A stretch of 64,000 bases of DNA from Dokdonella immobilis. GTDB lineage: Bacteria; Pseudomonadota; Gammaproteobacteria; Xanthomonadales; Rhodanobacteraceae. Location: the NCBI RefSeq assembly GCF_900115085.1, contig NZ_FOVF01000020.1, forward strand, positions 1-64,000, in the 5' to 3' direction. Within the stretch, counting starts at the first letter, position 1. Each line of letters opens with the position of its first letter. Below are positions 1 to 64,000 of the stretch, piece after piece. Under the pieces are notes generated by a model, which saw only the letters and a list, made by a program, of their open reading frames with translations, was not told the DNA's origin and ran no database searches. A program made the position numbers and the translations under genes.

Positions 1-15
1 GGGCATTCTTGTGGA

Positions 16-89
16 TGTTCATCCGGCTCCCTGATGTTGGTACTGAAGTCTCGACAACCTCAGCTTCCATCACCACAGCCGGATGAACA
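16..89. repeat. Inverted repeat, 13-bp arms, upstream of the MOSC gene
   Basis: Positions 16-28 and 77-89 are perfect reverse complements (core GTTCATCCGGCT / AGCCGGATGAAC) separated by 48 nt, with two further pairs just outside after one mismatch. It lies about 80 nt upstream of the MOSC gene. It could be a terminator remnant of a gene outside the window or the end of a repeated element; no T-run follows. Nothing else is recognisable in positions 1-171. Confidence 0.4.
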
Positions 90-171
90 ACCTATGGAAT
101 CGCAACACCTAGCGAAGCGCTGAAGACTAGCATGTCGATACAGCAAGCCGGCGCAGCGGCATAATGGCCCG

Positions 172-972
172 ATGCAGCCGACGCTCGCGAGCATTCGCAT
201 CTACCCGTTGAAGTCCGCCGCGGCGCTGGAACCGGAGCAGGCCGTGGTCGAGGCTCGTGGCCTGGTCGGCGACCGGCGCTGGATGGTCGTCGACGCCGAA
301 GGGCGCTTCGTCACGGCGCGCAAGCACCCACGACTGGTCCTGATCCGCGCCCGGTTCGATGGTCCGGATCTCGTCCTCGATGCCCCTGACATGTCGAGGC
401 TCCGCCTCGCTGCCACCGGCGAAATGCCGCGCCTTGGTGCGACGGTCTGGCGCGACCGCGTCGATGCGCTCGTCGCCGATGCCCAGGCCGACGCCTGGAT
501 CAGCCGCTATCTCGGCTTCGCCGCGCGCTTCGTGCACATGGACGCGCAAGCATCTCGGCCGGTCGACCCGGCCTGGTCGCGCAGCGGCGACGAGGTCAGC
601 TTCGCCGACGGCTTTCCGCTGCTGCTGATCTCGGCGGCCGCGCTCGATGCGCTCAACGAAAAACTGGCCACGCCGGTGCCGATGAGCCGTTTTCGCCCGA
701 ACCTCGTGGTCGCCGGCGTGCCGGCACATGCCGAAGATGGCTGGCGCTCGATCCGCATCGGCGAGATCGTGTTCGATGTGGTCAAGCCCTGCAGCCGCTG
801 CGTGCTGACCACGGTCGATCCACTGCGTGGCGAGTTCGACCCGGGCGGAGAGCCCTTGCGCACGCTGACCGGCTACCGCCGTTCGCCGCTCGGCGTCACC
901 TTCGGGCAGAACCTCATCCCGCGCGGCAGCGGCAGTGTCTGCCTCGGCGATGCCATCGAAGTTCTCGCCTGA
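172..972 (+). CDS. MOSC domain-containing protein (YcbX-like)
   Basis: 266-residue protein with an N-terminal MOSC beta-barrel (about residues 5-115) and a MOSC domain (about 120-265). The MOSC part carries the family's SFADGFPLLLIS stretch and the conserved KPCSRC motif with Cys207 and Cys210, the expected sulfur or molybdenum-cofactor binding cysteine. Relatives such as YcbX and the mARC proteins bind molybdenum cofactor and reduce N-hydroxylated compounds with an electron donor. No fused ferredoxin domain is present here, unlike E. coli YcbX, so the redox partner must be separate. The ATG at 172 puts the first beta-strand at residue 6. Substrate unknown. Family assignment firm, activity inferred. 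Confidence 0.85.
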   Translation: MQPTLASIRIYPLKSAAALEPEQAVVEARGLVGDRRWMVVDAEGRFVTARKHPRLVLIRARFDGPDLVLDAPDMSRLRLAATGEMPRLGATVWRDRVDALVADAQADAWISRYLGFAARFVHMDAQASRPVDPAWSRSGDEVSFADGFPLLLISAAALDALNEKLATPVPMSRFRPNLVVAGVPAHAEDGWRSIRIGEIVFDVVKPCSRCVLTTVDPLRGEFDPGGEPLRTLTGYRRSPLGVTFGQNLIPRGSGSVCLGDAIEVLA

Positions 973-1047
973 TGCGCGCCGGTTGGAGCATGTGCTCTAT
1001 TCGCGCCGTTTAGGGTCGGGGTCTTCCTTGCAGTCGTGCAACGCCAG

Positions 1048-2631
1048 ATGACCTACGACCATGTGATAGTCGGCGCCGGTTCCGCTGGTTGCGTGCTCGC
1101 CGACCGGCTCAGCGCGGATCCGGCCCGGCGCGTGCTGCTGCTCGAAGCCGGCGGTCGCGACTGGCACCCGTTCATCCACATGCCGGCCGGCATCGCCAAG
1201 CTGGCCGCGAGTCCGCGCCACAACTGGAACTACAGCACCGAGCCCGAACCGCATCTCGACGGGCGCAGGCTGTGGTGGCCGCGCGGCAAGGTGCTCGGCG
1301 GCTCGAGCTCGATCAATGCGATGTGCTACATCCGCGGCGTGCGTGGCGACTACGACGGCTGGGCGGCGAAGACCGGCGATGCGCGCTGGGGCTGGGACAA
1401 CGTGCTCGGTTATTTCAGGCGTTCCGAAGGCAACACCCGCGGCGCCGATGCCCTGCATGGCGCGGACGGTCCGCTCGCCGTGTCCGACCTGCACCATCGC
1501 AATCCCTTGTCGGAGATCTTCGTCGAATCCGCCACGGCGGCCGGATTTTCGCGCAATGCCGATTTCAATGGCGAGCAACAGCAGGGCTTCGGCTTCTACC
1601 AGGTCACCCAGAAGAACGGTGCGCGCTGCTCGACCGCGGCCTCGTTCCTGCGCGAGGCGCGCGGACGGCCCAACCTGACCATCCGCACGCATGCCGAGGT
1701 CCAGCACGTGCTGTTCTCGGGCATGCGCGCGATCGGCGTCGACTACCGCCATCACGGGCGCCTCAAGCGCGCCGAAGCCGGAGAAGTGATCCTTGCCGGT
1801 GGAGCGCTGAACTCGCCGCAATTGCTGATGCTGTCGGGTGTCGGCCCGGCCGACCACCTGCGCGAGATCGGCGTCCCGCTGCGCCACGCGCTGCCCGGCG
1901 TGGGCCGCAACCTGCAGGACCATCTCGATGTCTGCACGCTGTCGCGCTGCACGCAGCCGGTCACCTACGACAAGACCAACGACGTCGCGGTCGCCCTCGA
2001 ATTCCTGTTCCGGCGCAGCGGCGTCGGTACCTCGAACATCGCCGAGGCCGGCGGTTTCCTGCGCTCGCGCCACGCCGAGGACGAACGCTGCGACATGCAG
2101 TTCCATTTCGTGCCGGCCCTGCTCGACGACCACGGGCGCAATCGTCTCGACGGCTACGGCTACACATTGCACGCCTGCATGCTGCATCCGAAGTCGCGCG
2201 GCGAGTTGCGCCTGAAGTCGGCGAATGCGCGCGAGCCGATCGCGATCCACGCCAACTACCTCGGCGACAGCGCGGGCCACGACCTCAGAATGCTGGTCGA
2301 AGCCGTCCGCATCTCACGTCGCATCTTTGCCCAGTCGCCCTTCGATCCCTACCGCGGCGCCGAGATCCATCCTGGCGCGGACATCGACGACGAGCGTGGC
2401 ATCGAGGCCTTCGTCCGGCGCAAGGCGGAAACGGTCTACCACCCGGTCGGCACCTGCCGCATGGGCTGCGACGACGAAGCCGTGGTCGACAGCGAACTGC
2501 GCGTGCACGGCCTGCACGGGCTGCGCGTGGTCGATGCCTCGGTCATGCCCGACCTGCCGAGCGGTAACACCAACGCGCCGACGATCATGATCGCCGAGCG
2601 CGCCGCCGACCTGATCCTCGGCAGGGCCTGA
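1048..2631 (+). CDS. GMC family FAD-dependent alcohol/choline dehydrogenase-like oxidoreductase
   Basis: 527 residues from the ATG at 1048; an in-frame GTG at 1036 would add four residues. The FAD-binding VGAGSAG loop begins near residue 8. GMC signature 1 ([15 protein letters not shown]) is at about 78-92 and signature 2 ([15 protein letters not shown]) at about 252-266. The catalytic His465 (in [10 protein letters not shown]) and Asn507 (in SGNTNAP) are present, so the enzyme should be active. The family oxidises primary alcohols or choline to aldehydes and passes electrons to quinone or another acceptor. The overall pattern resembles AlkJ/BetA-type bacterial enzymes. It stands alone, with no betaine genes alongside, so a general alcohol dehydrogenase role is more likely than choline oxidation. 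Confidence 0.88.
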
Positions 2632-2707
2632 GTCCGCTCCGGCGCCCGGCCAAGCCGTCGGTTCGCGTAAACTGCGGCCGGTCCGGGGAGACAGGCAGGG
2701 AATCCAC

Positions 2708-3829
2708 ATGCACGAGGACGTCATCGCGGCGCTGCCGCCGCTGCCGCAACCACCGCTGCCTCCGGTTCCCTCGATCCGGCCGCCACGTCCTCCGCAAGCG
2801 GTCGAGTATCCCTTCCTGTTCGACGGCTCCGCGGCCGAGTATTTCCGCATCTGGATCGTCAACCTGGCCCTGAGCATCCTCAGCCTGGGTCTTTTCTCGG
2901 CCTGGGCCAAGGTGCGCAGCGAACGCTACTTCTACGGCAACACGCGCCTGGCCGGCGTGCCGTTCGAGTACCTGGCCAGGCCCCTGCCGATCCTCAAGGG
3001 CCGCATCATCGCGGTGACCCTGTTCGCGGCCTACGTGATCGCCGGCCAGTACAGCATCGGCCTGCAGCTCGGCCTGGCCCTGCTGATCGCCGTGCTGACG
3101 CCCTGGCTGATCGTGCGCGGCACCGCGTTCCGCGCCCGCTATTCATCGTGGCGTGGCCTCAACTTCCGCTTCGTTCCCGACTATGGCGAGGCCTATATCC
3201 GCTTCCTCGTGCTCGGCATTCCCCTGATCCTGACGCTCGGCATCCTGTATCCGTGGATCAAGGGCAAGCAGAAGCAATTCATGGTCGAGAACCACCGCTT
3301 CGGCGGCAGCTGGTTCCGCTTCCTGCTCCGCCCCGGCCAGTTCTATCCGCCCTACCTGATCGCCTGGGGCGTGATCAGTGCCTGGATGTTCCTGATGAGC
3401 TTCCTCATGATCGGCATCATCATGGCCGGCGTCGCCGTGGGCGGTGAAAGCAGGGGGGCGCCACCGGCCTGGCTCATGCTTGGTCTGCCGATCCTGATGT
3501 ATTCGGGCTATTTCATCGTCCTCGCCTTTCTCGCCGCGGCGATCGCCAACCTGACCTACAACCATGTCGAACTCGATGGCCGGCGATTCCGTTCGACGCT
3601 CAAGGGCCGACGCCTGCTCTGGATCTACTTCAGCAACACGATCGCGATCCTGGCCAGCGCCGGCCTGCTCATTCCCTGGGCCAAGGTACGCCTGGCCCGC
3701 TACCGGGCCGAATGCCTGAGCGTGTTCGCGTTCGATGATTTCAACGGCATGCGCGCCGAACGCGGCGCCGAGGTCGATGCCACGGCTGCGGAGGTGGATG
3801 GTCTGTTCGACATCGACATCGGCCTGTGA
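2708..3829 (+). CDS. YjgN family (DUF898) multi-pass inner membrane protein
   Basis: 373 residues. A proline-rich cytoplasmic N-terminus (residues 1-35) is followed by the DUF898 core, starting with [14 protein letters not shown] and containing the typical [17 protein letters not shown] motif. That motif recurs near the C-terminus as [14 protein letters not shown], so the domain is internally duplicated. About seven or eight hydrophobic segments are visible. The function of the family is unknown. The next gene, an M48 peptidase, starts on a GTG that overlaps this stop codon by 4 nt, so the two are translationally coupled; this pairing is familiar in Xanthomonad genomes and suggests a joint membrane quality-control role (inference). 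Confidence 0.85.
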
Positions 3830-5022
3830 ACGCATTCCGTGCCCACTACTTCGATGGCCAGAGCAGCCGCCTGCACGAAGTCGAGGTCAGGCGTCTCGAC
3901 GGCGGCCGCATCCGCATCGTCGGCGTCGGCGTCGATCGCGAGGAGGCCGCCGCCACCTTGCGCCTGACGCCACGGCTCGCACGTACGCTGCGTACGATCG
4001 AGCTGGCCGATGGCGCGCGCCTGATGGCCAGCCATGACGACCGGCTCGACCAGTGGTTCCCCGGACACGATCGCCTGCAACGCCTGGTCGATCGCTTCGA
4101 GCGGCATGCCCAGGCGGTCGCCGCTTCGATCGTGGTCTGCCTGGTCATCGGCCTGGCGACCTTCGTCTGGGGCGTGCCATGGCTGTCCGACCGCATCGCC
4201 GCCGAGGTGCCGAAGGCGGTCGAGGCAAGTCTCGGCGACCAGGTGCTCGGCCAGCTCGACCGCTACCTCGGCTTCGACGCGAGCAAGCTCGATGGCACGC
4301 GCCAGGCTGAACTGGGCGGCCGCTTCGACCGGCTCGTCGCCGGACTGTCGGATGCCACGGGCTATCGCGTGGTGTTCAGGAATGCCGAAGGAGTCGGTCC
4401 GAATGCACTGGCCGTCCCCGGCGGCATCGTCGTCGTCACCGACCAGCTGGTCGACCTGCTCGGCGACGACCGCGAGTTCGACGCCGTGGTCGCCCACGAG
4501 ATCGGGCATCAGCAGCATCGGCATGCGCTGCGGCAAACCCTGCGCAGTTCATTCGTGCTGGTGATCGCCGCGCTGTTCACCGGTGATGTCAGTTCGGCCA
4601 GCACGATCGTCGTGGCCGTGCCGACCTTCCTGTTGCAGAGCCACTATTCGCGGGGTTTCGAGCAGGAGGCTGATCGCTTCGCCTTCGACACCCTGGCGGC
4701 GCAGCGGATTTCGCCGGCCTGGTTCGCCTCGGCCATGCGCAGGCTCGATGCGCACTACGACAGCGATGGCGACGACGATGCCGGCGTCGCCTATCTGTCG
4801 AGCCATCCGCGCAGTGCCGATCGCATTGCCGCGGCCGAGGCCTCCGGCGCGACCTTCATCGCGGCCCATCCCGAACTGCTGCGGGAAACGCCGGGCTACG
4901 ACCCGTGCGCCGCCGAGGGTCTCTGCCCGGACGAGGATGCCTGCGCGGACGACGCCTGCATCGACCCGGACGAGGCGGAGGAATACGAAGACGAGCCGGC
5001 CGCAGCCGACGACGGTTCGTGA
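3826..5022 (+). CDS. M48 family membrane metallopeptidase
   Basis: 398 residues from a GTG start that overlaps the yjgN-like stop by 4 nt. The N-terminal 90 residues form a small domain typical of these peptidases. A membrane segment follows (about 97-117), then the zinc peptidase domain with HEIGH at residues 224-228 (two His ligands and catalytic Glu225) and the third ligand Glu281 in EQEADRFAFD. A second hydrophobic stretch follows the HEIGH helix. The protein should be an Oma1/HtpX-like protease acting on or near the inner membrane. The last 45 residues are strongly acidic with four cysteines, unusual for the family and possibly a metal-binding or regulatory tail. Confidence 0.88.
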   Translation: MNAFRAHYFDGQSSRLHEVEVRRLDGGRIRIVGVGVDREEAAATLRLTPRLARTLRTIELADGARLMASHDDRLDQWFPGHDRLQRLVDRFERHAQAVAASIVVCLVIGLATFVWGVPWLSDRIAAEVPKAVEASLGDQVLGQLDRYLGFDASKLDGTRQAELGGRFDRLVAGLSDATGYRVVFRNAEGVGPNALAVPGGIVVVTDQLVDLLGDDREFDAVVAHEIGHQQHRHALRQTLRSSFVLVIAALFTGDVSSASTIVVAVPTFLLQSHYSRGFEQEADRFAFDTLAAQRISPAWFASAMRRLDAHYDSDGDDDAGVAYLSSHPRSADRIAAAEASGATFIAAHPELLRETPGYDPCAAEGLCPDEDACADDACIDPDEAEEYEDEPAAADDGS

Positions 5023-5146
5023 CTGCGCACGGAACCTCGGATCTCCGGCCGGGTACCGGCTGATCGCCCGGCCGGATCGATGATCGACGCGGCCGGCATT
5101 TCCGCAGGGCGATGCACGCATGATGCGCGCGTCGCCAGCGAGTGGC

Positions 5147-6091
5147 TCAAAGCGCGGCTTCGAGCTCCGGCACGATCTTGAACAGGTCGCCGACCAGGCC
5201 GATGTCGGCGATCTCGAAGATCGGCGCCTCGGCATCCTTGTTGATGGCGACGATCGTACCGGCGTCCTTGATGCCGGTCAGGTGCTGGATCGCACCGGAG
5301 ATGCCGATCGCGACATACAGCTCGGGCGCGATGATCTTGCCGGTCTGGCCAACCTGCAGGTCGCTCGGTACGTAACCGGCGTCGACCGCGGCACGCGAGG
5401 CGCCGACCGCGGCGCCGATCTTGTCGGCGAGCTTGTAGATGATCTCGAAGTTTTCCGACGAGGCGAGGGCGCGCCCACCCGAGATGACCTTGCTCGCGCC
5501 CTGCAGATCCGGGCGGTCGCTCTTGCCCTGGGCCAGCTCGACGAAGCGCGTGTGCGAAGGCAGGCCGACCTCGACGCCGGCGGCTTCGACGGACGCATTC
5601 GACGACCCGTTCGCCGCGGCCGGCCACGAGGCCGTGCGGATGGTCGCGGCGACGATGCTGGAAGCCGGTGCCTCGACCGTGACGATCGCGTTGCCGGCGT
5701 AGATCGGGCGCTTGAAGACGTGCGCCGACTCGACGCTCATGACATCGGAAACCTGGGCCACGCCGAGCAGGGCGGCGACGCGCGGCATCAGGTCCTTGCC
5801 GAAGGTCGTCGACGGCGCGAACACGTGGCTGTAGCCCTTGCCGGCAACGGCGGCGATCTGCGGCGCCAGCACCGCGGCCAGCGCGTGCGCGTTCTCGGCG
5901 CGATTTACGGTCAGGACCTTGCCGACGCCCTCGATCTGCGCGGCTTCGGCGGCGACACTGGCGGCATCGGCGGCCAGCACGAGCACTTCGATGGCTTCGG
6001 GCTTGATGGCGAGCGCCGCGCTGACGCAGCGTGCGGTGCTGGAGTTGAGCTTGCCGTCCAGGTGTTCGGCGACGATCAGGATCTTCGACAT
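5147..6091 (-). CDS. etfA: Electron transfer flavoprotein alpha subunit
   Basis: 314 residues, the usual length. The N-terminal ETF domain begins [10 protein letters not shown]. The C-terminal FAD-binding domain (about 190-310) contains [13 protein letters not shown], the [19 protein letters not shown] segment and GISGAIQH, all contacts for FAD in known ETFs. With EtfB it forms the soluble heterodimer that takes electrons from acyl-CoA and other flavoprotein dehydrogenases and passes them to ETF-quinone oxidoreductase, encoded here at 45.3-46.9 kb. It is the second gene of an etfB-etfA operon; the 55-nt spacer contains a strong GC hairpin. Confidence 0.97.
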
Positions 6092-6121
6092 GGGTGTTCC
6101 TTGAGGCTTCGTTCGGGTGGG

Positions 6122-6140
6122 GGCCGCGCCAGGCGCGGCC
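6122..6140 (-). other. GC hairpin between etfB and etfA
   Basis: GGCCGCGCC-a-GGCGCGGCC is a perfect 9-bp inverted repeat with a one-base centre, just after the etfB stop codon and ahead of etfA. There is no T-run, so it is more likely a processing or mRNA-stability element than a terminator. A near-identical hairpin follows the minus-strand gene at 58351. Confidence 0.45.
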
Positions 6141-6146
6141 GCAACG

Positions 6147-6893
6147 TCAGACCAGGCCCTTGGCCTTCAGTGCGGCGACCAGTTCGGCCACGTCCTTGAC
6201 CATGACGCCCTTGCTGCGCTTGGCCGGCGGCTCGTGTTTCGTGGTCTTCAGGTGATCGCCCGATTCGACGCCGAGATCGGCGAAGGCGATCGTCTCGAGT
6301 GGCTTGGACTTGGCCTTCATGATGTCCGGCAACTTGATGAAGCGCGGTTCGTTGAGGCGCAGGTCCGAGGTGATCACGGCCGGCAGGTCGACCTCGATCG
6401 TCTCGAGGCCGGCATCGACTTCGCGCGTGACCCGCGCGGTCCGGCCATTGATCTCGACCTTCGAGGCAAACGTCGCCTGCGGGCGGTCCCAGAGCGCGGC
6501 CAGCATCTGCCCGGTCTGGTTGCAGTCATCGTCGATGGCCTGCTTCCCGAGCAGGACGATGTCGGGCTGTTCCTTCTCGATCAGCTTGAGCAGGGCGCGC
6601 GCCGCGGTCAGCGGCTGGATCGCCTCCTCGGTGACCACATGGATGGCGCGGTTGGCGCCCATGGCCAGGCCGTTGCGGATGTGGGCCTGCGCATTGGCCG
6701 GGCCGATCGTGGCGACGACGACCTCGCTGGCGACGCCTTTCTCGCGCAGGCGCAGGGCCTCCTCGAGGGCGATGTCATCGAACGGGTTGGCCGAGAGCTT
6801 GACGCCGTCGGTGACCACGCCGGAACCGTCAGGCTTGACCTGGATGCGCACGTTGTAGTCGACGACGCGCTTGTAACCGACCAGGATTTTCAT
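6147..6893 (-). CDS. etfB: Electron transfer flavoprotein beta subunit
   Basis: 248 residues, standard family length. It begins MKILVGYKRVVDYN and contains the AMP-binding signature region (about 115-150: LGKQAIDDDCNQTGQMLAALW) and the ETF-beta recognition loop region around 185-200 that contacts partner dehydrogenases. It lies first in the etfB-etfA operon. The 290-nt region upstream contains two inverted DnaA-box-like nonamers. Assignment is secure; which dehydrogenases feed it cannot be told from the window. Confidence 0.97.
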   Translation of the reverse strand: MKILVGYKRVVDYNVRIQVKPDGSGVVTDGVKLSANPFDDIALEEALRLREKGVASEVVVATIGPANAQAHIRNGLAMGANRAIHVVTEEAIQPLTAARALLKLIEKEQPDIVLLGKQAIDDDCNQTGQMLAALWDRPQATFASKVEINGRTARVTREVDAGLETIEVDLPAVITSDLRLNEPRFIKLPDIMKAKSKPLETIAFADLGVESGDHLKTTKHEPPAKRSKGVMVKDVAELVAALKAKGLV

Positions 6894-7057
6894 CGTTGCG
6901 GGATTCCTTCACGGGAAACAGAACCCCGCGATTGTAACGTAGGGCATCTGCCGGGTATGAAACTGTGTGGCAATTCGTCCCGGATGGCGTGCCCGTGCAA
7001 GCCTCCGGCGCGGCACAGGCACGCCGGATCGGGCCGGAGCGGACCTTTCGCTGGCGG

Positions 7058-7092
7058 TTATCCACAGTCGGCGTGGACAGCCCTGTGGACAA
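7058..7092. promoter_or_regulatory. Two DnaA-box-like nonamers in inverted orientation
   Basis: TTATCCACA, the perfect consensus DnaA box, lies at 7058-7066. TGTGGACAA at 7084-7092 is its near-complement (TTGTCCACA on the minus strand). They are separated by 17 nt in the 290-nt space upstream of etfB. Two boxes are too few for an origin, and no AT-rich unwinding element or dnaA/dnaN gene is near. A DnaA-regulated promoter or chance are the alternatives. Confidence 0.35.
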
Positions 7093-7182
7093 CTCGTGCA
7101 TGGGCACCCTCCACTCCGCGTGGTTGCTGGTGCGAGGGTCGGATTGATCACGCACTGAACAGCCCGCCGCCGTCGCAGGCGC

Positions 7183-8088
7183 TCAGCCTGCCGCTGAGGA
7201 CCGGCAGCGCTCGAGCAGGCAGCGTGCGAACCGGGCCGCCGCACCGCTGGCATGGGCGAAGAACAGGGACGGCTCGGTCAGCTCGAGTTCGAGCAGCAGC
7301 GGCTGGCCTTCGCTGGATCGGATCAGGTCGATGCGCGCATAGGCCAGGCTGGCAGCGAACGGCAGCGCATCGAGGATCCGCCGGGCCAGCGCTCGTTCGC
7401 CGGCATCGGCGTCGCGGCCCTCGATCTGTTCGGGCGCGAACAGTTCGCTGGTCGGGCCCTCGCCCGGGCGGAGCAGAGGACCCTTGCGGATGGCGTGACT
7501 GAATACTCCGTCGAAGTGGATCAGCGCAGACTCGCCGACCACGTCGACCCGGTCGAGATACGGCTGCAGCAGCACGCTGCGCTTGCCGTCGAGCAGGCGC
7601 TGCATGTGCGTCAGGGCCGTGTCGATGCGCGCTCGATCATGCCGCTGGGTATCGCGCGAGCCGGCGCCGATGGCCGGCTTGACCACGATCTCGGCAGCAT
7701 CGACATGGTTGTCGAGGAACGATTGCAGCACGCGCGCCGCGTCGTCGCCCGGTTCGACGAAGCGGCTCGGCACGATCGCCACGCCGGCCTCGGCGAGTTC
7801 GCTGAGGTAGTGCTTGTCGGTGTTCCAGCGCACCACCTCGAACGGATTGAGCAGCCGGGTCAGCCGGCCTACGCGTTCGGCCCAGATCAGGAATTCGACG
7901 ATGCGTTCGGTGTAGTCCCAGCACGAGCGCAGCACCGCCGCATCGAAGCGCGACCAGTCGACCGAGGCGTCGTCCCAGTCGACGATCGATACCTCGGCAT
8001 CCAGCGCCAGCAGGGCGTCCTGCAGCGGAGCGAGATCTTCGTCGGAAGCGCGCGCGACGGCGGCGGTGACCAGGGCGATGTGCGGCAT
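7183..8088 (-). CDS. ATP-grasp superfamily protein (RimK/DcsG-like ligase)
   Basis: 301 residues from the ATG at 8088, chosen because the first beta-strand (MPHIALVT) begins there; the open frame extends much further upstream but that part only mirrors the opposite-strand gene. N-terminal pre-ATP-grasp domain with VLRSCWDYTE (about residues 50-60), then the ATP-grasp fold with VVKPAIGAGSRDT (about 140-153) and the metal-binding LLELELTEPSLFF near the C-terminus. Relatives include uncharacterised RimK-type ligases and DcsG of cycloserine biosynthesis. They join a carboxylate to an amine or thiol through an acyl-phosphate. Divergent from the aminotransferase at 8227 with 138 bp between. Substrate unknown. 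Confidence 0.82.
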   Translation of the reverse strand: MPHIALVTAAVARASDEDLAPLQDALLALDAEVSIVDWDDASVDWSRFDAAVLRSCWDYTERIVEFLIWAERVGRLTRLLNPFEVVRWNTDKHYLSELAEAGVAIVPSRFVEPGDDAARVLQSFLDNHVDAAEIVVKPAIGAGSRDTQRHDRARIDTALTHMQRLLDGKRSVLLQPYLDRVDVVGESALIHFDGVFSHAIRKGPLLRPGEGPTSELFAPEQIEGRDADAGERALARRILDALPFAASLAYARIDLIRSSEGQPLLLELELTEPSLFFAHASGAAARFARCLLERCRSSAAG

Positions 8089-8226
8089 CTGCGTGACTCC
8101 GGAGCGGGGGCCGCCATCCTGCCCTGTGCCCGGGCCGGCCTCAAGCCGCGCTGCCCGGCGCGTGCGCGTGAATGCCGACGGCTGCATGGCGTATGCTCGC
8201 CACGCCCCCCGCGAGGACGTCCCAGC

Positions 8227-9165
8227 ATGAGCCATGGCAGCCACGATTACGCCGACGATCCGCGCAATCGCGACATCCTGATCTACATCAACGGCGCGAT
8301 GAAGCGCAGGGAGGAGGCCACCGTCTCGGTCTTCGATTCCGGTTTCGTGCTCGGTGACGGGGTCTGGGAGGGCCTGCGCATCGTCGACGGCCATCCGGCC
8401 TTTCTCGATGCCCATCTCGATCGACTCTACGAAGGCGCGAAGGCGATTGCGATGGACATCGGCCTCGATCGCGAAGCCCTGACCGGCGCGATCTACCGGA
8501 CCCTGGCCGCCAATCAAATGCACGATGGCGTGCATGTGCGCCTTATGGTCACGCGCGGCCTCAAGCGCACGCCGTACCAGGACCCGCGCGTGGTCATCGG
8601 CCCGGCCACGATCGTGATCATCCCCGAATACAAGAATCCGCTGCCGGAAACGGCCGAGCGTGGCCTCAAGCTCTTCACCGTGCACGTTCGCCGCGGCTAC
8701 CCCGACGTGCAGGATCCCAAGCTCAACAGCCACAGCAAGCTCAACTGCATCACGGCCTGCATCCAGGCCTACACGGCCGGTGCCGACGAGGGCCTGATGC
8801 TCGACCCGCACGGTTTCGTCGCGACCTGCAATTCGACCCACTTCTTCATCGCGCGCAAGGGCGAGGTCTGGACGTCGACCGGCCAATACTGCCTCGGCGG
8901 CATCACCCGCTCGAACGTGCTGGCGGTCTGCCGCGAGGCCGGTATCGCCGCTTTCGAAAAGACCTTCAGCCTGACCGACGTCTACGGCGCCGACGAAGCC
9001 TTCGTCACCGGCACCTTCGCCGGCGTCGTGCCGGTCCGCGAGATCGACGGCCGCGTGGTCGGCGACGGCCGGCGCGGACCGATGGTCGAGCGCATCCAGT
9101 CCCTGTACAAGGCGCACGTGGCGCGCGACATCGCGGCGCGCAAGGCGCGAAGCCTGTCCGCATGA
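8227..9165 (+). CDS. Class IV PLP-dependent aminotransferase (D-amino acid/branched-chain type)
   Basis: 312 residues from ATG 8227, with a GAGG-like ribosome site upstream. The fold-type IV pattern is clear: an early SVFDSGFVLGDGVWEGLR segment (about 36-53), the PLP lysine in the NSHSKLNCITA region (Lys171 or Lys165), and the later GLMLDPHGFVATCNSTHFF and GGITRSNVL blocks that bind the PLP phosphate. The family transfers amino groups from branched-chain or D-amino acids, and also includes aminodeoxychorismate lyase. The stop overlaps the next start by 4 nt, so it is co-translated with a sulfotransferase-like protein, an association that suggests a shared small-molecule substrate. Exact substrate not deducible. 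Confidence 0.87.
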   Translation: MSHGSHDYADDPRNRDILIYINGAMKRREEATVSVFDSGFVLGDGVWEGLRIVDGHPAFLDAHLDRLYEGAKAIAMDIGLDREALTGAIYRTLAANQMHDGVHVRLMVTRGLKRTPYQDPRVVIGPATIVIIPEYKNPLPETAERGLKLFTVHVRRGYPDVQDPKLNSHSKLNCITACIQAYTAGADEGLMLDPHGFVATCNSTHFFIARKGEVWTSTGQYCLGGITRSNVLAVCREAGIAAFEKTFSLTDVYGADEAFVTGTFAGVVPVREIDGRVVGDGRRGPMVERIQSLYKAHVARDIAARKARSLSA

Positions 9166-9905
9166 GCGGCGCTTACGGCCCCGTGCGCATCGCCATGTGG
9201 TCGGGCCCGCGCAACCTGTCCACGGCGATGATGCGGGCCTGGGAAAACCGCGGCGACTGCGCGGTCAGCGACGAGCCGTTCTACGCGCACTATCTCGCCG
9301 AGAGCGGCCTCGAGCATCCGATGCGCGAAGAAATCATCGCCGCTGGCGAGACCGACTGGCGCAAGGTCGCCGAAGCCATGACCGGGCCGGTTCCGGACGG
9401 ACGCCCGCTCTGGTACCAGAAGCACATGTGCCATCACATGCTGCCGCAGATCGGCCATGACTGGATGCGCGGCGTCCGCCACGCGTTCCTGATCCGCGAC
9501 CCGGCCGAGGTCGTCGCCTCCTATTTGCGTTCGCGTGACACCGTTTCCGAGGACGACATCGGACTGCCGCAGGAGGTGCGCCTGTTCGACGAGGTCTGCG
9601 ACCGCTTCGGCGAAGCGCCACCGGTGATCGACGCCGATGAATTCCTGCACGACCCCGAAGCGCAACTGCGCGCCCTGTGCGCGCATTTCGGTCTTCCGTG
9701 GACCGCCGCGATGCTGCACTGGCCGGCCGGTCCGCGCGCCAGCGACGGGATCTGGGCGCCGCACTGGTATGCGGCAGTCTGGAATTCGACCGGCTTCGAA
9801 CCGCCGCAGGTGCGTGAGGTCGACCTTTCAGGCGAGGCCGCGCGCGTCGCCGATGCGTGTCGACCGCTCTACGAAAAACTGCGCAACCACCGGTTGCGCG
9901 TCTGA
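9162..9905 (+). CDS. Sulfotransferase-like P-loop protein
   Basis: 247 residues. The N-terminal loop SGPRNLSTAMMRAWENR (about 14-30) matches the 5'-phosphosulfate binding loop of PAPS-dependent sulfotransferases. IRDPAEVVASYLRSR (about 109-123) matches the 3'-phosphate binding block. A late helical region around residues 160-235 completes the fold. The gene overlaps the aminotransferase stop by 4 nt (ATGA). Homologues are often mislabelled as branched-chain aminotransferases, apparently because of this linkage. A sulfonate transfer from PAPS to an amino acid-derived acceptor would fit, but no acceptor can be named. Confidence 0.78.
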   Translation: MSGAYGPVRIAMWSGPRNLSTAMMRAWENRGDCAVSDEPFYAHYLAESGLEHPMREEIIAAGETDWRKVAEAMTGPVPDGRPLWYQKHMCHHMLPQIGHDWMRGVRHAFLIRDPAEVVASYLRSRDTVSEDDIGLPQEVRLFDEVCDRFGEAPPVIDADEFLHDPEAQLRALCAHFGLPWTAAMLHWPAGPRASDGIWAPHWYAAVWNSTGFEPPQVREVDLSGEAARVADACRPLYEKLRNHRLRV

Positions 9906-10191
9906 TCGCGACCGATGGCGGGTGCCCCACGATACGGTCGGATGCGCGACGGCGACGGCATCGGAGGTCACGCCGAGCGCGCTGTCGAGTCCGGATCCGG
10001 GCGTTTCGCTATCGATCTCGAACGCTGACGTCATCGTCTCGGTCGGCACGCCGAGCGGCGCGCAAGTGCGACATCGACGCACTGCGCAGGCAATCGGTCG
10101 ATCGCTGGAGCGGTGCCGTCAGGCCGGTCGATCCGGTCGTCGAAGCGGGGCCGCATGCCGCCAGGCGCGGCGCATTCGATCGGCACCGATC

Positions 10192-11499
10192 TCAACGGCG
10201 CGCGATGCGATGCAAGCCTGACAATCTCGATTTCTCGAGGCGCGCGGCAATGCCGACATTGCGCCCGGCGAGGGTGGCGACGCGATATTCGACCGAGGTG
10301 CCGATGACCTGCGCGCACTCGGAAAGCTCGAGGTGGTATTCCTCCTGCAACCATTCGATCAATCCTGACGTCGCCCCGCGCAAGGCATCCTCGAGTGAGC
10401 CGGCCTGACCGAGCGCGGCGAAGTGCGTGGCGGTCTCGATCCGCGGCGTCGAAGGCGCCCGCCCGTGCACGACGTCCACCCGGAATTCGACGCGCATCGA
10501 GGTCTCGAGGGCAAACTGCGAGGTCTCGCCGTCGCCCTGAAGTGCATGGGCATCGCCGAGATAGAGCAGGGCGCCCGGCTGCCGCACCGGCAGATAGACC
10601 GTGCTGCCCTCGGTGATCTCGTTGAAGTCCATGTTGCCGCCGAATCGGCCCGTGTCGCCGGTCGACAGTGGCGGGAAGCCGAAAGGGGGCGCGACCCCGA
10701 GCCCGCCGAGCATGGGTCGCAGCGGTACCGAGAAATCGCGCAGACCCGGGCTGGGCGATGCCGGTCGCGCTGTAGCCGATGTCCGGTCCAGCGTCCAGCG
10801 AACCAGCTTGCCCAACTCCGTGGCCTGCACGGCCAGCGAGGTATTCAGCGCGCGGCCGACGAAGCCATCCAGGCTGTCGGCGCTGTCGCGATTCGGCTCC
10901 AGGCGCGTGATGTGGACGATCAGGGTGTCGCCGGGAATCGCCGATCCGACGAAGAATGGCCCGGTTTGCGGATTGCCATACAGGGCGCGGGTGTCGCCAT
11001 GTTCATCGACGCCGCCGGAGTCGACGGTCGTGGTCATCACCGTGTCGCCGGGCCAGACAACCAGCACGGGTCTGCGGTCCGCCGAGAAGGTGTTCGAGTA
11101 ATCAGTCGGCACATATTCGTGGCGGCGCGGAGGACCGTCCGGCCGGGGCGGGACCCTCCAGCCAGTGAATGCGTGGACGCTGCCGTGCCGCGCATCGGCA
11201 GCGGGCGTGGAAGTCACCTTGCCGCGCATCGTGTCAGCCAGCGTTTCCGCGTCGAAGGCCCTGCGTGGACCCCCGCGAGTGGCGACGCTGAAGTGCAAGG
11301 CGCGACCCGCGCTCTTGCCCTCGAGCGGCGCGCCGTCGAGGGTGCCTGCGAGCGTGGCCGCGTCACGCTCGAGTTCGAGGGTCTCGTAGCTGCGGTTGCC
11401 CCAGAGATCGACCGCGATCACCCAGGTCTCGCGGTCGCCGGCCTCCGCCGCGTGAGCCCAGGCCAGAAGCGCGATCACGGCCCACTGCGATAAGGTCAT
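10192..11499 (-). CDS. Secreted acetamidase/formamidase family protein
   Basis: 435 residues from the ATG at 11499. The first 20 residues (MTLSQWAVIALLAWAHAAEA) look like a signal peptide, so the enzyme is probably periplasmic, unlike classical cytoplasmic FmdA/AmdA. The FmdA_AmdA hallmarks GGNMDFNEITEGSTVYLPV and YLGDAHALQGDGE are both present in the second half; they supply the zinc or active-site residues in the family. The enzymes hydrolyse short-chain amides to ammonia and acid. It stands alone, without nitrogen-regulation or amide transport genes beside it. The 286 nt between this gene and the sulfotransferase hold nothing recognisable. Confidence 0.85.
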   Translation of the reverse strand: MTLSQWAVIALLAWAHAAEAGDRETWVIAVDLWGNRSYETLELERDAATLAGTLDGAPLEGKSAGRALHFSVATRGGPRRAFDAETLADTMRGKVTSTPAADARHGSVHAFTGWRVPPRPDGPPRRHEYVPTDYSNTFSADRRPVLVVWPGDTVMTTTVDSGGVDEHGDTRALYGNPQTGPFFVGSAIPGDTLIVHITRLEPNRDSADSLDGFVGRALNTSLAVQATELGKLVRWTLDRTSATARPASPSPGLRDFSVPLRPMLGGLGVAPPFGFPPLSTGDTGRFGGNMDFNEITEGSTVYLPVRQPGALLYLGDAHALQGDGETSQFALETSMRVEFRVDVVHGRAPSTPRIETATHFAALGQAGSLEDALRGATSGLIEWLQEEYHLELSECAQVIGTSVEYRVATLAGRNVGIAARLEKSRLSGLHRIARR

Positions 11500-11894
11500 G
11501 TCAGTCTCGTCACGTCCGAAAGCCAAATGGATGCCCGAGCGTCTGCGATGGTCGCAAGGCGTGTTCGCTTGCGGATGCCTTGCCAGGGGCCGCGCTTGCG
11601 CGATGCCTGCTGCTGGAAGAGCGGGATGCCGCGCTCTCCGAATGGTCGCCGGATCAACGCAGCGTATTCCTCGCCGACGAACTCGAAGGCCGCGGTTCTC
11701 AGTCGCTTTCCGCCGGGACCGGCATCGACAATCCGTTCCGGCGCGTCGCTTTAAAGCGCATTCGCTGCTGAATATATAAAAACTATACGTCGCCGGATTA
11801 ATCCCGGGCTAAGTCACCGCCCGCTACGCTATCCGCACCAGTATGAGCTGGTATCACAGGACGTGATTGATTCACAGCAACAATGGAGGCAATC
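11500..11894. other. Divergent intergenic region
   Basis: This gap separates the acetamidase gene (minus) from the OB-fold gene (plus). From 11740 it turns AT-rich, with the palindrome CGCTTTAAAGCG at 11747-11758 and TGAATATATAAAAACTATAC beginning at about 11767, the best promoter candidate for the plus-strand gene. A good GGAGG ribosome site lies at 11885-11889. A short open frame at 11580-11771 on the plus strand has protein-like composition (LLLEERDAALSEWSPDQR) but lacks a ribosome site and could be a gene remnant. Confidence 0.4.
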
Positions 11895-12530
11895 ATGTAT
11901 ACGAAAACACTACTTTCACTCGCTGTAACATCGATGCTCGCCATTCCGGCCATGGCCAAGGATCCATACAGCAAGCCCAACAACAGCTGGATCACCCTCA
12001 GCGGAACGGTCGAAAGCGTCAGCCCCGACCGCTTCATGCTCGACTACGGCGACGGCATGATCACGGTCGAAATGGACAGTCCGGGTGGCAGGGAAGGCGG
12101 CTACAAGCTGGTCAAGGGCGACAAGGTTTCGGTCTCTGGCGCCATCGACGATGACCTGTTTGAAAGGACAACGATCGAGGCATCCAGCGTCTACGTCGAG
12201 AGTCTTGGCACGAACTTCTATGCCAATGCGGTCGATGACGAGGATCCGATGCTGGTCTCGATCTCTACTCCGCTAGCGGTCTCGAAGACCGTGGTGGCCG
12301 GCAAGGTGACCAGCGTTGACGGACGTGAATTCACGGTTGATGCCGGCCCGACCAAGATCACCGTTGATACCTCGGGGATGGCCTACAACCCGATGGATGA
12401 CAAGGGCTTCCAGAAAATCGAGAAGGGTCAACGGGTCAGCGTTGCCGGAACGCTCGACCACGACTTCTTCAGCGGTCGCGAGCTGATGGCCAGCACGATC
12501 ATCACGCTGTCGCCGATGGTCGGTAGCTGA
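11895..12530 (+). CDS. Periplasmic protein with tandem OB-fold (YgiW/DUF5666-like) domains
   Basis: 211 residues from ATG 11895, 5 nt after a GGAGG site. Signal peptide MYTKTLLSLAVTSMLAIPAMA, cleavage after AMA. Two similar beta-barrel units follow: residues about 30-95 (WITLSGTVESVSPDRFMLDYG) and about 120-205 (VVAGKVTSVDGREFTVDAG), each ending with KGDKVSVSG or KGQRVSVAG. This is the layout of bacterial OB-fold (BOF) and DUF5666 proteins, which are periplasmic and linked to stress tolerance in E. coli YgiW/YdeI. No enzyme motif is visible. Its strong ribosome site, AT-rich promoter region and terminator suggest a well-expressed single gene. Confidence 0.65.
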   Translation: MYTKTLLSLAVTSMLAIPAMAKDPYSKPNNSWITLSGTVESVSPDRFMLDYGDGMITVEMDSPGGREGGYKLVKGDKVSVSGAIDDDLFERTTIEASSVYVESLGTNFYANAVDDEDPMLVSISTPLAVSKTVVAGKVTSVDGREFTVDAGPTKITVDTSGMAYNPMDDKGFQKIEKGQRVSVAGTLDHDFFSGRELMASTIITLSPMVGS

Positions 12531-12556
12531 TCATTGCACACAGCGCTTCGCGTTTC

Positions 12557-12594
12557 AGGGCGGGAGATCCGGGTCGGGTTTCCCGCCCTTTCTT
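12557..12594 (+). terminator. Rho-independent terminator after the OB-fold gene
   Basis: AGGGCGGGA (12557-12565) pairs perfectly with TCCCGCCCT (12581-12589) around a 15-nt loop and is followed by a T-rich run (TTCTT). It lies 27 nt after the stop codon. Confidence 0.75.
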
Positions 12595-12680
12595 GATGGC
12601 ACGCGGGTAGTGTCGCAACCACTGCATTGCCGTCGACGTCGTCGCGGCGCCCAGCTTGCGTCCGGCTCCACGCCGATGCA

Positions 12681-13451
12681 TCAGAGCGACAGCGGCAATT
12701 CGAGGTATTCGGTGTAGATTCGTTCGCGATGGTCCAACAGAACGGGATCCAGCGCCGCGGTCGTCGCCTCGTCGCGGAGCGCGAACGCCTCGCGCAAGGC
12801 GGCATCCATGTCGCACTGGCCGGGCGGCAACGGGTCGAACATGCCCATCGCAGTGGCGCAGTAGATGTCCGCCGCACTCAGCGTCGAGCCGACCAGGTAC
12901 GCATTTCCGGCAGCACGTTGCGAGCGCAATCGAGCGGCCAGCATGCGCAGCTTCCCGCCGACCCGTGCCGCACACGAACGGTCGGCCTCGGTTCCGTAGC
13001 CATACTTGTGGCCGAGATATCTTGCGACGCGCTCGGGAAATCCGCCTTGCCCCTGCAGCGATGCTTGCACCATCTGCAAACGGCGCGACCAGCCCAGTCC
13101 GCCTTCGCCGCAGATTTCATGGGACAGGCCGAGGACCAGCGCGCGTTCGCCGGGCTCCTCGGGCAACAGCGCAGGCGCGGGGGCCAGCCGCTCCGCGAGC
13201 ATCAGGATGTCGTCCCAGCGCGAGCGCGGTTCGTCATCGCCGTGGAACAGAACCGGACCACTGCGCTGGCGCGCCCAGGACGTCAGCGCCTCGTTGTCGT
13301 AGACCAGGCGTACCGCCACCCAGTCGAGACGCTTGACGTGCAGGATACCCTTGGCCGCCTCGCCCCACAGGCTTGGCACGCCACCGACCACGACCATGCG
13401 CAGCCCATCGCGCTGCATGGCTTCCTCGACGCTGACATAGTGAACGGGCAT
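12681..13451 (-). CDS. Glutathione S-transferase-like protein
   Basis: 256 residues. The C-terminal half is a GST alpha-helical domain, with the fold's N-capping motif in LVGSTLSAADIYCATAMGMFDP (about 192-213). The N-terminal thioredoxin-like part (about 15-90) is divergent: SLWGEAAKGILHVKRL replaces the usual glutathione-activating Ser/Tyr/Cys region, so catalysis on glutathione is uncertain. Several soluble bacterial GST relatives act as dehalogenases, isomerases or peroxidases. It is a single gene between two exported-protein genes. Fold assignment is good, function open. Confidence 0.7.
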   Translation of the reverse strand: MPVHYVSVEEAMQRDGLRMVVVGGVPSLWGEAAKGILHVKRLDWVAVRLVYDNEALTSWARQRSGPVLFHGDDEPRSRWDDILMLAERLAPAPALLPEEPGERALVLGLSHEICGEGGLGWSRRLQMVQASLQGQGGFPERVARYLGHKYGYGTEADRSCAARVGGKLRMLAARLRSQRAAGNAYLVGSTLSAADIYCATAMGMFDPLPPGQCDMDAALREAFALRDEATTAALDPVLLDHRERIYTEYLELPLSL

Positions 13452-13693
13452 GGGATGTTCCGCTTGGGGGAGAGGGCAGCCCTTGCGGATCGCGCGCGTT
13501 GCTCGCCGACGCCACGCAGGTTCCGCAAATGCCAGGCACCATGGCGTGCCGGGCCGGGCCGATCAATGGTACGAAAGTCCCATGGTCCCTGGCAGCACGT
13601 GGGGGCAACCACTTCGACGGATGGTGCCCCGCCGACGCTTCCCGTGCAGAGGAAGTCATCGACGGGGCAGTGCGTTGCCGAACGCGCGGGTAT

Positions 13694-15223
13694 CTATTCG
13701 AAGCCGTGGGCAAAGATCGCATCGGCGCCGATCAGGGTCACGGTGCCGCGGGCGATGCCTTGTCCGACCGGACCCGAGGCCCCTCTCGGCGCTGAAGGCA
13801 CGGTGTTCTCCTCGAGTTCGACGACACCGGCGACCAGGGTCGCCCCGATCGGGTCGTAGACGGCGTCTTCGGCGGAAACCAGGGTGCCGGGAAAGACACG
13901 GGCGAAGAACTCCGTCGACGAAATGACATTCCCGGCGTGATCACGGAACTGCGCGGTGCTGGTATCGACGGCAACGCCAAGGAGGGTCAGTTGCGGTGCA
14001 TTGATTTCGGCGACCGGTCCGCGCAAACGCGTGTCGGTGAGGTCGGGCTGGCCACGTTCGCGCACGCGGGTCGCGAAGATCTGGCCGTCGCGATCGATCA
14101 GTCCACGCAGTTCGACCTGGGTTGGCGTCGGCAGTCCCGAAACGATGCCGTCCTCGTCGCGGGTCTGTGCGCTGAACGCGGCGCTGCTGCCCATGATCAG
14201 GATCGAATCGCCCGGCGCGACATCGGCTGGATCGACGGGCGCCTCGAAGCGCACCTGGCCCTGCACGAAGCGCACCTCATGCGCGGTGAGGGTGGCGCTG
14301 ATCGCGTCGAAGACGCCTTCGACCTCGACCCGCACGCCGACATCGAGATCCTCGATCGTGCCGGCGCGATACTCGGTCTGCGCGGTCGTGACGACCTCGA
14401 CACCGAGCATGCCGAAGCTCGCCGGGGTTGGCAGCGGATCCGGCAAGGCCGAGATGATGCCCTCGAGCGATGCCGCGATCGTGCCCTGCGGCGGGTCGTC
14501 GAAATCGGGGTCCTCGCACTCCAGTCGGGTCAGCTGGCCGAGCACCGAGCCGTTCACGTAACCGGCATCCGGCAGCGATTCGAGCTCGACGTACTGGCCA
14601 TCCTGCAGCGCCGGAACGCAGCCGGACGGAGTCACGCCGGTCGAGTCGATCGCTTGTGCTCCGATCGAGAACAGGGCGCCATCGAGGCCGGAGACCTGGC
14701 CGAACAGCTTCCAGTCGGCGCCCGGATCGCTTCCCAGGGCGACGCGCGTGGCCGCCACGGCGCCGTTGCTGTCGAGGAACCCACTGACGTCGAGGAGGTC
14801 GCCGACTTCGAGGTTGGCCAGATCGCCGCCGGGGATGTCGACGAGTACGGTTTCGGCAGTAATCACCAGTGGCTGGCGGAGTACGCTCAGCGGGTCGGTG
14901 GCGGTCACCGGACCACGAACCAGGGTGCGCAGGTCGACCTGGGCCGCATCGCCACTGCTGACATCCGGGGCGACGTTGCCGGCCACGACCTGGGCGCTGT
15001 AGCCGGCACCGATGCGCGCCGCCTCCTCGGCCGGGATTGCGGTGCCATCGAGGCTGTAGGTGGTCTGCGGACCGATGGCAAAGGTGCGCTGGCCGTTGAT
15101 GATGACGCTGTCGGCCGCCGCCGCGAGCAGGCCGGGCGCCACGGCGAGGGCCACGATCAGGACCAGACGTCCCGGGGTCTTCGCGGACGAACGCCGGACG
15201 CGATGGAATGGATTGGCATGCAT
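13694..15223 (-). CDS. Exported DUF5666 repeat protein with C-terminal FAHGFE tail
   Basis: 509 residues from the ATG at 15223, which follows GAGGAG by 7 nt. Signal peptide ends near LLAAAADS. The rest is all beta, made of several DUF5666-type barrels (LEVGDLLDVSGFLDSNGAVAATRV; VEVEGVFDAISATLTAHEVRF; VELRGLIDRDGQIFATRV). It is a clear paralogue of the protein at 25469-26926; both share VRG-V-(A/S)-T-(D/N)PL near residue 100 and end in the same kind of tail (here DAIFAHGFE). Exported with unknown role; the tail is shared with three other exported proteins here and may be a sorting or processing signal (inference). Divergently arranged with the FG-GAP protein. Confidence 0.75.
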   Translation of the reverse strand: MHANPFHRVRRSSAKTPGRLVLIVALAVAPGLLAAAADSVIINGQRTFAIGPQTTYSLDGTAIPAEEAARIGAGYSAQVVAGNVAPDVSSGDAAQVDLRTLVRGPVTATDPLSVLRQPLVITAETVLVDIPGGDLANLEVGDLLDVSGFLDSNGAVAATRVALGSDPGADWKLFGQVSGLDGALFSIGAQAIDSTGVTPSGCVPALQDGQYVELESLPDAGYVNGSVLGQLTRLECEDPDFDDPPQGTIAASLEGIISALPDPLPTPASFGMLGVEVVTTAQTEYRAGTIEDLDVGVRVEVEGVFDAISATLTAHEVRFVQGQVRFEAPVDPADVAPGDSILIMGSSAAFSAQTRDEDGIVSGLPTPTQVELRGLIDRDGQIFATRVRERGQPDLTDTRLRGPVAEINAPQLTLLGVAVDTSTAQFRDHAGNVISSTEFFARVFPGTLVSAEDAVYDPIGATLVAGVVELEENTVPSAPRGASGPVGQGIARGTVTLIGADAIFAHGFE

Positions 15224-15484
15224 GGTGTTTGCTCCTCGTTGTTTGCCCGACACGCCGTCCGCTGACGGTGCATCGGGAGCAGGCCGGCACAGGACGCCGG
15301 CACGAAGCGAGGCTAGCCAGCCGCTGCCGGCACAGGGGCCGCATGGGTTGTTTCACCCAACCGGACTGGGCGGATTGCACCGTGCGCGTGGTTGCTCGGG
15401 CGTCCGCACTACTCGCTCGCGCGCTGAGGCAAATCACCCAGCATCCGCTTGACCTTGCCCATGGGCGCGTGGCGTAGTGCACTC

Positions 15485-16768
15485 ATGAAACTGCGTCACA
15501 CCATCGACAGCCGAGCTGGCGCACTGTGCGCAGGCCGGGTTTCGCGTGCCTGGAGTCGATCCTGGGCCGTCCTCGCGCTGGTCATCGCCCTGGCCTGCGG
15601 CGACTGCGCCGCGCAGAGCCTGTTGCTGGCCGACACCGAGCCGGGCGCCGAACTGGCCTATGCGATGGCGCTTGACGGGCCGCGGCTGGCCGCTGGCGCC
15701 CCGGGTGATTTCTCGCGCAGCGGCGTCGTGCACGTCTATGAATGCACCGGCCAGGGCTGTGCGCAGCCGGTCGCCCTGAACCCGATCGATCTCGCCCCGG
15801 GCGACCTGTTCGGCGCGGCGCTGGGCCTGTCGGCTGATACGCTGGCGATCGGCGCTCCCGGCCAGGGCGGCGGTGTCGTATATGTCTACGTGAACGATGG
15901 CTTCGGCTGGGTGCTGCAACAGAAGCTCGGCGCTACACCGGCCTTGCCGGATGAGCGCTTCGGGGCCGCGCTCGCCATCCAGGCTGGCCGCGTCGTGGTC
16001 GGCGCGCCCGCCGCGGACAATGCGGCCGGTGCACTCTATGTCTTCGAGCGCAGCAACGGTACCTGGACGCAAACCGACCGTCTGCAGGCCGACGACGCGA
16101 GTGCGGGTGACGCACTCGGCACCAGTGTGGCCCTGAGCGGGAGCACGCTCCTGGGTGGCGCGCCACAATGGACATCTGCGCAGGCCGGAAGCTACGGGCG
16201 CGGCGCCGTCTACGTGTTCGAATTTGTCGTATCGGACTGGACACAGCAGGCCCGACTGCTGCCTTTGACCGCAGCCAACGGTGATCTGTTCGGCAGTGCG
16301 GTCAGCCTGTCCGGCAATCGGGCCGTGATTGGCGCACCGCTGGCGGATGCCGGCGTGGGCGGCGCGTTCGTGTTCGGGCGCTCGGGCCAACTGTGGACGC
16401 AACAGGCGCATCTTGCCGCCCCGGGTGGCCTGGCTGGCGACCGCTTCGGCTGGTCGGTCGCGCTGGATGGCGATCAATTGCTGGTCGGCGCGCCGTTTGC
16501 CCTGGCCGGTTGCGGGGGCGCGACGCGCTACGTCTTCAATGGCGCCAGCTGGCTGGCCGCGGCCGGGCCAGCGCTGGCGCAGACCACGCCGGGCGGACTC
16601 GTCGGCTGGTCGGTTGCCGCCCAGACGCAACGCTGGCTGGTCGGGGTACCCGGCTACAGCGGCGCGCCGAGTCACGTCGGCGCGGCCTACTGGCGTGATT
16701 CCGCCGACGCGATATTCATCGAAGGTTTCGACGACGTCGGCGCGGCGGCCTGCATCGCCGCCCACTGA
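15485..16768 (+). CDS. Secreted FG-GAP/integrin-like beta-propeller protein
   Basis: 427 residues from ATG 15485. A long, positively charged signal segment (to about residue 45, ending LACGDCAAQ) precedes a repeated unit of about 50-60 residues: GDLFGAALGLSADTLAIGAP, DERFGAALAIQAGRVVVGAP, GDALGTSVALSGSTLLGGAP, GDLFGSAVSLSGNRAVIGAP, GDRFGWSVALDGDQLLVGAP, GGLVGWSVAAQTQRWLVGVP. These are FG-GAP blades of a seven-bladed propeller, usually a calcium-stabilised adhesive or carbohydrate-binding surface. Near the C-terminus is DAIFIEGFDD followed by 11 residues, so the F-x-x-GF tail is here slightly internal. Cell-surface or secreted function inferred. Confidence 0.8.
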   Translation: MKLRHTIDSRAGALCAGRVSRAWSRSWAVLALVIALACGDCAAQSLLLADTEPGAELAYAMALDGPRLAAGAPGDFSRSGVVHVYECTGQGCAQPVALNPIDLAPGDLFGAALGLSADTLAIGAPGQGGGVVYVYVNDGFGWVLQQKLGATPALPDERFGAALAIQAGRVVVGAPAADNAAGALYVFERSNGTWTQTDRLQADDASAGDALGTSVALSGSTLLGGAPQWTSAQAGSYGRGAVYVFEFVVSDWTQQARLLPLTAANGDLFGSAVSLSGNRAVIGAPLADAGVGGAFVFGRSGQLWTQQAHLAAPGGLAGDRFGWSVALDGDQLLVGAPFALAGCGGATRYVFNGASWLAAAGPALAQTTPGGLVGWSVAAQTQRWLVGVPGYSGAPSHVGAAYWRDSADAIFIEGFDDVGAAACIAAH

Positions 16769-16818
16769 AACGTGTGTGACGACCATGAGCGCCGCCGGGG
16801 GATCGCCGGAAGGCGGAA

Positions 16819-17463
16819 TCAGTCGAGCAGTCCGTGCTTCACCGCATAGCGGATCAATTCCGCGGAATTGCGAGCGCCGAGCTTGTCCATGGCCCGGAAC
16901 CGATGGTTTTCCGCGGTCTTCGTGCTGATCGACAGGTGCCTGGCGATTTCCTTCGTGGTCATGCCTTCGACGATCAGATGGAATACCTCGCGTTCGCGGT
17001 CGGTGAGGTCGCGGTACGGATCTTCCATGCGGCTGTTCGGCTGCTTGACCTGCTGGGCCAGCACGCGCGAGGCATGCGAACCGAAATAGCCCCTGCCGCT
17101 GGCCAGCGTGCGCACCGCATCGATCAGCTCCTCGCTGGCGCTGTCCTTGAGCAGGAAACCCGAGGCACCGGCCCGCACGACGTGGAGGACGTATTCCTCC
17201 TCGGCGTGCATGGTCAGGACCAGGATGCGCGAATGCTCGAGCTCCTTGCTCAGGCGCCGGATCACCTCGATGCCGTTCAGCCTGGGCATCGAGATGTCGA
17301 GGACGATGACGTCGGGTTCATGCTGCAGGGCCAGCTCGACGGCGCTCATGCCGTCGGCGGCCTGGGCGACGACGCGGCAGTCGCCGCTGCCGTTGAGCAG
17401 GGCGACCAGACCCTCACGCAGGATCGTGTGGTCATCGGCGACGAGCACGCGAATGAGCTTCAT
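16819..17463 (-). CDS. NarL/FixJ family response regulator
   Basis: 214 residues from ATG 17463, overlapping the histidine kinase stop by 4 nt. Receiver domain (1-120) with acidic pocket Asp10-Asp11, phospho-acceptor Asp56 (VIVLDISMP) and Lys in LLKDS. LuxR-type helix-turn-helix at about 148-212 (LTDREREVFHLIVEGMTTKE, NHRFRAMDKLGARN). Partner of the histidine kinase immediately upstream. It is the last gene of the five-gene signalling operon that starts at 23438, so its targets are the likely output of the whole cascade. No binding site can be predicted. Confidence 0.95.
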   Translation of the reverse strand: MKLIRVLVADDHTILREGLVALLNGSGDCRVVAQAADGMSAVELALQHEPDVIVLDISMPRLNGIEVIRRLSKELEHSRILVLTMHAEEEYVLHVVRAGASGFLLKDSASEELIDAVRTLASGRGYFGSHASRVLAQQVKQPNSRMEDPYRDLTDREREVFHLIVEGMTTKEIARHLSISTKTAENHRFRAMDKLGARNSAELIRYAVKHGLLD

Positions 17464-18241
17464 CGAGCGTCGGGCTCCATGGTCAGGGGCAGGCGCGCGC
17501 GCAACTGCAAGCCTTCGCCGGGTTGCGAGACCAGTTCGAGCTGACCGCCGAAGAGGCGCACGCGTTCGCGCATGCTGGCCAGCCCGGTGCTCTCGCTCTC
17601 GCTCGATCGTCTCAGCGCATCGTCGACGTCGCAGCCGCGGCCATCGTCGACGATCAGCAGCAGCAGGCTGTCGCCGCGTTGCGAAAGGCTGACGATGACC
17701 TGGCGCGCCTCGGCATGCTTGATGGCGTTGGCCAGGGCTTCCTGGACCACGCGGAAGATCAGGGTCGACAGGTCGCTGTCGAGCGGCGACGGCAACTTGC
17801 CGACATTCACATCGATCGTGCAGCGCGTGTCTTCGGAACTGTGCCGCGCCAGCCAGTGCAGGGCGGCGTCGAGACCGATGTCGTCGAGGATCTGCGGACG
17901 CAACAGGCGCGACAGGGCCCGCACCTCGGCGATCGCGACTTCGCAAAGGTCGAAGGCCTGGCGCAGTCGCGCATCCTCGGCGCAGGAGGCATTCTGGCCG
18001 AGGCCCTCGAGGCGATGGCGCAGCGCGGTCAGGTGCTGGCCGATGCCGTCGTGCAGCTCGCGTGCGAGGCGTCGCCGTTCGTTCTCCTGGACGCGCCAGA
18101 CCGAACGCGCCAACTGCTTGAAGTGCTCTTCGCCTGCCTGCAGCTGCGCGAACAGGCGGTTCTGCTGTTCGGAGAGTCGTAGCAGCTCGCTGCGCATGCG
18201 CAGGTTTTCGTCACCACTCGATGGCGCGGGCGGCGGAGTCC

Positions 18242-18245
<4 letters not shown>
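17460..18245 (-). CDS. Soluble NarL-type sensor histidine kinase (HisKA_3)
   Basis: 261 residues. No signal or transmembrane segment. A glutamine/leucine-rich coiled-coil (about 15-50) leads to the HisKA_3 dimerisation domain with phospho-acceptor His65 in RRLARELHDGIGQH. The HATPase_c domain follows, with the N-box in FRVVQEALANAIKHA and G-box motifs VDDGRGCD and GLASMRERV. All catalytic motifs are intact. It has no sensory domain of its own, which is unusual; input may come from the FHA-GAF protein or Ser/Thr kinase encoded upstream in the same operon. It overlaps both the kinase stop upstream and the regulator start downstream by 4 nt. Confidence 0.93.
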
Positions 18246-21585
<3,340 letters not shown>

Positions 21586-21589
<4 letters not shown>

Positions 21590-22527
21590 GCGCGGGTCTC
21601 CCGGCCGAGCGCGGGCTGGCTGCCGGTCCAGTGCGGCGCCGGTCCGAGTTCGGCACTCGCGCCGTCGCTGCCGACCTGCAGCAAGGCCGACACTTCAGCC
21701 AGGCTCGCCTCGAGTTCGAGCGCGGACATGACGTTGCCGGCGTGGTCGACCAGTGCGTCGAGCAACTGCGCATCGAGGTCGGTGTAGACGCGTTCGGCGT
21801 CGTCGGTATCGGCGTAGACCACGCCGAGGACCTTGCCGTCGCGCAACAGGGGGATGGCGAGCAGGGCACGGATGCCGGCATCGAGCACGCTGGCCTGCTG
21901 CTGCAGCCAGGCCTGGTCGCGCTGGTCGCTCAGGTAGACCGGTCGACGCGCGCTGATGGCGCGCTCGATCGCGCCGCGGCTGCCGGAAAAACGGCGTCCG
22001 GAAATTTCCTCGGGTCCGATCGCATGACAGGCGCGCACGCGCCACTCGCCATGGCGGTCCGTGCTGAGCAGGAATCCGCGCTTCGCCTCGGCAATATCGA
22101 CGATGCCGCGCAGCAGGTCGGCGATCAGCTTCTGCGCCTGGGTGCCGTGGCGCAACCGCGTGTTCCAGATCATCGAGGAATGGCGGCGGCGTCCCTGCTC
22201 GGTCCGGCTCGCGCCTTGCGCCGCGTCGTCGACGTGCTCGAAGCGCACGTAGACATCACCGAGCGCGAACCATGCACCGTGGCTCAGCACATGCGATGCC
22301 GACAGCGGCCGTCCATCGACCCGGGTGGCGTTCTTGGAGCCGAGGTCGCGCAGTTGCCAATGCTCCGAAGCGTCGAGCGAGAGACTCGCGTGGCGCCGCG
22401 AAATCGAGTGATGGTGGACGACCACGTCGCATTGGGGGTCGCGGCCGAGGATGAACTCGCGCCGGGGCCCCAGCTCGTGAACGTGGACCGCCTCGTCGGG
22501 GACATGGATGCTGAGTCGGGCCTGCAC
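21586..22527 (-). CDS. FHA and GAF domain protein
   Basis: 313 residues if translation begins at GTG 22527, which lies 11 nt after the upstream stop; no ATG suits the FHA start. The open frame continues further upstream but only into the preceding gene. FHA domain at about 20-95 with ILGRDPQCDVVV, SISRRHASL and DLGSKNATRVDG, the phosphothreonine-binding residues. GAF domain at about 125-270 with ISGRRFSGSRGAIERAI and LLAIPLLRDGKVLGVVYAD. It should read phosphorylated threonines, most likely on the co-encoded Ser/Thr kinase, and bind a small ligand through GAF. No output domain is present, so it is an adaptor. Its stop overlaps the kinase start by 4 nt. Confidence 0.85.
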
Positions 22528-22538
22528 GAGCGGGATTC

Positions 22539-23438
22539 TCAGGGATTGCCGTTGAGGCGGTCCAGCAGAAACCTCAGGTGGTTGGAACGCGCCACGATCT
22601 CGCCCTCGAGGTTGGACAGGTCGCGCGCGCTGCGCCAGCGGTTCGGCAACGCCGGTCCGCCGAGCGTGCCGCAATGGGCGAGAAGGTCATCGAGCCGCGC
22701 AATCGCATCGCCGAAGTTGCCGGCCTCGTAGGCAGCCTGGCTCAGGCTACGATCACTGCCCAGGGTCGCGCTGGCGGTGGGACCGACCGCCGCATCGGCA
22801 ATCGTCGCACTGAGATCCGAATACGCGGCAACGGCTTCGCTGGCATAGTTCTGGGCCTGGTCCACGACCATGACGAATTCCGAGAACGTGCCGCCACAGC
22901 CGCGCGAACGCACGCTGCCGGCGACGACCGAACTGGTGATGTCGCGATAGTTGCCGCCGATCGGCGCCTTCATCAGCCGGTACGGCGAGAACGGGACCCA
23001 GAGCAGATTGTCTCCCTTGAATTCGGCGTCGTAGTCGTCCTCGAAGGCGAGACCGCAGGCGACCGGTGGCTCGATCGTCACGCGCAACGGCAGGGCCGGG
23101 TCGATGGCCTGGTTGGCCGGATCGGGCAGGCGGCTTTCGACATTGGCGATCGCCGCCGCATCGAGCACCTCGACGCTGAAGCCGACGCAAGGGACAGTCA
23201 GGTTCTGCAGGCTGGTCGGATCCGCCGGGTCGACCTTGAATTCGAGGTCGAAGCTCATTTCGAAATCGGCGCCGCCGCCGGGGTTGGGCAGGCAGATGTC
23301 GGCCTTGAACTTGGTTCCGTCGACGATGCTCGTGGTGACCTCGCAAACTCCGCCGGCGTGCGCGCGCGGCAGCGGCGCGAGTGCCGACAGCAGGGCCAGG
23401 CAGGGCAGGATCAGCAAAATGGCGCGATGTGTGTGCAC
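22539..23438 (-). CDS. Exported protein of unknown function, first gene of the kinase operon
   Basis: 299 residues from GTG 23438, which follows GAGGA by 4 nt; the longer open frame lacks a ribosome site and would put the signal peptide inside. Signal peptide about 1-28 (ILLILPCLALLSALAPLPRAHA). The mature part is beta-rich (residues 30-200) with six cysteines, probably disulfide-bonded, then helical (about 215-299). No family is recognised. It is followed 12 nt later by the FHA-GAF gene, so it is probably co-transcribed with the signalling cascade. It could be the periplasmic ligand or partner of the kinase's TPR ectodomain (inference from position only). Confidence 0.6.
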   Translation of the reverse strand: MHTHRAILLILPCLALLSALAPLPRAHAGGVCEVTTSIVDGTKFKADICLPNPGGGADFEMSFDLEFKVDPADPTSLQNLTVPCVGFSVEVLDAAAIANVESRLPDPANQAIDPALPLRVTIEPPVACGLAFEDDYDAEFKGDNLLWVPFSPYRLMKAPIGGNYRDITSSVVAGSVRSRGCGGTFSEFVMVVDQAQNYASEAVAAYSDLSATIADAAVGPTASATLGSDRSLSQAAYEAGNFGDAIARLDDLLAHCGTLGGPALPNRWRSARDLSNLEGEIVARSNHLRFLLDRLNGNP

Positions 23439-23880
23439 GGGGTCCTCGCACGCAAGGTCGAATTCATGACGGCCATGGAAGTCCGGCCCGGGCTGCTCCG
23501 TTTGCGCGTCAAACCGGATGCGTCCATGCGCCAATCTGCGTTCCGAAGTCCCGCCGGTCAATCCGGGGAAACACCCAGCAGCGCTTTTTCAGCGCGTTTC
23601 CGGGGCAGGATTCCGAAGCGCCGGGGCGACCCCCGGAACAGCCGGAACTTCGACTCGAGTTCTTCCGCGACCGTCGAGCCTCACTATACCCCCACACGGT
23701 CGATCTTCCGGATTCCCCGCGCGATCGCTGCATGAATCGGATCCGCGGACAGCCCCGCACGGTCTGGGGCGTGGCGCTGGCCGGCGCTGGGTGAAAGTCC
23801 CGATATCCGGGCGCCGGCATGCCGTCTAACGTGGCCACGTCGCAATCGGCGGCGCCGTTCCCGATCCACGGAGACTCCCC
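23439..23880. promoter_or_regulatory. Divergent promoter region for the kinase operon and a secreted protein
   Basis: 442 nt without a credible gene, lying between the 5' ends of the signalling operon (minus) and the exported protein gene at 23881 (plus). It therefore must hold both promoters. A GCTGGGTGAAAGTCCC stretch at about 23786-23801 resembles pieces of structured RNAs, but no complete motif could be built around it. The plus-strand ribosome site GGAG ends 6-7 nt before ATG 23881. Confidence 0.4.
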
Positions 23881-25239
23881 ATGAACATCCTCTCGCCCCG
23901 GCCCCTTTCACTTCTGGCTCTTGCCCTGGCGGGCATGCTCGCCGGTGAGGCAGGCGCCCTCACGATCACCCGCGAATTCGCCGGCACCTGGTATGACCCC
24001 GCGCACTCCGGCCACGGCTTCAATTTCGAGGTTGTCGGCTCGGGTTCTTCGAAGAACATCCTCGGTTACTGGTACACCTACGACAACGCCGGCAATCCGA
24101 CCTGGGTCTTGGCCATGGGGCCTGTCACCGGCGACATGGCCCGCCTGAATGCCTGGTCGGCCCGCGGTGGCTCCTTCGGCAACAGTTTCGATCCGGCCAA
24201 CGTGCAGACCCAGGCCTGGGGCACCTTGACCGTGCGCTTCAGCAGCTGCATCCAGGGTACGGTCCAGTTCAATCCGGACAACCCGGCGCTGGCCAGCGGC
24301 AGCATGCCGATCACGCGTCTGACCCTTCCCTACAACTCCACCTGCAGCGGCGGCATCTCGGGCGACAGCAGCACGACCTCCAGCAACGGCGAGATCGTCC
24401 AGTTCATGGCCAACACCGGTCTCGTTCCGGCGGCCTCGGGCAAGCTCAAGTTCGAGGAGATGCCGGGCCGCACCGAATTCAGCGTCGAGGCCGAAGACCT
24501 GCCTGCCGGCGCCTATGCGCTGTTCGTCGATGAGGTCGAGCGCGGCACGATCGCCGTTGCCGCCGTCGCCGGCGGCAGCAACGGCGAGCTGGAATTCCGC
24601 AGTCCGGTCGAGCCGGGCAAGGTCCTGCTCGACTTCGACCCGCGCGGAAAGCTGGTGCAGGTCCGCCAGGGTGCCAGCGTATTCCTGACCGCCACCCTCG
24701 GCACGACGGCCGCCCCACCGTCGCCGCCGACGGGTGGCGGCTCGGGTTCGCCGCCGTTCGGCAACGCGGTCTATCGCCTCAGCGTCGAACCGTCCGGCAA
24801 CGACGGCCCCGAATTGAAGGCTCGCCTCGAGCAGCGCGCCAGTCGGGTCGACTTCAATGTCGAACTCGAGGACCTGCCGGCCGGAACCTACGGTCTCAGC
24901 GTCGGCGGAATCGATCACGGCAACATCGTCGTCCGTGCCGTACCGGGCGGAACCGAGGGCGAGCGCGAGTTCCGCAACCCATCCGAGCCCGGCCACGACC
25001 CGCTCGATTTCGATCCGCGCGGACGCCTGATCGAGATCACCTCGTCCGCCGGCAGCGTCGTCCTGGGCGGCCTGTTCCCGGACACGCCGAATGCAAGCTC
25101 CAGCGGTGGCGGCTCGGGTGGCGGCGGCGACTCGAACGGCGACAATGGCGATGACAGCGGCCATGGTGGCGATGACGACGATGACGACGACCATGGTGGG
25201 CATGGCGGTGGCGACGACGACGGCAGCGGCCACGGCTGA
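23881..25239 (+). CDS. Exported protein with duplicated beta domain and Asp/His/Gly-rich tail
   Basis: 452 residues, signal peptide 1-26 (LALALAGMLAGEAGA). Residues about 30-155 form a domain starting GTWYDPAHSGHGFNFEV, common in exported proteins of Lysobacterales. Two homologous domains follow (about 165-280 and 295-405), each with EDLPAG-(A/T)-Y, GG-x2-GE-x-EFR-x-P and LDFDPRG. The last 45 residues are a low-complexity run of Gly, Asp and His, which would suit calcium or transition-metal binding, or secretion-linked folding as in Asp-rich repeats. It lacks the F-x-x-GF tail of its neighbours. Function unknown. A strong terminator follows. Confidence 0.72.
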   Translation: MNILSPRPLSLLALALAGMLAGEAGALTITREFAGTWYDPAHSGHGFNFEVVGSGSSKNILGYWYTYDNAGNPTWVLAMGPVTGDMARLNAWSARGGSFGNSFDPANVQTQAWGTLTVRFSSCIQGTVQFNPDNPALASGSMPITRLTLPYNSTCSGGISGDSSTTSSNGEIVQFMANTGLVPAASGKLKFEEMPGRTEFSVEAEDLPAGAYALFVDEVERGTIAVAAVAGGSNGELEFRSPVEPGKVLLDFDPRGKLVQVRQGASVFLTATLGTTAAPPSPPTGGGSGSPPFGNAVYRLSVEPSGNDGPELKARLEQRASRVDFNVELEDLPAGTYGLSVGGIDHGNIVVRAVPGGTEGEREFRNPSEPGHDPLDFDPRGRLIEITSSAGSVVLGGLFPDTPNASSSGGGSGGGGDSNGDNGDDSGHGGDDDDDDDHGGHGGGDDDGSGHG

Positions 25240-25277
25240 CCGGGACCCGCGTCGAGGCTGGCAATGCCTTCCGTTCG

Positions 25278-25317
25278 CGCACGCCTTCGCCATTCCGGGC
25301 GGAGGCGTGCGGCTTTT
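25278..25317 (+). terminator. Rho-independent terminator
   Basis: CGCACGCCT (25278-25286) pairs with AGGCGTGCG (25303-25311) around a 16-nt loop and is followed by GCTTTTC. It lies 39 nt after the stop of the Asp/His-tailed protein and isolates it from the DUF5666 gene at 25469. Confidence 0.78.
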
Positions 25318-25468
25318 CGCAGGGGCTGTCCGGCACGCGACTCGTGGCGTCCGCCGGGATCGATCCGCAATCCCGGTTCCGCCCCTCCCGGCATGCTTCG
25401 CCCGTGCCGCGGCATTGAAAGCCCGGGGGTTGCCGCAACCTTCCGTCAGAGCGTTCAGGGATACCGCC

Positions 25469-26926
25469 ATGAAAAACCGCCTAGCCGTCCTGCTTGCCTT
25501 GCTCGTCCCCGCCGTGCCGGCCGTGGCCGATGAATTCATCGACATCCAGGGGCATCCGGTATGGGTGGACAGCAGCACCACCATCGTGGTCGACGACGAG
25601 GTGCTGCCGCCGGGCAGTCCGATTCCGCAGACCCCGGGACTGCGTGCGGAAGCGCGCTTTCCGACTGCATCGGCGGCCCAGCCGGGACCCCATGGCGTAG
25701 TGCCGGCGGCGACCATCGTTTTTTCCTATGCGGTGCGCGGTTCGGTCACCTCGACCAATCCGCTGCGCGTGCTCGGCCAGGAAGTCACGGTGACCGCCGA
25801 TACCGGTTCGACCGGACTACCCGGCGGCAACATCGGCAATATCGCGCTGGGCGATCATCTCGATGTGAGCGGCTACGTCGATACCAATTCGAGCCTGCTC
25901 GCCTCGTATATCGAATACCTGCCGACGCCGACTCCGCGCTGGCTGCTGTCGGGCTACGTCACTGCCGTCAATGGCGCGGAAATCATGCTCGGACCGCAGC
26001 GCGTCAGCCTGGCCGGCGTCAGCCCGATCGACTGCGGCGCCTCGGTCGATGTCGGTGAATTCCTCGAAATCCGCGCCGATGCGATCCCGAACTTCACGGC
26101 CGGCAGCGTACTCGACACGGTCACGCGCCTGACCTGCGTGGTGCCGGTGCCGCTCGGCACTCCCGGTGCCCTCGGCGCACTGACCGGAATCGTCGGCACG
26201 ATCCTTTCCAATACGTCGTTCCAGTTCGGCCCCTATGCCGTGAGCTACGATGCCAATACGGAGTTCCGTTTCGGCAGCGCGGATGACCTGGCCCCGGGCG
26301 CCGCCGCCGAGATCGACGGCGTCTTCGGCCCGGGCCTGACCTTCGTGGCCCAGGGCATCCAGTTCGACGCGCCGATCATCCGCATCGAAGGCCCCGTGTT
26401 TCCGGCCGACGTCGTGCCGGGCGGCAACGGCACGGTCCATGTGCTGGCCAATACGGTGCGCCGCGCCGCCCAGCTGCGCGACGAGGATCTGGTCTATGCC
26501 AATGGCATAAACCAGGCGCGCCAGGTCGAAGTGCGTGGATACCTGGATCGGCAGGGCAATCGCTGGGCCACGCGGGCGCGCCTGCGCGGCGGCCCGGATG
26601 CCGCCGACTCGAGGGCGGTGGGGCCGGTCGACAGCGTCAACCGGCCGTTGCTGTCGGTGCTCGGCCTGACTCTCGACACGACGGCCGCGGTCGCCTACGA
26701 GGACCCCGCCGGCAACCCGATTGACGCGGACACTTTCTTTCTCGGTGCCTTGCCCGGCGCCATCGTCGAGCAGAACGGCGCTTGGGATGGTGTCGGCACG
26801 CTGACCGGTGGCGTGGTCGCCCTGATCATGGGCGTCGATCCGCCGCCGCCCGAAGGGCCGCAGCGCTCGCTGATCGTCGGCAGGTTCGGCGGCGGCGATC
26901 GCGTGTTCGCCGATGGATTCGATTGA
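25469..26926 (+). CDS. Exported DUF5666 repeat protein with C-terminal FADGFD tail
   Basis: 485 residues from ATG 25469; the open frame upstream is only a shadow. Signal peptide about 1-21 (LLALLVPAVPAVADE). Repeated OB/DUF5666-like barrels follow, with LGDHLDVSGYVDTNSSLLASYIE, AAAEIDGVFGPGLTFVAQGI and VEVRGYLDRQGNRWATRARL. It is the paralogue of the protein at 13694-15223, matching it in domain order and in the last residues (here DRVFADGFD). Role unknown; presumably surface or periplasmic. Convergent with the diguanylate cyclase gene, 18 nt apart. Confidence 0.75.
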   Translation: MKNRLAVLLALLVPAVPAVADEFIDIQGHPVWVDSSTTIVVDDEVLPPGSPIPQTPGLRAEARFPTASAAQPGPHGVVPAATIVFSYAVRGSVTSTNPLRVLGQEVTVTADTGSTGLPGGNIGNIALGDHLDVSGYVDTNSSLLASYIEYLPTPTPRWLLSGYVTAVNGAEIMLGPQRVSLAGVSPIDCGASVDVGEFLEIRADAIPNFTAGSVLDTVTRLTCVVPVPLGTPGALGALTGIVGTILSNTSFQFGPYAVSYDANTEFRFGSADDLAPGAAAEIDGVFGPGLTFVAQGIQFDAPIIRIEGPVFPADVVPGGNGTVHVLANTVRRAAQLRDEDLVYANGINQARQVEVRGYLDRQGNRWATRARLRGGPDAADSRAVGPVDSVNRPLLSVLGLTLDTTAAVAYEDPAGNPIDADTFFLGALPGAIVEQNGAWDGVGTLTGGVVALIMGVDPPPPEGPQRSLIVGRFGGGDRVFADGFD

Positions 26927-26944
26927 GCGCCACCGCCGTTTCGC

Positions 26945-28135
26945 TCAATCCGACGCGATTCGTTCGGTCCCGAGCACGACCTGGTCCCGACCGTTGCGCT
27001 TGGCGTAGTAGAGGGCCTCGTCGGCCCTCGCGATGGCAAGCTCGAGTGATTGCTGCGGCCGGGTTTCCGAAACGCCGGCACTGACCGTGAAGTCGATGCG
27101 GCGACGGTCTTCGGTGGCAACCGGCGTTTGCCGGCAATGCGCCCGAATCCTTTCGGCGAGGATCCTCGCCTCATGCTGGCTGGCTGCCGGCAGCACGATG
27201 CAGAATTCCTCGCCGCCCATGCGGGCGACCAGACTGCCGGGATCGCTCAGCTCGCGCAGGGACTTGCCGAGCGCTTCGAGCACGCGATCGCCGGCAGCGT
27301 GACCGTATTCGTCATTGATCCGCTTGAAGTGATCGATATCCAGTGCGATCACGCCGGCCGGTGCCTCGCGCTCCGGGCGCAGCCGGACGTCGCGATTGGC
27401 GGCACCGAAGAATCCGCGGCGGTTGAGCAGACCGGTTTGCCAGTCGACCATGGCCAGATCGGCATTGCGGGCGGCGAGCAGGGCGAACTGGAGGGCCAGG
27501 CAGCCGACTGCCATCGAGAGCATGAACAGAAGTGACGCGACGCTGAAAAACGAACGGTGGTAGCTGGTATCGAGTTTCGCCGAGGTCGGCAGGACATCGG
27601 CGAGGCTAGCATAGGACCAGATCACCACGAGCAGATAGGCGAGCACCACATAGCGCAGGCGACGACAGATCTGCGCGATCTCGCTGCGCGGTGCGCTACC
27701 CAGGCTGTGCTGCAGGGCCAGCAGGAACAGGGCCTGTCCACTGGCCGTGCAGAGTACGCGCAGGCGCGCGTTCGGCCACAGCACTTCCCAGGCCAGCAGG
27801 CTGCCGATCGGGATGGCCAGCATCAGGACAAGGATCCAGATTCGCCGCGGCTGATCGCCGAACATCCAGAATCCAAGCAGGAAGAACACGCTCGACGCGC
27901 CCAGGGTCAGATGGTTGAGTATCGTCCGCGTCTGCTCCCAGCCTGGCGGAATCTGCAGCGGGAAGATGAACAGCGAGAGGCCATTGAGCAGGAAGCCGAG
28001 TGCCCAGAGCCGCGCCGCGCTGGCAGTTTCATCGCGACTGCCGAGATAGAGCAGCAATCCGCCGAGCATCATCTGCACCAGGCCACGGCTAAGAGCCAGG
28101 GTCGGAATGTCGATGGGCAGGACGACGATCGGCAT
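26945..28135 (-). CDS. Membrane diguanylate cyclase (GGDEF)
   Basis: 396 residues from ATG 28135; an upstream in-frame ATG at 28216 would add 27 residues. Seven or eight transmembrane helices fill the N-terminal half (about 10-225) with no recognisable ligand motif. A GGDEF domain follows (about 235-390) with DIDHFKRINDEYGH, the active site RMGGEEF and the C-terminal SAGVS and ADEALYYAKRNGRDQV motifs. All catalytic residues for c-di-GMP synthesis are present. The inhibitory I-site (RxxD, six to nine residues before GGEEF) is absent; the residues there are DPGS. It should make c-di-GMP without product feedback. Confidence 0.93.
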   Translation of the reverse strand: MPIVVLPIDIPTLALSRGLVQMMLGGLLLYLGSRDETASAARLWALGFLLNGLSLFIFPLQIPPGWEQTRTILNHLTLGASSVFFLLGFWMFGDQPRRIWILVLMLAIPIGSLLAWEVLWPNARLRVLCTASGQALFLLALQHSLGSAPRSEIAQICRRLRYVVLAYLLVVIWSYASLADVLPTSAKLDTSYHRSFFSVASLLFMLSMAVGCLALQFALLAARNADLAMVDWQTGLLNRRGFFGAANRDVRLRPEREAPAGVIALDIDHFKRINDEYGHAAGDRVLEALGKSLRELSDPGSLVARMGGEEFCIVLPAASQHEARILAERIRAHCRQTPVATEDRRRIDFTVSAGVSETRPQQSLELAIARADEALYYAKRNGRDQVVLGTERIASD

Positions 28136-28323
28136 CTTCGCGCGGTATGGATTCCATGCCGGCAGCGACAGCCGGCCCATGTCCGCACTATGCCATCCGG
28201 GCGCTGCAACGTGCACGGACCGGACCCGCCTCGTTCAGCCGGTGTCACGCTGTGTTCACTTGACCGGTTCGGCCCTCGCCATACAAAGTGCCTGCCGATT
28301 CAATCCGTGTCGGAGTCCATCGC

Positions 28324-29232
28324 ATGAAGAACACCCTTTTGCTCGCGTCTTGTGTCGTCCTGGCTGCCTGCTCACAGACCAACACCCCGCCGGCCGCGAC
28401 GAAGGCAGGCACCACCGCGCCAGCCGACACCGCAGCGGCGCCGGCCGCGGCTGCCCCGGCGATCAAGCTGTATGCGATGAACTGCGGCGATCTCGAGTTT
28501 GCCGACGTCGACATGTTCGCCGACGACGGCTCGATGAAGGGCGTGGCCCGAACCTTTGCCGATCCGTGCTTCCTGATTCGCCATCCCGCTGGCGACCTGC
28601 TCTGGGATAGCGGCGTACCCGATGCGATCGCCGATGCGCCGGAAGGCGTGCGTCCGGAAGCATTTCCGGTGCATATCATGCGTCCGAAGAAGCTCGTCGA
28701 CGAACTCGCCGAAATCGGGCTGAAGCCGGCGGACATCGAGTACCTGTCGTTTTCCCACCTGCACTTCGACCACACCGGCAATGCCAACCTCTTTGCCGCG
28801 TCGACCTGGATCGTCGATGCCGACGAGCGCGCGGCGATGTTCTCGGAGAAGGCGCGCGGCTCCGATGACTTCGCGAACTACAGCGCGCTGGAAAACGCAA
28901 AGACCGTGCAAATCGATGGCGATGCCGATTTCGATGTCTTCGGCGATGGCAGCGTGACCATCCACCAGGCGCCCGGACATACCCCCGGGCACACGGTGTT
29001 GCTGGTCAAGTTGCCGCAAAGCGGTCCGATGTTGCTGACTGGAGACATGTGGCACCTGGCCGAGTCGCGCGAGAAGCGCCTGGTGCCCGCCTTCAACTTC
29101 AACCGCGAGCAGACCCTGGCCTCGATGGACAAGGTCGAGGCGCTGGCCAAGGCCACCGGTGCACGCGTCGTGCGCCAGCATGTCGCCGAGGATTTCGCCG
29201 CGATGCCGGCATTCCCGAAGCCTCTCGAATAG
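28324..29232 (+). CDS. Lipoprotein metallo-beta-lactamase fold hydrolase (AHL-lactonase-like)
   Basis: 302 residues from ATG 28324. The lipobox LAAC at about residues 14-17 follows a short hydrophobic stretch, so the protein should be lipid-anchored; an Ala/Pro/Thr-rich linker of some 30 residues leads to the enzyme domain. Metal ligands: SHLHFDHTG (HxHxDH, about 149-157), the His in PGHTPGHT, TGDMW and a late His in RQHVAEDF. The pattern is that of N-acyl-homoserine lactonases of the AttM/AiiA group, which open the lactone of quorum signals. A surface-anchored quorum-quenching enzyme is a fair guess, but other lactones or esters are possible. Confidence 0.82.
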   Translation: MKNTLLLASCVVLAACSQTNTPPAATKAGTTAPADTAAAPAAAAPAIKLYAMNCGDLEFADVDMFADDGSMKGVARTFADPCFLIRHPAGDLLWDSGVPDAIADAPEGVRPEAFPVHIMRPKKLVDELAEIGLKPADIEYLSFSHLHFDHTGNANLFAASTWIVDADERAAMFSEKARGSDDFANYSALENAKTVQIDGDADFDVFGDGSVTIHQAPGHTPGHTVLLVKLPQSGPMLLTGDMWHLAESREKRLVPAFNFNREQTLASMDKVEALAKATGARVVRQHVAEDFAAMPAFPKPLE

Positions 29233-29309
29233 GCGTACCACGACCGGCGCGCGATCGACCACGAATGTTGTCGTGGCCGGGCGCGCGCCCGCTGCGTCGG
29301 ATCCCGCCT

Positions 29310-32177
29310 TCAGTCGTCGAAGCCGCTGGCGAAGATCAGGTCGACGTCGATCACGACCGCATTCGAAGCCGGTCCTTCATTGCCGGCCAGATCGGTCGCC
29401 GTCGCTGTCAGGCTGTGGCTGCCGCCGCTCTGGAACTGTACTTGGCAGGCCCAGTCGCCGTTGCCGTCGGAGAGCGCCGTGCACAGTGTGGTGGGGCCCT
29501 CGCGCACGCTGATGTCGGCGTTGGCTTCTGACTGTCCGCTGACATCGACCCGCGAGGCGCTCGGGCCGGTCGGGCCGAGTATCGTCGGCGCCGCTGGCGC
29601 GGTGCGGTCGATGAGCACGGACAGGGCGCCGCCCAGGGTGCTCTCGAGTCCGCCTCGGGTCACGCTCGCAGCGATCGCGTGGGCGCCTTCGGCGAGTCCG
29701 GCGACGTTGATCGTGTAACCCGCGCTGCAGGTCGCCGATGCGCCGGCCAGGGCATTCGTGCCGTCGTAAAGCTGGACCAGATCGCCGTCGACGCAGCTGC
29801 CGGTGAAGACCAGGCTCGCGGCATTGGTGACGCCGTCATCGGCGAAGCGGCCGCTGTCGCTGGCTGCATCGAGCACGGGCGTGGCCGGGGCACTCGGCGC
29901 GGCGACCGTCCAGCTGCGCGTGTCGGTGCCGATATTTCCGGCGAGGTCGAAGGCGCGGACATCGAAGCTGTGCGGACCCGGCGCGAGGCCGCTGTAGCTC
30001 GCCGGACTGCTGCAGGCGGCGAACGACGAAGCGTCCAACCGGCATTCCGCTCCGAGGCCGTCGCCGATCCCGAACGTGAACGTTGCTCCGGCATCGACCA
30101 CGATCCCGCTCGGGCCCGTGTTGATCGCGACCGCAGGGGCCCCCGTGTCGATGACGATGTCGAGCGCGGGCGAGGCGGCCGATGTCGTGCCGTTGCGCGT
30201 CGCCGTGACCGTGATCGCGCGCATGCCGTCGGCGAGCGGTGTGGCCGGGACGATGTCGAATGCCGAAGCGGCGCAGACGGCGGTCGGCGTGATCGGAGTG
30301 GCGTCGACCGACAGAGTCATCGTGTCGCCGTCGGTGCAGGTGCCGAGCAGGTGCGGTTGGGCGATGTTGGTGATGCCGTCGCTGTCGGAGCTGCCGCTGT
30401 CGGATGCGCTGGCAAGCACCGGCATGTCCGGCGCCGCGACAACCGTCGCCGAGCGTTCGTAGGCGCCGATGTCGCACGCTGCGCCGCTCGATCGCGGGAA
30501 GCCCTGGCCGCGCTGGTCGAAAGCGAGGGCCTGGCCGAACCGGTCCAGGCAGCCAGCCGGATTGCCCGCGTCGATGGCCGGGCTGCCGGCGAGCAGGGCC
30601 AGGGTCCGCGTCGGACCGCCATTGTCGGCCAGACCGATGTCGAGCAGCGGATCGCTGCCACTGAGGTTGCCGGTTCCAGTGAAGATGCAAGCGGTGCCAT
30701 TGCGGATGAGGCTGTAGTTGGCACTCAGGGTGCCTCCTCCTGCCGTGCAATCGTCGGCGACGCCGGCCCCACTGCCGGTCGTATTGTTGGCGACCAGGGT
30801 ATTGGCCAGGTTCATCGCGCCGCCGTCCACGCGCAGCCCGCCGCCATTGGAGGTACCCGAGCCGCCCGAACGGGCGACGTTGGCGACGATCGTGCTGCTG
30901 CGCAAGTCGGCGTTGCCGGTTCCGGTCAGGTAGATGCCACCGCCGTGGTAACCCGACGTGTTACTGAACACCGTGCTGTTGGTGAGACGCAGGCGAGCGG
31001 TGGACTTGATGCCGCCGCCGCCGCTGAACGAGCTCGGCGCCTGGTTGTTGGCTATCGTCGAGCCGACGATGTCGATCGTCGTGTCGCCACCGCCGAAGGA
31101 CGGCCCCAGGGTCAGGGCGCCGCCGGTGCTGTTGGCGTAGTTGGCGCTGAACTCGCAGTCGTGGATCATGCCGCGCGCCGACAGCGCCATCGCGCCTCCG
31201 TTGAGCTGCGAGCGGCTGTTGCCGATCTTGACGCGCTGCAGGGCGACGAAGTCGTTTGACAGGTTGCCGCCACCGGAATCGTAGGCGCGGATCGCCCCGC
31301 CGTCACCGAAGAACGATGGGCCGCCGCCGTTGATGATGGCCAAGTCCGCGATGATCGCGGTGACCCTGCCCGTGGCCGAACCGCCGCTCGGATCGACGGC
31401 GAAGGCGCGGTCGAGATTGCCGGCGTTGACGATGGTCTGGCCCGGTCCCGCACCGTAGATGCCCATACCGGCGCGGATATCGAAATCGCCGCCGTTGTTG
31501 GCGTCCTCGCCACTGCTGCCGAGCGAGATCGCGTAGGTGCCGGCCGGCACGATCACCGCGCCCGGGGTCGTGTTGGCCGACTTGATCGCCGCGCGCAGCG
31601 TGCAGTCGCCCGGCGCGCATGCCGCCAGGGCCGGATTCGGGTCGTCGCTGCGCGTGACCAGGTATTGCGGCGCGCTGGCGACCGCCAGCTGCAGGCTGCC
31701 GCCGAAGGTCGAGCTGCCATGCGAGACGATTTCGATCGAGTAGCTCGTGTCTGCGCGCAGGCGCAGGCCCGACAGGCGCGCCTGGAAGACGCCGGAAATG
31801 CCGTCGTCGTTGCAGCCGCCGAGGACCGGCTGGAAGCTGCCTGGCGAACCGCGGTAGACATTGATGACCGTGTCGTAGGAACTGCCGGCGGTCGAGATGC
31901 TGAGGAATTCGTCGCTGCTGCCGGTGGTGTAACGGTACCAGACCGACCCCCGGCCCTGGCTGCCGGCGGCACCGATGAAGCAGATCGATTCCGGATCGGT
32001 CGGTTCGGTGGTCGCTGCCGAGGTCGTCTGTGCATCGCTGAACGGCAGCGTGGCAATGACCGTTGCATTGGACCAGTCGTCGTTGACCTGGGCCTGGACC
32101 TGGCCGGCGCAGAGCGCGGCGAGGAGGAGCAACAGCAAACGGCGGTACGCGAATTCGCGCAGATTACGGGTGGGCAT
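29310..32177 (-). CDS. Large exported CSLREA/beta-helix protein with Ig-like repeats and FASGFDD tail
   Basis: 955 residues from ATG 32177 (an ATG two codons upstream is also possible). Signal peptide about 1-28 (LLLLLLAALCAGQVQA). Residues about 30-165 form a pre-domain, followed by a CSLREA-type motif (CTLRAAI, about 182) and a right-handed parallel beta-helix (about 200-520) with many GG-A and N-T repeats and a DNGGPTRTLALLAGSPAID closing motif. Three or four Ig-like repeats (about 540-940) end in DVDLIFASGFDD. The whole is typical of a surface-displayed adhesin or polysaccharide-binding protein. Divergent from the CadC-like regulator at 32423, which may control it. Confidence 0.8.
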   Translation of the reverse strand: MPTRNLREFAYRRLLLLLLAALCAGQVQAQVNDDWSNATVIATLPFSDAQTTSAATTEPTDPESICFIGAAGSQGRGSVWYRYTTGSSDEFLSISTAGSSYDTVINVYRGSPGSFQPVLGGCNDDGISGVFQARLSGLRLRADTSYSIEIVSHGSSTFGGSLQLAVASAPQYLVTRSDDPNPALAACAPGDCTLRAAIKSANTTPGAVIVPAGTYAISLGSSGEDANNGGDFDIRAGMGIYGAGPGQTIVNAGNLDRAFAVDPSGGSATGRVTAIIADLAIINGGGPSFFGDGGAIRAYDSGGGNLSNDFVALQRVKIGNSRSQLNGGAMALSARGMIHDCEFSANYANSTGGALTLGPSFGGGDTTIDIVGSTIANNQAPSSFSGGGGIKSTARLRLTNSTVFSNTSGYHGGGIYLTGTGNADLRSSTIVANVARSGGSGTSNGGGLRVDGGAMNLANTLVANNTTGSGAGVADDCTAGGGTLSANYSLIRNGTACIFTGTGNLSGSDPLLDIGLADNGGPTRTLALLAGSPAIDAGNPAGCLDRFGQALAFDQRGQGFPRSSGAACDIGAYERSATVVAAPDMPVLASASDSGSSDSDGITNIAQPHLLGTCTDGDTMTLSVDATPITPTAVCAASAFDIVPATPLADGMRAITVTATRNGTTSAASPALDIVIDTGAPAVAINTGPSGIVVDAGATFTFGIGDGLGAECRLDASSFAACSSPASYSGLAPGPHSFDVRAFDLAGNIGTDTRSWTVAAPSAPATPVLDAASDSGRFADDGVTNAASLVFTGSCVDGDLVQLYDGTNALAGASATCSAGYTINVAGLAEGAHAIAASVTRGGLESTLGGALSVLIDRTAPAAPTILGPTGPSASRVDVSGQSEANADISVREGPTTLCTALSDGNGDWACQVQFQSGGSHSLTATATDLAGNEGPASNAVVIDVDLIFASGFDD

Positions 32178-32422
32178 GGGCATGTTCCTGCAGCGGTTGG
32201 GGCCGAACCGGCCACGCGCTGGCGTGGTGCGCCGCTGGGGCCGATCGTGACGCCCGAGCATCACGCCAATGCCGGCGCATCGCATCAGCGAACCTTCACG
32301 AAACGATGACGGAACGATAGACTGCGGTCGGCATGAATCGGGCGTTGGCCACTTCATACCCTGCTGCTTGCTCCCGTTGCACGGACCCGCGTGCGATGAC
32401 GCCGGGCTGATCGAGAAACTGC

Positions 32423-34843
32423 GTGCACTACCGATTCGGCCCCTTCGAGCTGCGCGTTCCCGAGCGTGAACTCCTGCGCGATGGTCGACCACTCGCGATC
32501 GAACCAAAGGTGCTCGACCTGCTCGCCTATATGGTCGAGCATCGCGACCGCGCGCTCGGACGCGATGAACTGATCTCCGCCGTCTGGGGCCGCTCGGACG
32601 TCGCCGACGGCACCCTGGCCCAGGCGGTCCTGCGCCTGCGCAAGACCCTGGCCACTGCGGATGGGCTGAGGAATCCGGTTCGCACCGTGCCTCGCCACGG
32701 CTATCGCTGGGTTGCCCCGACCGAATCGGTGGCGGTCGAAGGCGGCAGCGAAGCCGAGGCGGAGCGGAGCCATGCAGATCCCGGGGTCCCGACGCTTGCC
32801 GGATCGCCAGCGATTCCGTCGTCGCCGCAGGTTCCGCGACGTCGGGCGTTCGCGGGGATGCTCGCGCTGCTCGTTGCCTTGGCGGCGATCGTCCTGATCG
32901 GGTTGTTCCGATTGCGCGATGCGTCGATCCCGCCGCCGCAAGCGGGTCCGGCCGAAGCGGATGTGCGATTGGCCATCCTGCCGCTGGTATCGGCACAGGC
33001 CGCCGATGAACTCGAGGATGCCGGCATGATCGAGCTTCTGCGCCGCCATCTCGTGGCGCGGGCCGGTGCGCCGGAGGTGCTTTCGACAGCGACCGTCGTT
33101 TCCTTCCTGAAGGCCAACCGTGGCAAGCCGCCAGGTCAATGGGCGGACGCGCTGCAAGCGCTGCGCGTCAGTCATGTTCTCGAAGTCGATCTCGCGCACG
33201 ATGCAAGCGGCTACCGCCTCGAGGGCAATCTCGTCGCGGCGAATGCGCGTTCGGCCATCGGGCAGGTCCGCGCCGCCAATCTCGAGGAGGCGCTGGAAAG
33301 GTTCACCAATGACGTGCTCGGGAAACTCGACGCCGCGGCCCCCGTCGCCGTCGACAGCGCCATCCATGGCGGTGACCGGCTGGCCGATGCCTTGCGGCTG
33401 GCCTCGCGCGGGCGCACCCGGGACGCCTACGAGGTGCTGCGTGTCGCGCATGCCGATGCGCCAACGCAGATCGACCTCCTCGTAGAACTGGCCCATCTCG
33501 AGTGCGCGCTGGAGATGACCGCTGCCTGCGACCGACACCTCGACGAGGCATTGTCGAGTCCGGGCCTCGGCGCCTGGTCGAGAGCGAGTGTCCATCTCGA
33601 TCGCGCATCGCGGCGCCTGGCCGAGCTCCGTCTCGACCAGGCCCGGGAAGAGATCGAGGCGGCCGCACAGGCTGCCCAGGCAACCTCCGACAACCTGCTT
33701 GAGGCGCGCATCGTTCTTGCCCGCCAGCACCTGGCGGCGGTCGCCGACGAAGGCGACACTGCACTGGATCTGGCGCGACGGGCGTTGACCCTGTTTCGGG
33801 TGGCGGCCGATCGCGGCGGCCAGGCGGCGGCGCAGATCGCGCTCGGCGATCTCGCGGCACAGGATGGGCATCATGACGAGGCCTTGGCCGACTATCGCGA
33901 GGCGTACGCTCTTTTCGACAGCGAGGGCGACCAGGCCGGAGTTGCCAGAGCCGGTGCGCGCATGGCGCGAGCGCTCGGCCACCTCGGTCGTTTCGGCGAG
34001 GCCGGGAAGGTGGCGCATGCTGCGCAGGCGGCCGCCTCGAGACAGCAGGATCCGCTCGTGCTGCGCGATGCCCTGGACAGCCTGGCCTGGTCGCTGCTGC
34101 AGTCCGGTCGGCTCGGTGAAGCGCGTGAGGCCGCGCATGCCGGGCTGGCCCTGCTCGATCCGGCCAACAATCCGCGCCAGGCCCTGCGCCTGCAAAGCCT
34201 GCTCGGATTCATCGATGCCGCCGGTGGCCGCTACCGCAATGCGATGCAGGCCTGGGAGCGTGCGCTGCAGGCGATGCCGGACTCCGCGCCGGGGGTCGGC
34301 GCAGACAGTCTGCGCCTGGCGATCGTCTATGCAGCCCTGAATGCCGGTGAGCTCGAGCGTGCCGGGACCGAGGCGGCGCGCCTGCGCGCGGACGCCGGAC
34401 GCTCGGCGGATGCCGACGTGGCCAGCTTTGCCGAACATGCCGAGGCATTGCTCGCCGCCCGACGTGGAGAGCACGCTGCCGCAGCGCGCCTCTATGCGCG
34501 AGTGTGGAAACGTGCGCGTGACACGGGCACGCTCAACCAGCAGCTGCTCGCCGATTACAGCGACGTCCTCTTCGAACTCGGCGAGCTCGATGCCGTGGAG
34601 AGTCTGCTCGGCGAATCTGACCTGCCCGAAACCGAAGGACACCTCGTGCAACTGGTCCGTGCACGTTATCTGTTGCGTCGCGATCGCCTCGACGAGGCGC
34701 AAGCCGCTTTCGACTCGGCATTGCGACTTGCTGCGGAGCGCTATTCGCCGCTGCTCGATACCTCGCGCGCGGAGCTCGCGCGGGCCCGTTCGCAAGGAAA
34801 CGGGACTCCTGGGCAAGCCGGCAAGGACAAGTCGCGCAGGTAA
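32423..34843 (+). CDS. CadC-like membrane transcription factor with TPR ectodomain
   Basis: 806 residues from GTG 32423. The N-terminal winged helix of the OmpR/PhoB type (about 1-98) contains LLAYMVEHRDRALGRDEL and RTVPRHGYRWVAP. A linker and one transmembrane helix follow (about 142-162). The periplasmic part starts with a TolB-N-like region (about 175-310: RLAILPLVSAQAADELEDAG, LRVSHVLEVDLAHDASGY) and continues with about ten TPRs (to about 790). This ectodomain has the same layout as the Ser/Thr kinase at 18242. One-component sensor: periplasmic signal in, DNA binding at the membrane out. Its divergent neighbour and the downstream lipoprotein are candidate targets. Confidence 0.88.
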   Translation: MHYRFGPFELRVPERELLRDGRPLAIEPKVLDLLAYMVEHRDRALGRDELISAVWGRSDVADGTLAQAVLRLRKTLATADGLRNPVRTVPRHGYRWVAPTESVAVEGGSEAEAERSHADPGVPTLAGSPAIPSSPQVPRRRAFAGMLALLVALAAIVLIGLFRLRDASIPPPQAGPAEADVRLAILPLVSAQAADELEDAGMIELLRRHLVARAGAPEVLSTATVVSFLKANRGKPPGQWADALQALRVSHVLEVDLAHDASGYRLEGNLVAANARSAIGQVRAANLEEALERFTNDVLGKLDAAAPVAVDSAIHGGDRLADALRLASRGRTRDAYEVLRVAHADAPTQIDLLVELAHLECALEMTAACDRHLDEALSSPGLGAWSRASVHLDRASRRLAELRLDQAREEIEAAAQAAQATSDNLLEARIVLARQHLAAVADEGDTALDLARRALTLFRVAADRGGQAAAQIALGDLAAQDGHHDEALADYREAYALFDSEGDQAGVARAGARMARALGHLGRFGEAGKVAHAAQAAASRQQDPLVLRDALDSLAWSLLQSGRLGEAREAAHAGLALLDPANNPRQALRLQSLLGFIDAAGGRYRNAMQAWERALQAMPDSAPGVGADSLRLAIVYAALNAGELERAGTEAARLRADAGRSADADVASFAEHAEALLAARRGEHAAAARLYARVWKRARDTGTLNQQLLADYSDVLFELGELDAVESLLGESDLPETEGHLVQLVRARYLLRRDRLDEAQAAFDSALRLAAERYSPLLDTSRAELARARSQGNGTPGQAGKDKSRR

Positions 34844-34944
34844 GGCGACGGCGCCGCAGATCGACGGCGACCTCTGGTTGCCCTGACTCGCTCGGCACAA
34901 GTGCGTTACGCTGCCCTCCGGCCCTGGCGATCCGGAGACGATTC

Positions 34945-35838
34945 ATGGTGCGAAGCCTTCGCTTTCTGCTCGTCGGTATGTCCGCGCTGCTGGCAGCCTG
35001 TGCTTCGTTTCCGCAGTCGCAGCCTGGGCTTCGATTTGCCAATGGCCTGTCCGCCGCGCAGATCTTCGACGCCTGCATGGCGGCCCACGGCGGCGACATC
35101 CGCGCGTACCCGGGCGACATCAATTTGTCCACCGATGGCCATTGGTACCGGCTGATCCAGCGCATCCAGCCGATCGTCAGCGATGCCGGTTTCCGGGTGA
35201 CTTCCGAGGAGCGCTACCGGCCGCGCGACGGCCTCTACTCAGTCCATCACGAGGGTCCGCTCGGCAGCAAGCAGGTGGTGCGCACGGCGGACGCCATCGC
35301 GGTCTTCTATAACGGTACGCGCGAAACCGACCCGGCCAGGATCCGCGCCACGGCGATGACCAACGACGCATTCCGCATGTTCCATTTCGGCCCGAGTTTC
35401 ATCAAGGCGCGGGCGACCGAAATCCTGCGCATCGCCGACGCACGTGAAGGCGGGCGCGACTACCGGCGCCTGCTGGCCACCGTTCGGCCCGGATTCGGCG
35501 AGGCCGCGCAGGATCAGGTCGTGCTCTGGATCGATGCGCAGAGCTCGCGCCTGTTTCGCGTGCACATGACCCTGAACGGGTTCGAGACGACCCAGGGCGC
35601 ACAAGTCGACACGACTTTCCTCGAGTATCGAAAGGTCGGCCCCTTCCTGTTGCCGGTACGATTTCACGAACGCGTGCGCGGTCCGCTGCGCATCGATGCG
35701 CACGACTGGCACACCACCGGCATCGACCTCGACCGCAGCTGGAGTGCCGCGGATGTTGGCGGTCCAGCATTCGAAGGCGCGGCCCTTCCGCCTGCCGCAG
35801 CCATGCGCGAGGACGTCCCTGACCACTCGCCGCAGTGA
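34945..35838 (+). CDS. Lipoprotein of unknown function
   Basis: 297 residues from ATG 34945, with a GGAG site. Signal peptide with lipobox LAAC at about residues 16-19, so outer- or inner-membrane anchored. The mature part is a mixed alpha/beta domain with several conserved-looking aromatic blocks (GDINLSTDGHWYRLIQRIQP, DQVVLWIDAQSSRLFRVHMT, VGPFLLPVRFHERVRG). The second half resembles the curved beta-sheet of LolA/outer-membrane lipoprotein carrier-type folds, but only loosely. Lies 101 nt after the CadC-like gene on the same strand and may be co-regulated. No family assigned. Confidence 0.6.
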   Translation: MVRSLRFLLVGMSALLAACASFPQSQPGLRFANGLSAAQIFDACMAAHGGDIRAYPGDINLSTDGHWYRLIQRIQPIVSDAGFRVTSEERYRPRDGLYSVHHEGPLGSKQVVRTADAIAVFYNGTRETDPARIRATAMTNDAFRMFHFGPSFIKARATEILRIADAREGGRDYRRLLATVRPGFGEAAQDQVVLWIDAQSSRLFRVHMTLNGFETTQGAQVDTTFLEYRKVGPFLLPVRFHERVRGPLRIDAHDWHTTGIDLDRSWSAADVGGPAFEGAALPPAAAMREDVPDHSPQ

Positions 35839-35977
35839 CCGCCCGGATACCGCCAGGCTCTGAGGCGCGCCTGCCGACCCTTGCCTCTGGCGCCCGGACC
35901 AGCCGGTCCGGATGGACACCCGCAGCATGCCGCGGCGATACTCGAACGCGCCGTTTGGGATCTGGAGTTCGCTGACC

Positions 35978-36030
35978 GGGTCGCCGTTCAAGGCGAGCCC
36001 GTCATCCCGAGCCAGCCGAGGAGCCCCCCG
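35978..36030 (+). promoter_or_regulatory. Structured nhaA leader, possible nhaA-I-type element
   Basis: Immediately ahead of the ribosome site, GGGTCGCC (35978-35985) and GGCGAGCCC (35992-36000) form a bulged hairpin with a GTTCAA loop, followed by the GAGGAG ribosome site at 36018-36023. The 190-nt leader between the lipoprotein and nhaA has no gene. A sodium-linked RNA motif (nhaA-I) is known to precede nhaA in several Proteobacteria. I recall that class only in outline, so the match is a suggestion from position and structure. Confidence 0.35.
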
Positions 36031-37227
36031 ATGCTGTCCGATGTGCGCAATGCGATCGACGAATTCCTCGCCCGCGAGACCGCGGCCGGATTCATGCTGT
36101 TCGCAGCTGCCCTGCTGGCCCTGGTCGCGGTCAATTCGCCGCTCGCGCCGCACTACGACGGGCTTCTGCAGACGGCGCTCGAGGTGCGCGTCGGCGCCTT
36201 CGAGATCGCCAAGCCGCTGCAGCTCTGGATCAACGACGGCCTGATGGCGCTGTTCTTCTTCCTGGTCGGGCTCGAGGTCAAGCGCGAGATCGTCCGCGGC
36301 GAATTGTCGAGCATGGAAAAGGCCGGACTGCCGATCGTCGCGGCGATCGGCGGCATGGCCGTGCCGGCGCTGGTGTTCGTCGCGGTCAATCGCGACGCTG
36401 CCGCCAACCTGGCCGGCTGGGCGATCCCGGCGGCCACCGACATCGCCTTTGCCCTCGGTGTTCTCGCCCTCCTCGGCAGGCGCATTCCAGCGGCGCTGAA
36501 GATACTGTTGCTCGCGGTCGCCATCATCGACGACATCGGCGCCATCGCCATCATCGCCGTGTTCTATACCGCCGAGGTCTCCGCCTTCGCGCTGGGCATG
36601 GCCGCAATCGCGATCGGCGTGCTGGTTGCGCTGAACCGTTTCGGCGTGACCCGCATTGCTGCCTATGCGCTGGTCGGCCTGTTCCTGTGGGTCTGCGTAC
36701 TCAAGTCCGGCGTGCATGCGACGCTGGCCGGCGTGGTCACCGCGCTGGCCGTGCCGCTCGGTGGTGGCGACGGAAAGTCACCGCTCGAGCGACTCGAACA
36801 CGGCCTGCACCCCTGGATCGCGTTCGCTGTGCTGCCCCTGTTCGCGTTCGCCAATGCCGGCGTGTCGTTCGATGGCCTGCGTGCGGACGATCTGCTTGCT
36901 CCGCTGCCGCTCGGCATCGCCCTCGGCCTGCTCGTCGGCAAGCAGGTGGGGGTATTCGGATTCATGCTGCTGGCAATCCGGTTCGGGTGGGCGCGCAGGC
37001 CGGCGGGTGTGTCGTGGCGCCAGCTCTGGGGACTGGCGTGCCTGACCGGCATCGGCTTCACCATGAGCCTGTTCATCGGTTCGCTGGCCTTCGATTCGGC
37101 CGCGCATGGGGACCAGGTCAAGATCGGCGTGCTGACAGGCTCGCTGGCGGCGGGTTTGCTCGGCTTCCTGATCCTGCGCGCGGGCCGGACTGGTTCAGGT
37201 CCGAACGACGCTTTGGACCCGCGCTAG
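36031..37227 (+). CDS. nhaA: Na+/H+ antiporter NhaA
   Basis: 398 residues from ATG 36031, 8 nt after GAGGAG. About 12 transmembrane helices. The ion-binding aspartates are Asp167-Asp168 in AIIDDIGAI, matching Asp163-Asp164 of E. coli NhaA, and the TDIAFALGVLALLG and GLEVKREIVRGEL blocks are intact. The electrogenic exchanger moves Na+ out and two H+ in, protecting against salt and alkaline stress. Leads a two-gene unit with a CaCA antiporter 5 nt downstream. A structured leader precedes it. Confidence 0.96.
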   Translation: MLSDVRNAIDEFLARETAAGFMLFAAALLALVAVNSPLAPHYDGLLQTALEVRVGAFEIAKPLQLWINDGLMALFFFLVGLEVKREIVRGELSSMEKAGLPIVAAIGGMAVPALVFVAVNRDAAANLAGWAIPAATDIAFALGVLALLGRRIPAALKILLLAVAIIDDIGAIAIIAVFYTAEVSAFALGMAAIAIGVLVALNRFGVTRIAAYALVGLFLWVCVLKSGVHATLAGVVTALAVPLGGGDGKSPLERLEHGLHPWIAFAVLPLFAFANAGVSFDGLRADDLLAPLPLGIALGLLVGKQVGVFGFMLLAIRFGWARRPAGVSWRQLWGLACLTGIGFTMSLFIGSLAFDSAAHGDQVKIGVLTGSLAAGLLGFLILRAGRTGSGPNDALDPR

Positions 37228-37231
37228 TCGC

Positions 37232-38194
37232 ATGTACCTGCTCTGGCTGCTGTCGGGTCTTGCCGCGCTCGGCGTCGGTGGCGAAATGCTGGTTCGCGGC
37301 GCGGTCGGCGCGGCGCGCAGGCTTGGCGTTTCGCCGCTGCTGGTCGGGCTGACCATCGTCGGCTTCGGCACCTCCACCCCGGAACTGGTGACCAGCCTGG
37401 TGGCCGCGCTCGAAGAGGCGCCCGGTATCGCGGTCGGCAACGTGGTCGGTTCGAACATCGCCAACCTCCTGCTCATCCTCGGCAGCGCCGCACTGGTCGC
37501 GCCGTTGCCGCTGGCCCGGGTCGCCCTGCGCCGCGAGGGCATCGCCCTGGCTGGCTCGACCGCGGTTTGCGTGCTCGTGATCCTGCACGGCAAGCTCGAC
37601 CTTCTGCCCGGCATGATGCTCGTTGCGGTTCTCTTCGCCTATGTGGCCTGGGCCTACACGAGCGAGCGCAAGCTGCACGGCGTGCGCACCACCGTGCACG
37701 AACAGGTCGCCGAAGATGCGGCACCGCAAGCGCGATCGTTCGGTGTCTACCTGGGGATGTGCGCGGGCGGCATCGCGATGACCGTGCTCGGCGCGCACTG
37801 GCTGGTGGACAGTGCAATCGAGCTGTCGCGCCGGCTCGGTATTCCCGAGACCGTCATCGGTTTGAGCGTCGTCGCCGTCGGCACGTCGCTGCCGGAACTG
37901 GTCGCCAGCCTGGTCGCTGCGGCTCGCGGCCATGCCGAGGTCGCGCTCGGCAACATCATCGGTTCGAACGTCTACAACGTGCTCGGCATTCTCGGTGCGA
38001 CAGCGATCATCCACCCGATCCGGGTGCCCGCGGAAATCGCCCGGGTCGACATCTGGATCCTGCTCGCAGCGACCATGCTGTTGCTGTTTTTCCTGCGCAC
38101 CGGGACGCGGATCGGGCGCGTCGAAGGCGCGATCCTGCTCGGTGGATACGCGCTCTACGCGGCCTGGCTGGGCCTCGGTTCGCAACCCGGCTGA
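37232..38194 (+). CDS. Calcium/sodium (CaCA, YrbG-like) antiporter
   Basis: 320 residues, standard for the family, starting 5 nt after nhaA. About ten transmembrane helices in two inverted repeats. The alpha-1 motif GFGTSTPELVTSLVAALEEAP with GNVVGSNIANLLLILG lies near residues 45-90. The alpha-2 motif VGTSLPELVASLVAAARG with GNIIGSNVYNVLGILG lies near 212-255. The key Glu residues of both repeats are present. Exchanges Ca2+ (or K+) against Na+. Co-transcription with nhaA suggests coupled control of Na+ gradients. Confidence 0.93.
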   Translation: MYLLWLLSGLAALGVGGEMLVRGAVGAARRLGVSPLLVGLTIVGFGTSTPELVTSLVAALEEAPGIAVGNVVGSNIANLLLILGSAALVAPLPLARVALRREGIALAGSTAVCVLVILHGKLDLLPGMMLVAVLFAYVAWAYTSERKLHGVRTTVHEQVAEDAAPQARSFGVYLGMCAGGIAMTVLGAHWLVDSAIELSRRLGIPETVIGLSVVAVGTSLPELVASLVAAARGHAEVALGNIIGSNVYNVLGILGATAIIHPIRVPAEIARVDIWILLAATMLLLFFLRTGTRIGRVEGAILLGGYALYAAWLGLGSQPG

Positions 38195-38233
38195 AGCTGC
38201 AACCCGGCTCTCCAACGGGGACGGCTTCAGCGC

Positions 38234-39244
38234 TCAGGCCGAGGCGACCTCGATGCGGTTGCGACCGGCCCGCTTCGCCGCATACAGGGCCTCGTCGGCC
38301 TTCTGCAAGGCGCTCTCGACCTTCCCTCTGCCCACCCGCCAGCGCGAGACGCCGACGCTGATGGTGACCTTCACGCCCTGGAAGTCGCCCTGTTCGATCG
38401 CCGAACGCAGGCGCTCGGCAAGCGCCTCGCCGGCGCCTTCATCGGCGTCGACCAGCATGACCGCGAATTCCTCGCCGCCATAGCGGAACAGCGGGGCGTC
38501 CGCGACCAGGGAGCGGCCCAGCTCGGCCGCCACCTGGGTGATGATGCGGTCGCCCACCAGATGTCCGTTCTGGTCGTTGATCGCCTTGAAATGATCGATG
38601 TCGATGAGCAGGAATTCGCAGCTCTGGAAACCGTTACGCGTCGAGGCCAGCCGATCGAGCGCCTCGTTGAAGGTGCGGCGGTTCAGACAATTGCTCAGCG
38701 CGTCGTGATCGGAGTGGTAGCGCAGCATCTTCGCCGCCTGCTCCTGGAGCAGGGCATAGGTGTACATGAAGCAGACCGTGAGCCCATAGCCGCTGGAAAA
38801 GCGCACCACTTCGATCGGTGGCAACAGCAGGGCGGTTATCCACGATACGTAGATCCCGTAGGCCACCATGGCGACCAGTGAGGGACCGGGGCGAAGCAGG
38901 AACACGAGGAGGGGCGGGAAGATATACGCCCAGTGCTGCATGTTGCGATCGATTTCCAGGCCATAGATCGGGACGATCAGCAGGATCGCCGCGATGCTGG
39001 CGAAGAAGATCGTGCCGCCGAGGCGGCGCGACGTCAGCAGCAGCACGATCACGCTGGCACTGGCGACTGCCAGCACGGCCCAGGCGAGGCGGGCGGTGTC
39101 GGTCAGCCCGAGCTTCGTGTTGATCGTGCCTAACGTGATCATCACGACCACGATGAGGGAGGCGAGCACGAGCGCGACGCGCCAGCGGATCGTGTCGCGC
39201 AGCGTGATGAACGAATCCTGGCGCAGGGTCGTATTCAGTGCCAC
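38234..39244 (-). CDS. Membrane diguanylate cyclase (GGDEF)
   Basis: 336 residues from GTG 39244, preceded by GGGGGA; the open frame extends upstream without a good site. About six transmembrane helices (about 20-165), then a GGDEF domain (about 175-335) with LIDIDHFKAINDQNGH, YGGEEF and ISVGVSRWR motifs, all catalytic residues in place. As in the other GGDEF protein of this window, the RxxD inhibitory site is absent (VADA instead). No sensor motif recognised in the membrane part. Convergent with the CaCA antiporter gene, 39 nt apart. Confidence 0.92.
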   Translation of the reverse strand: MALNTTLRQDSFITLRDTIRWRVALVLASLIVVVMITLGTINTKLGLTDTARLAWAVLAVASASVIVLLLTSRRLGGTIFFASIAAILLIVPIYGLEIDRNMQHWAYIFPPLLVFLLRPGPSLVAMVAYGIYVSWITALLLPPIEVVRFSSGYGLTVCFMYTYALLQEQAAKMLRYHSDHDALSNCLNRRTFNEALDRLASTRNGFQSCEFLLIDIDHFKAINDQNGHLVGDRIITQVAAELGRSLVADAPLFRYGGEEFAVMLVDADEGAGEALAERLRSAIEQGDFQGVKVTISVGVSRWRVGRGKVESALQKADEALYAAKRAGRNRIEVASA

Positions 39245-39519
39245 TGGGTCCCCCGAGTGCGCAGGATGGGCCTCCGCTCGGCCTGCGCAACGGCAGAGTA
39301 TGCCAAGTTCCCGGGGGCCGTGGTTGGCAGGCACCACTGGATGAGTGGGCGGCAGGCCTCCCTCGCCAGCACTATTCATCAAGTTCACAAGCGCTCGCGT
39401 ACCCCGGGAATCCGCGCGGCCCTCCGCTGATTCGGAGGCCTTCTATCCTTTCAATCGCGACAGTCCGCGCGGATCCAGGGTCCTGCGCGTTCGCTGGGTG
39501 GATGCACCAATGGCCCGGA

Positions 39520-39810
39520 CTAGGGAGGCTCTGAACAAGTGGCGCAATCGTCATGACGTTCAGAAGGCTCGCCAAAGGTGCTGCGTGGCGAGGTGAAGGC
39601 TGGTTGCCTTGACGAGCCGCGCGGTGCCTTTGGCGGGCCTTCTGGACGCTACCCTTCATCCATCGGATCAAGCGCTTGGGCGACGCCTGCCCGCACGCAG
39701 CCCTTTGTTGCGCCGCCTTGAAATACGGCCAGTCTGTCTGCGTCGGCGCGCCGCGATCTGCACGCAGGCAGGCGTCGTGACGGTTGTGCCACTTGTTCAG
39801 AGCTCCCTAG
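39520..39810. mobile_element. IS5-like MITE with CTAG target duplication
   Basis: A 283-bp element (39524-39806) flanked by direct CTAG copies at 39520-39523 and 39807-39810. Its ends are nearly perfect inverted repeats: GGGAGGCTCTGAACAAGTGG on the left and, read inward, GGGAGCTCTGAACAAGTGG on the right, with one deletion and one mismatch over 24 nt. CTAG duplications and GAG-CTCTGAACA ends are typical of IS5-group transposons (from memory). No transposase is encoded, so it is non-autonomous. Inside, 39558-39585 pairs with 39620-39647 to form a 28-bp hairpin. The right CTAG contains the stop codon of the hydrolase at 39807. The other 275 nt between the diguanylate cyclase start and this element hold nothing recognisable. 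Confidence 0.75.
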
Positions 39811-40763
39811 AGCGAACCGAGGAAATCCAGGATCAGGGCGTTCACCGCAGCGGCCTTCTCGCGCTGGATCCAGTGGCCACCGCCTTCGATGATGTGGCAG
39901 CCGCGCAGGCCGGGCAGGGTCTCGGCGAAGCGGTCCATGCCCGAGCGCGAGCTCGAAAATTTCAGCACATCGTCTTTCTCGCCGGCAATGAACAGCGAGG
40001 GTTGCCGGATGGCGGCGCCGCGCCAGGCCGCCAGCAGTTCGCTGCTCTTGCGGATGGCGCGGTACCAGCTGAGCGGACCGCGAAAGCCGGTGCGTTCGAA
40101 CTCGGCGACGACGTAGGCGAAATCGTAGGCGTCGACCCACTCCGGCATCGTTTCAGGATCAGGGGTGTCGTGCAGGAAGCCTTGGCCGGCGGTCAGCCGT
40201 CCGGCAACGCCGCCGGCGCCCTCGCCGGACAGCCCGTAGTTGACGCGGCGCATGGTCGATTCGACGTCGGCCTCGAGTTCGGCTTCGGCTACTCCCGGCT
40301 GCTGGAAGTACTGGATGTAGAAGTTCTGCACGCCGCGTCGTTCGAGTTCGCTGATCAGGTCGAGTTCGTGCGGTGGCGAGTAGGGCACGCTCAATCCGGC
40401 GACGGCGCGAAAGACTTCGGGCCGCAACAGGGCCGCGTGCCACGCGGCCAGCGCGCCGAAATCGTGGCCGACAATGACCGCCTGCGATTCACCGAGGGCA
40501 TGCACGAGCTCGACCATGTCGCCGGTGCTGTGCAGCATCGTGTAATGATCGGAATCGGCGGGCGCATCGGTGCCGCCGTAGCCGCGCATGTCGGGCGCCA
40601 CGGCACGATAGCCGGCAACTGCCAGTGCCGAGAGCTGGCGCCGCCAGGAAACCCAGGATTCCGGAAAACCGTGGCACAGCAAGACCAGCGGTCCCTCGCC
40701 CTGGATCGCGACGCGCATGCGGATGCCATTGACGGCAAAGGTTTCGAGATGGGGTTCGCTCAT
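39807..40763 (-). CDS. Alpha/beta hydrolase, epoxide hydrolase-like
   Basis: 318 residues. The oxyanion motif HGFPESW (31-37), nucleophile Asp101 in VGHDFGALAAW, cap-domain tyrosines (FYIQYF, SWYRAIR) and late EGGGHWIQRE with the catalytic His are all present. This is the soluble epoxide hydrolase arrangement, in which Asp attacks the epoxide and two cap tyrosines hold it. Haloalkane dehalogenases are the alternative but normally have a Trp after the Asp. The TAG stop lies within the CTAG target duplication of the adjacent MITE, so the insertion left the coding frame intact. Confidence 0.87.
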   Translation of the reverse strand: MSEPHLETFAVNGIRMRVAIQGEGPLVLLCHGFPESWVSWRRQLSALAVAGYRAVAPDMRGYGGTDAPADSDHYTMLHSTGDMVELVHALGESQAVIVGHDFGALAAWHAALLRPEVFRAVAGLSVPYSPPHELDLISELERRGVQNFYIQYFQQPGVAEAELEADVESTMRRVNYGLSGEGAGGVAGRLTAGQGFLHDTPDPETMPEWVDAYDFAYVVAEFERTGFRGPLSWYRAIRKSSELLAAWRGAAIRQPSLFIAGEKDDVLKFSSSRSGMDRFAETLPGLRGCHIIEGGGHWIQREKAAAVNALILDFLGSL

Positions 40764-40977
40764 GCCTGCTCCGTTGGCGGCATTGATAGGGATGGCCGCT
40801 AACGGCGGAGCCTAGCAAGCCGGATCTCAAGGCAGCTCGGCCCGATCGAAGTTTCATTGGCCGAAACGGCAGACAGACTGAGGGGCGGCCCGCTGCGTCC
40901 GGCTCGAACTTGTGACGAACGTGCGGCTTTCCCAAGCGTGTCCAGCAACAGCGGCATCTGGTCTTCGTCGAACGCAC

Positions 40978-42657
40978 TCAGCGTGGGGCGGCCAGGGCCG
41001 CATGGATCTGCGCAACCACGGCTGCGCCCTCGCCGACCGCGGCCGCCACGCGCTTGGTCGAACCGGCGCGTACGTCGCCGATGGCGAAAACCAGTGGCAC
41101 GCTCGTCTCCAGCGGTAAAGGCGTCCGTCCTGGCGCAGCAGGCGAAGCCGATGCGCCGGTCATGACGTAACCGCGGTCGTCGAGTACGACCGGACAGCCG
41201 GCAAGCCAGTTCGTGTGCGCATCGGCGCCGATGAACAGGAACAGGTGGCGCAACGGCGTACGCCGGATTTCGCCGCTGTCGCGCTGGCGGAAGCTGGCCG
41301 CGGCCAGGGCGACACCGGCTTCGCCCTCGAGGGCCACGACTTCGGTACGCCGGTGCAACTCGACATTGGGCAGGGCGGCGATGCGCTCGATCAGGTAGCT
41401 CGACATCGAGCTTTCGAGGCCGTCGCCGCGGATGATCAGATTCAGCTTCTTCACCTTTGCAGCGAGGAAGACCACGGCCTGGCCGGCCGAATTGCCGCCG
41501 CCAACCAAAGCAACTTCCTCGCCTTCACAAAGGCGCGCTTCGATGGCCGAAGCCCAGTAGGACACCCCGCAGCCCTCGAAATCCGCCAGGTTCGCGATGT
41601 TCGGGCGGCGGTAGCGGACACCCGAAGCCACTACCACGCTGCGGGCGCCGACGCTCTGGCCGTCGCCCAGCTGCAACCTCAGCTTCGAGTCGCCATCCCC
41701 TTCAGCCGCGCTGCAATCGAGCCGGTCGACCTGCACTGGCACGGCGATCTCGGCGCCAAATTTTTGCGCCTGGGTGAATGCGCGCGCGGTCAGTGCCTGG
41801 CCCGAGATGCCGGTCGGAAAGCCGAAATAATTCTCGATGCGCGCCGAGGCACCGGCCTGGCCACCGAATGCCCTCGCGTCGAGGACGAGCACCGACAGGC
41901 CTTCCGAGGCCGCGTAGACGGCGGTGGCGAGACCGGCGGGGCCCGCGCCGACGACGGCAACGTCATAGCGCGCGGCCGGATCGAGTCGGGGTGTGATGCC
42001 GAGGCACCTGCCGACATCGGCTTCGCTCGGCCGGCGCAGCACGCTGCCATTCGGGCAGACCACGATCGGCATTTCCTCCTCGACGATGGCGAGTCGCTCG
42101 ATCACGAGCCTGGCGTCGGCGTCGGCGCCTGGACAAAGCACGGTATAGGGATAGCCATTGCGCGAGAGAAAGCCCTCGAGGCGCACGACCTGCGGGTCGC
42201 TGCGGCGGCCGACGATGATCAGTCCGGCGCCTCCCTCGGTGATCAGCGCGGTGCGCCGCAGGATGAAGGCACGCATGACCATCTCGCCGATGTCGGCCGA
42301 ACCGATGATCAATGCCCGCAGATGCGCCGCATCGAAGGCTACGGCCTCGCAGCCATCGGGGCCGGCGCGTCCCTCGGCCAGGGTCGGTTGGCCGGCCAAT
42401 TGGGCGACTTCGCCGGTCAGCGCCCCTTCGGGGTGGTTCGTGATCAACTCCTCGTGGCCGAGACCGGTGCGGCGGAATACATCGATGCTGCCGGCCGTGA
42501 CGAGAAAGGCCGGCGCGGCTTCGCGGCCCAGGGCAAACACGACCTCGCCCGGTTCGTAGCGCCGTGGCGGCGCGCTGGCGAAGCGCAGCGCGGTCTGCCG
42601 CTGCGGCGGCGTGAAGGTCGGAAACATCTGATGACCGCGTTCGAGCACCATGTTCAT
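40978..42657 (-). CDS. Cyclic nucleotide-binding domain fused to thioredoxin reductase-like flavoprotein
   Basis: 559 residues in three parts: a cNMP-binding domain (about 15-135), a thioredoxin/glutaredoxin-like segment (about 145-220: LIIVGRRSDPQVVRLEGFLS) and a thioredoxin-reductase-like two-dinucleotide-binding module (about 230-555) with VGAGPAGLATAVYAASEG, VGGGNSAGQAVVFLA and the FAD-closing FAIGDVRAGSTKRVAAAVGEG. The CxxC disulfide expected after GVSY is missing: the sequence reads GVSYWASAIEARLC, leaving a single Cys. It therefore cannot act as a classical thioredoxin reductase; a cNMP- or redox-responsive NAD(P)H oxidoreductase or ferredoxin/flavodoxin-type reductase is more likely. 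Domain order is reproduced in other bacteria. Function open. Confidence 0.85.
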   Translation of the reverse strand: MNMVLERGHQMFPTFTPPQRQTALRFASAPPRRYEPGEVVFALGREAAPAFLVTAGSIDVFRRTGLGHEELITNHPEGALTGEVAQLAGQPTLAEGRAGPDGCEAVAFDAAHLRALIIGSADIGEMVMRAFILRRTALITEGGAGLIIVGRRSDPQVVRLEGFLSRNGYPYTVLCPGADADARLVIERLAIVEEEMPIVVCPNGSVLRRPSEADVGRCLGITPRLDPAARYDVAVVGAGPAGLATAVYAASEGLSVLVLDARAFGGQAGASARIENYFGFPTGISGQALTARAFTQAQKFGAEIAVPVQVDRLDCSAAEGDGDSKLRLQLGDGQSVGARSVVVASGVRYRRPNIANLADFEGCGVSYWASAIEARLCEGEEVALVGGGNSAGQAVVFLAAKVKKLNLIIRGDGLESSMSSYLIERIAALPNVELHRRTEVVALEGEAGVALAAASFRQRDSGEIRRTPLRHLFLFIGADAHTNWLAGCPVVLDDRGYVMTGASASPAAPGRTPLPLETSVPLVFAIGDVRAGSTKRVAAAVGEGAAVVAQIHAALAAPR

Positions 42658-42774
42658 GGTCGAGGTTCGCCCCTGGGTGATTGCGCGACGGCTTTGCCAA
42701 CGATGGCTGCGCAGTATTCCGCAAGATCGGGTGCGGTCATAGCACGTGCCTGCTGACGATCCTGTTACGGCGAA

Positions 42775-43827
42775 TCAGCGCTGCACGACGAATTTCGCGA
42801 CCTGGACTCGACGCGGATCGGCCCATGTCGCCAACGCCCTGGGCTTTCCGTTCACGCTCTCGAGAAAGTCCAGCGTCAGTTCCTGCGTGGCCGACTTGAC
42901 CGCCTCGGCGACCTCTGCCGAATCGAAGTGGCGGCGGTCGGTGAAGACGTTGTGGCTGCCCTCGCGGTAGATCGCGAGAACCTTGAAGCGACTCGCGGTC
43001 GCGTCGAAGACCTTCTGTCGATCGGTCAGGTCCGAGCCGAAACCGGGGATGCGGATGATGTCCTCCTCCGTGGTGATGTGCAGGGTAGGGATCGTCACCG
43101 AGGCGAGGATCGGGCCCAGGTCCGCGTCGCCATAAAAGGGCGGCGCCGAGATCAGGATCGCAGCCGAAATGCGCGGGTCACGGAAGTTCAGCGTGCGCCC
43201 GTGGCGGGTGACCGTGGCGCCGGCCTCGAGCAGGGTCGTGTTGGCGCCGAAGGAATGGCCTGCGGCGGCGATCTGCTGGCGCGCAATCGACACGCCAAGC
43301 CGACTGTCGAGCAGGCGGTCGAGGGCGAAGCGGGCATCCTCGACCCGAGCGATCGCCTCGGACTCGCTTGCCGCACTGCGCAGGCGATCGATCAGGCCGA
43401 ACACGCTGCCCCGCCACAGCGAGCGGTCGCTGCCGACGTGCTGCAAATGCAAGCTGGCAACGCCGTGTTCGGCCCAGTAGCGGCCGAGGTAGGTGTAGCC
43501 ATCTCGCGAACTGCCGATGCCGGGCGAGAACACCACCAGCGGGACCTTGCCGGCCTGCGCCGCGGCCGGCCAGAACAGACGTGCCGGAACGCGCCGCTGG
43601 CGGCCCGCATCGAACCACTCGAGGTCGGTGACCTTGAAGCGCCCGACTTCGTGTGCAGGCGTCGGCCGTTCATGCCGCGCCACGGGCGATTGCGTGCTTC
43701 GTGCGTGGATCCAGGCGGGGCTGACGACAGCCGGCAGCGCGGCTGCCAACGCCAGGGCCATCAGCGCAGTGCGCAGACGCGTGCGGCGAATCGGCAAGCG
43801 GGTCGATGAAAAGCGCGAGGATGGCAT
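42775..43827 (-). CDS. Exported alpha/beta hydrolase
   Basis: 350 residues. N-terminal basic segment followed by a hydrophobic stretch (about 20-40, LMALALAAALPAVVSPAW), likely a signal peptide. Hydrolase core with VVFSPGIGSSRDGYTYLGRYWAEHG (about 96-120), nucleophile in AAAGHSFGANT (about 190-200), acidic residue in ITTEEDI and His in EGSHNVF. The pattern resembles the platelet-activating-factor acetylhydrolase and chlorophyllase-like group, acting on esters. Substrate unknown. Downstream of the cNMP-reductase gene's start and not obviously linked to neighbours. Confidence 0.75.
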   Translation of the reverse strand: MPSSRFSSTRLPIRRTRLRTALMALALAAALPAVVSPAWIHARSTQSPVARHERPTPAHEVGRFKVTDLEWFDAGRQRRVPARLFWPAAAQAGKVPLVVFSPGIGSSRDGYTYLGRYWAEHGVASLHLQHVGSDRSLWRGSVFGLIDRLRSAASESEAIARVEDARFALDRLLDSRLGVSIARQQIAAAGHSFGANTTLLEAGATVTRHGRTLNFRDPRISAAILISAPPFYGDADLGPILASVTIPTLHITTEEDIIRIPGFGSDLTDRQKVFDATASRFKVLAIYREGSHNVFTDRRHFDSAEVAEAVKSATQELTLDFLESVNGKPRALATWADPRRVQVAKFVVQR

Positions 43828-43890
43828 CGGTCGAGTTGCCGGAACGGAGCGGGCGACGCAAAGCGCATCGCCGCTGCAATGAGCGCGGTA

Positions 43891-44283
43891 TCAGTGGCGC
43901 TTCTTCGGACGCCCGGTCTTGATCGGCTGCAGGGCGTTGAGAGTGGCCAGCAGGGTCGCATCGTCGAGGCGTTCGAGGACCTGCAGGCCGGCGCGCAGCA
44001 ATTCGCTTTTCTTGGCCGGTCGCTTGAGGTCGATCGCGCGAACCTTGAGGCGCGCGATGCGCTCGAACTCGTCGCGTGGCATCGTGAAGCTGTCGCGCAC
44101 GAGCTTGATGCGGTGCTTGCCGTGCTCATTGGAGGCCGCGGGTGCCAGCTTCTTCTCGGGCTTGGTCTTGCGCTCCGGTCTTGCCGTGGCCTTTGCACGC
44201 GCGTCGGATTTCGTGACCTTCGCGGAAGCGGAAGGCCTGGCGGATCTGCGCACAGCAGACTTGCGCGCGACTGGCTTGCTCAT
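43891..44283 (-). CDS. Small basic protein, putative DNA-binding
   Basis: 130 residues. The first 55 are rich in Lys, Ala and Arg (histone-tail-like). The rest is a compact domain reading LVRDSFTMPRDEFERIARLK, then KRPAKKSELLRAGLQVLERL, then KTGRPKKRH. The strand-like FTMP followed by two helices resembles ribbon-helix-helix DNA-binding proteins. A KKSELLRAGL motif of this kind is widespread in short proteobacterial proteins of unknown function. Three 9-nt repeats in the promoter region upstream fit binding by such a protein and autoregulation (inference). Could alternatively be a nucleoid-associated protein. Confidence 0.65.
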   Translation of the reverse strand: MSKPVARKSAVRRSARPSASAKVTKSDARAKATARPERKTKPEKKLAPAASNEHGKHRIKLVRDSFTMPRDEFERIARLKVRAIDLKRPAKKSELLRAGLQVLERLDDATLLATLNALQPIKTGRPKKRH

Positions 44284-44632
44284 GGGCGGGGCTCGAAGAA
44301 GGGGATAAACAGTTTATACGGTTTATTCCGTTTTGCAATGATGACGGGGTCCGTTGTCTTCGAACCGAAACGCCTCGTTGACGTGCCTGACCCATTGCCC
44401 CGCAAGCATGACACGCACGTGGCCACAACAAGCGCGGCATGCGCGAGAACTGCCAGGCCATTCGCGCCGAAACGCGGCGCGCGCGTTCTACGTGTACGGC
44501 ACAAGGAATCCATCCGGGCAGGCCCTTCCCGGTGCTTCTCCCGGGCCGGCGGCACGCGGGAGCACCGGCGCAAGGCCTGAGGCCTGATCCGGCTGCGGAG
44601 TCAGGCGATGCCATTCCCGTTTCTGCGGCCGC
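44284..44632. promoter_or_regulatory. Promoter and repeated operator upstream of the small basic protein
   Basis: In this 349-nt gap, positions 44300-44340 are distinctly AT-rich. CAGTTTATA (44310), CGGTTTATT (44319) and CCGTTTTGC (44328) are three direct repeats with a 9-nt period. Read on the minus strand, TTGCAA and TATAAA/TAAACT give plausible -35 and -10 boxes. Ribbon-helix-helix repressors typically bind such short direct repeats. Positions 44345-44632 are GC-rich with no recognised feature. Confidence 0.45.
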
Positions 44633-44998
44633 TCATTTCTCGGATATCCAGCGCATCGCTTCCTCGTAGCGGGCATTGGGGAAAACCTTGACCGGGCAGG
44701 GCAGGGCGATCGCGAACATGCGCGCCGCCCCGGCCATCCACTCGTGGTCCGTGACCAGGGCCAGTTTTTTCCACGCCGTGAAATGTGCGAAACCGAGCTT
44801 GAGGTCGTCCCACATCGCGCTGGGCGAGTAGCGCTTGAACTCCGGTCCCAGGTGATAGAGAAAGCGCACGCTTCCATGCGTGTTGATCGCGTTCTCCATG
44901 GCCGGGACCAGCACCGTTTCGTAGTCCTTGCCGGAAACCTCGCCCGATGCCACTGCAGCGACGACGCCCTCGGGCAAATCGGAAATCAGTTTGATCAT
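44633..44998 (-). CDS. SpoIIAA/STAS-like protein
   Basis: 121 residues from ATG 44998, which follows AGGAGG by 7 nt; the open frame upstream is shadow. Begins MIKLISDLPEGVVAAVASGE and contains FLYHLGPEFKRYSPSAMWDD and WMAGAARMFAIALPCPVKVF, the hallmarks of SpoIIAA-like (DUF3478) proteins. These adopt the STAS fold seen in anti-sigma factor antagonists and appear to bind lipids or nucleotides. No anti-sigma partner gene adjoins it. About 285 nt to the ETF-QO gene contain nothing else. Confidence 0.78.
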   Translation of the reverse strand: MIKLISDLPEGVVAAVASGEVSGKDYETVLVPAMENAINTHGSVRFLYHLGPEFKRYSPSAMWDDLKLGFAHFTAWKKLALVTDHEWMAGAARMFAIALPCPVKVFPNARYEEAMRWISEK

Positions 44999-45284
44999 GC
45001 CAGGCCTCCTGTGTGATCCGCCGATGCCGGAAGCGACCCGTGCGATGCCAATCAATGAATTCGCCTATCGCCCGGTTCATCACGCAGCTTATCCCCCCGA
45101 CATGAAGGCCACGAAAACGACCGCCGCAAGGCCTGTTCGACAGGTGGAGGCCCAGGGCGCATCGGACCCACGCGAGGAAATCGCAATCGGCACTCGCGCA
45201 CAGGCACGAAGGGAACGACGAGGCCGGAAGATCTCGCCTGCGTGGAGGGACCTCCCTTGCCAGGCGTCCGTCCGCGCGGAAAAG

Positions 45285-46889
45285 TCAGAGGTTCTGGTAG
45301 TTCGGACCGCTGCCGCCCTCGGGGGTGACCCAGGTGATGATCTGGTAGGGGTCCTTGATGTCGCAGGTCTTGCAGTGCACGCAGTTGGCGGCGTTGATCT
45401 GCAGGCGCTTGCCGGCTTCGTCCTCGACGATCTCGTAGACCCCGGCCGGGCAGAAACGCGTGCAGGGATTGTCGTACTCCTCGCTGCACTTCGTGATGCA
45501 GACATTGGTGTCGGCGACCTTGAGATGGACCGGCTGGTCCTCGTCGTGCTCGGTCGCTGCGAAGTAGACGCTGGCCAGGCGGTCGCGCGGCGGCAGCGTG
45601 CGTTCGGTCCAGTCGCGCTTCGGCGATTCGTATTCGGAGACCTTCTTCAACGCGGAATGATCGGCGTGGTTCTTCAGCGTCCATGGCGAGAGGCCGGCCG
45701 TGGCGGTTTCCCAGCCGGCGTTGGCGAGGCCGAACCAGAGGCCCTTGTTGAAGCCGGGCCGGATGTTGCGCACCTTGCGCAATTCCTTCATCACCACCGA
45801 GGCACGCAGCTTTGCATCCCAGCCTGCAGTCTTGCCGGTCTCGGCAATGTGTTCGGCGGCGAGCATGCCCGAGCGCATGGCCTGGTGTGTACCCTTGATC
45901 TTCGGCACGTTGACCAGGCCGGCCGAGTCGCCGATCAGCATCGCTCCGGGCATCTCGACCTTGGGCAATGACTGGTAGCCACCCTCGATGATCGCGCGGG
46001 CGCCGGCCGAAAGGATCTCGCCGCCTTCGAGCAAGGGTTTGAACAGGGGGTGGTTCTTGAGCTGCTGGAAGGCCTCGAACGGCTTGAATTCGGGGTCGGC
46101 GTAGTCGAGGCCGGCGACGAAGCCGATCGCGACGCGGTCCTTGTCGAGATGGTAGAGGAAGCTGCCGCCGTAGATCGCGGGATCGAGTGGCCAGCCCAGC
46201 GTGTGCACGATCTTGCCCGCTTCGCCGCGGCCTTCGGGCAACTGCCAGAGTTCCTTGAGGCCGATGCCGTAGGTCTGCGGATTGCTTTCCGCATCGAGCC
46301 GGTAGCGCGCGATCAGCTGCTTGCTGATGCTGCCGCGGCAGCCTTCACCGAGCACGGTGATCGGGGCGACGATGTCGATGCCTTCGGTGTAGCCGGGCTT
46401 GTGCGAGCCGTCGCGGGCCACGCCCATGTCACCGATGCGCACGCCCTTGACCGCGCCGGCGTCGTCGAAAATCGCTTCGCTGGCGGCGAAGCCCGGAAAC
46501 ACGTCGACACCGAGGGCCTCGGCCTGCGGCGCGAGCCAGGCGCACAGGGCGCCGAGTGAGACGATGAAATTGCCGTGGTTGTGCAGTTGCGGCGGCACGA
46601 TCGGGAACTTCGTCGCGCGTGCGTGATCGCGCAGCCACCAGAACTCGTCCTTGCCGGCCGGTACGCAGATCGGTGGCGGACTGGCCCCCCATTCCGGCAG
46701 CAGTTCATTGAGCGGTTGCGGCTCGATGACCGCGCCGGACAGAATCTGCGCGCCGATCGCCGAGGCTTTCTCGATCACGCAGACGTTCAGGTCGGGCTTC
46801 AGTTGCTTGAGGCGGATCGCGAACGCGAGCCCGGCCGGACCCGCGCCGACCGTGATGACGTCGTACTGCATCGTTTCGCGTTCGCTCAT
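45285..46889 (-). CDS. Electron transfer flavoprotein-ubiquinone oxidoreductase
   Basis: 534 residues, close to the usual length. The FAD domain starts with VGAGPAGLAFAIRL (about 15-28) and has the GAQILSGAVIEP and LGEGCRGSISKQL blocks. The membrane-associating ubiquinone-binding region is in the middle. The C-terminal 4Fe-4S domain has CITKCSEEYDNPC, CPAGVYEIV and CVHCKTCDIKDP, giving the four cluster cysteines. It accepts electrons from the ETF encoded at 5-7 kb and reduces ubiquinone. Here it is a single gene, not in an operon with etfBA. Confidence 0.96.
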   Translation of the reverse strand: MSERETMQYDVITVGAGPAGLAFAIRLKQLKPDLNVCVIEKASAIGAQILSGAVIEPQPLNELLPEWGASPPPICVPAGKDEFWWLRDHARATKFPIVPPQLHNHGNFIVSLGALCAWLAPQAEALGVDVFPGFAASEAIFDDAGAVKGVRIGDMGVARDGSHKPGYTEGIDIVAPITVLGEGCRGSISKQLIARYRLDAESNPQTYGIGLKELWQLPEGRGEAGKIVHTLGWPLDPAIYGGSFLYHLDKDRVAIGFVAGLDYADPEFKPFEAFQQLKNHPLFKPLLEGGEILSAGARAIIEGGYQSLPKVEMPGAMLIGDSAGLVNVPKIKGTHQAMRSGMLAAEHIAETGKTAGWDAKLRASVVMKELRKVRNIRPGFNKGLWFGLANAGWETATAGLSPWTLKNHADHSALKKVSEYESPKRDWTERTLPPRDRLASVYFAATEHDEDQPVHLKVADTNVCITKCSEEYDNPCTRFCPAGVYEIVEDEAGKRLQINAANCVHCKTCDIKDPYQIITWVTPEGGSGPNYQNL

Positions 46890-46993
46890 GCTGGAGTCCT
46901 GTCTGATCCGGTCCAGCGGCCATTGTCCGGGTTCGCGACGCGGGCAGCAATTCGCAGTTGCGGCATAATCGGAGTAACGAACAGGATTCCCGC

Positions 46994-48406
46994 ATGACCG
47001 ACAGCGAACAAGCGGAACTCTCCAACGAGCGCCTGCGTGGCGCCAGCGCCTTTCAACTGCTGCACTGGATGGCCGCCGGCCGCATCGATTCGCGGCGCCT
47101 GGTGTCGATCTACCGAAACGCCATCGCCGCGGAAAATGCGTCGCTCAACGCCTTCGTCGCGATCAACGAAGGCGTGGCCGACCTGGCCGCCGCCAGCGAC
47201 GCGCGGCGCGCGGCGAAGAACGTGATCGGCCGCCTCGACGGCCTCGCCGTGGCGATCAAGGACAACATCGATGTGGCCGGCATGCCGACCGCGCTCGGCC
47301 TGCCAGGGCGCAAGGCGCGCATGGCCAGCGAGGACGCCAGTGTCGTCGCGCGCCTGCGCGCGGCCGGCGCCCTGGTCCTCGGCAAGACCAGCGTCGACGA
47401 GGCGGCGCTTGGCACCACCGGGACCACCTCGGCGGCGGGGCCGACCTGCAATCCGCATCGACCCGAATTCAACGCCGGTGGCTCCTCGGCCGGCTCCGCA
47501 GTGGCAGTAGCGGCCGGATTGTGCAGCTTCGCGATCGGCACCGACACGCTCGGCTCGGTGCGCATTCCAGCCAGCCATTGCGGCATCTATGGCCTGCGCC
47601 CGACCCTCGGAGAAATCTCGAGCGCGGGCGTGGTTCCCGCCGCGCGCCGCCTCGACAGCGTCGGCATCCTGGCCCGCTCGGTGCAGGACCTGGCCATCGT
47701 GCTGCAGGTGCTCGACGCCTACGATGCCGACGATGCGCGCTCGCGTCGGCGCCGCGTGGCCCTGTCGCCTCCGGACTGGGAGCCCGGGCGCCTGCGCAGC
47801 GGCTTCCTGCCGAACCTGGCCGCACTCGGCGTCAGCCGCGAGGTCTGCAGCGTATTTTCAAGGGCCACCGACGCCCTCGGCCTCGAACTGGGCGAACGCA
47901 TGGATGCGGATTTCTCGGGCTACGATTTCGCCCGCATGCGCCGCGCCGCGTTGCTGATCATGGAAAGCGAACTGGCCTGCGAGCTCGAAGCCGATCTCGA
48001 AGACGGCGTGCATCCGGTCTCTCCGCGCCTGCGTGACATGCTCGAATTCGCCCGGCGCAAGTCGGCAGTGGACTACGCGGCGGCCGACCGCCTGCTCGAC
48101 AAGGCCGTGCGCAAGGCGCGCCAGTTGTTCGAGCAGATCGACGTGCTGGTCATGCCGACGGTATCCCAGGGGCCCTACCGGATCGGCGAGACCGAACGGG
48201 CCAACGATGCCGATCTGTGCAGCTTTGCCAGCGTCGCCGGTTGTCCAGCGGTCAGCCTGCCGATGGGCCGTCTCGAAAACGGCATGCCGGTCGGACTGCA
48301 GCTGGTCGGTGCGCCGGGCTCCGACCTGCGCCTGCTCGAGCTGGCCGAAGTCTGCGCGTCGCGGCTCGACGCCGCTCCGGACTATCCGGTCACGCCCATA
48401 CGCTGA
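46994..48406 (+). CDS. Amidase signature family protein
   Basis: 470 residues from ATG 46994. The Ser-cisSer-Lys triad is visible as Lys89 (AVAIKDNID), Ser164 (AGGSSAGSAVA) and nucleophile Ser188 (TDTLGSVRIPA), with the spacing of the family. The GatA-type CxxC zinc site is absent and gatB/gatC do not adjoin, so a tRNA amidotransferase role is unlikely. Closest in style to AtzF/allophanate hydrolase-like and other small-amide hydrolases. Substrate unknown. Convergent with the Mla lipoprotein, 6 nt apart. Confidence 0.87.
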   Translation: MTDSEQAELSNERLRGASAFQLLHWMAAGRIDSRRLVSIYRNAIAAENASLNAFVAINEGVADLAAASDARRAAKNVIGRLDGLAVAIKDNIDVAGMPTALGLPGRKARMASEDASVVARLRAAGALVLGKTSVDEAALGTTGTTSAAGPTCNPHRPEFNAGGSSAGSAVAVAAGLCSFAIGTDTLGSVRIPASHCGIYGLRPTLGEISSAGVVPAARRLDSVGILARSVQDLAIVLQVLDAYDADDARSRRRRVALSPPDWEPGRLRSGFLPNLAALGVSREVCSVFSRATDALGLELGERMDADFSGYDFARMRRAALLIMESELACELEADLEDGVHPVSPRLRDMLEFARRKSAVDYAAADRLLDKAVRKARQLFEQIDVLVMPTVSQGPYRIGETERANDADLCSFASVAGCPAVSLPMGRLENGMPVGLQLVGAPGSDLRLLELAEVCASRLDAAPDYPVTPIR

Positions 48407-48412
48407 TCGGGC

Positions 48413-49066
48413 TCAGACGCCGTCCACCGCAGCCGGCTTGGTGGTGCCGGGCGCGCGTGCGTGGTCCTGGCCAGCCTGCACGGTCCAGTCGACGATCTGC
48501 GGCAGCAACTGGTCGAGGGCCTGCTCGAAGGCGGCAACTGCGCTCGCGACATCGCTGCCGGCGGCAGGCGATTCCTGGTTGAAGGCCCGGCTGGCGACAA
48601 TCCGGTTGCTGCGCCGGTCGAACAGCTTGGCGGAGAGTCGGATCGCCGCACGCATGTCTGTGCCGGCCAGTTCGGCCTGGAAATCGCGCAGTTCGATGGC
48701 CAGCGAGTAGTCGCCGTTGAGGCCCGACTCGGTCGCACTGACTCCGCCGATGCGGCCGTCCTGGTCGAAGGCCTGGACCAACAGGCTGCGCAGCAGGTCG
48801 GGCGCCGGATCGCGCCAGCGTGCCTGCGGATAGACCTCGATGACACCGGGCGTCGGCATCACGGCGATGTGCGTCGTCGCCAGCGCGGCGCTGGTCCGTG
48901 GCGTATCGATGAGCAGTTGCCAATCGACGACAGACGGCGACGCCTGCTGCGGCACGCTCAGCTGCGGGGCGTAGACGGAAAACGTACCGTGCTTGCCGCT
49001 GAGCGCGGCGCAGGCACCGAGCAGCAGGCACGCGCCTGCCACCAGCCAATGCATCGGGCGATTCAT
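48413..49066 (-). CDS. ABC-type transport auxiliary lipoprotein (YmbA/PqiC-like)
   Basis: 217 residues with a lipobox LGAC at about residues 16-19. The mature sequence (FSVYAPQLSV, VEVYPQARWRDPAPDLL, LRDFQAELAGTDMRAAIRLSA) matches the DUF330 family, found with MCE lipid transporters. It probably links the periplasmic MCE protein to the outer membrane. Last gene of the mlaE-mlaF-mlaD unit; it overlaps the MCE gene by 4 nt. Confidence 0.82.
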   Translation of the reverse strand: MNRPMHWLVAGACLLLGACAALSGKHGTFSVYAPQLSVPQQASPSVVDWQLLIDTPRTSAALATTHIAVMPTPGVIEVYPQARWRDPAPDLLRSLLVQAFDQDGRIGGVSATESGLNGDYSLAIELRDFQAELAGTDMRAAIRLSAKLFDRRSNRIVASRAFNQESPAAGSDVASAVAAFEQALDQLLPQIVDWTVQAGQDHARAPGTTKPAAVDGV

Positions 49067-50007
49067 TTCGGCGTGAACTCCTTCGGTTGGTCGCGGCCCA
49101 GCAGCAGGGTGTTGGAACTGCCGAGCTGGTCGCTGAGCTGGCGGAACGAGCGCAGGGTCTCGCGCAGCTCGGACAGGGTCGGTCCGACCTGGCGCAGGCC
49201 CTGGTCGCTGAAATTGGCGATCGCCGCCTGGTTCTGGTCGAGCATCTGTTCGGCCGAACCGGCCACGCGCTCGATCGCGCTGATCGCCTTGTCGGTCGAC
49301 TGCATGACCTTGCGCACGTCGTCGTCGATCAGTTCGCTGGTTGTATTGGCCATGCGGTTGAGCGTGCCCAGGGTCGACTTCAGTTCGCTGCTGGCATCGG
49401 CCAACTGGGCCAGCGCCTTGGCCAGATCGCCGCGTTGCTCGGCAACCGTGCTGGCGACGTCGTCGATATGCTGCAGCGTGGCCGATACGTGGTCGACGTT
49501 CTCCTTCGATAGCAGCTGGCCGACCCGCAGCAGCGACTGGTTGACGCTGGTGACGATGTCCTCGCCCGAGGAAAGCAGCTTGGACAGGGCCGATTCGCTG
49601 GCATGGATGACCGGGACCGGATGCTCCTCGGTGGGCAACAGCAGCTTGCTCGAGGGCGAGCCGCCGGACAGCTGGATGAAGGCGGTGCCGGTCACTCCAA
49701 GCAGGCCGAGCTTGGCTTCGGTGTCGACCTTGACCGGGGTATCGCCCTCGAGGCGGATGCGCGCGATGACCTTGCGCGGATCGTCCGGGGCCAGCTTGAG
49801 CTGGGTGACCTCGCCGACCTTGATGCCGTTGTACTGCACGAGTCCGCCCTTGGACAGTCCGGTCACGGCTTCGGTGAAGACCACGTCGAAATCACGGAAT
49901 TCGCGGTCCGCGCTGGACTTCGACAGCCACAGCACGAAGCCCAGGCCGAGCAGGAAGGCGAGGATCGCAAACGTGCCGATGAGGATGTGGTGGGCGCGGG
50001 TTTCCAT
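49063..50007 (-). CDS. MCE/MlaD family substrate-binding protein
   Basis: 314 residues. N-terminal transmembrane helix (about 9-27), then the MCE domain (about 38-118) with FTEAVTGLSKGGLVQYNGIK-VGEV and TGTAFIQLSGG. A long helical, coiled-coil C-terminus (about 140-300) rich in Leu, Ser and Thr follows. MCE proteins form hexameric rings that shuttle phospholipids across the periplasm. The unit order permease-ATPase-MCE-lipoprotein is typical. One nt separates it from the ATPase stop. Confidence 0.88.
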   Translation of the reverse strand: METRAHHILIGTFAILAFLLGLGFVLWLSKSSADREFRDFDVVFTEAVTGLSKGGLVQYNGIKVGEVTQLKLAPDDPRKVIARIRLEGDTPVKVDTEAKLGLLGVTGTAFIQLSGGSPSSKLLLPTEEHPVPVIHASESALSKLLSSGEDIVTSVNQSLLRVGQLLSKENVDHVSATLQHIDDVASTVAEQRGDLAKALAQLADASSELKSTLGTLNRMANTTSELIDDDVRKVMQSTDKAISAIERVAGSAEQMLDQNQAAIANFSDQGLRQVGPTLSELRETLRSFRQLSDQLGSSNTLLLGRDQPKEFTPK

Positions 50008-50008
50008 G

Positions 50009-50812
50009 TCAGTGGCCTTGCGGTTGCGATGCGGATGAAGTGGCCGCGGCGCGCTGCGCGGCGCGTCCGCGTGGTCCCTGGAAGTAGTCCTGGACCCAGG
50101 GGTCGTCGAAGGTCTCGACGACGTCGAGCGAATCGGCGACCAGGATGCGCTTCCTGGCGAGTACCGCGACCCGGTCGCAGATCGTGTACAGCGTATCGAG
50201 ATCGTGGGTGATCAGGAAAACAGTCAGGCCGAGGCTGTTGCGCAGGGTCAGGATCAGCTGGTCGAACGCGGCGGCGCCGATCGGGTCGAGGCCCGCGGTC
50301 GGCTCGTCGAGGAACAGGATGTCCGGATCGAGGGCCAGCGAACGCGCCAGCGCGGCACGCTTGACCATGCCGCCCGACAGCTGCGAGGGAAACTTGTCGG
50401 CGGCGTCGAGCGGCAGGCCGGCCAGGGCGATCTTGAGCAGGGCCAGTCGATGCACGATGTCGGGATCGATGTCGTGGTGTTCGGTCAGGGCCACGGCCAC
50501 GTTCTCGGCCACGGTCAGCGAGGAGAACAGGGCGCCGTTCTGGAACAGCACGCCGCAGCGCCGCTCGATCATGCCCCGTTTCGCATCGGACATCGTCGCG
50601 ACCTCCTCGCCGAACAGGCGGATGCTGCCGGCGGCCGGATGGCCGAGCCCGATGATCGAGCGCAACAGGACCGACTTGCCCGAACCCGAGCCACCGACCA
50701 CGCCGATGATCTCGCCGCGGCGGACATCGAGGTCGAGGTTCTCGTGCACGACCTGTTCGCCGAACTGGTTGCGCAGGCCGCGGATGCGGATGACCGGTTC
50801 GTCCCCAGTCAC
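50009..50812 (-). CDS. MlaF-like ABC transporter ATP-binding protein
   Basis: 267 residues from GTG 50812, which overlaps the permease stop by 4 nt. Walker A GGSGSGKS, Q-loop LFQNGALFSS, ABC signature LSGGMVKR, Walker B ILFLDEP and H-loop ITHDLDT are all present. It energises the MlaE-type permease. The open frame extends upstream of the GTG but only as a shadow of the permease gene. The C-terminal 20 residues are Ala/Gln rich, without known function. Confidence 0.92.
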   Translation of the reverse strand: MTGDEPVIRIRGLRNQFGEQVVHENLDLDVRRGEIIGVVGGSGSGKSVLLRSIIGLGHPAAGSIRLFGEEVATMSDAKRGMIERRCGVLFQNGALFSSLTVAENVAVALTEHHDIDPDIVHRLALLKIALAGLPLDAADKFPSQLSGGMVKRAALARSLALDPDILFLDEPTAGLDPIGAAAFDQLILTLRNSLGLTVFLITHDLDTLYTICDRVAVLARKRILVADSLDVVETFDDPWVQDYFQGPRGRAAQRAAATSSASQPQGH

Positions 50813-51921
50813 AGGTTGATCTCCATGAAGAAGATCGCGGCCAGGGCATCGATCAGGATCACCACGAAGATCGACTGGACGACGCTCGAGGTCGTGTGCG
50901 AGCCGACCGATTCGGCACTGCCGGCGACCTTGAAGCCTTCCAGGCAACCGATCGCCGCGATCAGGAAGGCGAAGATCGGCGCCTTGCTCATGCCGACCCA
51001 GAAATGCCGCACCGTGGTCGTCTCGTGCAGGCGCGTGATGAACATCAGCGGTGAGACGTCCAGGGTCATCACGCACACCGCGGCACCACCGACGATGCCG
51101 GCGAGCATGCCGACCAGGGTCAGGATCGGCAGCGAGACGATCAGGGCGAGGACGCGTGGCATGACCAGCACGTCGACCGGTTCGAGACCCAGGGTGCGGA
51201 TCGCATCGATTTCCTCGCGTGCCTTCATCGAACCGATCTGCGCGGTGAACGCGCTGCCGGAGCGCCCGGCGACCATGATCGCGGTCAGCAGCACGCCGAA
51301 TTCGCGCAGGAACGAATAGCCGACCAGCTCGACCGTGAAGATGCTGGCGCCGAAGTCCTTGAGCACGGTGGCGCCGAGAAAGGCGACCACGGCACCGACC
51401 AGGAAGCAGAGCAGGGCGACGATCGGCAAGGCATTGAGGCCGGTCTGCTCGATATGGGCGACGGTCGAGGTGATGCGCCAGCGCCGCGGTATCGGGAATG
51501 TCCGCGCGAAAGCGGACAGGATCAGGCCGATGAAGCCGACCAGGGCGACGCTGTCGCGCCAGACGGCTTCGGCGGCGGCGCCGACATTGGCGATCGCCGA
51601 GAGGAAGCCGGAATCCTTGCGCCGTCGTTTCGCCGGTGGCGCGTTCTCGGCCCTGGCGACGGCCGCGAACAGCTTGCGCAGGGCTTCGCTGGCCACGTCG
51701 ATGCGGCTGACATCATCGCCGACCAGTTCGAGCAGGAGGCTGGCGCCGGCCGTATCGACGCGGCCAAGACCGTGGCCGTCGACGCGTGCCTGTGCGCGCA
51801 CCTGGCGCTGCAGCGAGGTACGCAGGCGATCGAGAAGGGTGATGTGCTCGAGCGTCCAGTCACCCTTGGCGACGATCCTGGTGCCGTCGTCGGCAATGCT
51901 CGCGCTTCCTGTTTCGCTCAT
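50809..51921 (-). CDS. MlaE family permease with N-terminal STAS domain
   Basis: 370 residues. An N-terminal STAS domain (about 10-95) is fused to the MlaE permease (about 115-370), whose LVGAVVAFLGATVLKDFGA, MVAGRSGSAFTAQIGSMKAREEIDAIRTLGL and VLALIVSLP blocks are intact. In E. coli the STAS protein MlaB is separate; here it is fused to the permease, a common bacterial variant that explains why no mlaB gene follows. Transports phospholipids between the inner membrane and the MCE ring. First gene of the unit, divergent from ThrE. Confidence 0.88.
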   Translation of the reverse strand: MSETGSASIADDGTRIVAKGDWTLEHITLLDRLRTSLQRQVRAQARVDGHGLGRVDTAGASLLLELVGDDVSRIDVASEALRKLFAAVARAENAPPAKRRRKDSGFLSAIANVGAAAEAVWRDSVALVGFIGLILSAFARTFPIPRRWRITSTVAHIEQTGLNALPIVALLCFLVGAVVAFLGATVLKDFGASIFTVELVGYSFLREFGVLLTAIMVAGRSGSAFTAQIGSMKAREEIDAIRTLGLEPVDVLVMPRVLALIVSLPILTLVGMLAGIVGGAAVCVMTLDVSPLMFITRLHETTTVRHFWVGMSKAPIFAFLIAAIGCLEGFKVAGSAESVGSHTTSSVVQSIFVVILIDALAAIFFMEINL

Positions 51922-52143
51922 GGGCGAAAGACTATCAGCAATGAACGCAAGGTCTGCACCTGGCGGCGTTCATCGTTCAGCCGGCGCGCGGCCTGGCCAC
52001 CCCGCGTCCGCGGGCGCCAGCGCCGGCGCGCTCCGGCTGCGGCCCGGCCGAGCGTTGATTATTCGCTGTGCGCGCCCATGTGCCGGGCTCGGGGCGCTTC
52101 CAGCCTCCATAATGAGGGCGCCTCGTCGCCACGGTTTGCCTGA

Positions 52144-53379
52144 ATGACCAGCGTTCCCTTCACCACCCGCGTCGAATTCATCGTCGAACTGGCGCGGCGC
52201 CTGCACGAGTACGGCACCGCGGCACCGCGTCTCGAAGCGGCGGTCAGCCTGGTCGGCCAGCGCCTGTCGCTGTGCTGCGACGTGCTGTCGACACCGACCT
52301 CGATCATCATGTCGTTCTCGCAGCAGGGCAGCAGCGAGAGCGGCGTCGCCGAGATGACCCAGGTGCTGCGCCTGCCGCCCGGCGAGGTCAATCTCAAGAG
52401 CCTGTGCCTGGTCGACGAGATCGCCGACAAGGTCATCAGCGGTGAACTCGATCTCGGCGAGGGGCGCCGGCAATTGCGCGAGGTCGGCGCGCTGCAGCCA
52501 TCGCCGGTCTCGAAGATACTCACCCTCGTCGCCTATGCGGTGGCACCGGCCTGCGTCGCCGCGATCCTGCTGACCGGCTGGGCCGGGGTCGCCACCGCCT
52601 CGGTGATCGGCTTCGTCACCGGCGTGACCGCCCTCAGTGCACGCAAACGCCCGAACATCGCCGCGGCATTCGAGGCGATCTCGGCTCTGCTGGCGACCAT
52701 CATCGCGACCGTGGTGGCGGTTTATTTCGTGCCGATCCAGGTGCGCTCGGTGGTCGTCGCCAGCCTGATCATCCTGCTCCCCGGCATGAGCCTGACCGCT
52801 GCCGTACGCGAGCTGTCGAGCCAGGATCTCGTTTCCGGCACGGCGCGCATGGCCGGCGCGATGGCGGTTTTGCTCAAGCTCGCCTTTGGCACGGTCGCGG
52901 CGACCCAGGTCTGCGCCCTGTTCGGGCTGGTGCCGCCGCCGGTGCCGCAGCTCGCCATCCCGCCCTGGACCGAATGGGTCGCCGTGCCGCTCGCCGCGAT
53001 CACCTTCGCGATCACCTTCCGCAGTCCCTGGCGCTACTTCCCGCTCGTGATCGGTTCGGTAATCGCCGGTTACATCTGCACGCGGGTCGGCGGCGTGCAT
53101 GTCTCGGCGCCCTTTGGCGTGTTCGCCGGCGGCCTGATCCTCGGCGCCGCGAGCAATGTGTTCGCGCGCGTGTTCAACCGGCCCGGCGCACTGATCCGCG
53201 AACCCGGCATCATCCTGCTGGTGCCCGGCAGCGTCGGCTTCCGCACCCTGAGTTTCGTCTTCGAACGCGACGTCATGCTCGGCATCGACACCGGCATCAC
53301 CCTGCTTACCCTGCTCGTCGCCCTCGTCGCCGGCCTGCTGTTCGGCGACCTGCTGGTGCCGCCGCGGAGGAAGCTCTAG
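52144..53379 (+). CDS. Threonine/serine exporter (ThrE family)
   Basis: 411 residues. A cytoplasmic N-terminal domain (about 1-130: FIVELARRLHEYGTAAPRLE) is followed by about ten transmembrane helices arranged as the ThrE_1 and ThrE_2 halves. The LPGMSLTAAVRELSSQDLVSGTARM motif (about 216-240) and VPGSVGFRTLSFVFERD (about 360-376) are characteristic. In Corynebacterium ThrE exports threonine and serine. Downstream, 5 nt after the stop, a heptamer repeat element begins. Confidence 0.9.
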   Translation: MTSVPFTTRVEFIVELARRLHEYGTAAPRLEAAVSLVGQRLSLCCDVLSTPTSIIMSFSQQGSSESGVAEMTQVLRLPPGEVNLKSLCLVDEIADKVISGELDLGEGRRQLREVGALQPSPVSKILTLVAYAVAPACVAAILLTGWAGVATASVIGFVTGVTALSARKRPNIAAAFEAISALLATIIATVVAVYFVPIQVRSVVVASLIILLPGMSLTAAVRELSSQDLVSGTARMAGAMAVLLKLAFGTVAATQVCALFGLVPPPVPQLAIPPWTEWVAVPLAAITFAITFRSPWRYFPLVIGSVIAGYICTRVGGVHVSAPFGVFAGGLILGAASNVFARVFNRPGALIREPGIILLVPGSVGFRTLSFVFERDVMLGIDTGITLLTLLVALVAGLLFGDLLVPPRRKL

Positions 53380-53383
53380 GAGC

Positions 53384-53533
53384 CGGGATTCGGGATTGGG
53401 GATTCGGGATTCGTGCAACAGCCAGCCCGCGACAAACTCGGATGGTTCGTCAATCTCGTTACGACGAGATGGGCAGGTGAAGTTGTAGAGCGCCGCGCTT
53501 CTACGAATCCCGAATCTCGAATCCCGAATCCCC
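53384..53533. repeat. GGGATTC heptamer inverted-repeat element (intergenic copy)
   Basis: Four tandem heptamers (GGGATTC or GGGATTG) at 53385-53411 and four inverted ones (GAATCCC) at 53505-53532 form a 29-bp imperfect palindrome (two mismatches) around a 91-nt spacer. It sits between the convergent thrE and dps genes and could fold as a long hairpin in either transcript. A related, larger copy lies inside hrpA at 55962-56231. Confidence 0.8.
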
Positions 53534-53552
53534 GCTCAAGTTGCGCGCAGCG

Positions 53553-54020
53553 CTACTTGAGCAATGAGCGCAACATCCAGGCGGTCTTCTCGTGCGCCTC
53601 GACGCGCTGGGTGGCGAGATCGGCGGTCGGCTGGTCGTCGGCCTTGTCGGCTACCTTGATCGTCTCGCGTGCGGTGCGTGCCGCGGTTTCGTGGCCTTCG
53701 ACCAGTTGCGCGACCATATCCTTCCACTCCGGTACGCCGGGTTCTTCCTTGATCGAGGTCAGCTTGCCGAACTGCGAATAGGAGCCGGGGGCCATCACAT
53801 CGAGGGCCCTGATGCGCTCCGCGATGACGTCGTTGGCCAGCCACAGCTCGTTGTACTGGGTCTCGAACATGACGTGCAGGCTGTTGAACATCGGCCCGGT
53901 CACGTTCCAGTGGAAGCTGTGCGTCTTCAGGTAGAGCGAATAGTTGTCGGCGAGCAGTCTGGACAGGTGATCGGCGATCTTCTTGCGATCCTTGGCGGAA
54001 ATGCCGATATCGATGGTCAT
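53553..54020 (-). CDS. dps: Dps family ferritin-like protein
   Basis: 155 residues from ATG 54020, preceded by GGAGAG; the longer open frame upstream is shadow. Ferroxidase residues are in [12 protein letters not shown] (His34, His37) and the following helix ([19 protein letters not shown], acidic ligands). Four-helix bundle with the usual Dps end ([15 protein letters not shown]). Forms a 12-mer that stores iron, consumes peroxide and can protect DNA. The short basic N-terminus (SAKDRKK) could assist DNA contact. Divergent from hrpA; an OxyR-like dyad lies upstream. Confidence 0.94.
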
Positions 54021-54100
54021 GGGCGTTCTCTCCTGGAGGATGGATGGCCCATTCTGCGCCTGCTCGCGCGGCCTGGGAAATGGTTTGGGGAGATTTGCCC

Positions 54101-54117
54101 GATAGCCAGCGGCTATC
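54101..54117. promoter_or_regulatory. OxyR-like dyad (ATAG-N7-CTAT) upstream of dps
   Basis: GATAGCC-agc-GGCTATC is a perfect dyad at 54101-54117 containing ATAG-N7-CTAT, the half-unit recognised by OxyR and other LysR-type regulators. It lies 81-97 nt upstream of the dps start and in the shared region with hrpA. dps is a known OxyR target in enterobacteria. Only one of the two half-units expected in a full OxyR site is visible. Confidence 0.4.
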
Positions 54118-54184
54118 ATGGCAGTCTCCGACTGCTCTTGCTGCTCCGGCCGAGACTTGCCGGTCGGCCCCATATCCGATTCCG

Positions 54185-57100
54185 ATGTCCGAACTCTCCA
54201 AACTGAAGCCCGCGCTGGATGCGGTCGCGACGCGTGATCGCGGTCGCCTGATCGGGCGCTTTCGTCGCCTCGAAAAGATCGGGGCGGACGCTCCGGCTGA
54301 CCAGGTATCCCGGTTGCGCGCCGAGATCGAGAATTCGGTGGCCCGCGTCGCCGCACGCGCGCAAAGGCTGCCGGCGATCCGGATCGACGAGTCCCTGCCG
54401 ATCGCCGCCCGTAGCGAGGAGATCGTCAAGCTGATCCGGGAACACCAGGTCATCGTGCTGGCCGGCGAGACCGGTTCAGGCAAGACCACCCAGCTTCCGA
54501 AGCTTTGCCTCGCCGCCGGACGCGGCGTACAGGGCATGGTCGGCTGCACCCAGCCGCGCCGCATCGCCGCGCGCACGGTCGCCCGCCGCGTCGCCAGCGA
54601 ACTCGATACGACGGTCGGCGACCTGGTCGGCTTCCAGGTGCGCTTCACCGAACAGGTCGGCGATGCCGCCCTGATCAAGTTCATGACCGACGGCATCCTG
54701 CTCGCCGAAACCCAGGGCGACGCCTGGCTCAGCGCCTACGACACGATTATCCTCGACGAGGCCCACGAGCGCAGTCTCAACATCGATTTCCTCCTCGGCT
54801 ATCTCAAGCGCCTGCTGGCCAGGCGCCGCGACCTGAAGCTGATCGTGACCTCGGCGACCATCGACACGTCCCGCTTCGCCGCGCATTTCGATGATGCGCC
54901 GGTGGTCGAGGTCGAAGGTCGTACCTGGCCGGTGGAAGTGCGCTGGCGCCCGCCGCCCGAACGCGGCGAGTCGAACACGGTCGAACAGATCGTGGCCGCC
55001 GTCGACGAGATCAGCGCCGAGGATCCGCGCGGCGACATACTCGTGTTCCTGCCCGGCGAGCGCGAGATCCGCGATGCGCACCTGGCCCTGGAGCGACGCA
55101 AGTACCGCGAGACCGAAGTGCTGGCCCTGTACGCCCGGCTCTCGGCAAACGAGCAGGACCGCGTGTTCAGGCCCGGGCCCAAACGCCGCATCGTGCTGGC
55201 CACCAACGTCGCCGAAACCTCGTTGACGGTGCCGCGCATCCGCTTCGTGGTCGATACCGGCACGGCCCGCGTCAAGCGCTACAGCCAGCGCGGCCAGCTC
55301 GAACGCCTGCACATCGAGCCGATTTCGCAGGCCGCCGCCGACCAGCGCAAGGGCCGCTGCGGGCGCGTCGCTGCCGGCATCTGCTATCGGCTGTACGCCG
55401 AGGACGACTTTGCCGAACGCCCGCGCTTTACCGACCCGGAAATCCTGCGCACCTCGCTGGCCGGGGTGATCCTGCGCATGCTGAGCCTGAAACTCGGCGA
55501 AGTCGCTGATTTTCCGTTCGTCGAGGCGCCGCATGAACGCGCGATCGGCGATGGCTACCGGCGCCTGATCGAGATCGGCGCGATCGACGAGCAGCACCGC
55601 ATCAGCGCGATCGGCCGCACCATCGCCAGCCTGCCGGTCGATGTCGCGCTGGCGCGCATGCTGGTCGAGGCAGAACGTCTCGGCGTGTCCCGCGAGATGA
55701 TGATCCTGGTCTCGTTCCTGAGCATCCAGGACCCGCGCGAACGCCCCGCCGATGCCCGCCAGCAGGCTGACGCCGCACATGCCGTCTTCACCGATGCGAA
55801 ATCCGATTTCCTCGGCGTGCTCAATCTCTGGGCCGCCTACTCTGCCGCCCACGAAGACATGACCCAGTCGAAACTGCGCGACTGGTGCCGGGCGAACTTC
55901 CTCTCGTTCCTGCGCATGCGTGAATGGCGTGAACTGCATCGGCAGTTGCTTGTTTTGAAGCCGGGATTGGGGATTCGGGATTCGGGATTGGAAGAGCCGG
56001 GATTTGGGATGACCAGCCGTTCGGCTGTTGGAAGCCGGGATTCGGGATTCGGCAAAGCCAAGATCAAAGGCAGAGGCAAGGGCGGGCGCCAAGGCCAAGG
56101 TCAAGAGCAAAGCGGGGTCAATCGCGCGCGCGTCAACATGAGCGCGCCGTCCCGCTCTTTTTCGAATTCCGAATCCCGAATCTCGAATCCCGTAGCTTCA
56201 ACCAATCCCGAATCCCGAATCCCGAATCCCGACAACGGTGAAGCCATTCACCGTTGTCTGCTCTCAGGCTGGCCGACCCAGGTCGGGCGCAAGGACGAGC
56301 GCAATGTCTATCGCGGTACGCGCGAACGGCGCTTCGCGATCTTTCCGGGTTCGGCATTGGCGAAAGCGCCACCGCAGTGGGTGCTGGCCGGACAGATCCT
56401 CGACATCGGCAAGGTCTATGCGATGCAGTGCGCACGCATCGAGCCACGCTGGATCGAGGAGCAGGCGGCGCATCTGGTCCGGCGCAGCTGGCACGACGCG
56501 CACTGGTCGCGCAAGCGCGGTGCCGTCGTTGCCTACGAGCAGGTCAGCCTGTTCGGCCTGGTCCTGGTCGAGAAGCGTGCGGTCCAGTTCGGCAGGCAGG
56601 ACCCGGCCGAAGCGCACGCGATCTTCGTGCGCGAGGCGCTGGCAACTGGCGAGATCGACGCGCGCGCCGACTTCATCCGGGCCAACCAGCGCACCCTCGC
56701 GCAGGCGCAGGAGCTCGAAGCGAAGCAGCGTCGCGCCGGCTTGCTCAAGTCGAGCGAGGAACTCGCGACCTTTTTCACCGACCGCCTGCCGGCCGATATC
56801 CACAGCAGTGCGGCGCTCGATGCCTGGTACCGGCGCGCCAGCCCGTCCGAGCAGGCGGCCCTGCGCTGGTCGTTGGCCGACGTGCTTTCGACCACGCCGG
56901 GCATCAGCGCGCAGGACTTCCCGACCCATCTACCGATCGGCGGACACAGCTTGCGCCTCGAATACCGGTTCGTCCCGGACGATCCGGCCGACGGGGTCAC
57001 CGCCCAGGTGCCACTGGCCCTGGTCAATGCGATTCCGGCCAGCGCCTGCGAATGGCTGGTGCCAGGCCTGCTGAGCGAGAAGGTCGCCGAGATGATCCGC

Positions 57101-58270
57101 GGCCTGCCGAAGTCGCTGCGGCGCAATTTCGTGCCGGCGCCTGACTTTGCCCGCGCCTTCGTCGAGTCGATCGCAGCGCCGGCCGACGCACGCGAAGGCC
57201 CGCTGGCCGGAGCACTCGCGGCCTATCTGAAGAAGGTCACCGGCGTCGACATCGGCGCCGGGGACTTCGCCGGGATCGCGCTGCCTGCCCACCTGCGCAT
57301 GCGCTTCGACGTGCGCGACGGCAGCGGGCGGCAACTGGCCGCGGGTCGCGACCTAGAAGCGATCCAGGCGCAATGGGCCGCGGCGGCGCGCGAGGCCTTC
57401 TCGCAGCGTGCCGATGCGGAACTGACCCGCGAGGACCTGTCCGGATTCGACATCGACGACATCCCCGAATCGATCCGTTCCCCGGAAGGCCTGGTGGCCT
57501 GGCCGGCCCTGGTCGATCTCGGCGACAGCGTGGCCTTGCGCGTGTTCGAGAATGCCGATGACGCCCGCGATGAACACCGTCGCGGCGTCGAGCGCCTGCT
57601 GCGCCGCGCGCTCGCCGACAAGGTCAAGCAAGCGCGGCGGCAATTGCCGCTGGCCAATACGACAGCGCTGAAATGGGCGGCCCTTGGCAGCGCCGAGACC
57701 CTGCGTGCGGATCTGGTCGAAGCGGCCCTGGCCGAGCGCCTGCAGGCACTGGCGCCTGCTGCACGCACGCGGGCCGAGTTCGACAAGCTCACGGCACAAC
57801 TTGGCAGGGAACTGTTTGCCGCCGCGGTCGAGCGACTCGCACTCGCCGAAGCGATCATCGAGGCGCACGCGGAACTGGTTCCGTGGCTGGAGCCGCCCCT
57901 GCTCGGTTTCGCCGCGGCAAATTATGAGGACCTGCTCGAACAGCGTGACGAGCTGCTGGCGCCGGGTTTCCTTCGCGACACCGATCCGGCCCAGCTCGCG
58001 CACTATCCGCGCTACCTGCGCGGCATGCGCCTCCGCGCCGAGCGCTTGCGCCACGACCCGGCCCGCGACCAGGCCCGCATGCTCGGTGTGCAACGCTACT
58101 GGCGCGAATACCTCAAGCGTCGGTCCGGCAGTGAGGGCAACCGCGAAGCCCTCGAGACGTTGCGCTGGCTGATCGAGGAGCTCCGGGTCTCGGTGTTCGC
58201 GCAGGAGCTGCGCACGGCCGAGCCGGTATCGCCGAAGCGACTGGCCAGGGCGCTGGCCGCGCTCGAATAG
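54185..58270 (+). CDS. hrpA: ATP-dependent RNA helicase HrpA with a repeat-derived insertion
   Basis: 1361 residues from ATG 54185; a start at 54044 is possible but less likely. DEAH-box helicase with Walker [10 protein letters not shown] (94-102), DEAH at 191-194, the SAT motif and the QRKGRCGR motif VI. HA2 and OB-fold regions and the DUF3418 C-terminal domain follow. It acts in mRNA processing and ribosome-stall relief in E. coli. Between [10 protein letters not shown] (about residue 585) and [10 protein letters not shown] (about residue 688) there are about 90 residues not found in other HrpA proteins, encoded by heptamer repeats: peptide units such as GIRDSGL and NPESRIP. The frame remains open throughout. 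Whether the protein is functional with this insert cannot be seen. Confidence 0.93.
55962..56231. repeat. GGGATTC heptamer element inserted in hrpA
   Basis: Forward heptamers at 55963-55990 and, shorter, at 55999-56010 and 56037-56052 face inverted heptamers at 56163-56192 and 56203-56231. The intervening 110 nt include AAGGCCAAGG-type purine-rich sequence. The whole element is 270 bp, a multiple of three in its effect on hrpA, and encodes HrpA residues about 593-683. It is related to the copy at 53384-53533 by unit sequence and palindromic layout. Confidence 0.8.
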
Positions 58271-58273
58271 CGA

Positions 58274-58343
58274 GGCTCCGAACGCGTTACGGTTGCGCCA
58301 CGCGTTCGGAGCCTTGCGGGCGACGGCCGCGCCATGCGCGGCC
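58274..58343. terminator. Hairpins between hrpA and the downstream convergent gene
   Basis: GGCTCCGAACGCG (58274-58286) pairs perfectly with CGCGTTCGGAGCC (58301-58313), a 13-bp stem right after the hrpA stop. A second hairpin, GGCCGCGC-cat-GCGCGGCC, is at 58325-58343. Neither has a clear T-run. They lie between converging genes and probably end or stabilise both transcripts. Confidence 0.55.
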
Positions 58344-58350
58344 GAAGGGC

Positions 58351-58827
58351 TTACTTGACGCGCTTGACCCTGATGTCGCAACCACAGCCGTCGACATACA
58401 TGAGCCAGCTGCCGAAACTCATCGGCTTGATCTTCACCTTCGGCGCGGTCATGTGGAAGCCTGAGCGAACCGATTCGGCCTGTTCCCAGACCTGCCCGTT
58501 TTCGAGCGTGACCCGGGTCTTGCCGGTCCAGCCGTTGAATTCGCCGGCGATGCTCGATTCGACCACCTCGCGATCGCTGTCGTTGGAATAGAAACTCGTC
58601 GTGCCGTCCCTGTGCCGGATCGGCGCGCCAATGTCGCTGACGCCCTTGGCCTGGATCCAGCCGTTCAGGTACTTCAGCTGCTCGGGGCTCAGCCTGTCGA
58701 GGCCGGCCGCCGTGAACTCGTCTTGCGACATGCGCTCTTCGAGGGTTGGCGCCTGGGTTTGCGCCTGCACCGTGCAGAGCGGCGAAAGGAGGAGGAAAGC
58801 GGCGATGAGCAGGACTCTGGAGGGCAT
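58351..58827 (-). CDS. Small exported protein of unknown function
   Basis: 158 residues from ATG 58827. Signal peptide about 1-22 (LLIAAFLLLSPLCTVQAQ). A helical part with LDRLSPEQLKYLNGWIQAK (about 40-60) precedes a beta-rich domain: FNGWTGKTRVTLENGQVWEQ and SWLMYVDGCGCDIRVKRVK. The second half has the look of a small beta-barrel. Similar proteins are common in Xanthomonad genomes, all unannotated. No link to neighbours. Confidence 0.6.
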   Translation of the reverse strand: MPSRVLLIAAFLLLSPLCTVQAQTQAPTLEERMSQDEFTAAGLDRLSPEQLKYLNGWIQAKGVSDIGAPIRHRDGTTSFYSNDSDREVVESSIAGEFNGWTGKTRVTLENGQVWEQAESVRSGFHMTAPKVKIKPMSFGSWLMYVDGCGCDIRVKRVK

Positions 58828-59055
58828 GACGATGGGCTCTGTGCGTTGGTCAAAACGTGACCAGTTGGTCGAAAACTCGTTGTCTAACGGGAGGTTAACA
58901 GGTGCGTTGCAGCGATGTAGCAGGTAGAATGCGGACCGAGCCAGTTTAGCATCGGGTGCTGTGATTACGGTTGCCCGGTTTTTGTACGTGTTTCCGGATT
59001 GGCCCAAACCAAGCGGATTCGCGGTTATCCTGTTCCACAATTGTATGCGGACCCG

Positions 59056-60120
59056 ATGAACTTGAAGATGAAGTGCCTACTTGGCAGCCTGCGTGCTGCA
59101 CTCTCCGCCGCCCTCATTGCCGGCGCAGTCACGGCCACGGCCGGAGCGCCCGGCGGCAACGTTGCTGCACTGGTCGGAGGTGACCTCCAGTCCGGCGACC
59201 AGGCCACGGTCGGACTGGATGCGTCGATTGCCGGGGCGTTCGCCTATACGAAGCAGTTTTCCGGTCCCGCTACCGCGACGGCCTATTTCGACCAGCACGT
59301 GTTCTGCGCCGAAACGCCGCGCAACGCCAATGGACTCTCCCTGCTGCCGCGCTACCAGCTGCCGGCTTCGGTCGGCAACGACGTCTGGCAGTTCCCCGAT
59401 GTCTACGTGCAAAGCCTGGTCTATTCCGGTTCCGGCAGCGGTGCCGCAGGGGCGCCGGCATTGCGCATCGGCGAGGCCGCCAGCGCCGGCTTCAAGCGGT
59501 TCCGTTGCCTGAGCGCGCTGCCCGGTTCCAGCCTGGAGCCGTGGCACGTCAGCCACGGCCTGTTCGACGAAGGCTTCGGCGATTATGTCGGCGCCGCCAA
59601 TTCGGCGCTCGGAACGTCACCGCCGCGCGATCCACCAAGTGGGCCACATCAGAACATCAAGGTCGTGGCCCAGTCCTTCGGCGGTTTTGCCGGCAAATCG
59701 GTCAGCGTGGTCCGCCTCGAAATGCAGTTCGACGGTAGCGTACCCGCGAACACCGAATGGACCCTGGTCGACGCCTACAATTCCAGTGCGCTGTCGTCCA
59801 CGAGCGACGCCGAATGGTGCCTGTTGCGCGCCGATTGGGTCGACGGCACGCCACCGCCGGCCAACCTGTGCAACGACGTCGCGATCCTGATGCCGGGCTT
59901 TTTCCCGGAAAGCGGCCCGTTCGTACGTCGTTCGATACCGTTCACCACCCTCGCTCCCGGCCCCTACTACGTGCTCGTTTCGCGTTCGGTCCGTGGCACG
60001 GCGGCGGGCGGCACGCCGATCCAGGGCTTCGCCGCGCTGCGTACCGCTGGCGGCATGCCCGGCGTCGCCGACGAGCTGCAGGACTGGTTCGCCGACGACA
60101 GCGTCTGGTACAACTACTGA
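59056..60120 (+). CDS. Exported protein of unknown function
   Basis: 354 residues from ATG 59056. Signal peptide of about 30 residues, probably ending at ATAGA. The mature protein is beta-rich with several cysteines; blocks such as YFDQHVFCAETPRNANGLSL, YVQSLVYSGSG, RLEMQFDGSVPANTEWTLVD and PGPYYVLVSRSVRGTAAG are visible. It ends DDSVWYNY and lacks the F-x-x-GF tail. No family recognised; probably a periplasmic or secreted beta-sandwich protein. Convergent with nothing; relA follows 120 nt downstream on the same strand. Confidence 0.6.
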   Translation: MNLKMKCLLGSLRAALSAALIAGAVTATAGAPGGNVAALVGGDLQSGDQATVGLDASIAGAFAYTKQFSGPATATAYFDQHVFCAETPRNANGLSLLPRYQLPASVGNDVWQFPDVYVQSLVYSGSGSGAAGAPALRIGEAASAGFKRFRCLSALPGSSLEPWHVSHGLFDEGFGDYVGAANSALGTSPPRDPPSGPHQNIKVVAQSFGGFAGKSVSVVRLEMQFDGSVPANTEWTLVDAYNSSALSSTSDAEWCLLRADWVDGTPPPANLCNDVAILMPGFFPESGPFVRRSIPFTTLAPGPYYVLVSRSVRGTAAGGTPIQGFAALRTAGGMPGVADELQDWFADDSVWYNY

Positions 60121-60239
60121 GCCAGGCGTCAGAAGCGCAGCGGCCGGCGTGACCGGCCACTGCGGGATCAGCACCCTGCACCCGTCGAATCCGGCGGCCG
60201 CCACGATTGCCCGCCGGCCGTCGGTCACCGTGGATACCC

Positions 60240-62354
60240 ATGGGACGACTTGTGTCCAATCCGACCGCCGACACGCTGGTCCGGATCGAAGGCAAGCTTG
60301 CCGACTCGATCGAGGCGCGCACGCGCTGGGACGCGGGAGAGCCGGTGCGCCAGGCGATCCTGGCCGAACTCGACAGGCTGGCGACCGGTTCGATCGCGCA
60401 AATTGCCTTGCTGCTGTACGAGGCGACCGAAGCTGGATGCCAGTTCACGCCTGCCGAATGGCAGGCCTTTGGCGGGGAGGTGGTTGACCTGATCGAGGGC
60501 CAGCGCGCCGCTGGCAAGGTCTGGTCGCTGTACTCGGTCCGCTCCGGCGCCGGCGCCGCCGAGGGTTTGCGCCGACTGTTGCTGGCCATCATCCGCGACC
60601 TGCGCGTCGTGTTCATCCTGCTGGCGCGCCAGCTCGTGATGATGCGCAATGCGGTCGACCTCGACGACAAGGACCGCCGTGCGCTGGCCCAGCTGACGGC
60701 GGATATCCATGCCCCGCTGGCCAACCGGCTGGGTATCTGGCAGCTCAAGTGGGAGCTTGAAGACCTGGCGTTCCGCTACCTGCAGCCGGAAACCTACCGC
60801 CAGATCGCCACCCTGCTCGACGAGCGCCGCAACGACCGCGAGGCCTGGATCGCCGCCGCGGCCGGCACGCTGCGCGCGGCCCTCAAGGACTCCGGCATCG
60901 AGGCCGATATCGCCGGGCGTCCCAAGCACATCAGCTCGATCTGGCGGAAGATGCAGAAGAAGGGCCTCGGTTTTTCCGAGCTCTACGACATCCGCGCCTT
61001 GCGCGTGCTGGTCCGCGATGTGCCGGCGTGCTATGCAGCGCTCGGTGTCGTGCATTCGCTGTGGCCGTTCATTCCCGGCGAATTCGACGACTACATCGCC
61101 AGCCCCAAGGGTAACAATTACCAGTCTCTGCATACCGCCGTGGTCGGTCCCGAGGGCCGCACCCTGGAGGTGCAGATCCGCTCCCACGACATGCACGCCT
61201 ATGCCGAGCTCGGATTCGCCGCGCACTGGCGCTACAAGGAAGGCAGCGGTGCCGACGCCAGCTTCGAGCGAAAGATCGCCTGGATGCGCCAGCTGCTCGA
61301 AGGACGCGACGAGCAGGACGACGACTCGGCCCTGCTCGCCGCGTTCCGCACCGATGTCATCGAGGACCGGGTCTACCTGTTGACTCCGAAAGGGCAGGTG
61401 ATCGACCTGCCGAAAGGGGCCACCGTGCTCGATTTCGCCTATGTCATCCACACCGACGTCGGCCACCGCTGTCGCGGCGCCAAGGTCAACGGCCGCATCG
61501 TGCCGCTGACCCATCAGCCGGCCAGCGGTGATCGCATCGAGATCCTCACGGGCAAGGTCGCCGAACCTCGCCGCGACTGGCTCAGCACGCACCACGGCTT
61601 CCTGCACACGGGCCGGGCCCGCAACAAGGTGCGCAACTGGTTCAAGCACGCCGACCGCGAGCTCAACATCGCCGCCGGCCGCGGCGTGCTCGATCGCGAG
61701 TTCAAGCGTCTTGCCCTGCACAACGTCGAACTCGAGAGCCTGCCGGCACGCTTCCAGCTGCGCAGTGTCGAGGATCTCTACGAAGCGCTGGCCCTCGGCG
61801 ACGTCACCCCGACCCAGATCGCGCGCACCCTGCATGAGGGCGAGCGCGATGCCGAACCCGCTTCGGCGCGGGTCCCGGCCCCTGCAAAGCCCGCCGCGCC
61901 CGGCAAGGACGCGCTGGTCATCGAAGGGGTCGGCAACCTGCTCTCGGTGCTCGCCCGCTGCTGCCAGCCGGTGCCGGGCGATGCAGTGGCCGGCTTCATC
62001 ACGCGTGGTCGTGGGGTCAGCGTTCATCGCGCCGATTGCAGGCAATTGCAGCGCCTGCGCACGCTCGATCCGGACCGCATCATCGAAGTCACCTGGGGCG
62101 GCTCGCACCAGCGCGCCTACGAGGTCGACGTGCGCGTTCGCGGCTACGACCGCAAGGGCCTGCACAAGGATGTCAGCAACGTGATCGCCGCTGCCAACGT
62201 GCACATCCTGGCGGTCGATGCACGGGTCGATCCGGCGCGGAACGAAGTGACCATGAACTATGCCCTGCGCGTCGCCGATTTTGGCCAGCTCTCGAGCCTG
62301 CTCGCGCAACTGCACGCGGTACCGAACGTGATCGAGGCGGAGCGCAAGGTCTGA
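60240..62354 (+). CDS. relA: GTP pyrophosphokinase RelA
   Basis: 704 residues from ATG 60240 (an in-frame ATG at 60207 would add 11). The N-terminal hydrolase-like domain lacks the HD motif where SpoT has it (reads LRVVFILLARQLVMMRNAVD), so it is the synthetase-only RelA form. The synthetase domain has YDIRALRVLVRD and ASPKGNNYQSLHTAVVGP. A TGS domain (RVYLLTPKGQVIDLPKGATV), a zinc-finger/CC motif (ARCCQPVPGD, CRQL) and a C-terminal ACT domain follow. It makes (p)ppGpp on stalled ribosomes. Followed 88 nt later by a Ser/Thr kinase gene on the same strand. Confidence 0.93.
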   Translation: MGRLVSNPTADTLVRIEGKLADSIEARTRWDAGEPVRQAILAELDRLATGSIAQIALLLYEATEAGCQFTPAEWQAFGGEVVDLIEGQRAAGKVWSLYSVRSGAGAAEGLRRLLLAIIRDLRVVFILLARQLVMMRNAVDLDDKDRRALAQLTADIHAPLANRLGIWQLKWELEDLAFRYLQPETYRQIATLLDERRNDREAWIAAAAGTLRAALKDSGIEADIAGRPKHISSIWRKMQKKGLGFSELYDIRALRVLVRDVPACYAALGVVHSLWPFIPGEFDDYIASPKGNNYQSLHTAVVGPEGRTLEVQIRSHDMHAYAELGFAAHWRYKEGSGADASFERKIAWMRQLLEGRDEQDDDSALLAAFRTDVIEDRVYLLTPKGQVIDLPKGATVLDFAYVIHTDVGHRCRGAKVNGRIVPLTHQPASGDRIEILTGKVAEPRRDWLSTHHGFLHTGRARNKVRNWFKHADRELNIAAGRGVLDREFKRLALHNVELESLPARFQLRSVEDLYEALALGDVTPTQIARTLHEGERDAEPASARVPAPAKPAAPGKDALVIEGVGNLLSVLARCCQPVPGDAVAGFITRGRGVSVHRADCRQLQRLRTLDPDRIIEVTWGGSHQRAYEVDVRVRGYDRKGLHKDVSNVIAAANVHILAVDARVDPARNEVTMNYALRVADFGQLSSLLAQLHAVPNVIEAERKV

Positions 62355-62442
62355 GGCCGCGGAATGGCAGCGGCGGGCGGATCGGGCTGATATGCTACGT
62401 CCCACGCTGCAGCGCGGCATAGTGCATGGATACAGACCGCTC

Positions 62443-64000
62443 GTGATCGAAATTCCTGGATATCGATTGCTGCGCCAGCTCGGGCGTGGCGGCATGGCTA
62501 CCGTGTATCTGGCGGTCCAGGAATCCGTGGACCGTGAAGTCGCGCTCAAGATCATGTCACCGGCGCTGCTGGTCGATCCGAATTTCGGCGAACGCTTCCT
62601 GCGCGAGGCCAAGATCGCCGCCCGCCTGCATCATCGCCACGTGGTCGGCATTCATGATGTCAGTCGTGTCGGCGACTACCACTACATCGCCATGGAATAC
62701 CTGGCCGGTGGCCCGGTCCTGAGCAAGGACGGCCCGCCGCGCCCGGTCTCGTTCGCCCTGCGCGTGACCCGCGAAATCGCCGGTGCGGTGAACTATGCGC
62801 AGCAGAAGGGTTTCATCCATCGCGACATCAAGCCCGACAACATCCTGCTGCGCGACGATGGCTCCTCGGCCCTGACCGATTTCGGCATCGCCCGCGCCAA
62901 CGACTCGGCGACGCGCATGACCCGCACCGGATCGGTGGTCGGCACGCCGCACTACATGAGTCCGGAGCAGGCCCGCGGCAAGCAGCTCGACGGTCGCGCC
63001 GATCTGTACAGTCTCGGTGTCGTGCTCTACGAGATGCTGGTCGGGCGCGTGCCCTACCACGCCGAGGATTCATTGGCGGTCGGCATCATGCACATCACCC
63101 AGCCGGTGCCGCGCCTGCCCGATTCGCTGGCCGTCCTGCAGCCGCTGGTCGACGGCTTCATGGCCAAGGATCCGAGCGACCGCTTCCAGACCGGCAACGA
63201 TGCGGCGCTCGCCATCGCGCGTTACGAGCAGGCGATCGCCAGCGGCGAGCTCGAAGGCCTCGAGGTCTCGCCGTCCGACTTCGGCCGCGAAGCGCGCGTG
63301 CTGGAAACGCGGATTTCGCCGACGCCGCTGACCCAGCATTCGCCGCGACCGGCTTCCGCCGATGCGGATCCGCGCGGTCGATCCGACCCGAGCATGGGCC
63401 GCCTCGAGGAGATCATGGCGGCCACCGACGACCACATCATGCGCGCCAGTCGCATTTCGCGCGGCAAGGCCAAGGCGAAGCCGCGGCGCAACCGAGTGCG
63501 GGTCGGCCTGCTGATCGCGCTGCTTGCGTTTGCTGGTGGCGGCTTCCTGGTCTGGAAACACCAGGATCGGCTGCGCGCTTTTCTGCCGAATACCGAGCTC
63601 AACGACATCCTGGCGCGCGCGCAGCAGGCGCTCGATGCGGACCGGCTCGAAGGCGGCAGCGGCGACAGTGCGCGCGAACTGTTCCAGGCCGCGCGCACGC
63701 TCGATCCGGACAACGACATCGCCCGCCGTGGCTTGCGCAACGTCGGCGAGAAGCTGCTGGCCCGGGCGCGCGATGCGCTGGCCCGCGGCGAACTTGCTCC
63801 GGCCCGTCAGGCTGCTGCCGCGGCGCGCGAACTGCTCGGTGGCGGCGCTGCGGTGGACGAAATCGACAAGGCGATCGCCGCCCAGGATGCGCGTGGCACG
63901 CAGACCGAATCGCTGCTGGCCGCGGCCCAGGCCGAGTTCGACGCCGGGCGCCTGCTCGGCGACGGCGGCGCGATCGCGCTCTATCAGCGGATGCTCGCGA
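62443..64000 (+). CDS. Membrane Ser/Thr protein kinase (3' end beyond window)
   Basis: 519 residues visible from GTG 62443; an in-frame ATG at 62392 would add 17. The usual start of this family, IEIPGYRLLRQLGRGGMATVY, supports the GTG. Kinase domain about 7-270 with Lys36 (VALKIM), HRDIKPDN with Asp128, DFG at 146-148 and GTPHYMSPEQARG; all catalytic residues present. A linker follows, then a transmembrane helix (about 356-372) and a helical TPR-like periplasmic region (DILARAQQALDADRLE, ARELFQAARTLDPDNDI) that runs off the window. It is the common Xanthomonad Ser/Thr kinase, a different subfamily from the one at 18242. Confidence 0.9.
   Translation, partial: MIEIPGYRLLRQLGRGGMATVYLAVQESVDREVALKIMSPALLVDPNFGERFLREAKIAARLHHRHVVGIHDVSRVGDYHYIAMEYLAGGPVLSKDGPPRPVSFALRVTREIAGAVNYAQQKGFIHRDIKPDNILLRDDGSSALTDFGIARANDSATRMTRTGSVVGTPHYMSPEQARGKQLDGRADLYSLGVVLYEMLVGRVPYHAEDSLAVGIMHITQPVPRLPDSLAVLQPLVDGFMAKDPSDRFQTGNDAALAIARYEQAIASGELEGLEVSPSDFGREARVLETRISPTPLTQHSPRPASADADPRGRSDPSMGRLEEIMAATDDHIMRASRISRGKAKAKPRRNRVRVGLLIALLAFAGGGFLVWKHQDRLRAFLPNTELNDILARAQQALDADRLEGGSGDSARELFQAARTLDPDNDIARRGLRNVGEKLLARARDALARGELAPARQAAAAARELLGGGAAVDEIDKAIAAQDARGTQTESLLAAAQAEFDAGRLLGDGGAIALYQRMLA

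Follow-up and report, generated by a model that had tools for sequence, protein, structure and literature searches.

Introduction

Quadruplex-forming heptamer repeats were described in Xanthomonas (unit GGGNATC) and Nostoc by Rehm et al. 2015 (PMC4692102). According to the available parts of that report, 83% of the Xcc repeats are found in Xac, related species largely keep them in the same gene context, and the repeats of Xcc and Xac vary in length and sequence; their role was left open. In-frame palindromic insertions are also already known, as far as the accessible text of the sources goes. The palindromic elements (RPEs) of Rickettsia, for which PMC10969869 and PMC3733652 cite Ogata et al. 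(2000, 2002), are inserted in frame into unrelated genes and are apparently tolerated. Intragenic REPs of the GTAG/CGTC type occur in coding regions of several bacteria, including RNA helicases of O. terrae (PMC3733652). Template switching between inverted repeats was reported for coding DNA of yeast (PMC8604942) and for E. coli (PMC7202029), again judged from parts of these papers.

Here, a stretch of 64,000 nucleotides from Dokdonella immobilis (the window) was analysed, which carries a heptamer element in frame in the helicase gene hrpA. The element contains tandem GGGANTN heptamers (two or more units), the pattern of the repeats of Rehm et al., and the Dokdonella family shares with these repeats the preference for four units and the convergent inverted pairs (61 pairs within 300 nt). 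The repeats of Rehm et al. are mostly intergenic and their defining unit in Xanthomonas is GGGAATC, whereas the arms of the hrpA copy are built from GGGATTC/GGGATTG units. The exact GGGAATC unit is absent from this copy, though it is present in the ortholog of the closest relative (G008). The available parts of that account describe neither junction hairpins nor copies that persist in frame within conserved genes, nor fixed sites at which both arms have changed their heptamer type. Like the RPEs, the element is found in frame in several unrelated conserved genes (hrpA, lpxB, icmF and metH). It differs in taxon and, by the citing descriptions alone, in the element itself; furthermore, the slot in Dokdonella is used by unrelated repeat families. 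REPs, as described in the accessible text of PMC3733652, are single hairpins, which the heptamer arrays are not, and the arrays show no link to the presence of Y1_Tnp. The GGGGWSAS motif of transposase-flanking inverted repeats given there fits the GGGGTCAG repeat in the hrpA linker of another Dokdonella (G006). With the cases of template switching, as far as these are described in the parts consulted, the process proposed here shares a homogenisation of arms that would alter amino acids with no selection needed; it differs by a recurrent element and by a junction that tracks conserved codons. Among the listed matches of an open-licence literature search (titles and beginnings of abstracts), nothing was found on repeats in the HrpA linker, on a change of heptamer type at fixed sites or on codon-tracking junction hairpins.

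Judged from sequence comparison, the hrpA segment is probably (about 0.6) an old, tolerated copy of a palindromic repeat that belongs to the quadruplex-heptamer class and has a high copy number; its arms would be homogenised by template switching.

The hrpA gene and anatomy of the element

The hrpA gene (54185..58270, + strand) encodes a DEAH-box RNA helicase of 1361 residues. Its frame extends from the ATG at 54185 to the stop codon at 58270, is open through the element and contains no stop between. The product is assigned to HrpA by NCBIfam TIGR01967 (1471 bits, cut-off 723). The Pfam domains DEAD, Helicase_C and HA2 are all located before residue 545; OB_NTP_bind (688–763) and DUF3418 (777–1358) follow the element. 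The initial annotation had described a 270-bp in-frame GGGATTC inverted-repeat element between the helicase part and the OB-fold/DUF3418 part, and both the element and its position are confirmed.

The element (55962–56231, 270 bp) is formed by convergent GGGATTC arrays. Its outer arms comprise 30 nt each, are 97% complementary and lie 210 nt apart. The outer left arm (55962..55991, +) contains four GGGATTN heptamers and the outer right arm (56202..56231, −) four heptamers on the complementary strand. Inner arrays are present at 56036..56052 (+) and 56161..56192 (−); like the outer arms, they were detected by an inverted-repeat search. The sequence further contains a short internal palindrome, CAGCCG-TT-CGGCTG (56014..56027, +), and a core (56103..56159, +) that ends with AAGAGC...GCTCTT like the compact copies described below. 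The GGGATGACCAGCC..CGGCTGTTG stretch around the palindrome recurs in another copy of D. immobilis (L144) and in one copy of G008 (ortholog of L143 3117-3256). A second, intergenic copy upstream of hrpA (53385..53532, +) was recognised as a GGGATTC cluster. At its right end a junction hairpin of 8 bp, GCTCAAGT...ACTTGAGC, is found (53534..53562, +), of which G008 has a 17-bp version. The window contains 17 GGGATTC heptamers (9.28 expected, sd 3.06), a number reached in 1 of 100 shuffles, and 15 of the 17 fall in these two clusters.

Comparison of D. immobilis (G000) with G008 gives a dN/dS of 0.083 before the element (590 codons) and of 0.122 after it (675 codons). Since both values are low, hrpA is functional in both species. 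The element is the sole stretch of the gene with an identity below 62%, excepting the extreme 3' windows that reach intergenic DNA.

The hrpA linker in the genus Dokdonella

The hrpA gene was found in all ten genus genomes searched, including that of D. immobilis. Six of these (G000, G008, G002, G009, G004 and G005) have an in-frame heptamer element at the same linker (228–372 nt between the anchors), and they form a clade in the tree of this analysis. The spelling of the element is ATT in G000 and G002, AAT in G008 and G005, mostly AGT in G009 and mixed in G004, which is at odds with the species tree. Even the closest relatives differ: the heptamer is GGGATTC in D. immobilis and GGGAATG in G008, and the bases adjoining the element are nearly identical in the two. 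In G007 the linker (189 nt) is perhaps a decayed remnant. In G006 a different palindrome, GGGGGTCAGAGTCACTTTTC, is found, and the linkers of G001 and G003 contain no repeat.

That a mobile repeat entered hrpA recently and in this strain only, as the initial annotation implied, is highly improbable with the slot filled in six of ten genus members that form a clade. New arrays do arise, because the array in metH is present in D. immobilis only, among nine genomes read (G002 left out). The refuting case named in the initial annotation, an insertion shared by relatives with conserved sequence, holds by half: the slot is shared, but the sequence is not conserved and even the heptamer type differs. 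The exaptation that had been considered is unsupported: positive evidence was not found, and the linkers of relatives hold other repeats or none.

In G001 (L016) and G003 (L017) the two halves of hrpA are in offset frames, which reflects either a sequencing error in GC-rich DNA or a split or frameshifted HrpA. These two linkers are all that could be cited for hrpA being a pseudogene or an assembly artefact, and nothing in the D. immobilis genome points that way. The low dN/dS on both sides of the element speaks against it, and the same architecture is present in five other assemblies; this explanation is extremely improbable.

The HrpA linker in the Lysobacterales

In E. coli HrpA the linker comprises 7 residues. 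In the Lysobacterales it is long and variable, with 177–435 nt between about the same anchors. The element had been said to add about 90 residues, which is correct in comparison to E. coli (86 unaligned residues versus 7) but not within the order, where the linker is natively of this length. Thus, the element sits in a variable linker, most of which it supplies, and does not interrupt a fixed domain. An AlphaFold2 run on a 384-aa fragment of HrpA (27 sequences) gave pLDDT values of 29–38 and no secondary structure for the block of residues 596–677; the flanking blocks have values of 60–72 (before) and 66–93 (after). The linker is accordingly predicted to be disordered. With the gene under purifying selection and this region predicted as disordered, the view that the repeat is tolerated in frame is supported.

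RNA folding z-scores of −3.5 or lower were obtained for 24 of 85 HrpA linkers of the order, versus 1/85 for the stretch just upstream and 2/85 just downstream; the 85 omit the loci L065, L082 and L104 (no linker by motif search), and L038 and L066 duplicate G005 and G002. The structured linkers inspected (part of the 24) stem from unrelated repeats. Heptamers of the types GGGATTC, GGGAATG, GGGGAAC and GAGGAAC were met. Other linkers contain CCCTCTCCCC palindromes, which are dispersed in three Dyella genomes (at least 90, 99 and 87 matches) and one Rhodanobacter genome (at least 45; BLAST on both strands, 40 candidates scored per genome); Dyella tabacisoli has one match. The linkers of G006, L111 and L114 contain GGGGTCAG palindromes. 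A high copy number is not apparent for these palindromes: the GGGGTCAGAGTCACTTTT arms are found at a single place in G006, the hrpA gene, and G003 has two elements with them. Perfect inverted repeats of at least 11 bp are present in 29/85 linkers, an uncontrolled measure that may include chance cases in GC-rich loci. Further long palindromes were seen in the hrpA linkers of L105 (Pseudoxanthomonas), L073 and L054.

Because relatives hold a differently spelled, an unrelated or no repeat at this position, the HrpA linker is a site that has been repeat-tolerant repeatedly. Within one bacterial order, unrelated palindromic repeats have come to lie in it time and again, and in this way it maps the places inside genes at which repeat DNA can reside. 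Linker peptides like GIRDSGF and PNPESRI should be regarded with caution, as translated repeat DNA and not as conserved motifs.

The element itself could be selected, either as structured mRNA (hairpin or quadruplex) that slows ribosomes and ties HrpA synthesis to its own helicase activity, or for a functional linker peptide. The predicted RNA fold of 55940–56270 indeed has −183.5 kcal/mol and a z-score of −10.9, and the recurrence of unrelated palindromic repeats together with the 24 structured linkers would fit. The linkers of Xanthomonas and Stenotrophomonas that were folded, on the other hand, have z-scores between −1.9 and 1.7, so a conserved mRNA structure in hrpA was rejected as a general rule. 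Similar copies are present in lpxB, icmF and metH, which do not encode helicases, and the linker sequence is unconserved. Selection for the element is therefore quite improbable.

The repeat family in the genome and in the order

In the genome of D. immobilis at least 134 BLAST matches to the element were found (a lower bound, with 40 of 103 candidates scored), in agreement with a high-copy repeat. Compact copies in 40 stretches of this genome are about 90 bp long. They begin with four heptamers and close with four on the opposite strand; the variable spacer between these is often preceded by AAAGAGC and often followed by GCTCTTT. Arrays of at least three units are of the GGGATT type (ATT) or the GGGAAT type (AAT) and seldom mixed in the stretches of G000 and G008. 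The array counts given here cover arrays of three or more units. Exactly four units are present in 80 of 107 arrays in G000 (stretches and window) and in 39 of 48 in the G008 stretches. The latter comprise 40 AAT, 5 ATT and 3 mixed arrays; the ATT share in the G000 stretches is biased, since these were partly picked by similarity to an ATT-type query. Eight unusually long arrays (10 to 18 units) are found among 102 in the G000 stretches L118-L157, and one array (L127, G000) switches from ATT to AAT units.

Of 299 genomes sampled from the order, 97 have three-unit arrays, as do 39 of the 85 genera, with a patchy distribution; a reversed control pattern also matches some genomes of the order but none of the ten Dokdonella genomes. 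Stop-free frames account for 53% in 59 paired elements versus 22% in shuffles (maximum 26%), and for the left arms alone 96% of the frames are open. The element is probably tolerated because the linker is disordered and heptamer arrays are almost without stop codons. The frame would be kept open by these near-stop-free heptamers together with selection on the frame.

Y1_Tnp domains (PF01797) are found in nine of the ten genus genomes. At the domain level their distribution does not follow that of the arrays: Y1_Tnp without arrays is seen in G001, G003 and G006, and arrays without a Y1_Tnp match in G009. The co-occurrence with a Y1_Tnp gene that characterises REPs/REPINs with a RAYT is hence not seen in these ten genomes, and a RAYT was rejected as the mover of the arrays. 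Inspection of element copies by eye revealed neither a target duplication nor a common core.

In-frame copies in lpxB, icmF and metH

Further in-frame copies in D. immobilis are located in lpxB, icmF (two sites) and metH, genes named by Pfam and NCBIfam. They were found by a screen of the 40 G000 stretches for stop-free frames with high third-position G+C, by which copies can be missed.

The lpxB site contains ATT arrays in G000, AAT arrays in G008 and G002, decayed AAT in G009 and mixed, doubled arrays in G005 (ATT/AGT on the left side, AAT on the right); lpxB of G001 and G007 has no repeat, and the comparison leaves out G003 and G004. The search gave no match for lpxB in G006 or for icmF in G008. 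In D. immobilis, what appears to be the N-terminus of LpxB (L120 1327-1481) is itself encoded by a heptamer array, and the G008 ortholog (L233) has an array of a different type.

In icmF (L154 in G000, and orthologs) two linkers with heptamer arrays bracket native coding sequence. At site 1, the arms flank a native coding helix. Both of them are of the ATT type in G005, G000, G002 and G009 have two mainly AAT arms, and the arms of G004 are mixed. The occupant of site 2 differs by species (heptamers, repeats of the GTAGAGCGGAGC or GCGGGAGAGGG kind, or a GGGGTCAG palindrome), and in G002 the left array is AAT and the right one ATT.

The four-unit array in metH (L151, G000) replaces the native linker at equal length in comparison to G008 (L182) and G009 (L183). 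Because the length is unchanged, this array is not a simple insertion and looks like overwriting.

Orthologous sites in D. immobilis and its closest relative

Among 57 clusters in G000, 15 have both flanks in the G008 stretches, which cover roughly one fifth of the G008 genome; one of these 15 is a chance cluster. At the resulting 14 orthologous sites (flanks 85–97% identical), G008 is clearly occupied at 12, has remnants at one and is empty at one (metH). Ten sites are ATT in G000 and AAT in G008, one is ATT in both and one is chimeric in G008. The chimeric array is located at the 53385 site and has outer ATT and inner AAT units. None of the 61 convergent pairs in G000 and G008 combines an ATT with an AAT arm, and three have one mixed arm. 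For independent arms, this concordance has a probability of about 2e-6 over the 39 pure G000 pairs.

The cores at the 14 sites mostly align no better than mismatched pairs. As exceptions, two high scores include native flank and the N-terminal copy in lpxB scores above 26 mismatched pairs; the hrpA core is second to one of 26 mismatched pairs. Some other intergenic stretches of the window are likewise unalignable with G008, which weakens lost core homology as proof of replacement.

Alternatively, a RAYT or some other transposase could move whole elements as cassettes that home to the same sites, and the type seen in G008 would then stem from a new copy that replaced the old element. The clear occupation of 12 of 14 sites with a different type at ten, the unalignable cores and the widespread Y1_Tnp domains are in line with such cassettes, and the chimeric array at the 53385 site would fit a nested replacement. 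The Y1_Tnp distribution, however, does not follow the arrays, and the inspected copies have no target duplication or common core. Furthermore, icmF site 1 has arms of different types in different species around a native coding sequence that stayed in place, which contradicts a cassette swap as the sole cause of the type change. Taken together, mobile cassettes are unlikely.

Junction hairpins and arm matching

The right end of the hrpA element is adjoined by a perfect hairpin, GACAACGGTGAA-GCCA-TTCACCGTTGTC (56231..56258, +), found by the inverted-repeat search. Its right arm encodes the conserved IHRC and its left arm is the reverse complement of this stretch. All 12 positions are paired in five of the six species with the element and 9/12 in G009, whereas 2–5/12 are paired at this position in 14 comparators. 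Pair 5 varies in a compensatory manner (A-T, C-G, G-C, T-A), and the hairpin co-varies with the conserved IHRC/VHRC codons. Two of the comparators (L040 and L064) have heptamer arrays yet lack the right-hand hairpin; G007 and L039 perhaps contain remnants. In L064 an inverted repeat of 11 bp is located at the left end.

Similar hairpins adjoin the arrays in icmF and lpxB. In lpxB, comparison by eye of the hairpin left of the array (L120 in G000, L160 in G002) showed that both of its arms differ together between the two species. Perfect stems of at least 9 bp are present at 14 of 154 outer array ends (9/106 in G000, 5/48 in G008; one row, L147, excluded for a run of N) and at none of 604 positions 120–370 bp further out (0/414 and 0/190; Fisher p ~1e-10, with loci partly non-independent). 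On the core side, 1/107 (G000) and 1/48 (G008) were counted, and 11 of 4000 N-free random positions have such stems (3 and 8 of 2000).

Our preferred reading, the tolerated repeat copy with homogenised arms, comprises the following steps. The element would be a copy of a dispersed repeat with two convergent arrays, usually of four GGGANTN heptamers, around a variable core. It probably entered the HrpA linker in the ancestor of the six-species clade, where the disordered linker and the nearly stop-free heptamers in any frame would have allowed its tolerance. Template switching during replication between the inverted-repeat arms may then keep arms and junction hairpins matched, with one arm, or the conserved coding sequence at the junction, as the template for the other. 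If the arms are matched in this way, the linker peptide would be a by-product of DNA palindrome turnover and not a selected peptide. The slot shared by six of ten species, the low dN/dS, the low pLDDT, the open frames, the concordance of arms, the junction hairpins and the other in-frame copies make this reading the probable one. Through the mostly matched arms and co-varying hairpins, the change and persistence of these heptamer repeats also become accessible at the level of sequence.

Unmatched or mixed arms at icmF site 2 of G002, in lpxB of G005, at icmF site 1 of G004 and in hrpA of G004 speak against homogenisation, and the unalignable cores of orthologous sites in G000 and G008 are left unexplained by it. 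Matching at junctions is not general, with a long perfect hairpin at only 14 of 154 outer ends and no right-hand hairpin in L040 and L064 despite their arrays. The equal-length replacement in metH also speaks against this reading, as it does not correspond to a simple insertion.

A more active process is conceivable, albeit doubtful, in which palindromes are written at fixed sites and arrays together with the coding sequence they touch are rewritten as matched inverted copies. If so, sister species could come to differ in heptamer spelling at most of the sites they share, and a stretch of a conserved helicase would be dictated by DNA structure instead of protein function.
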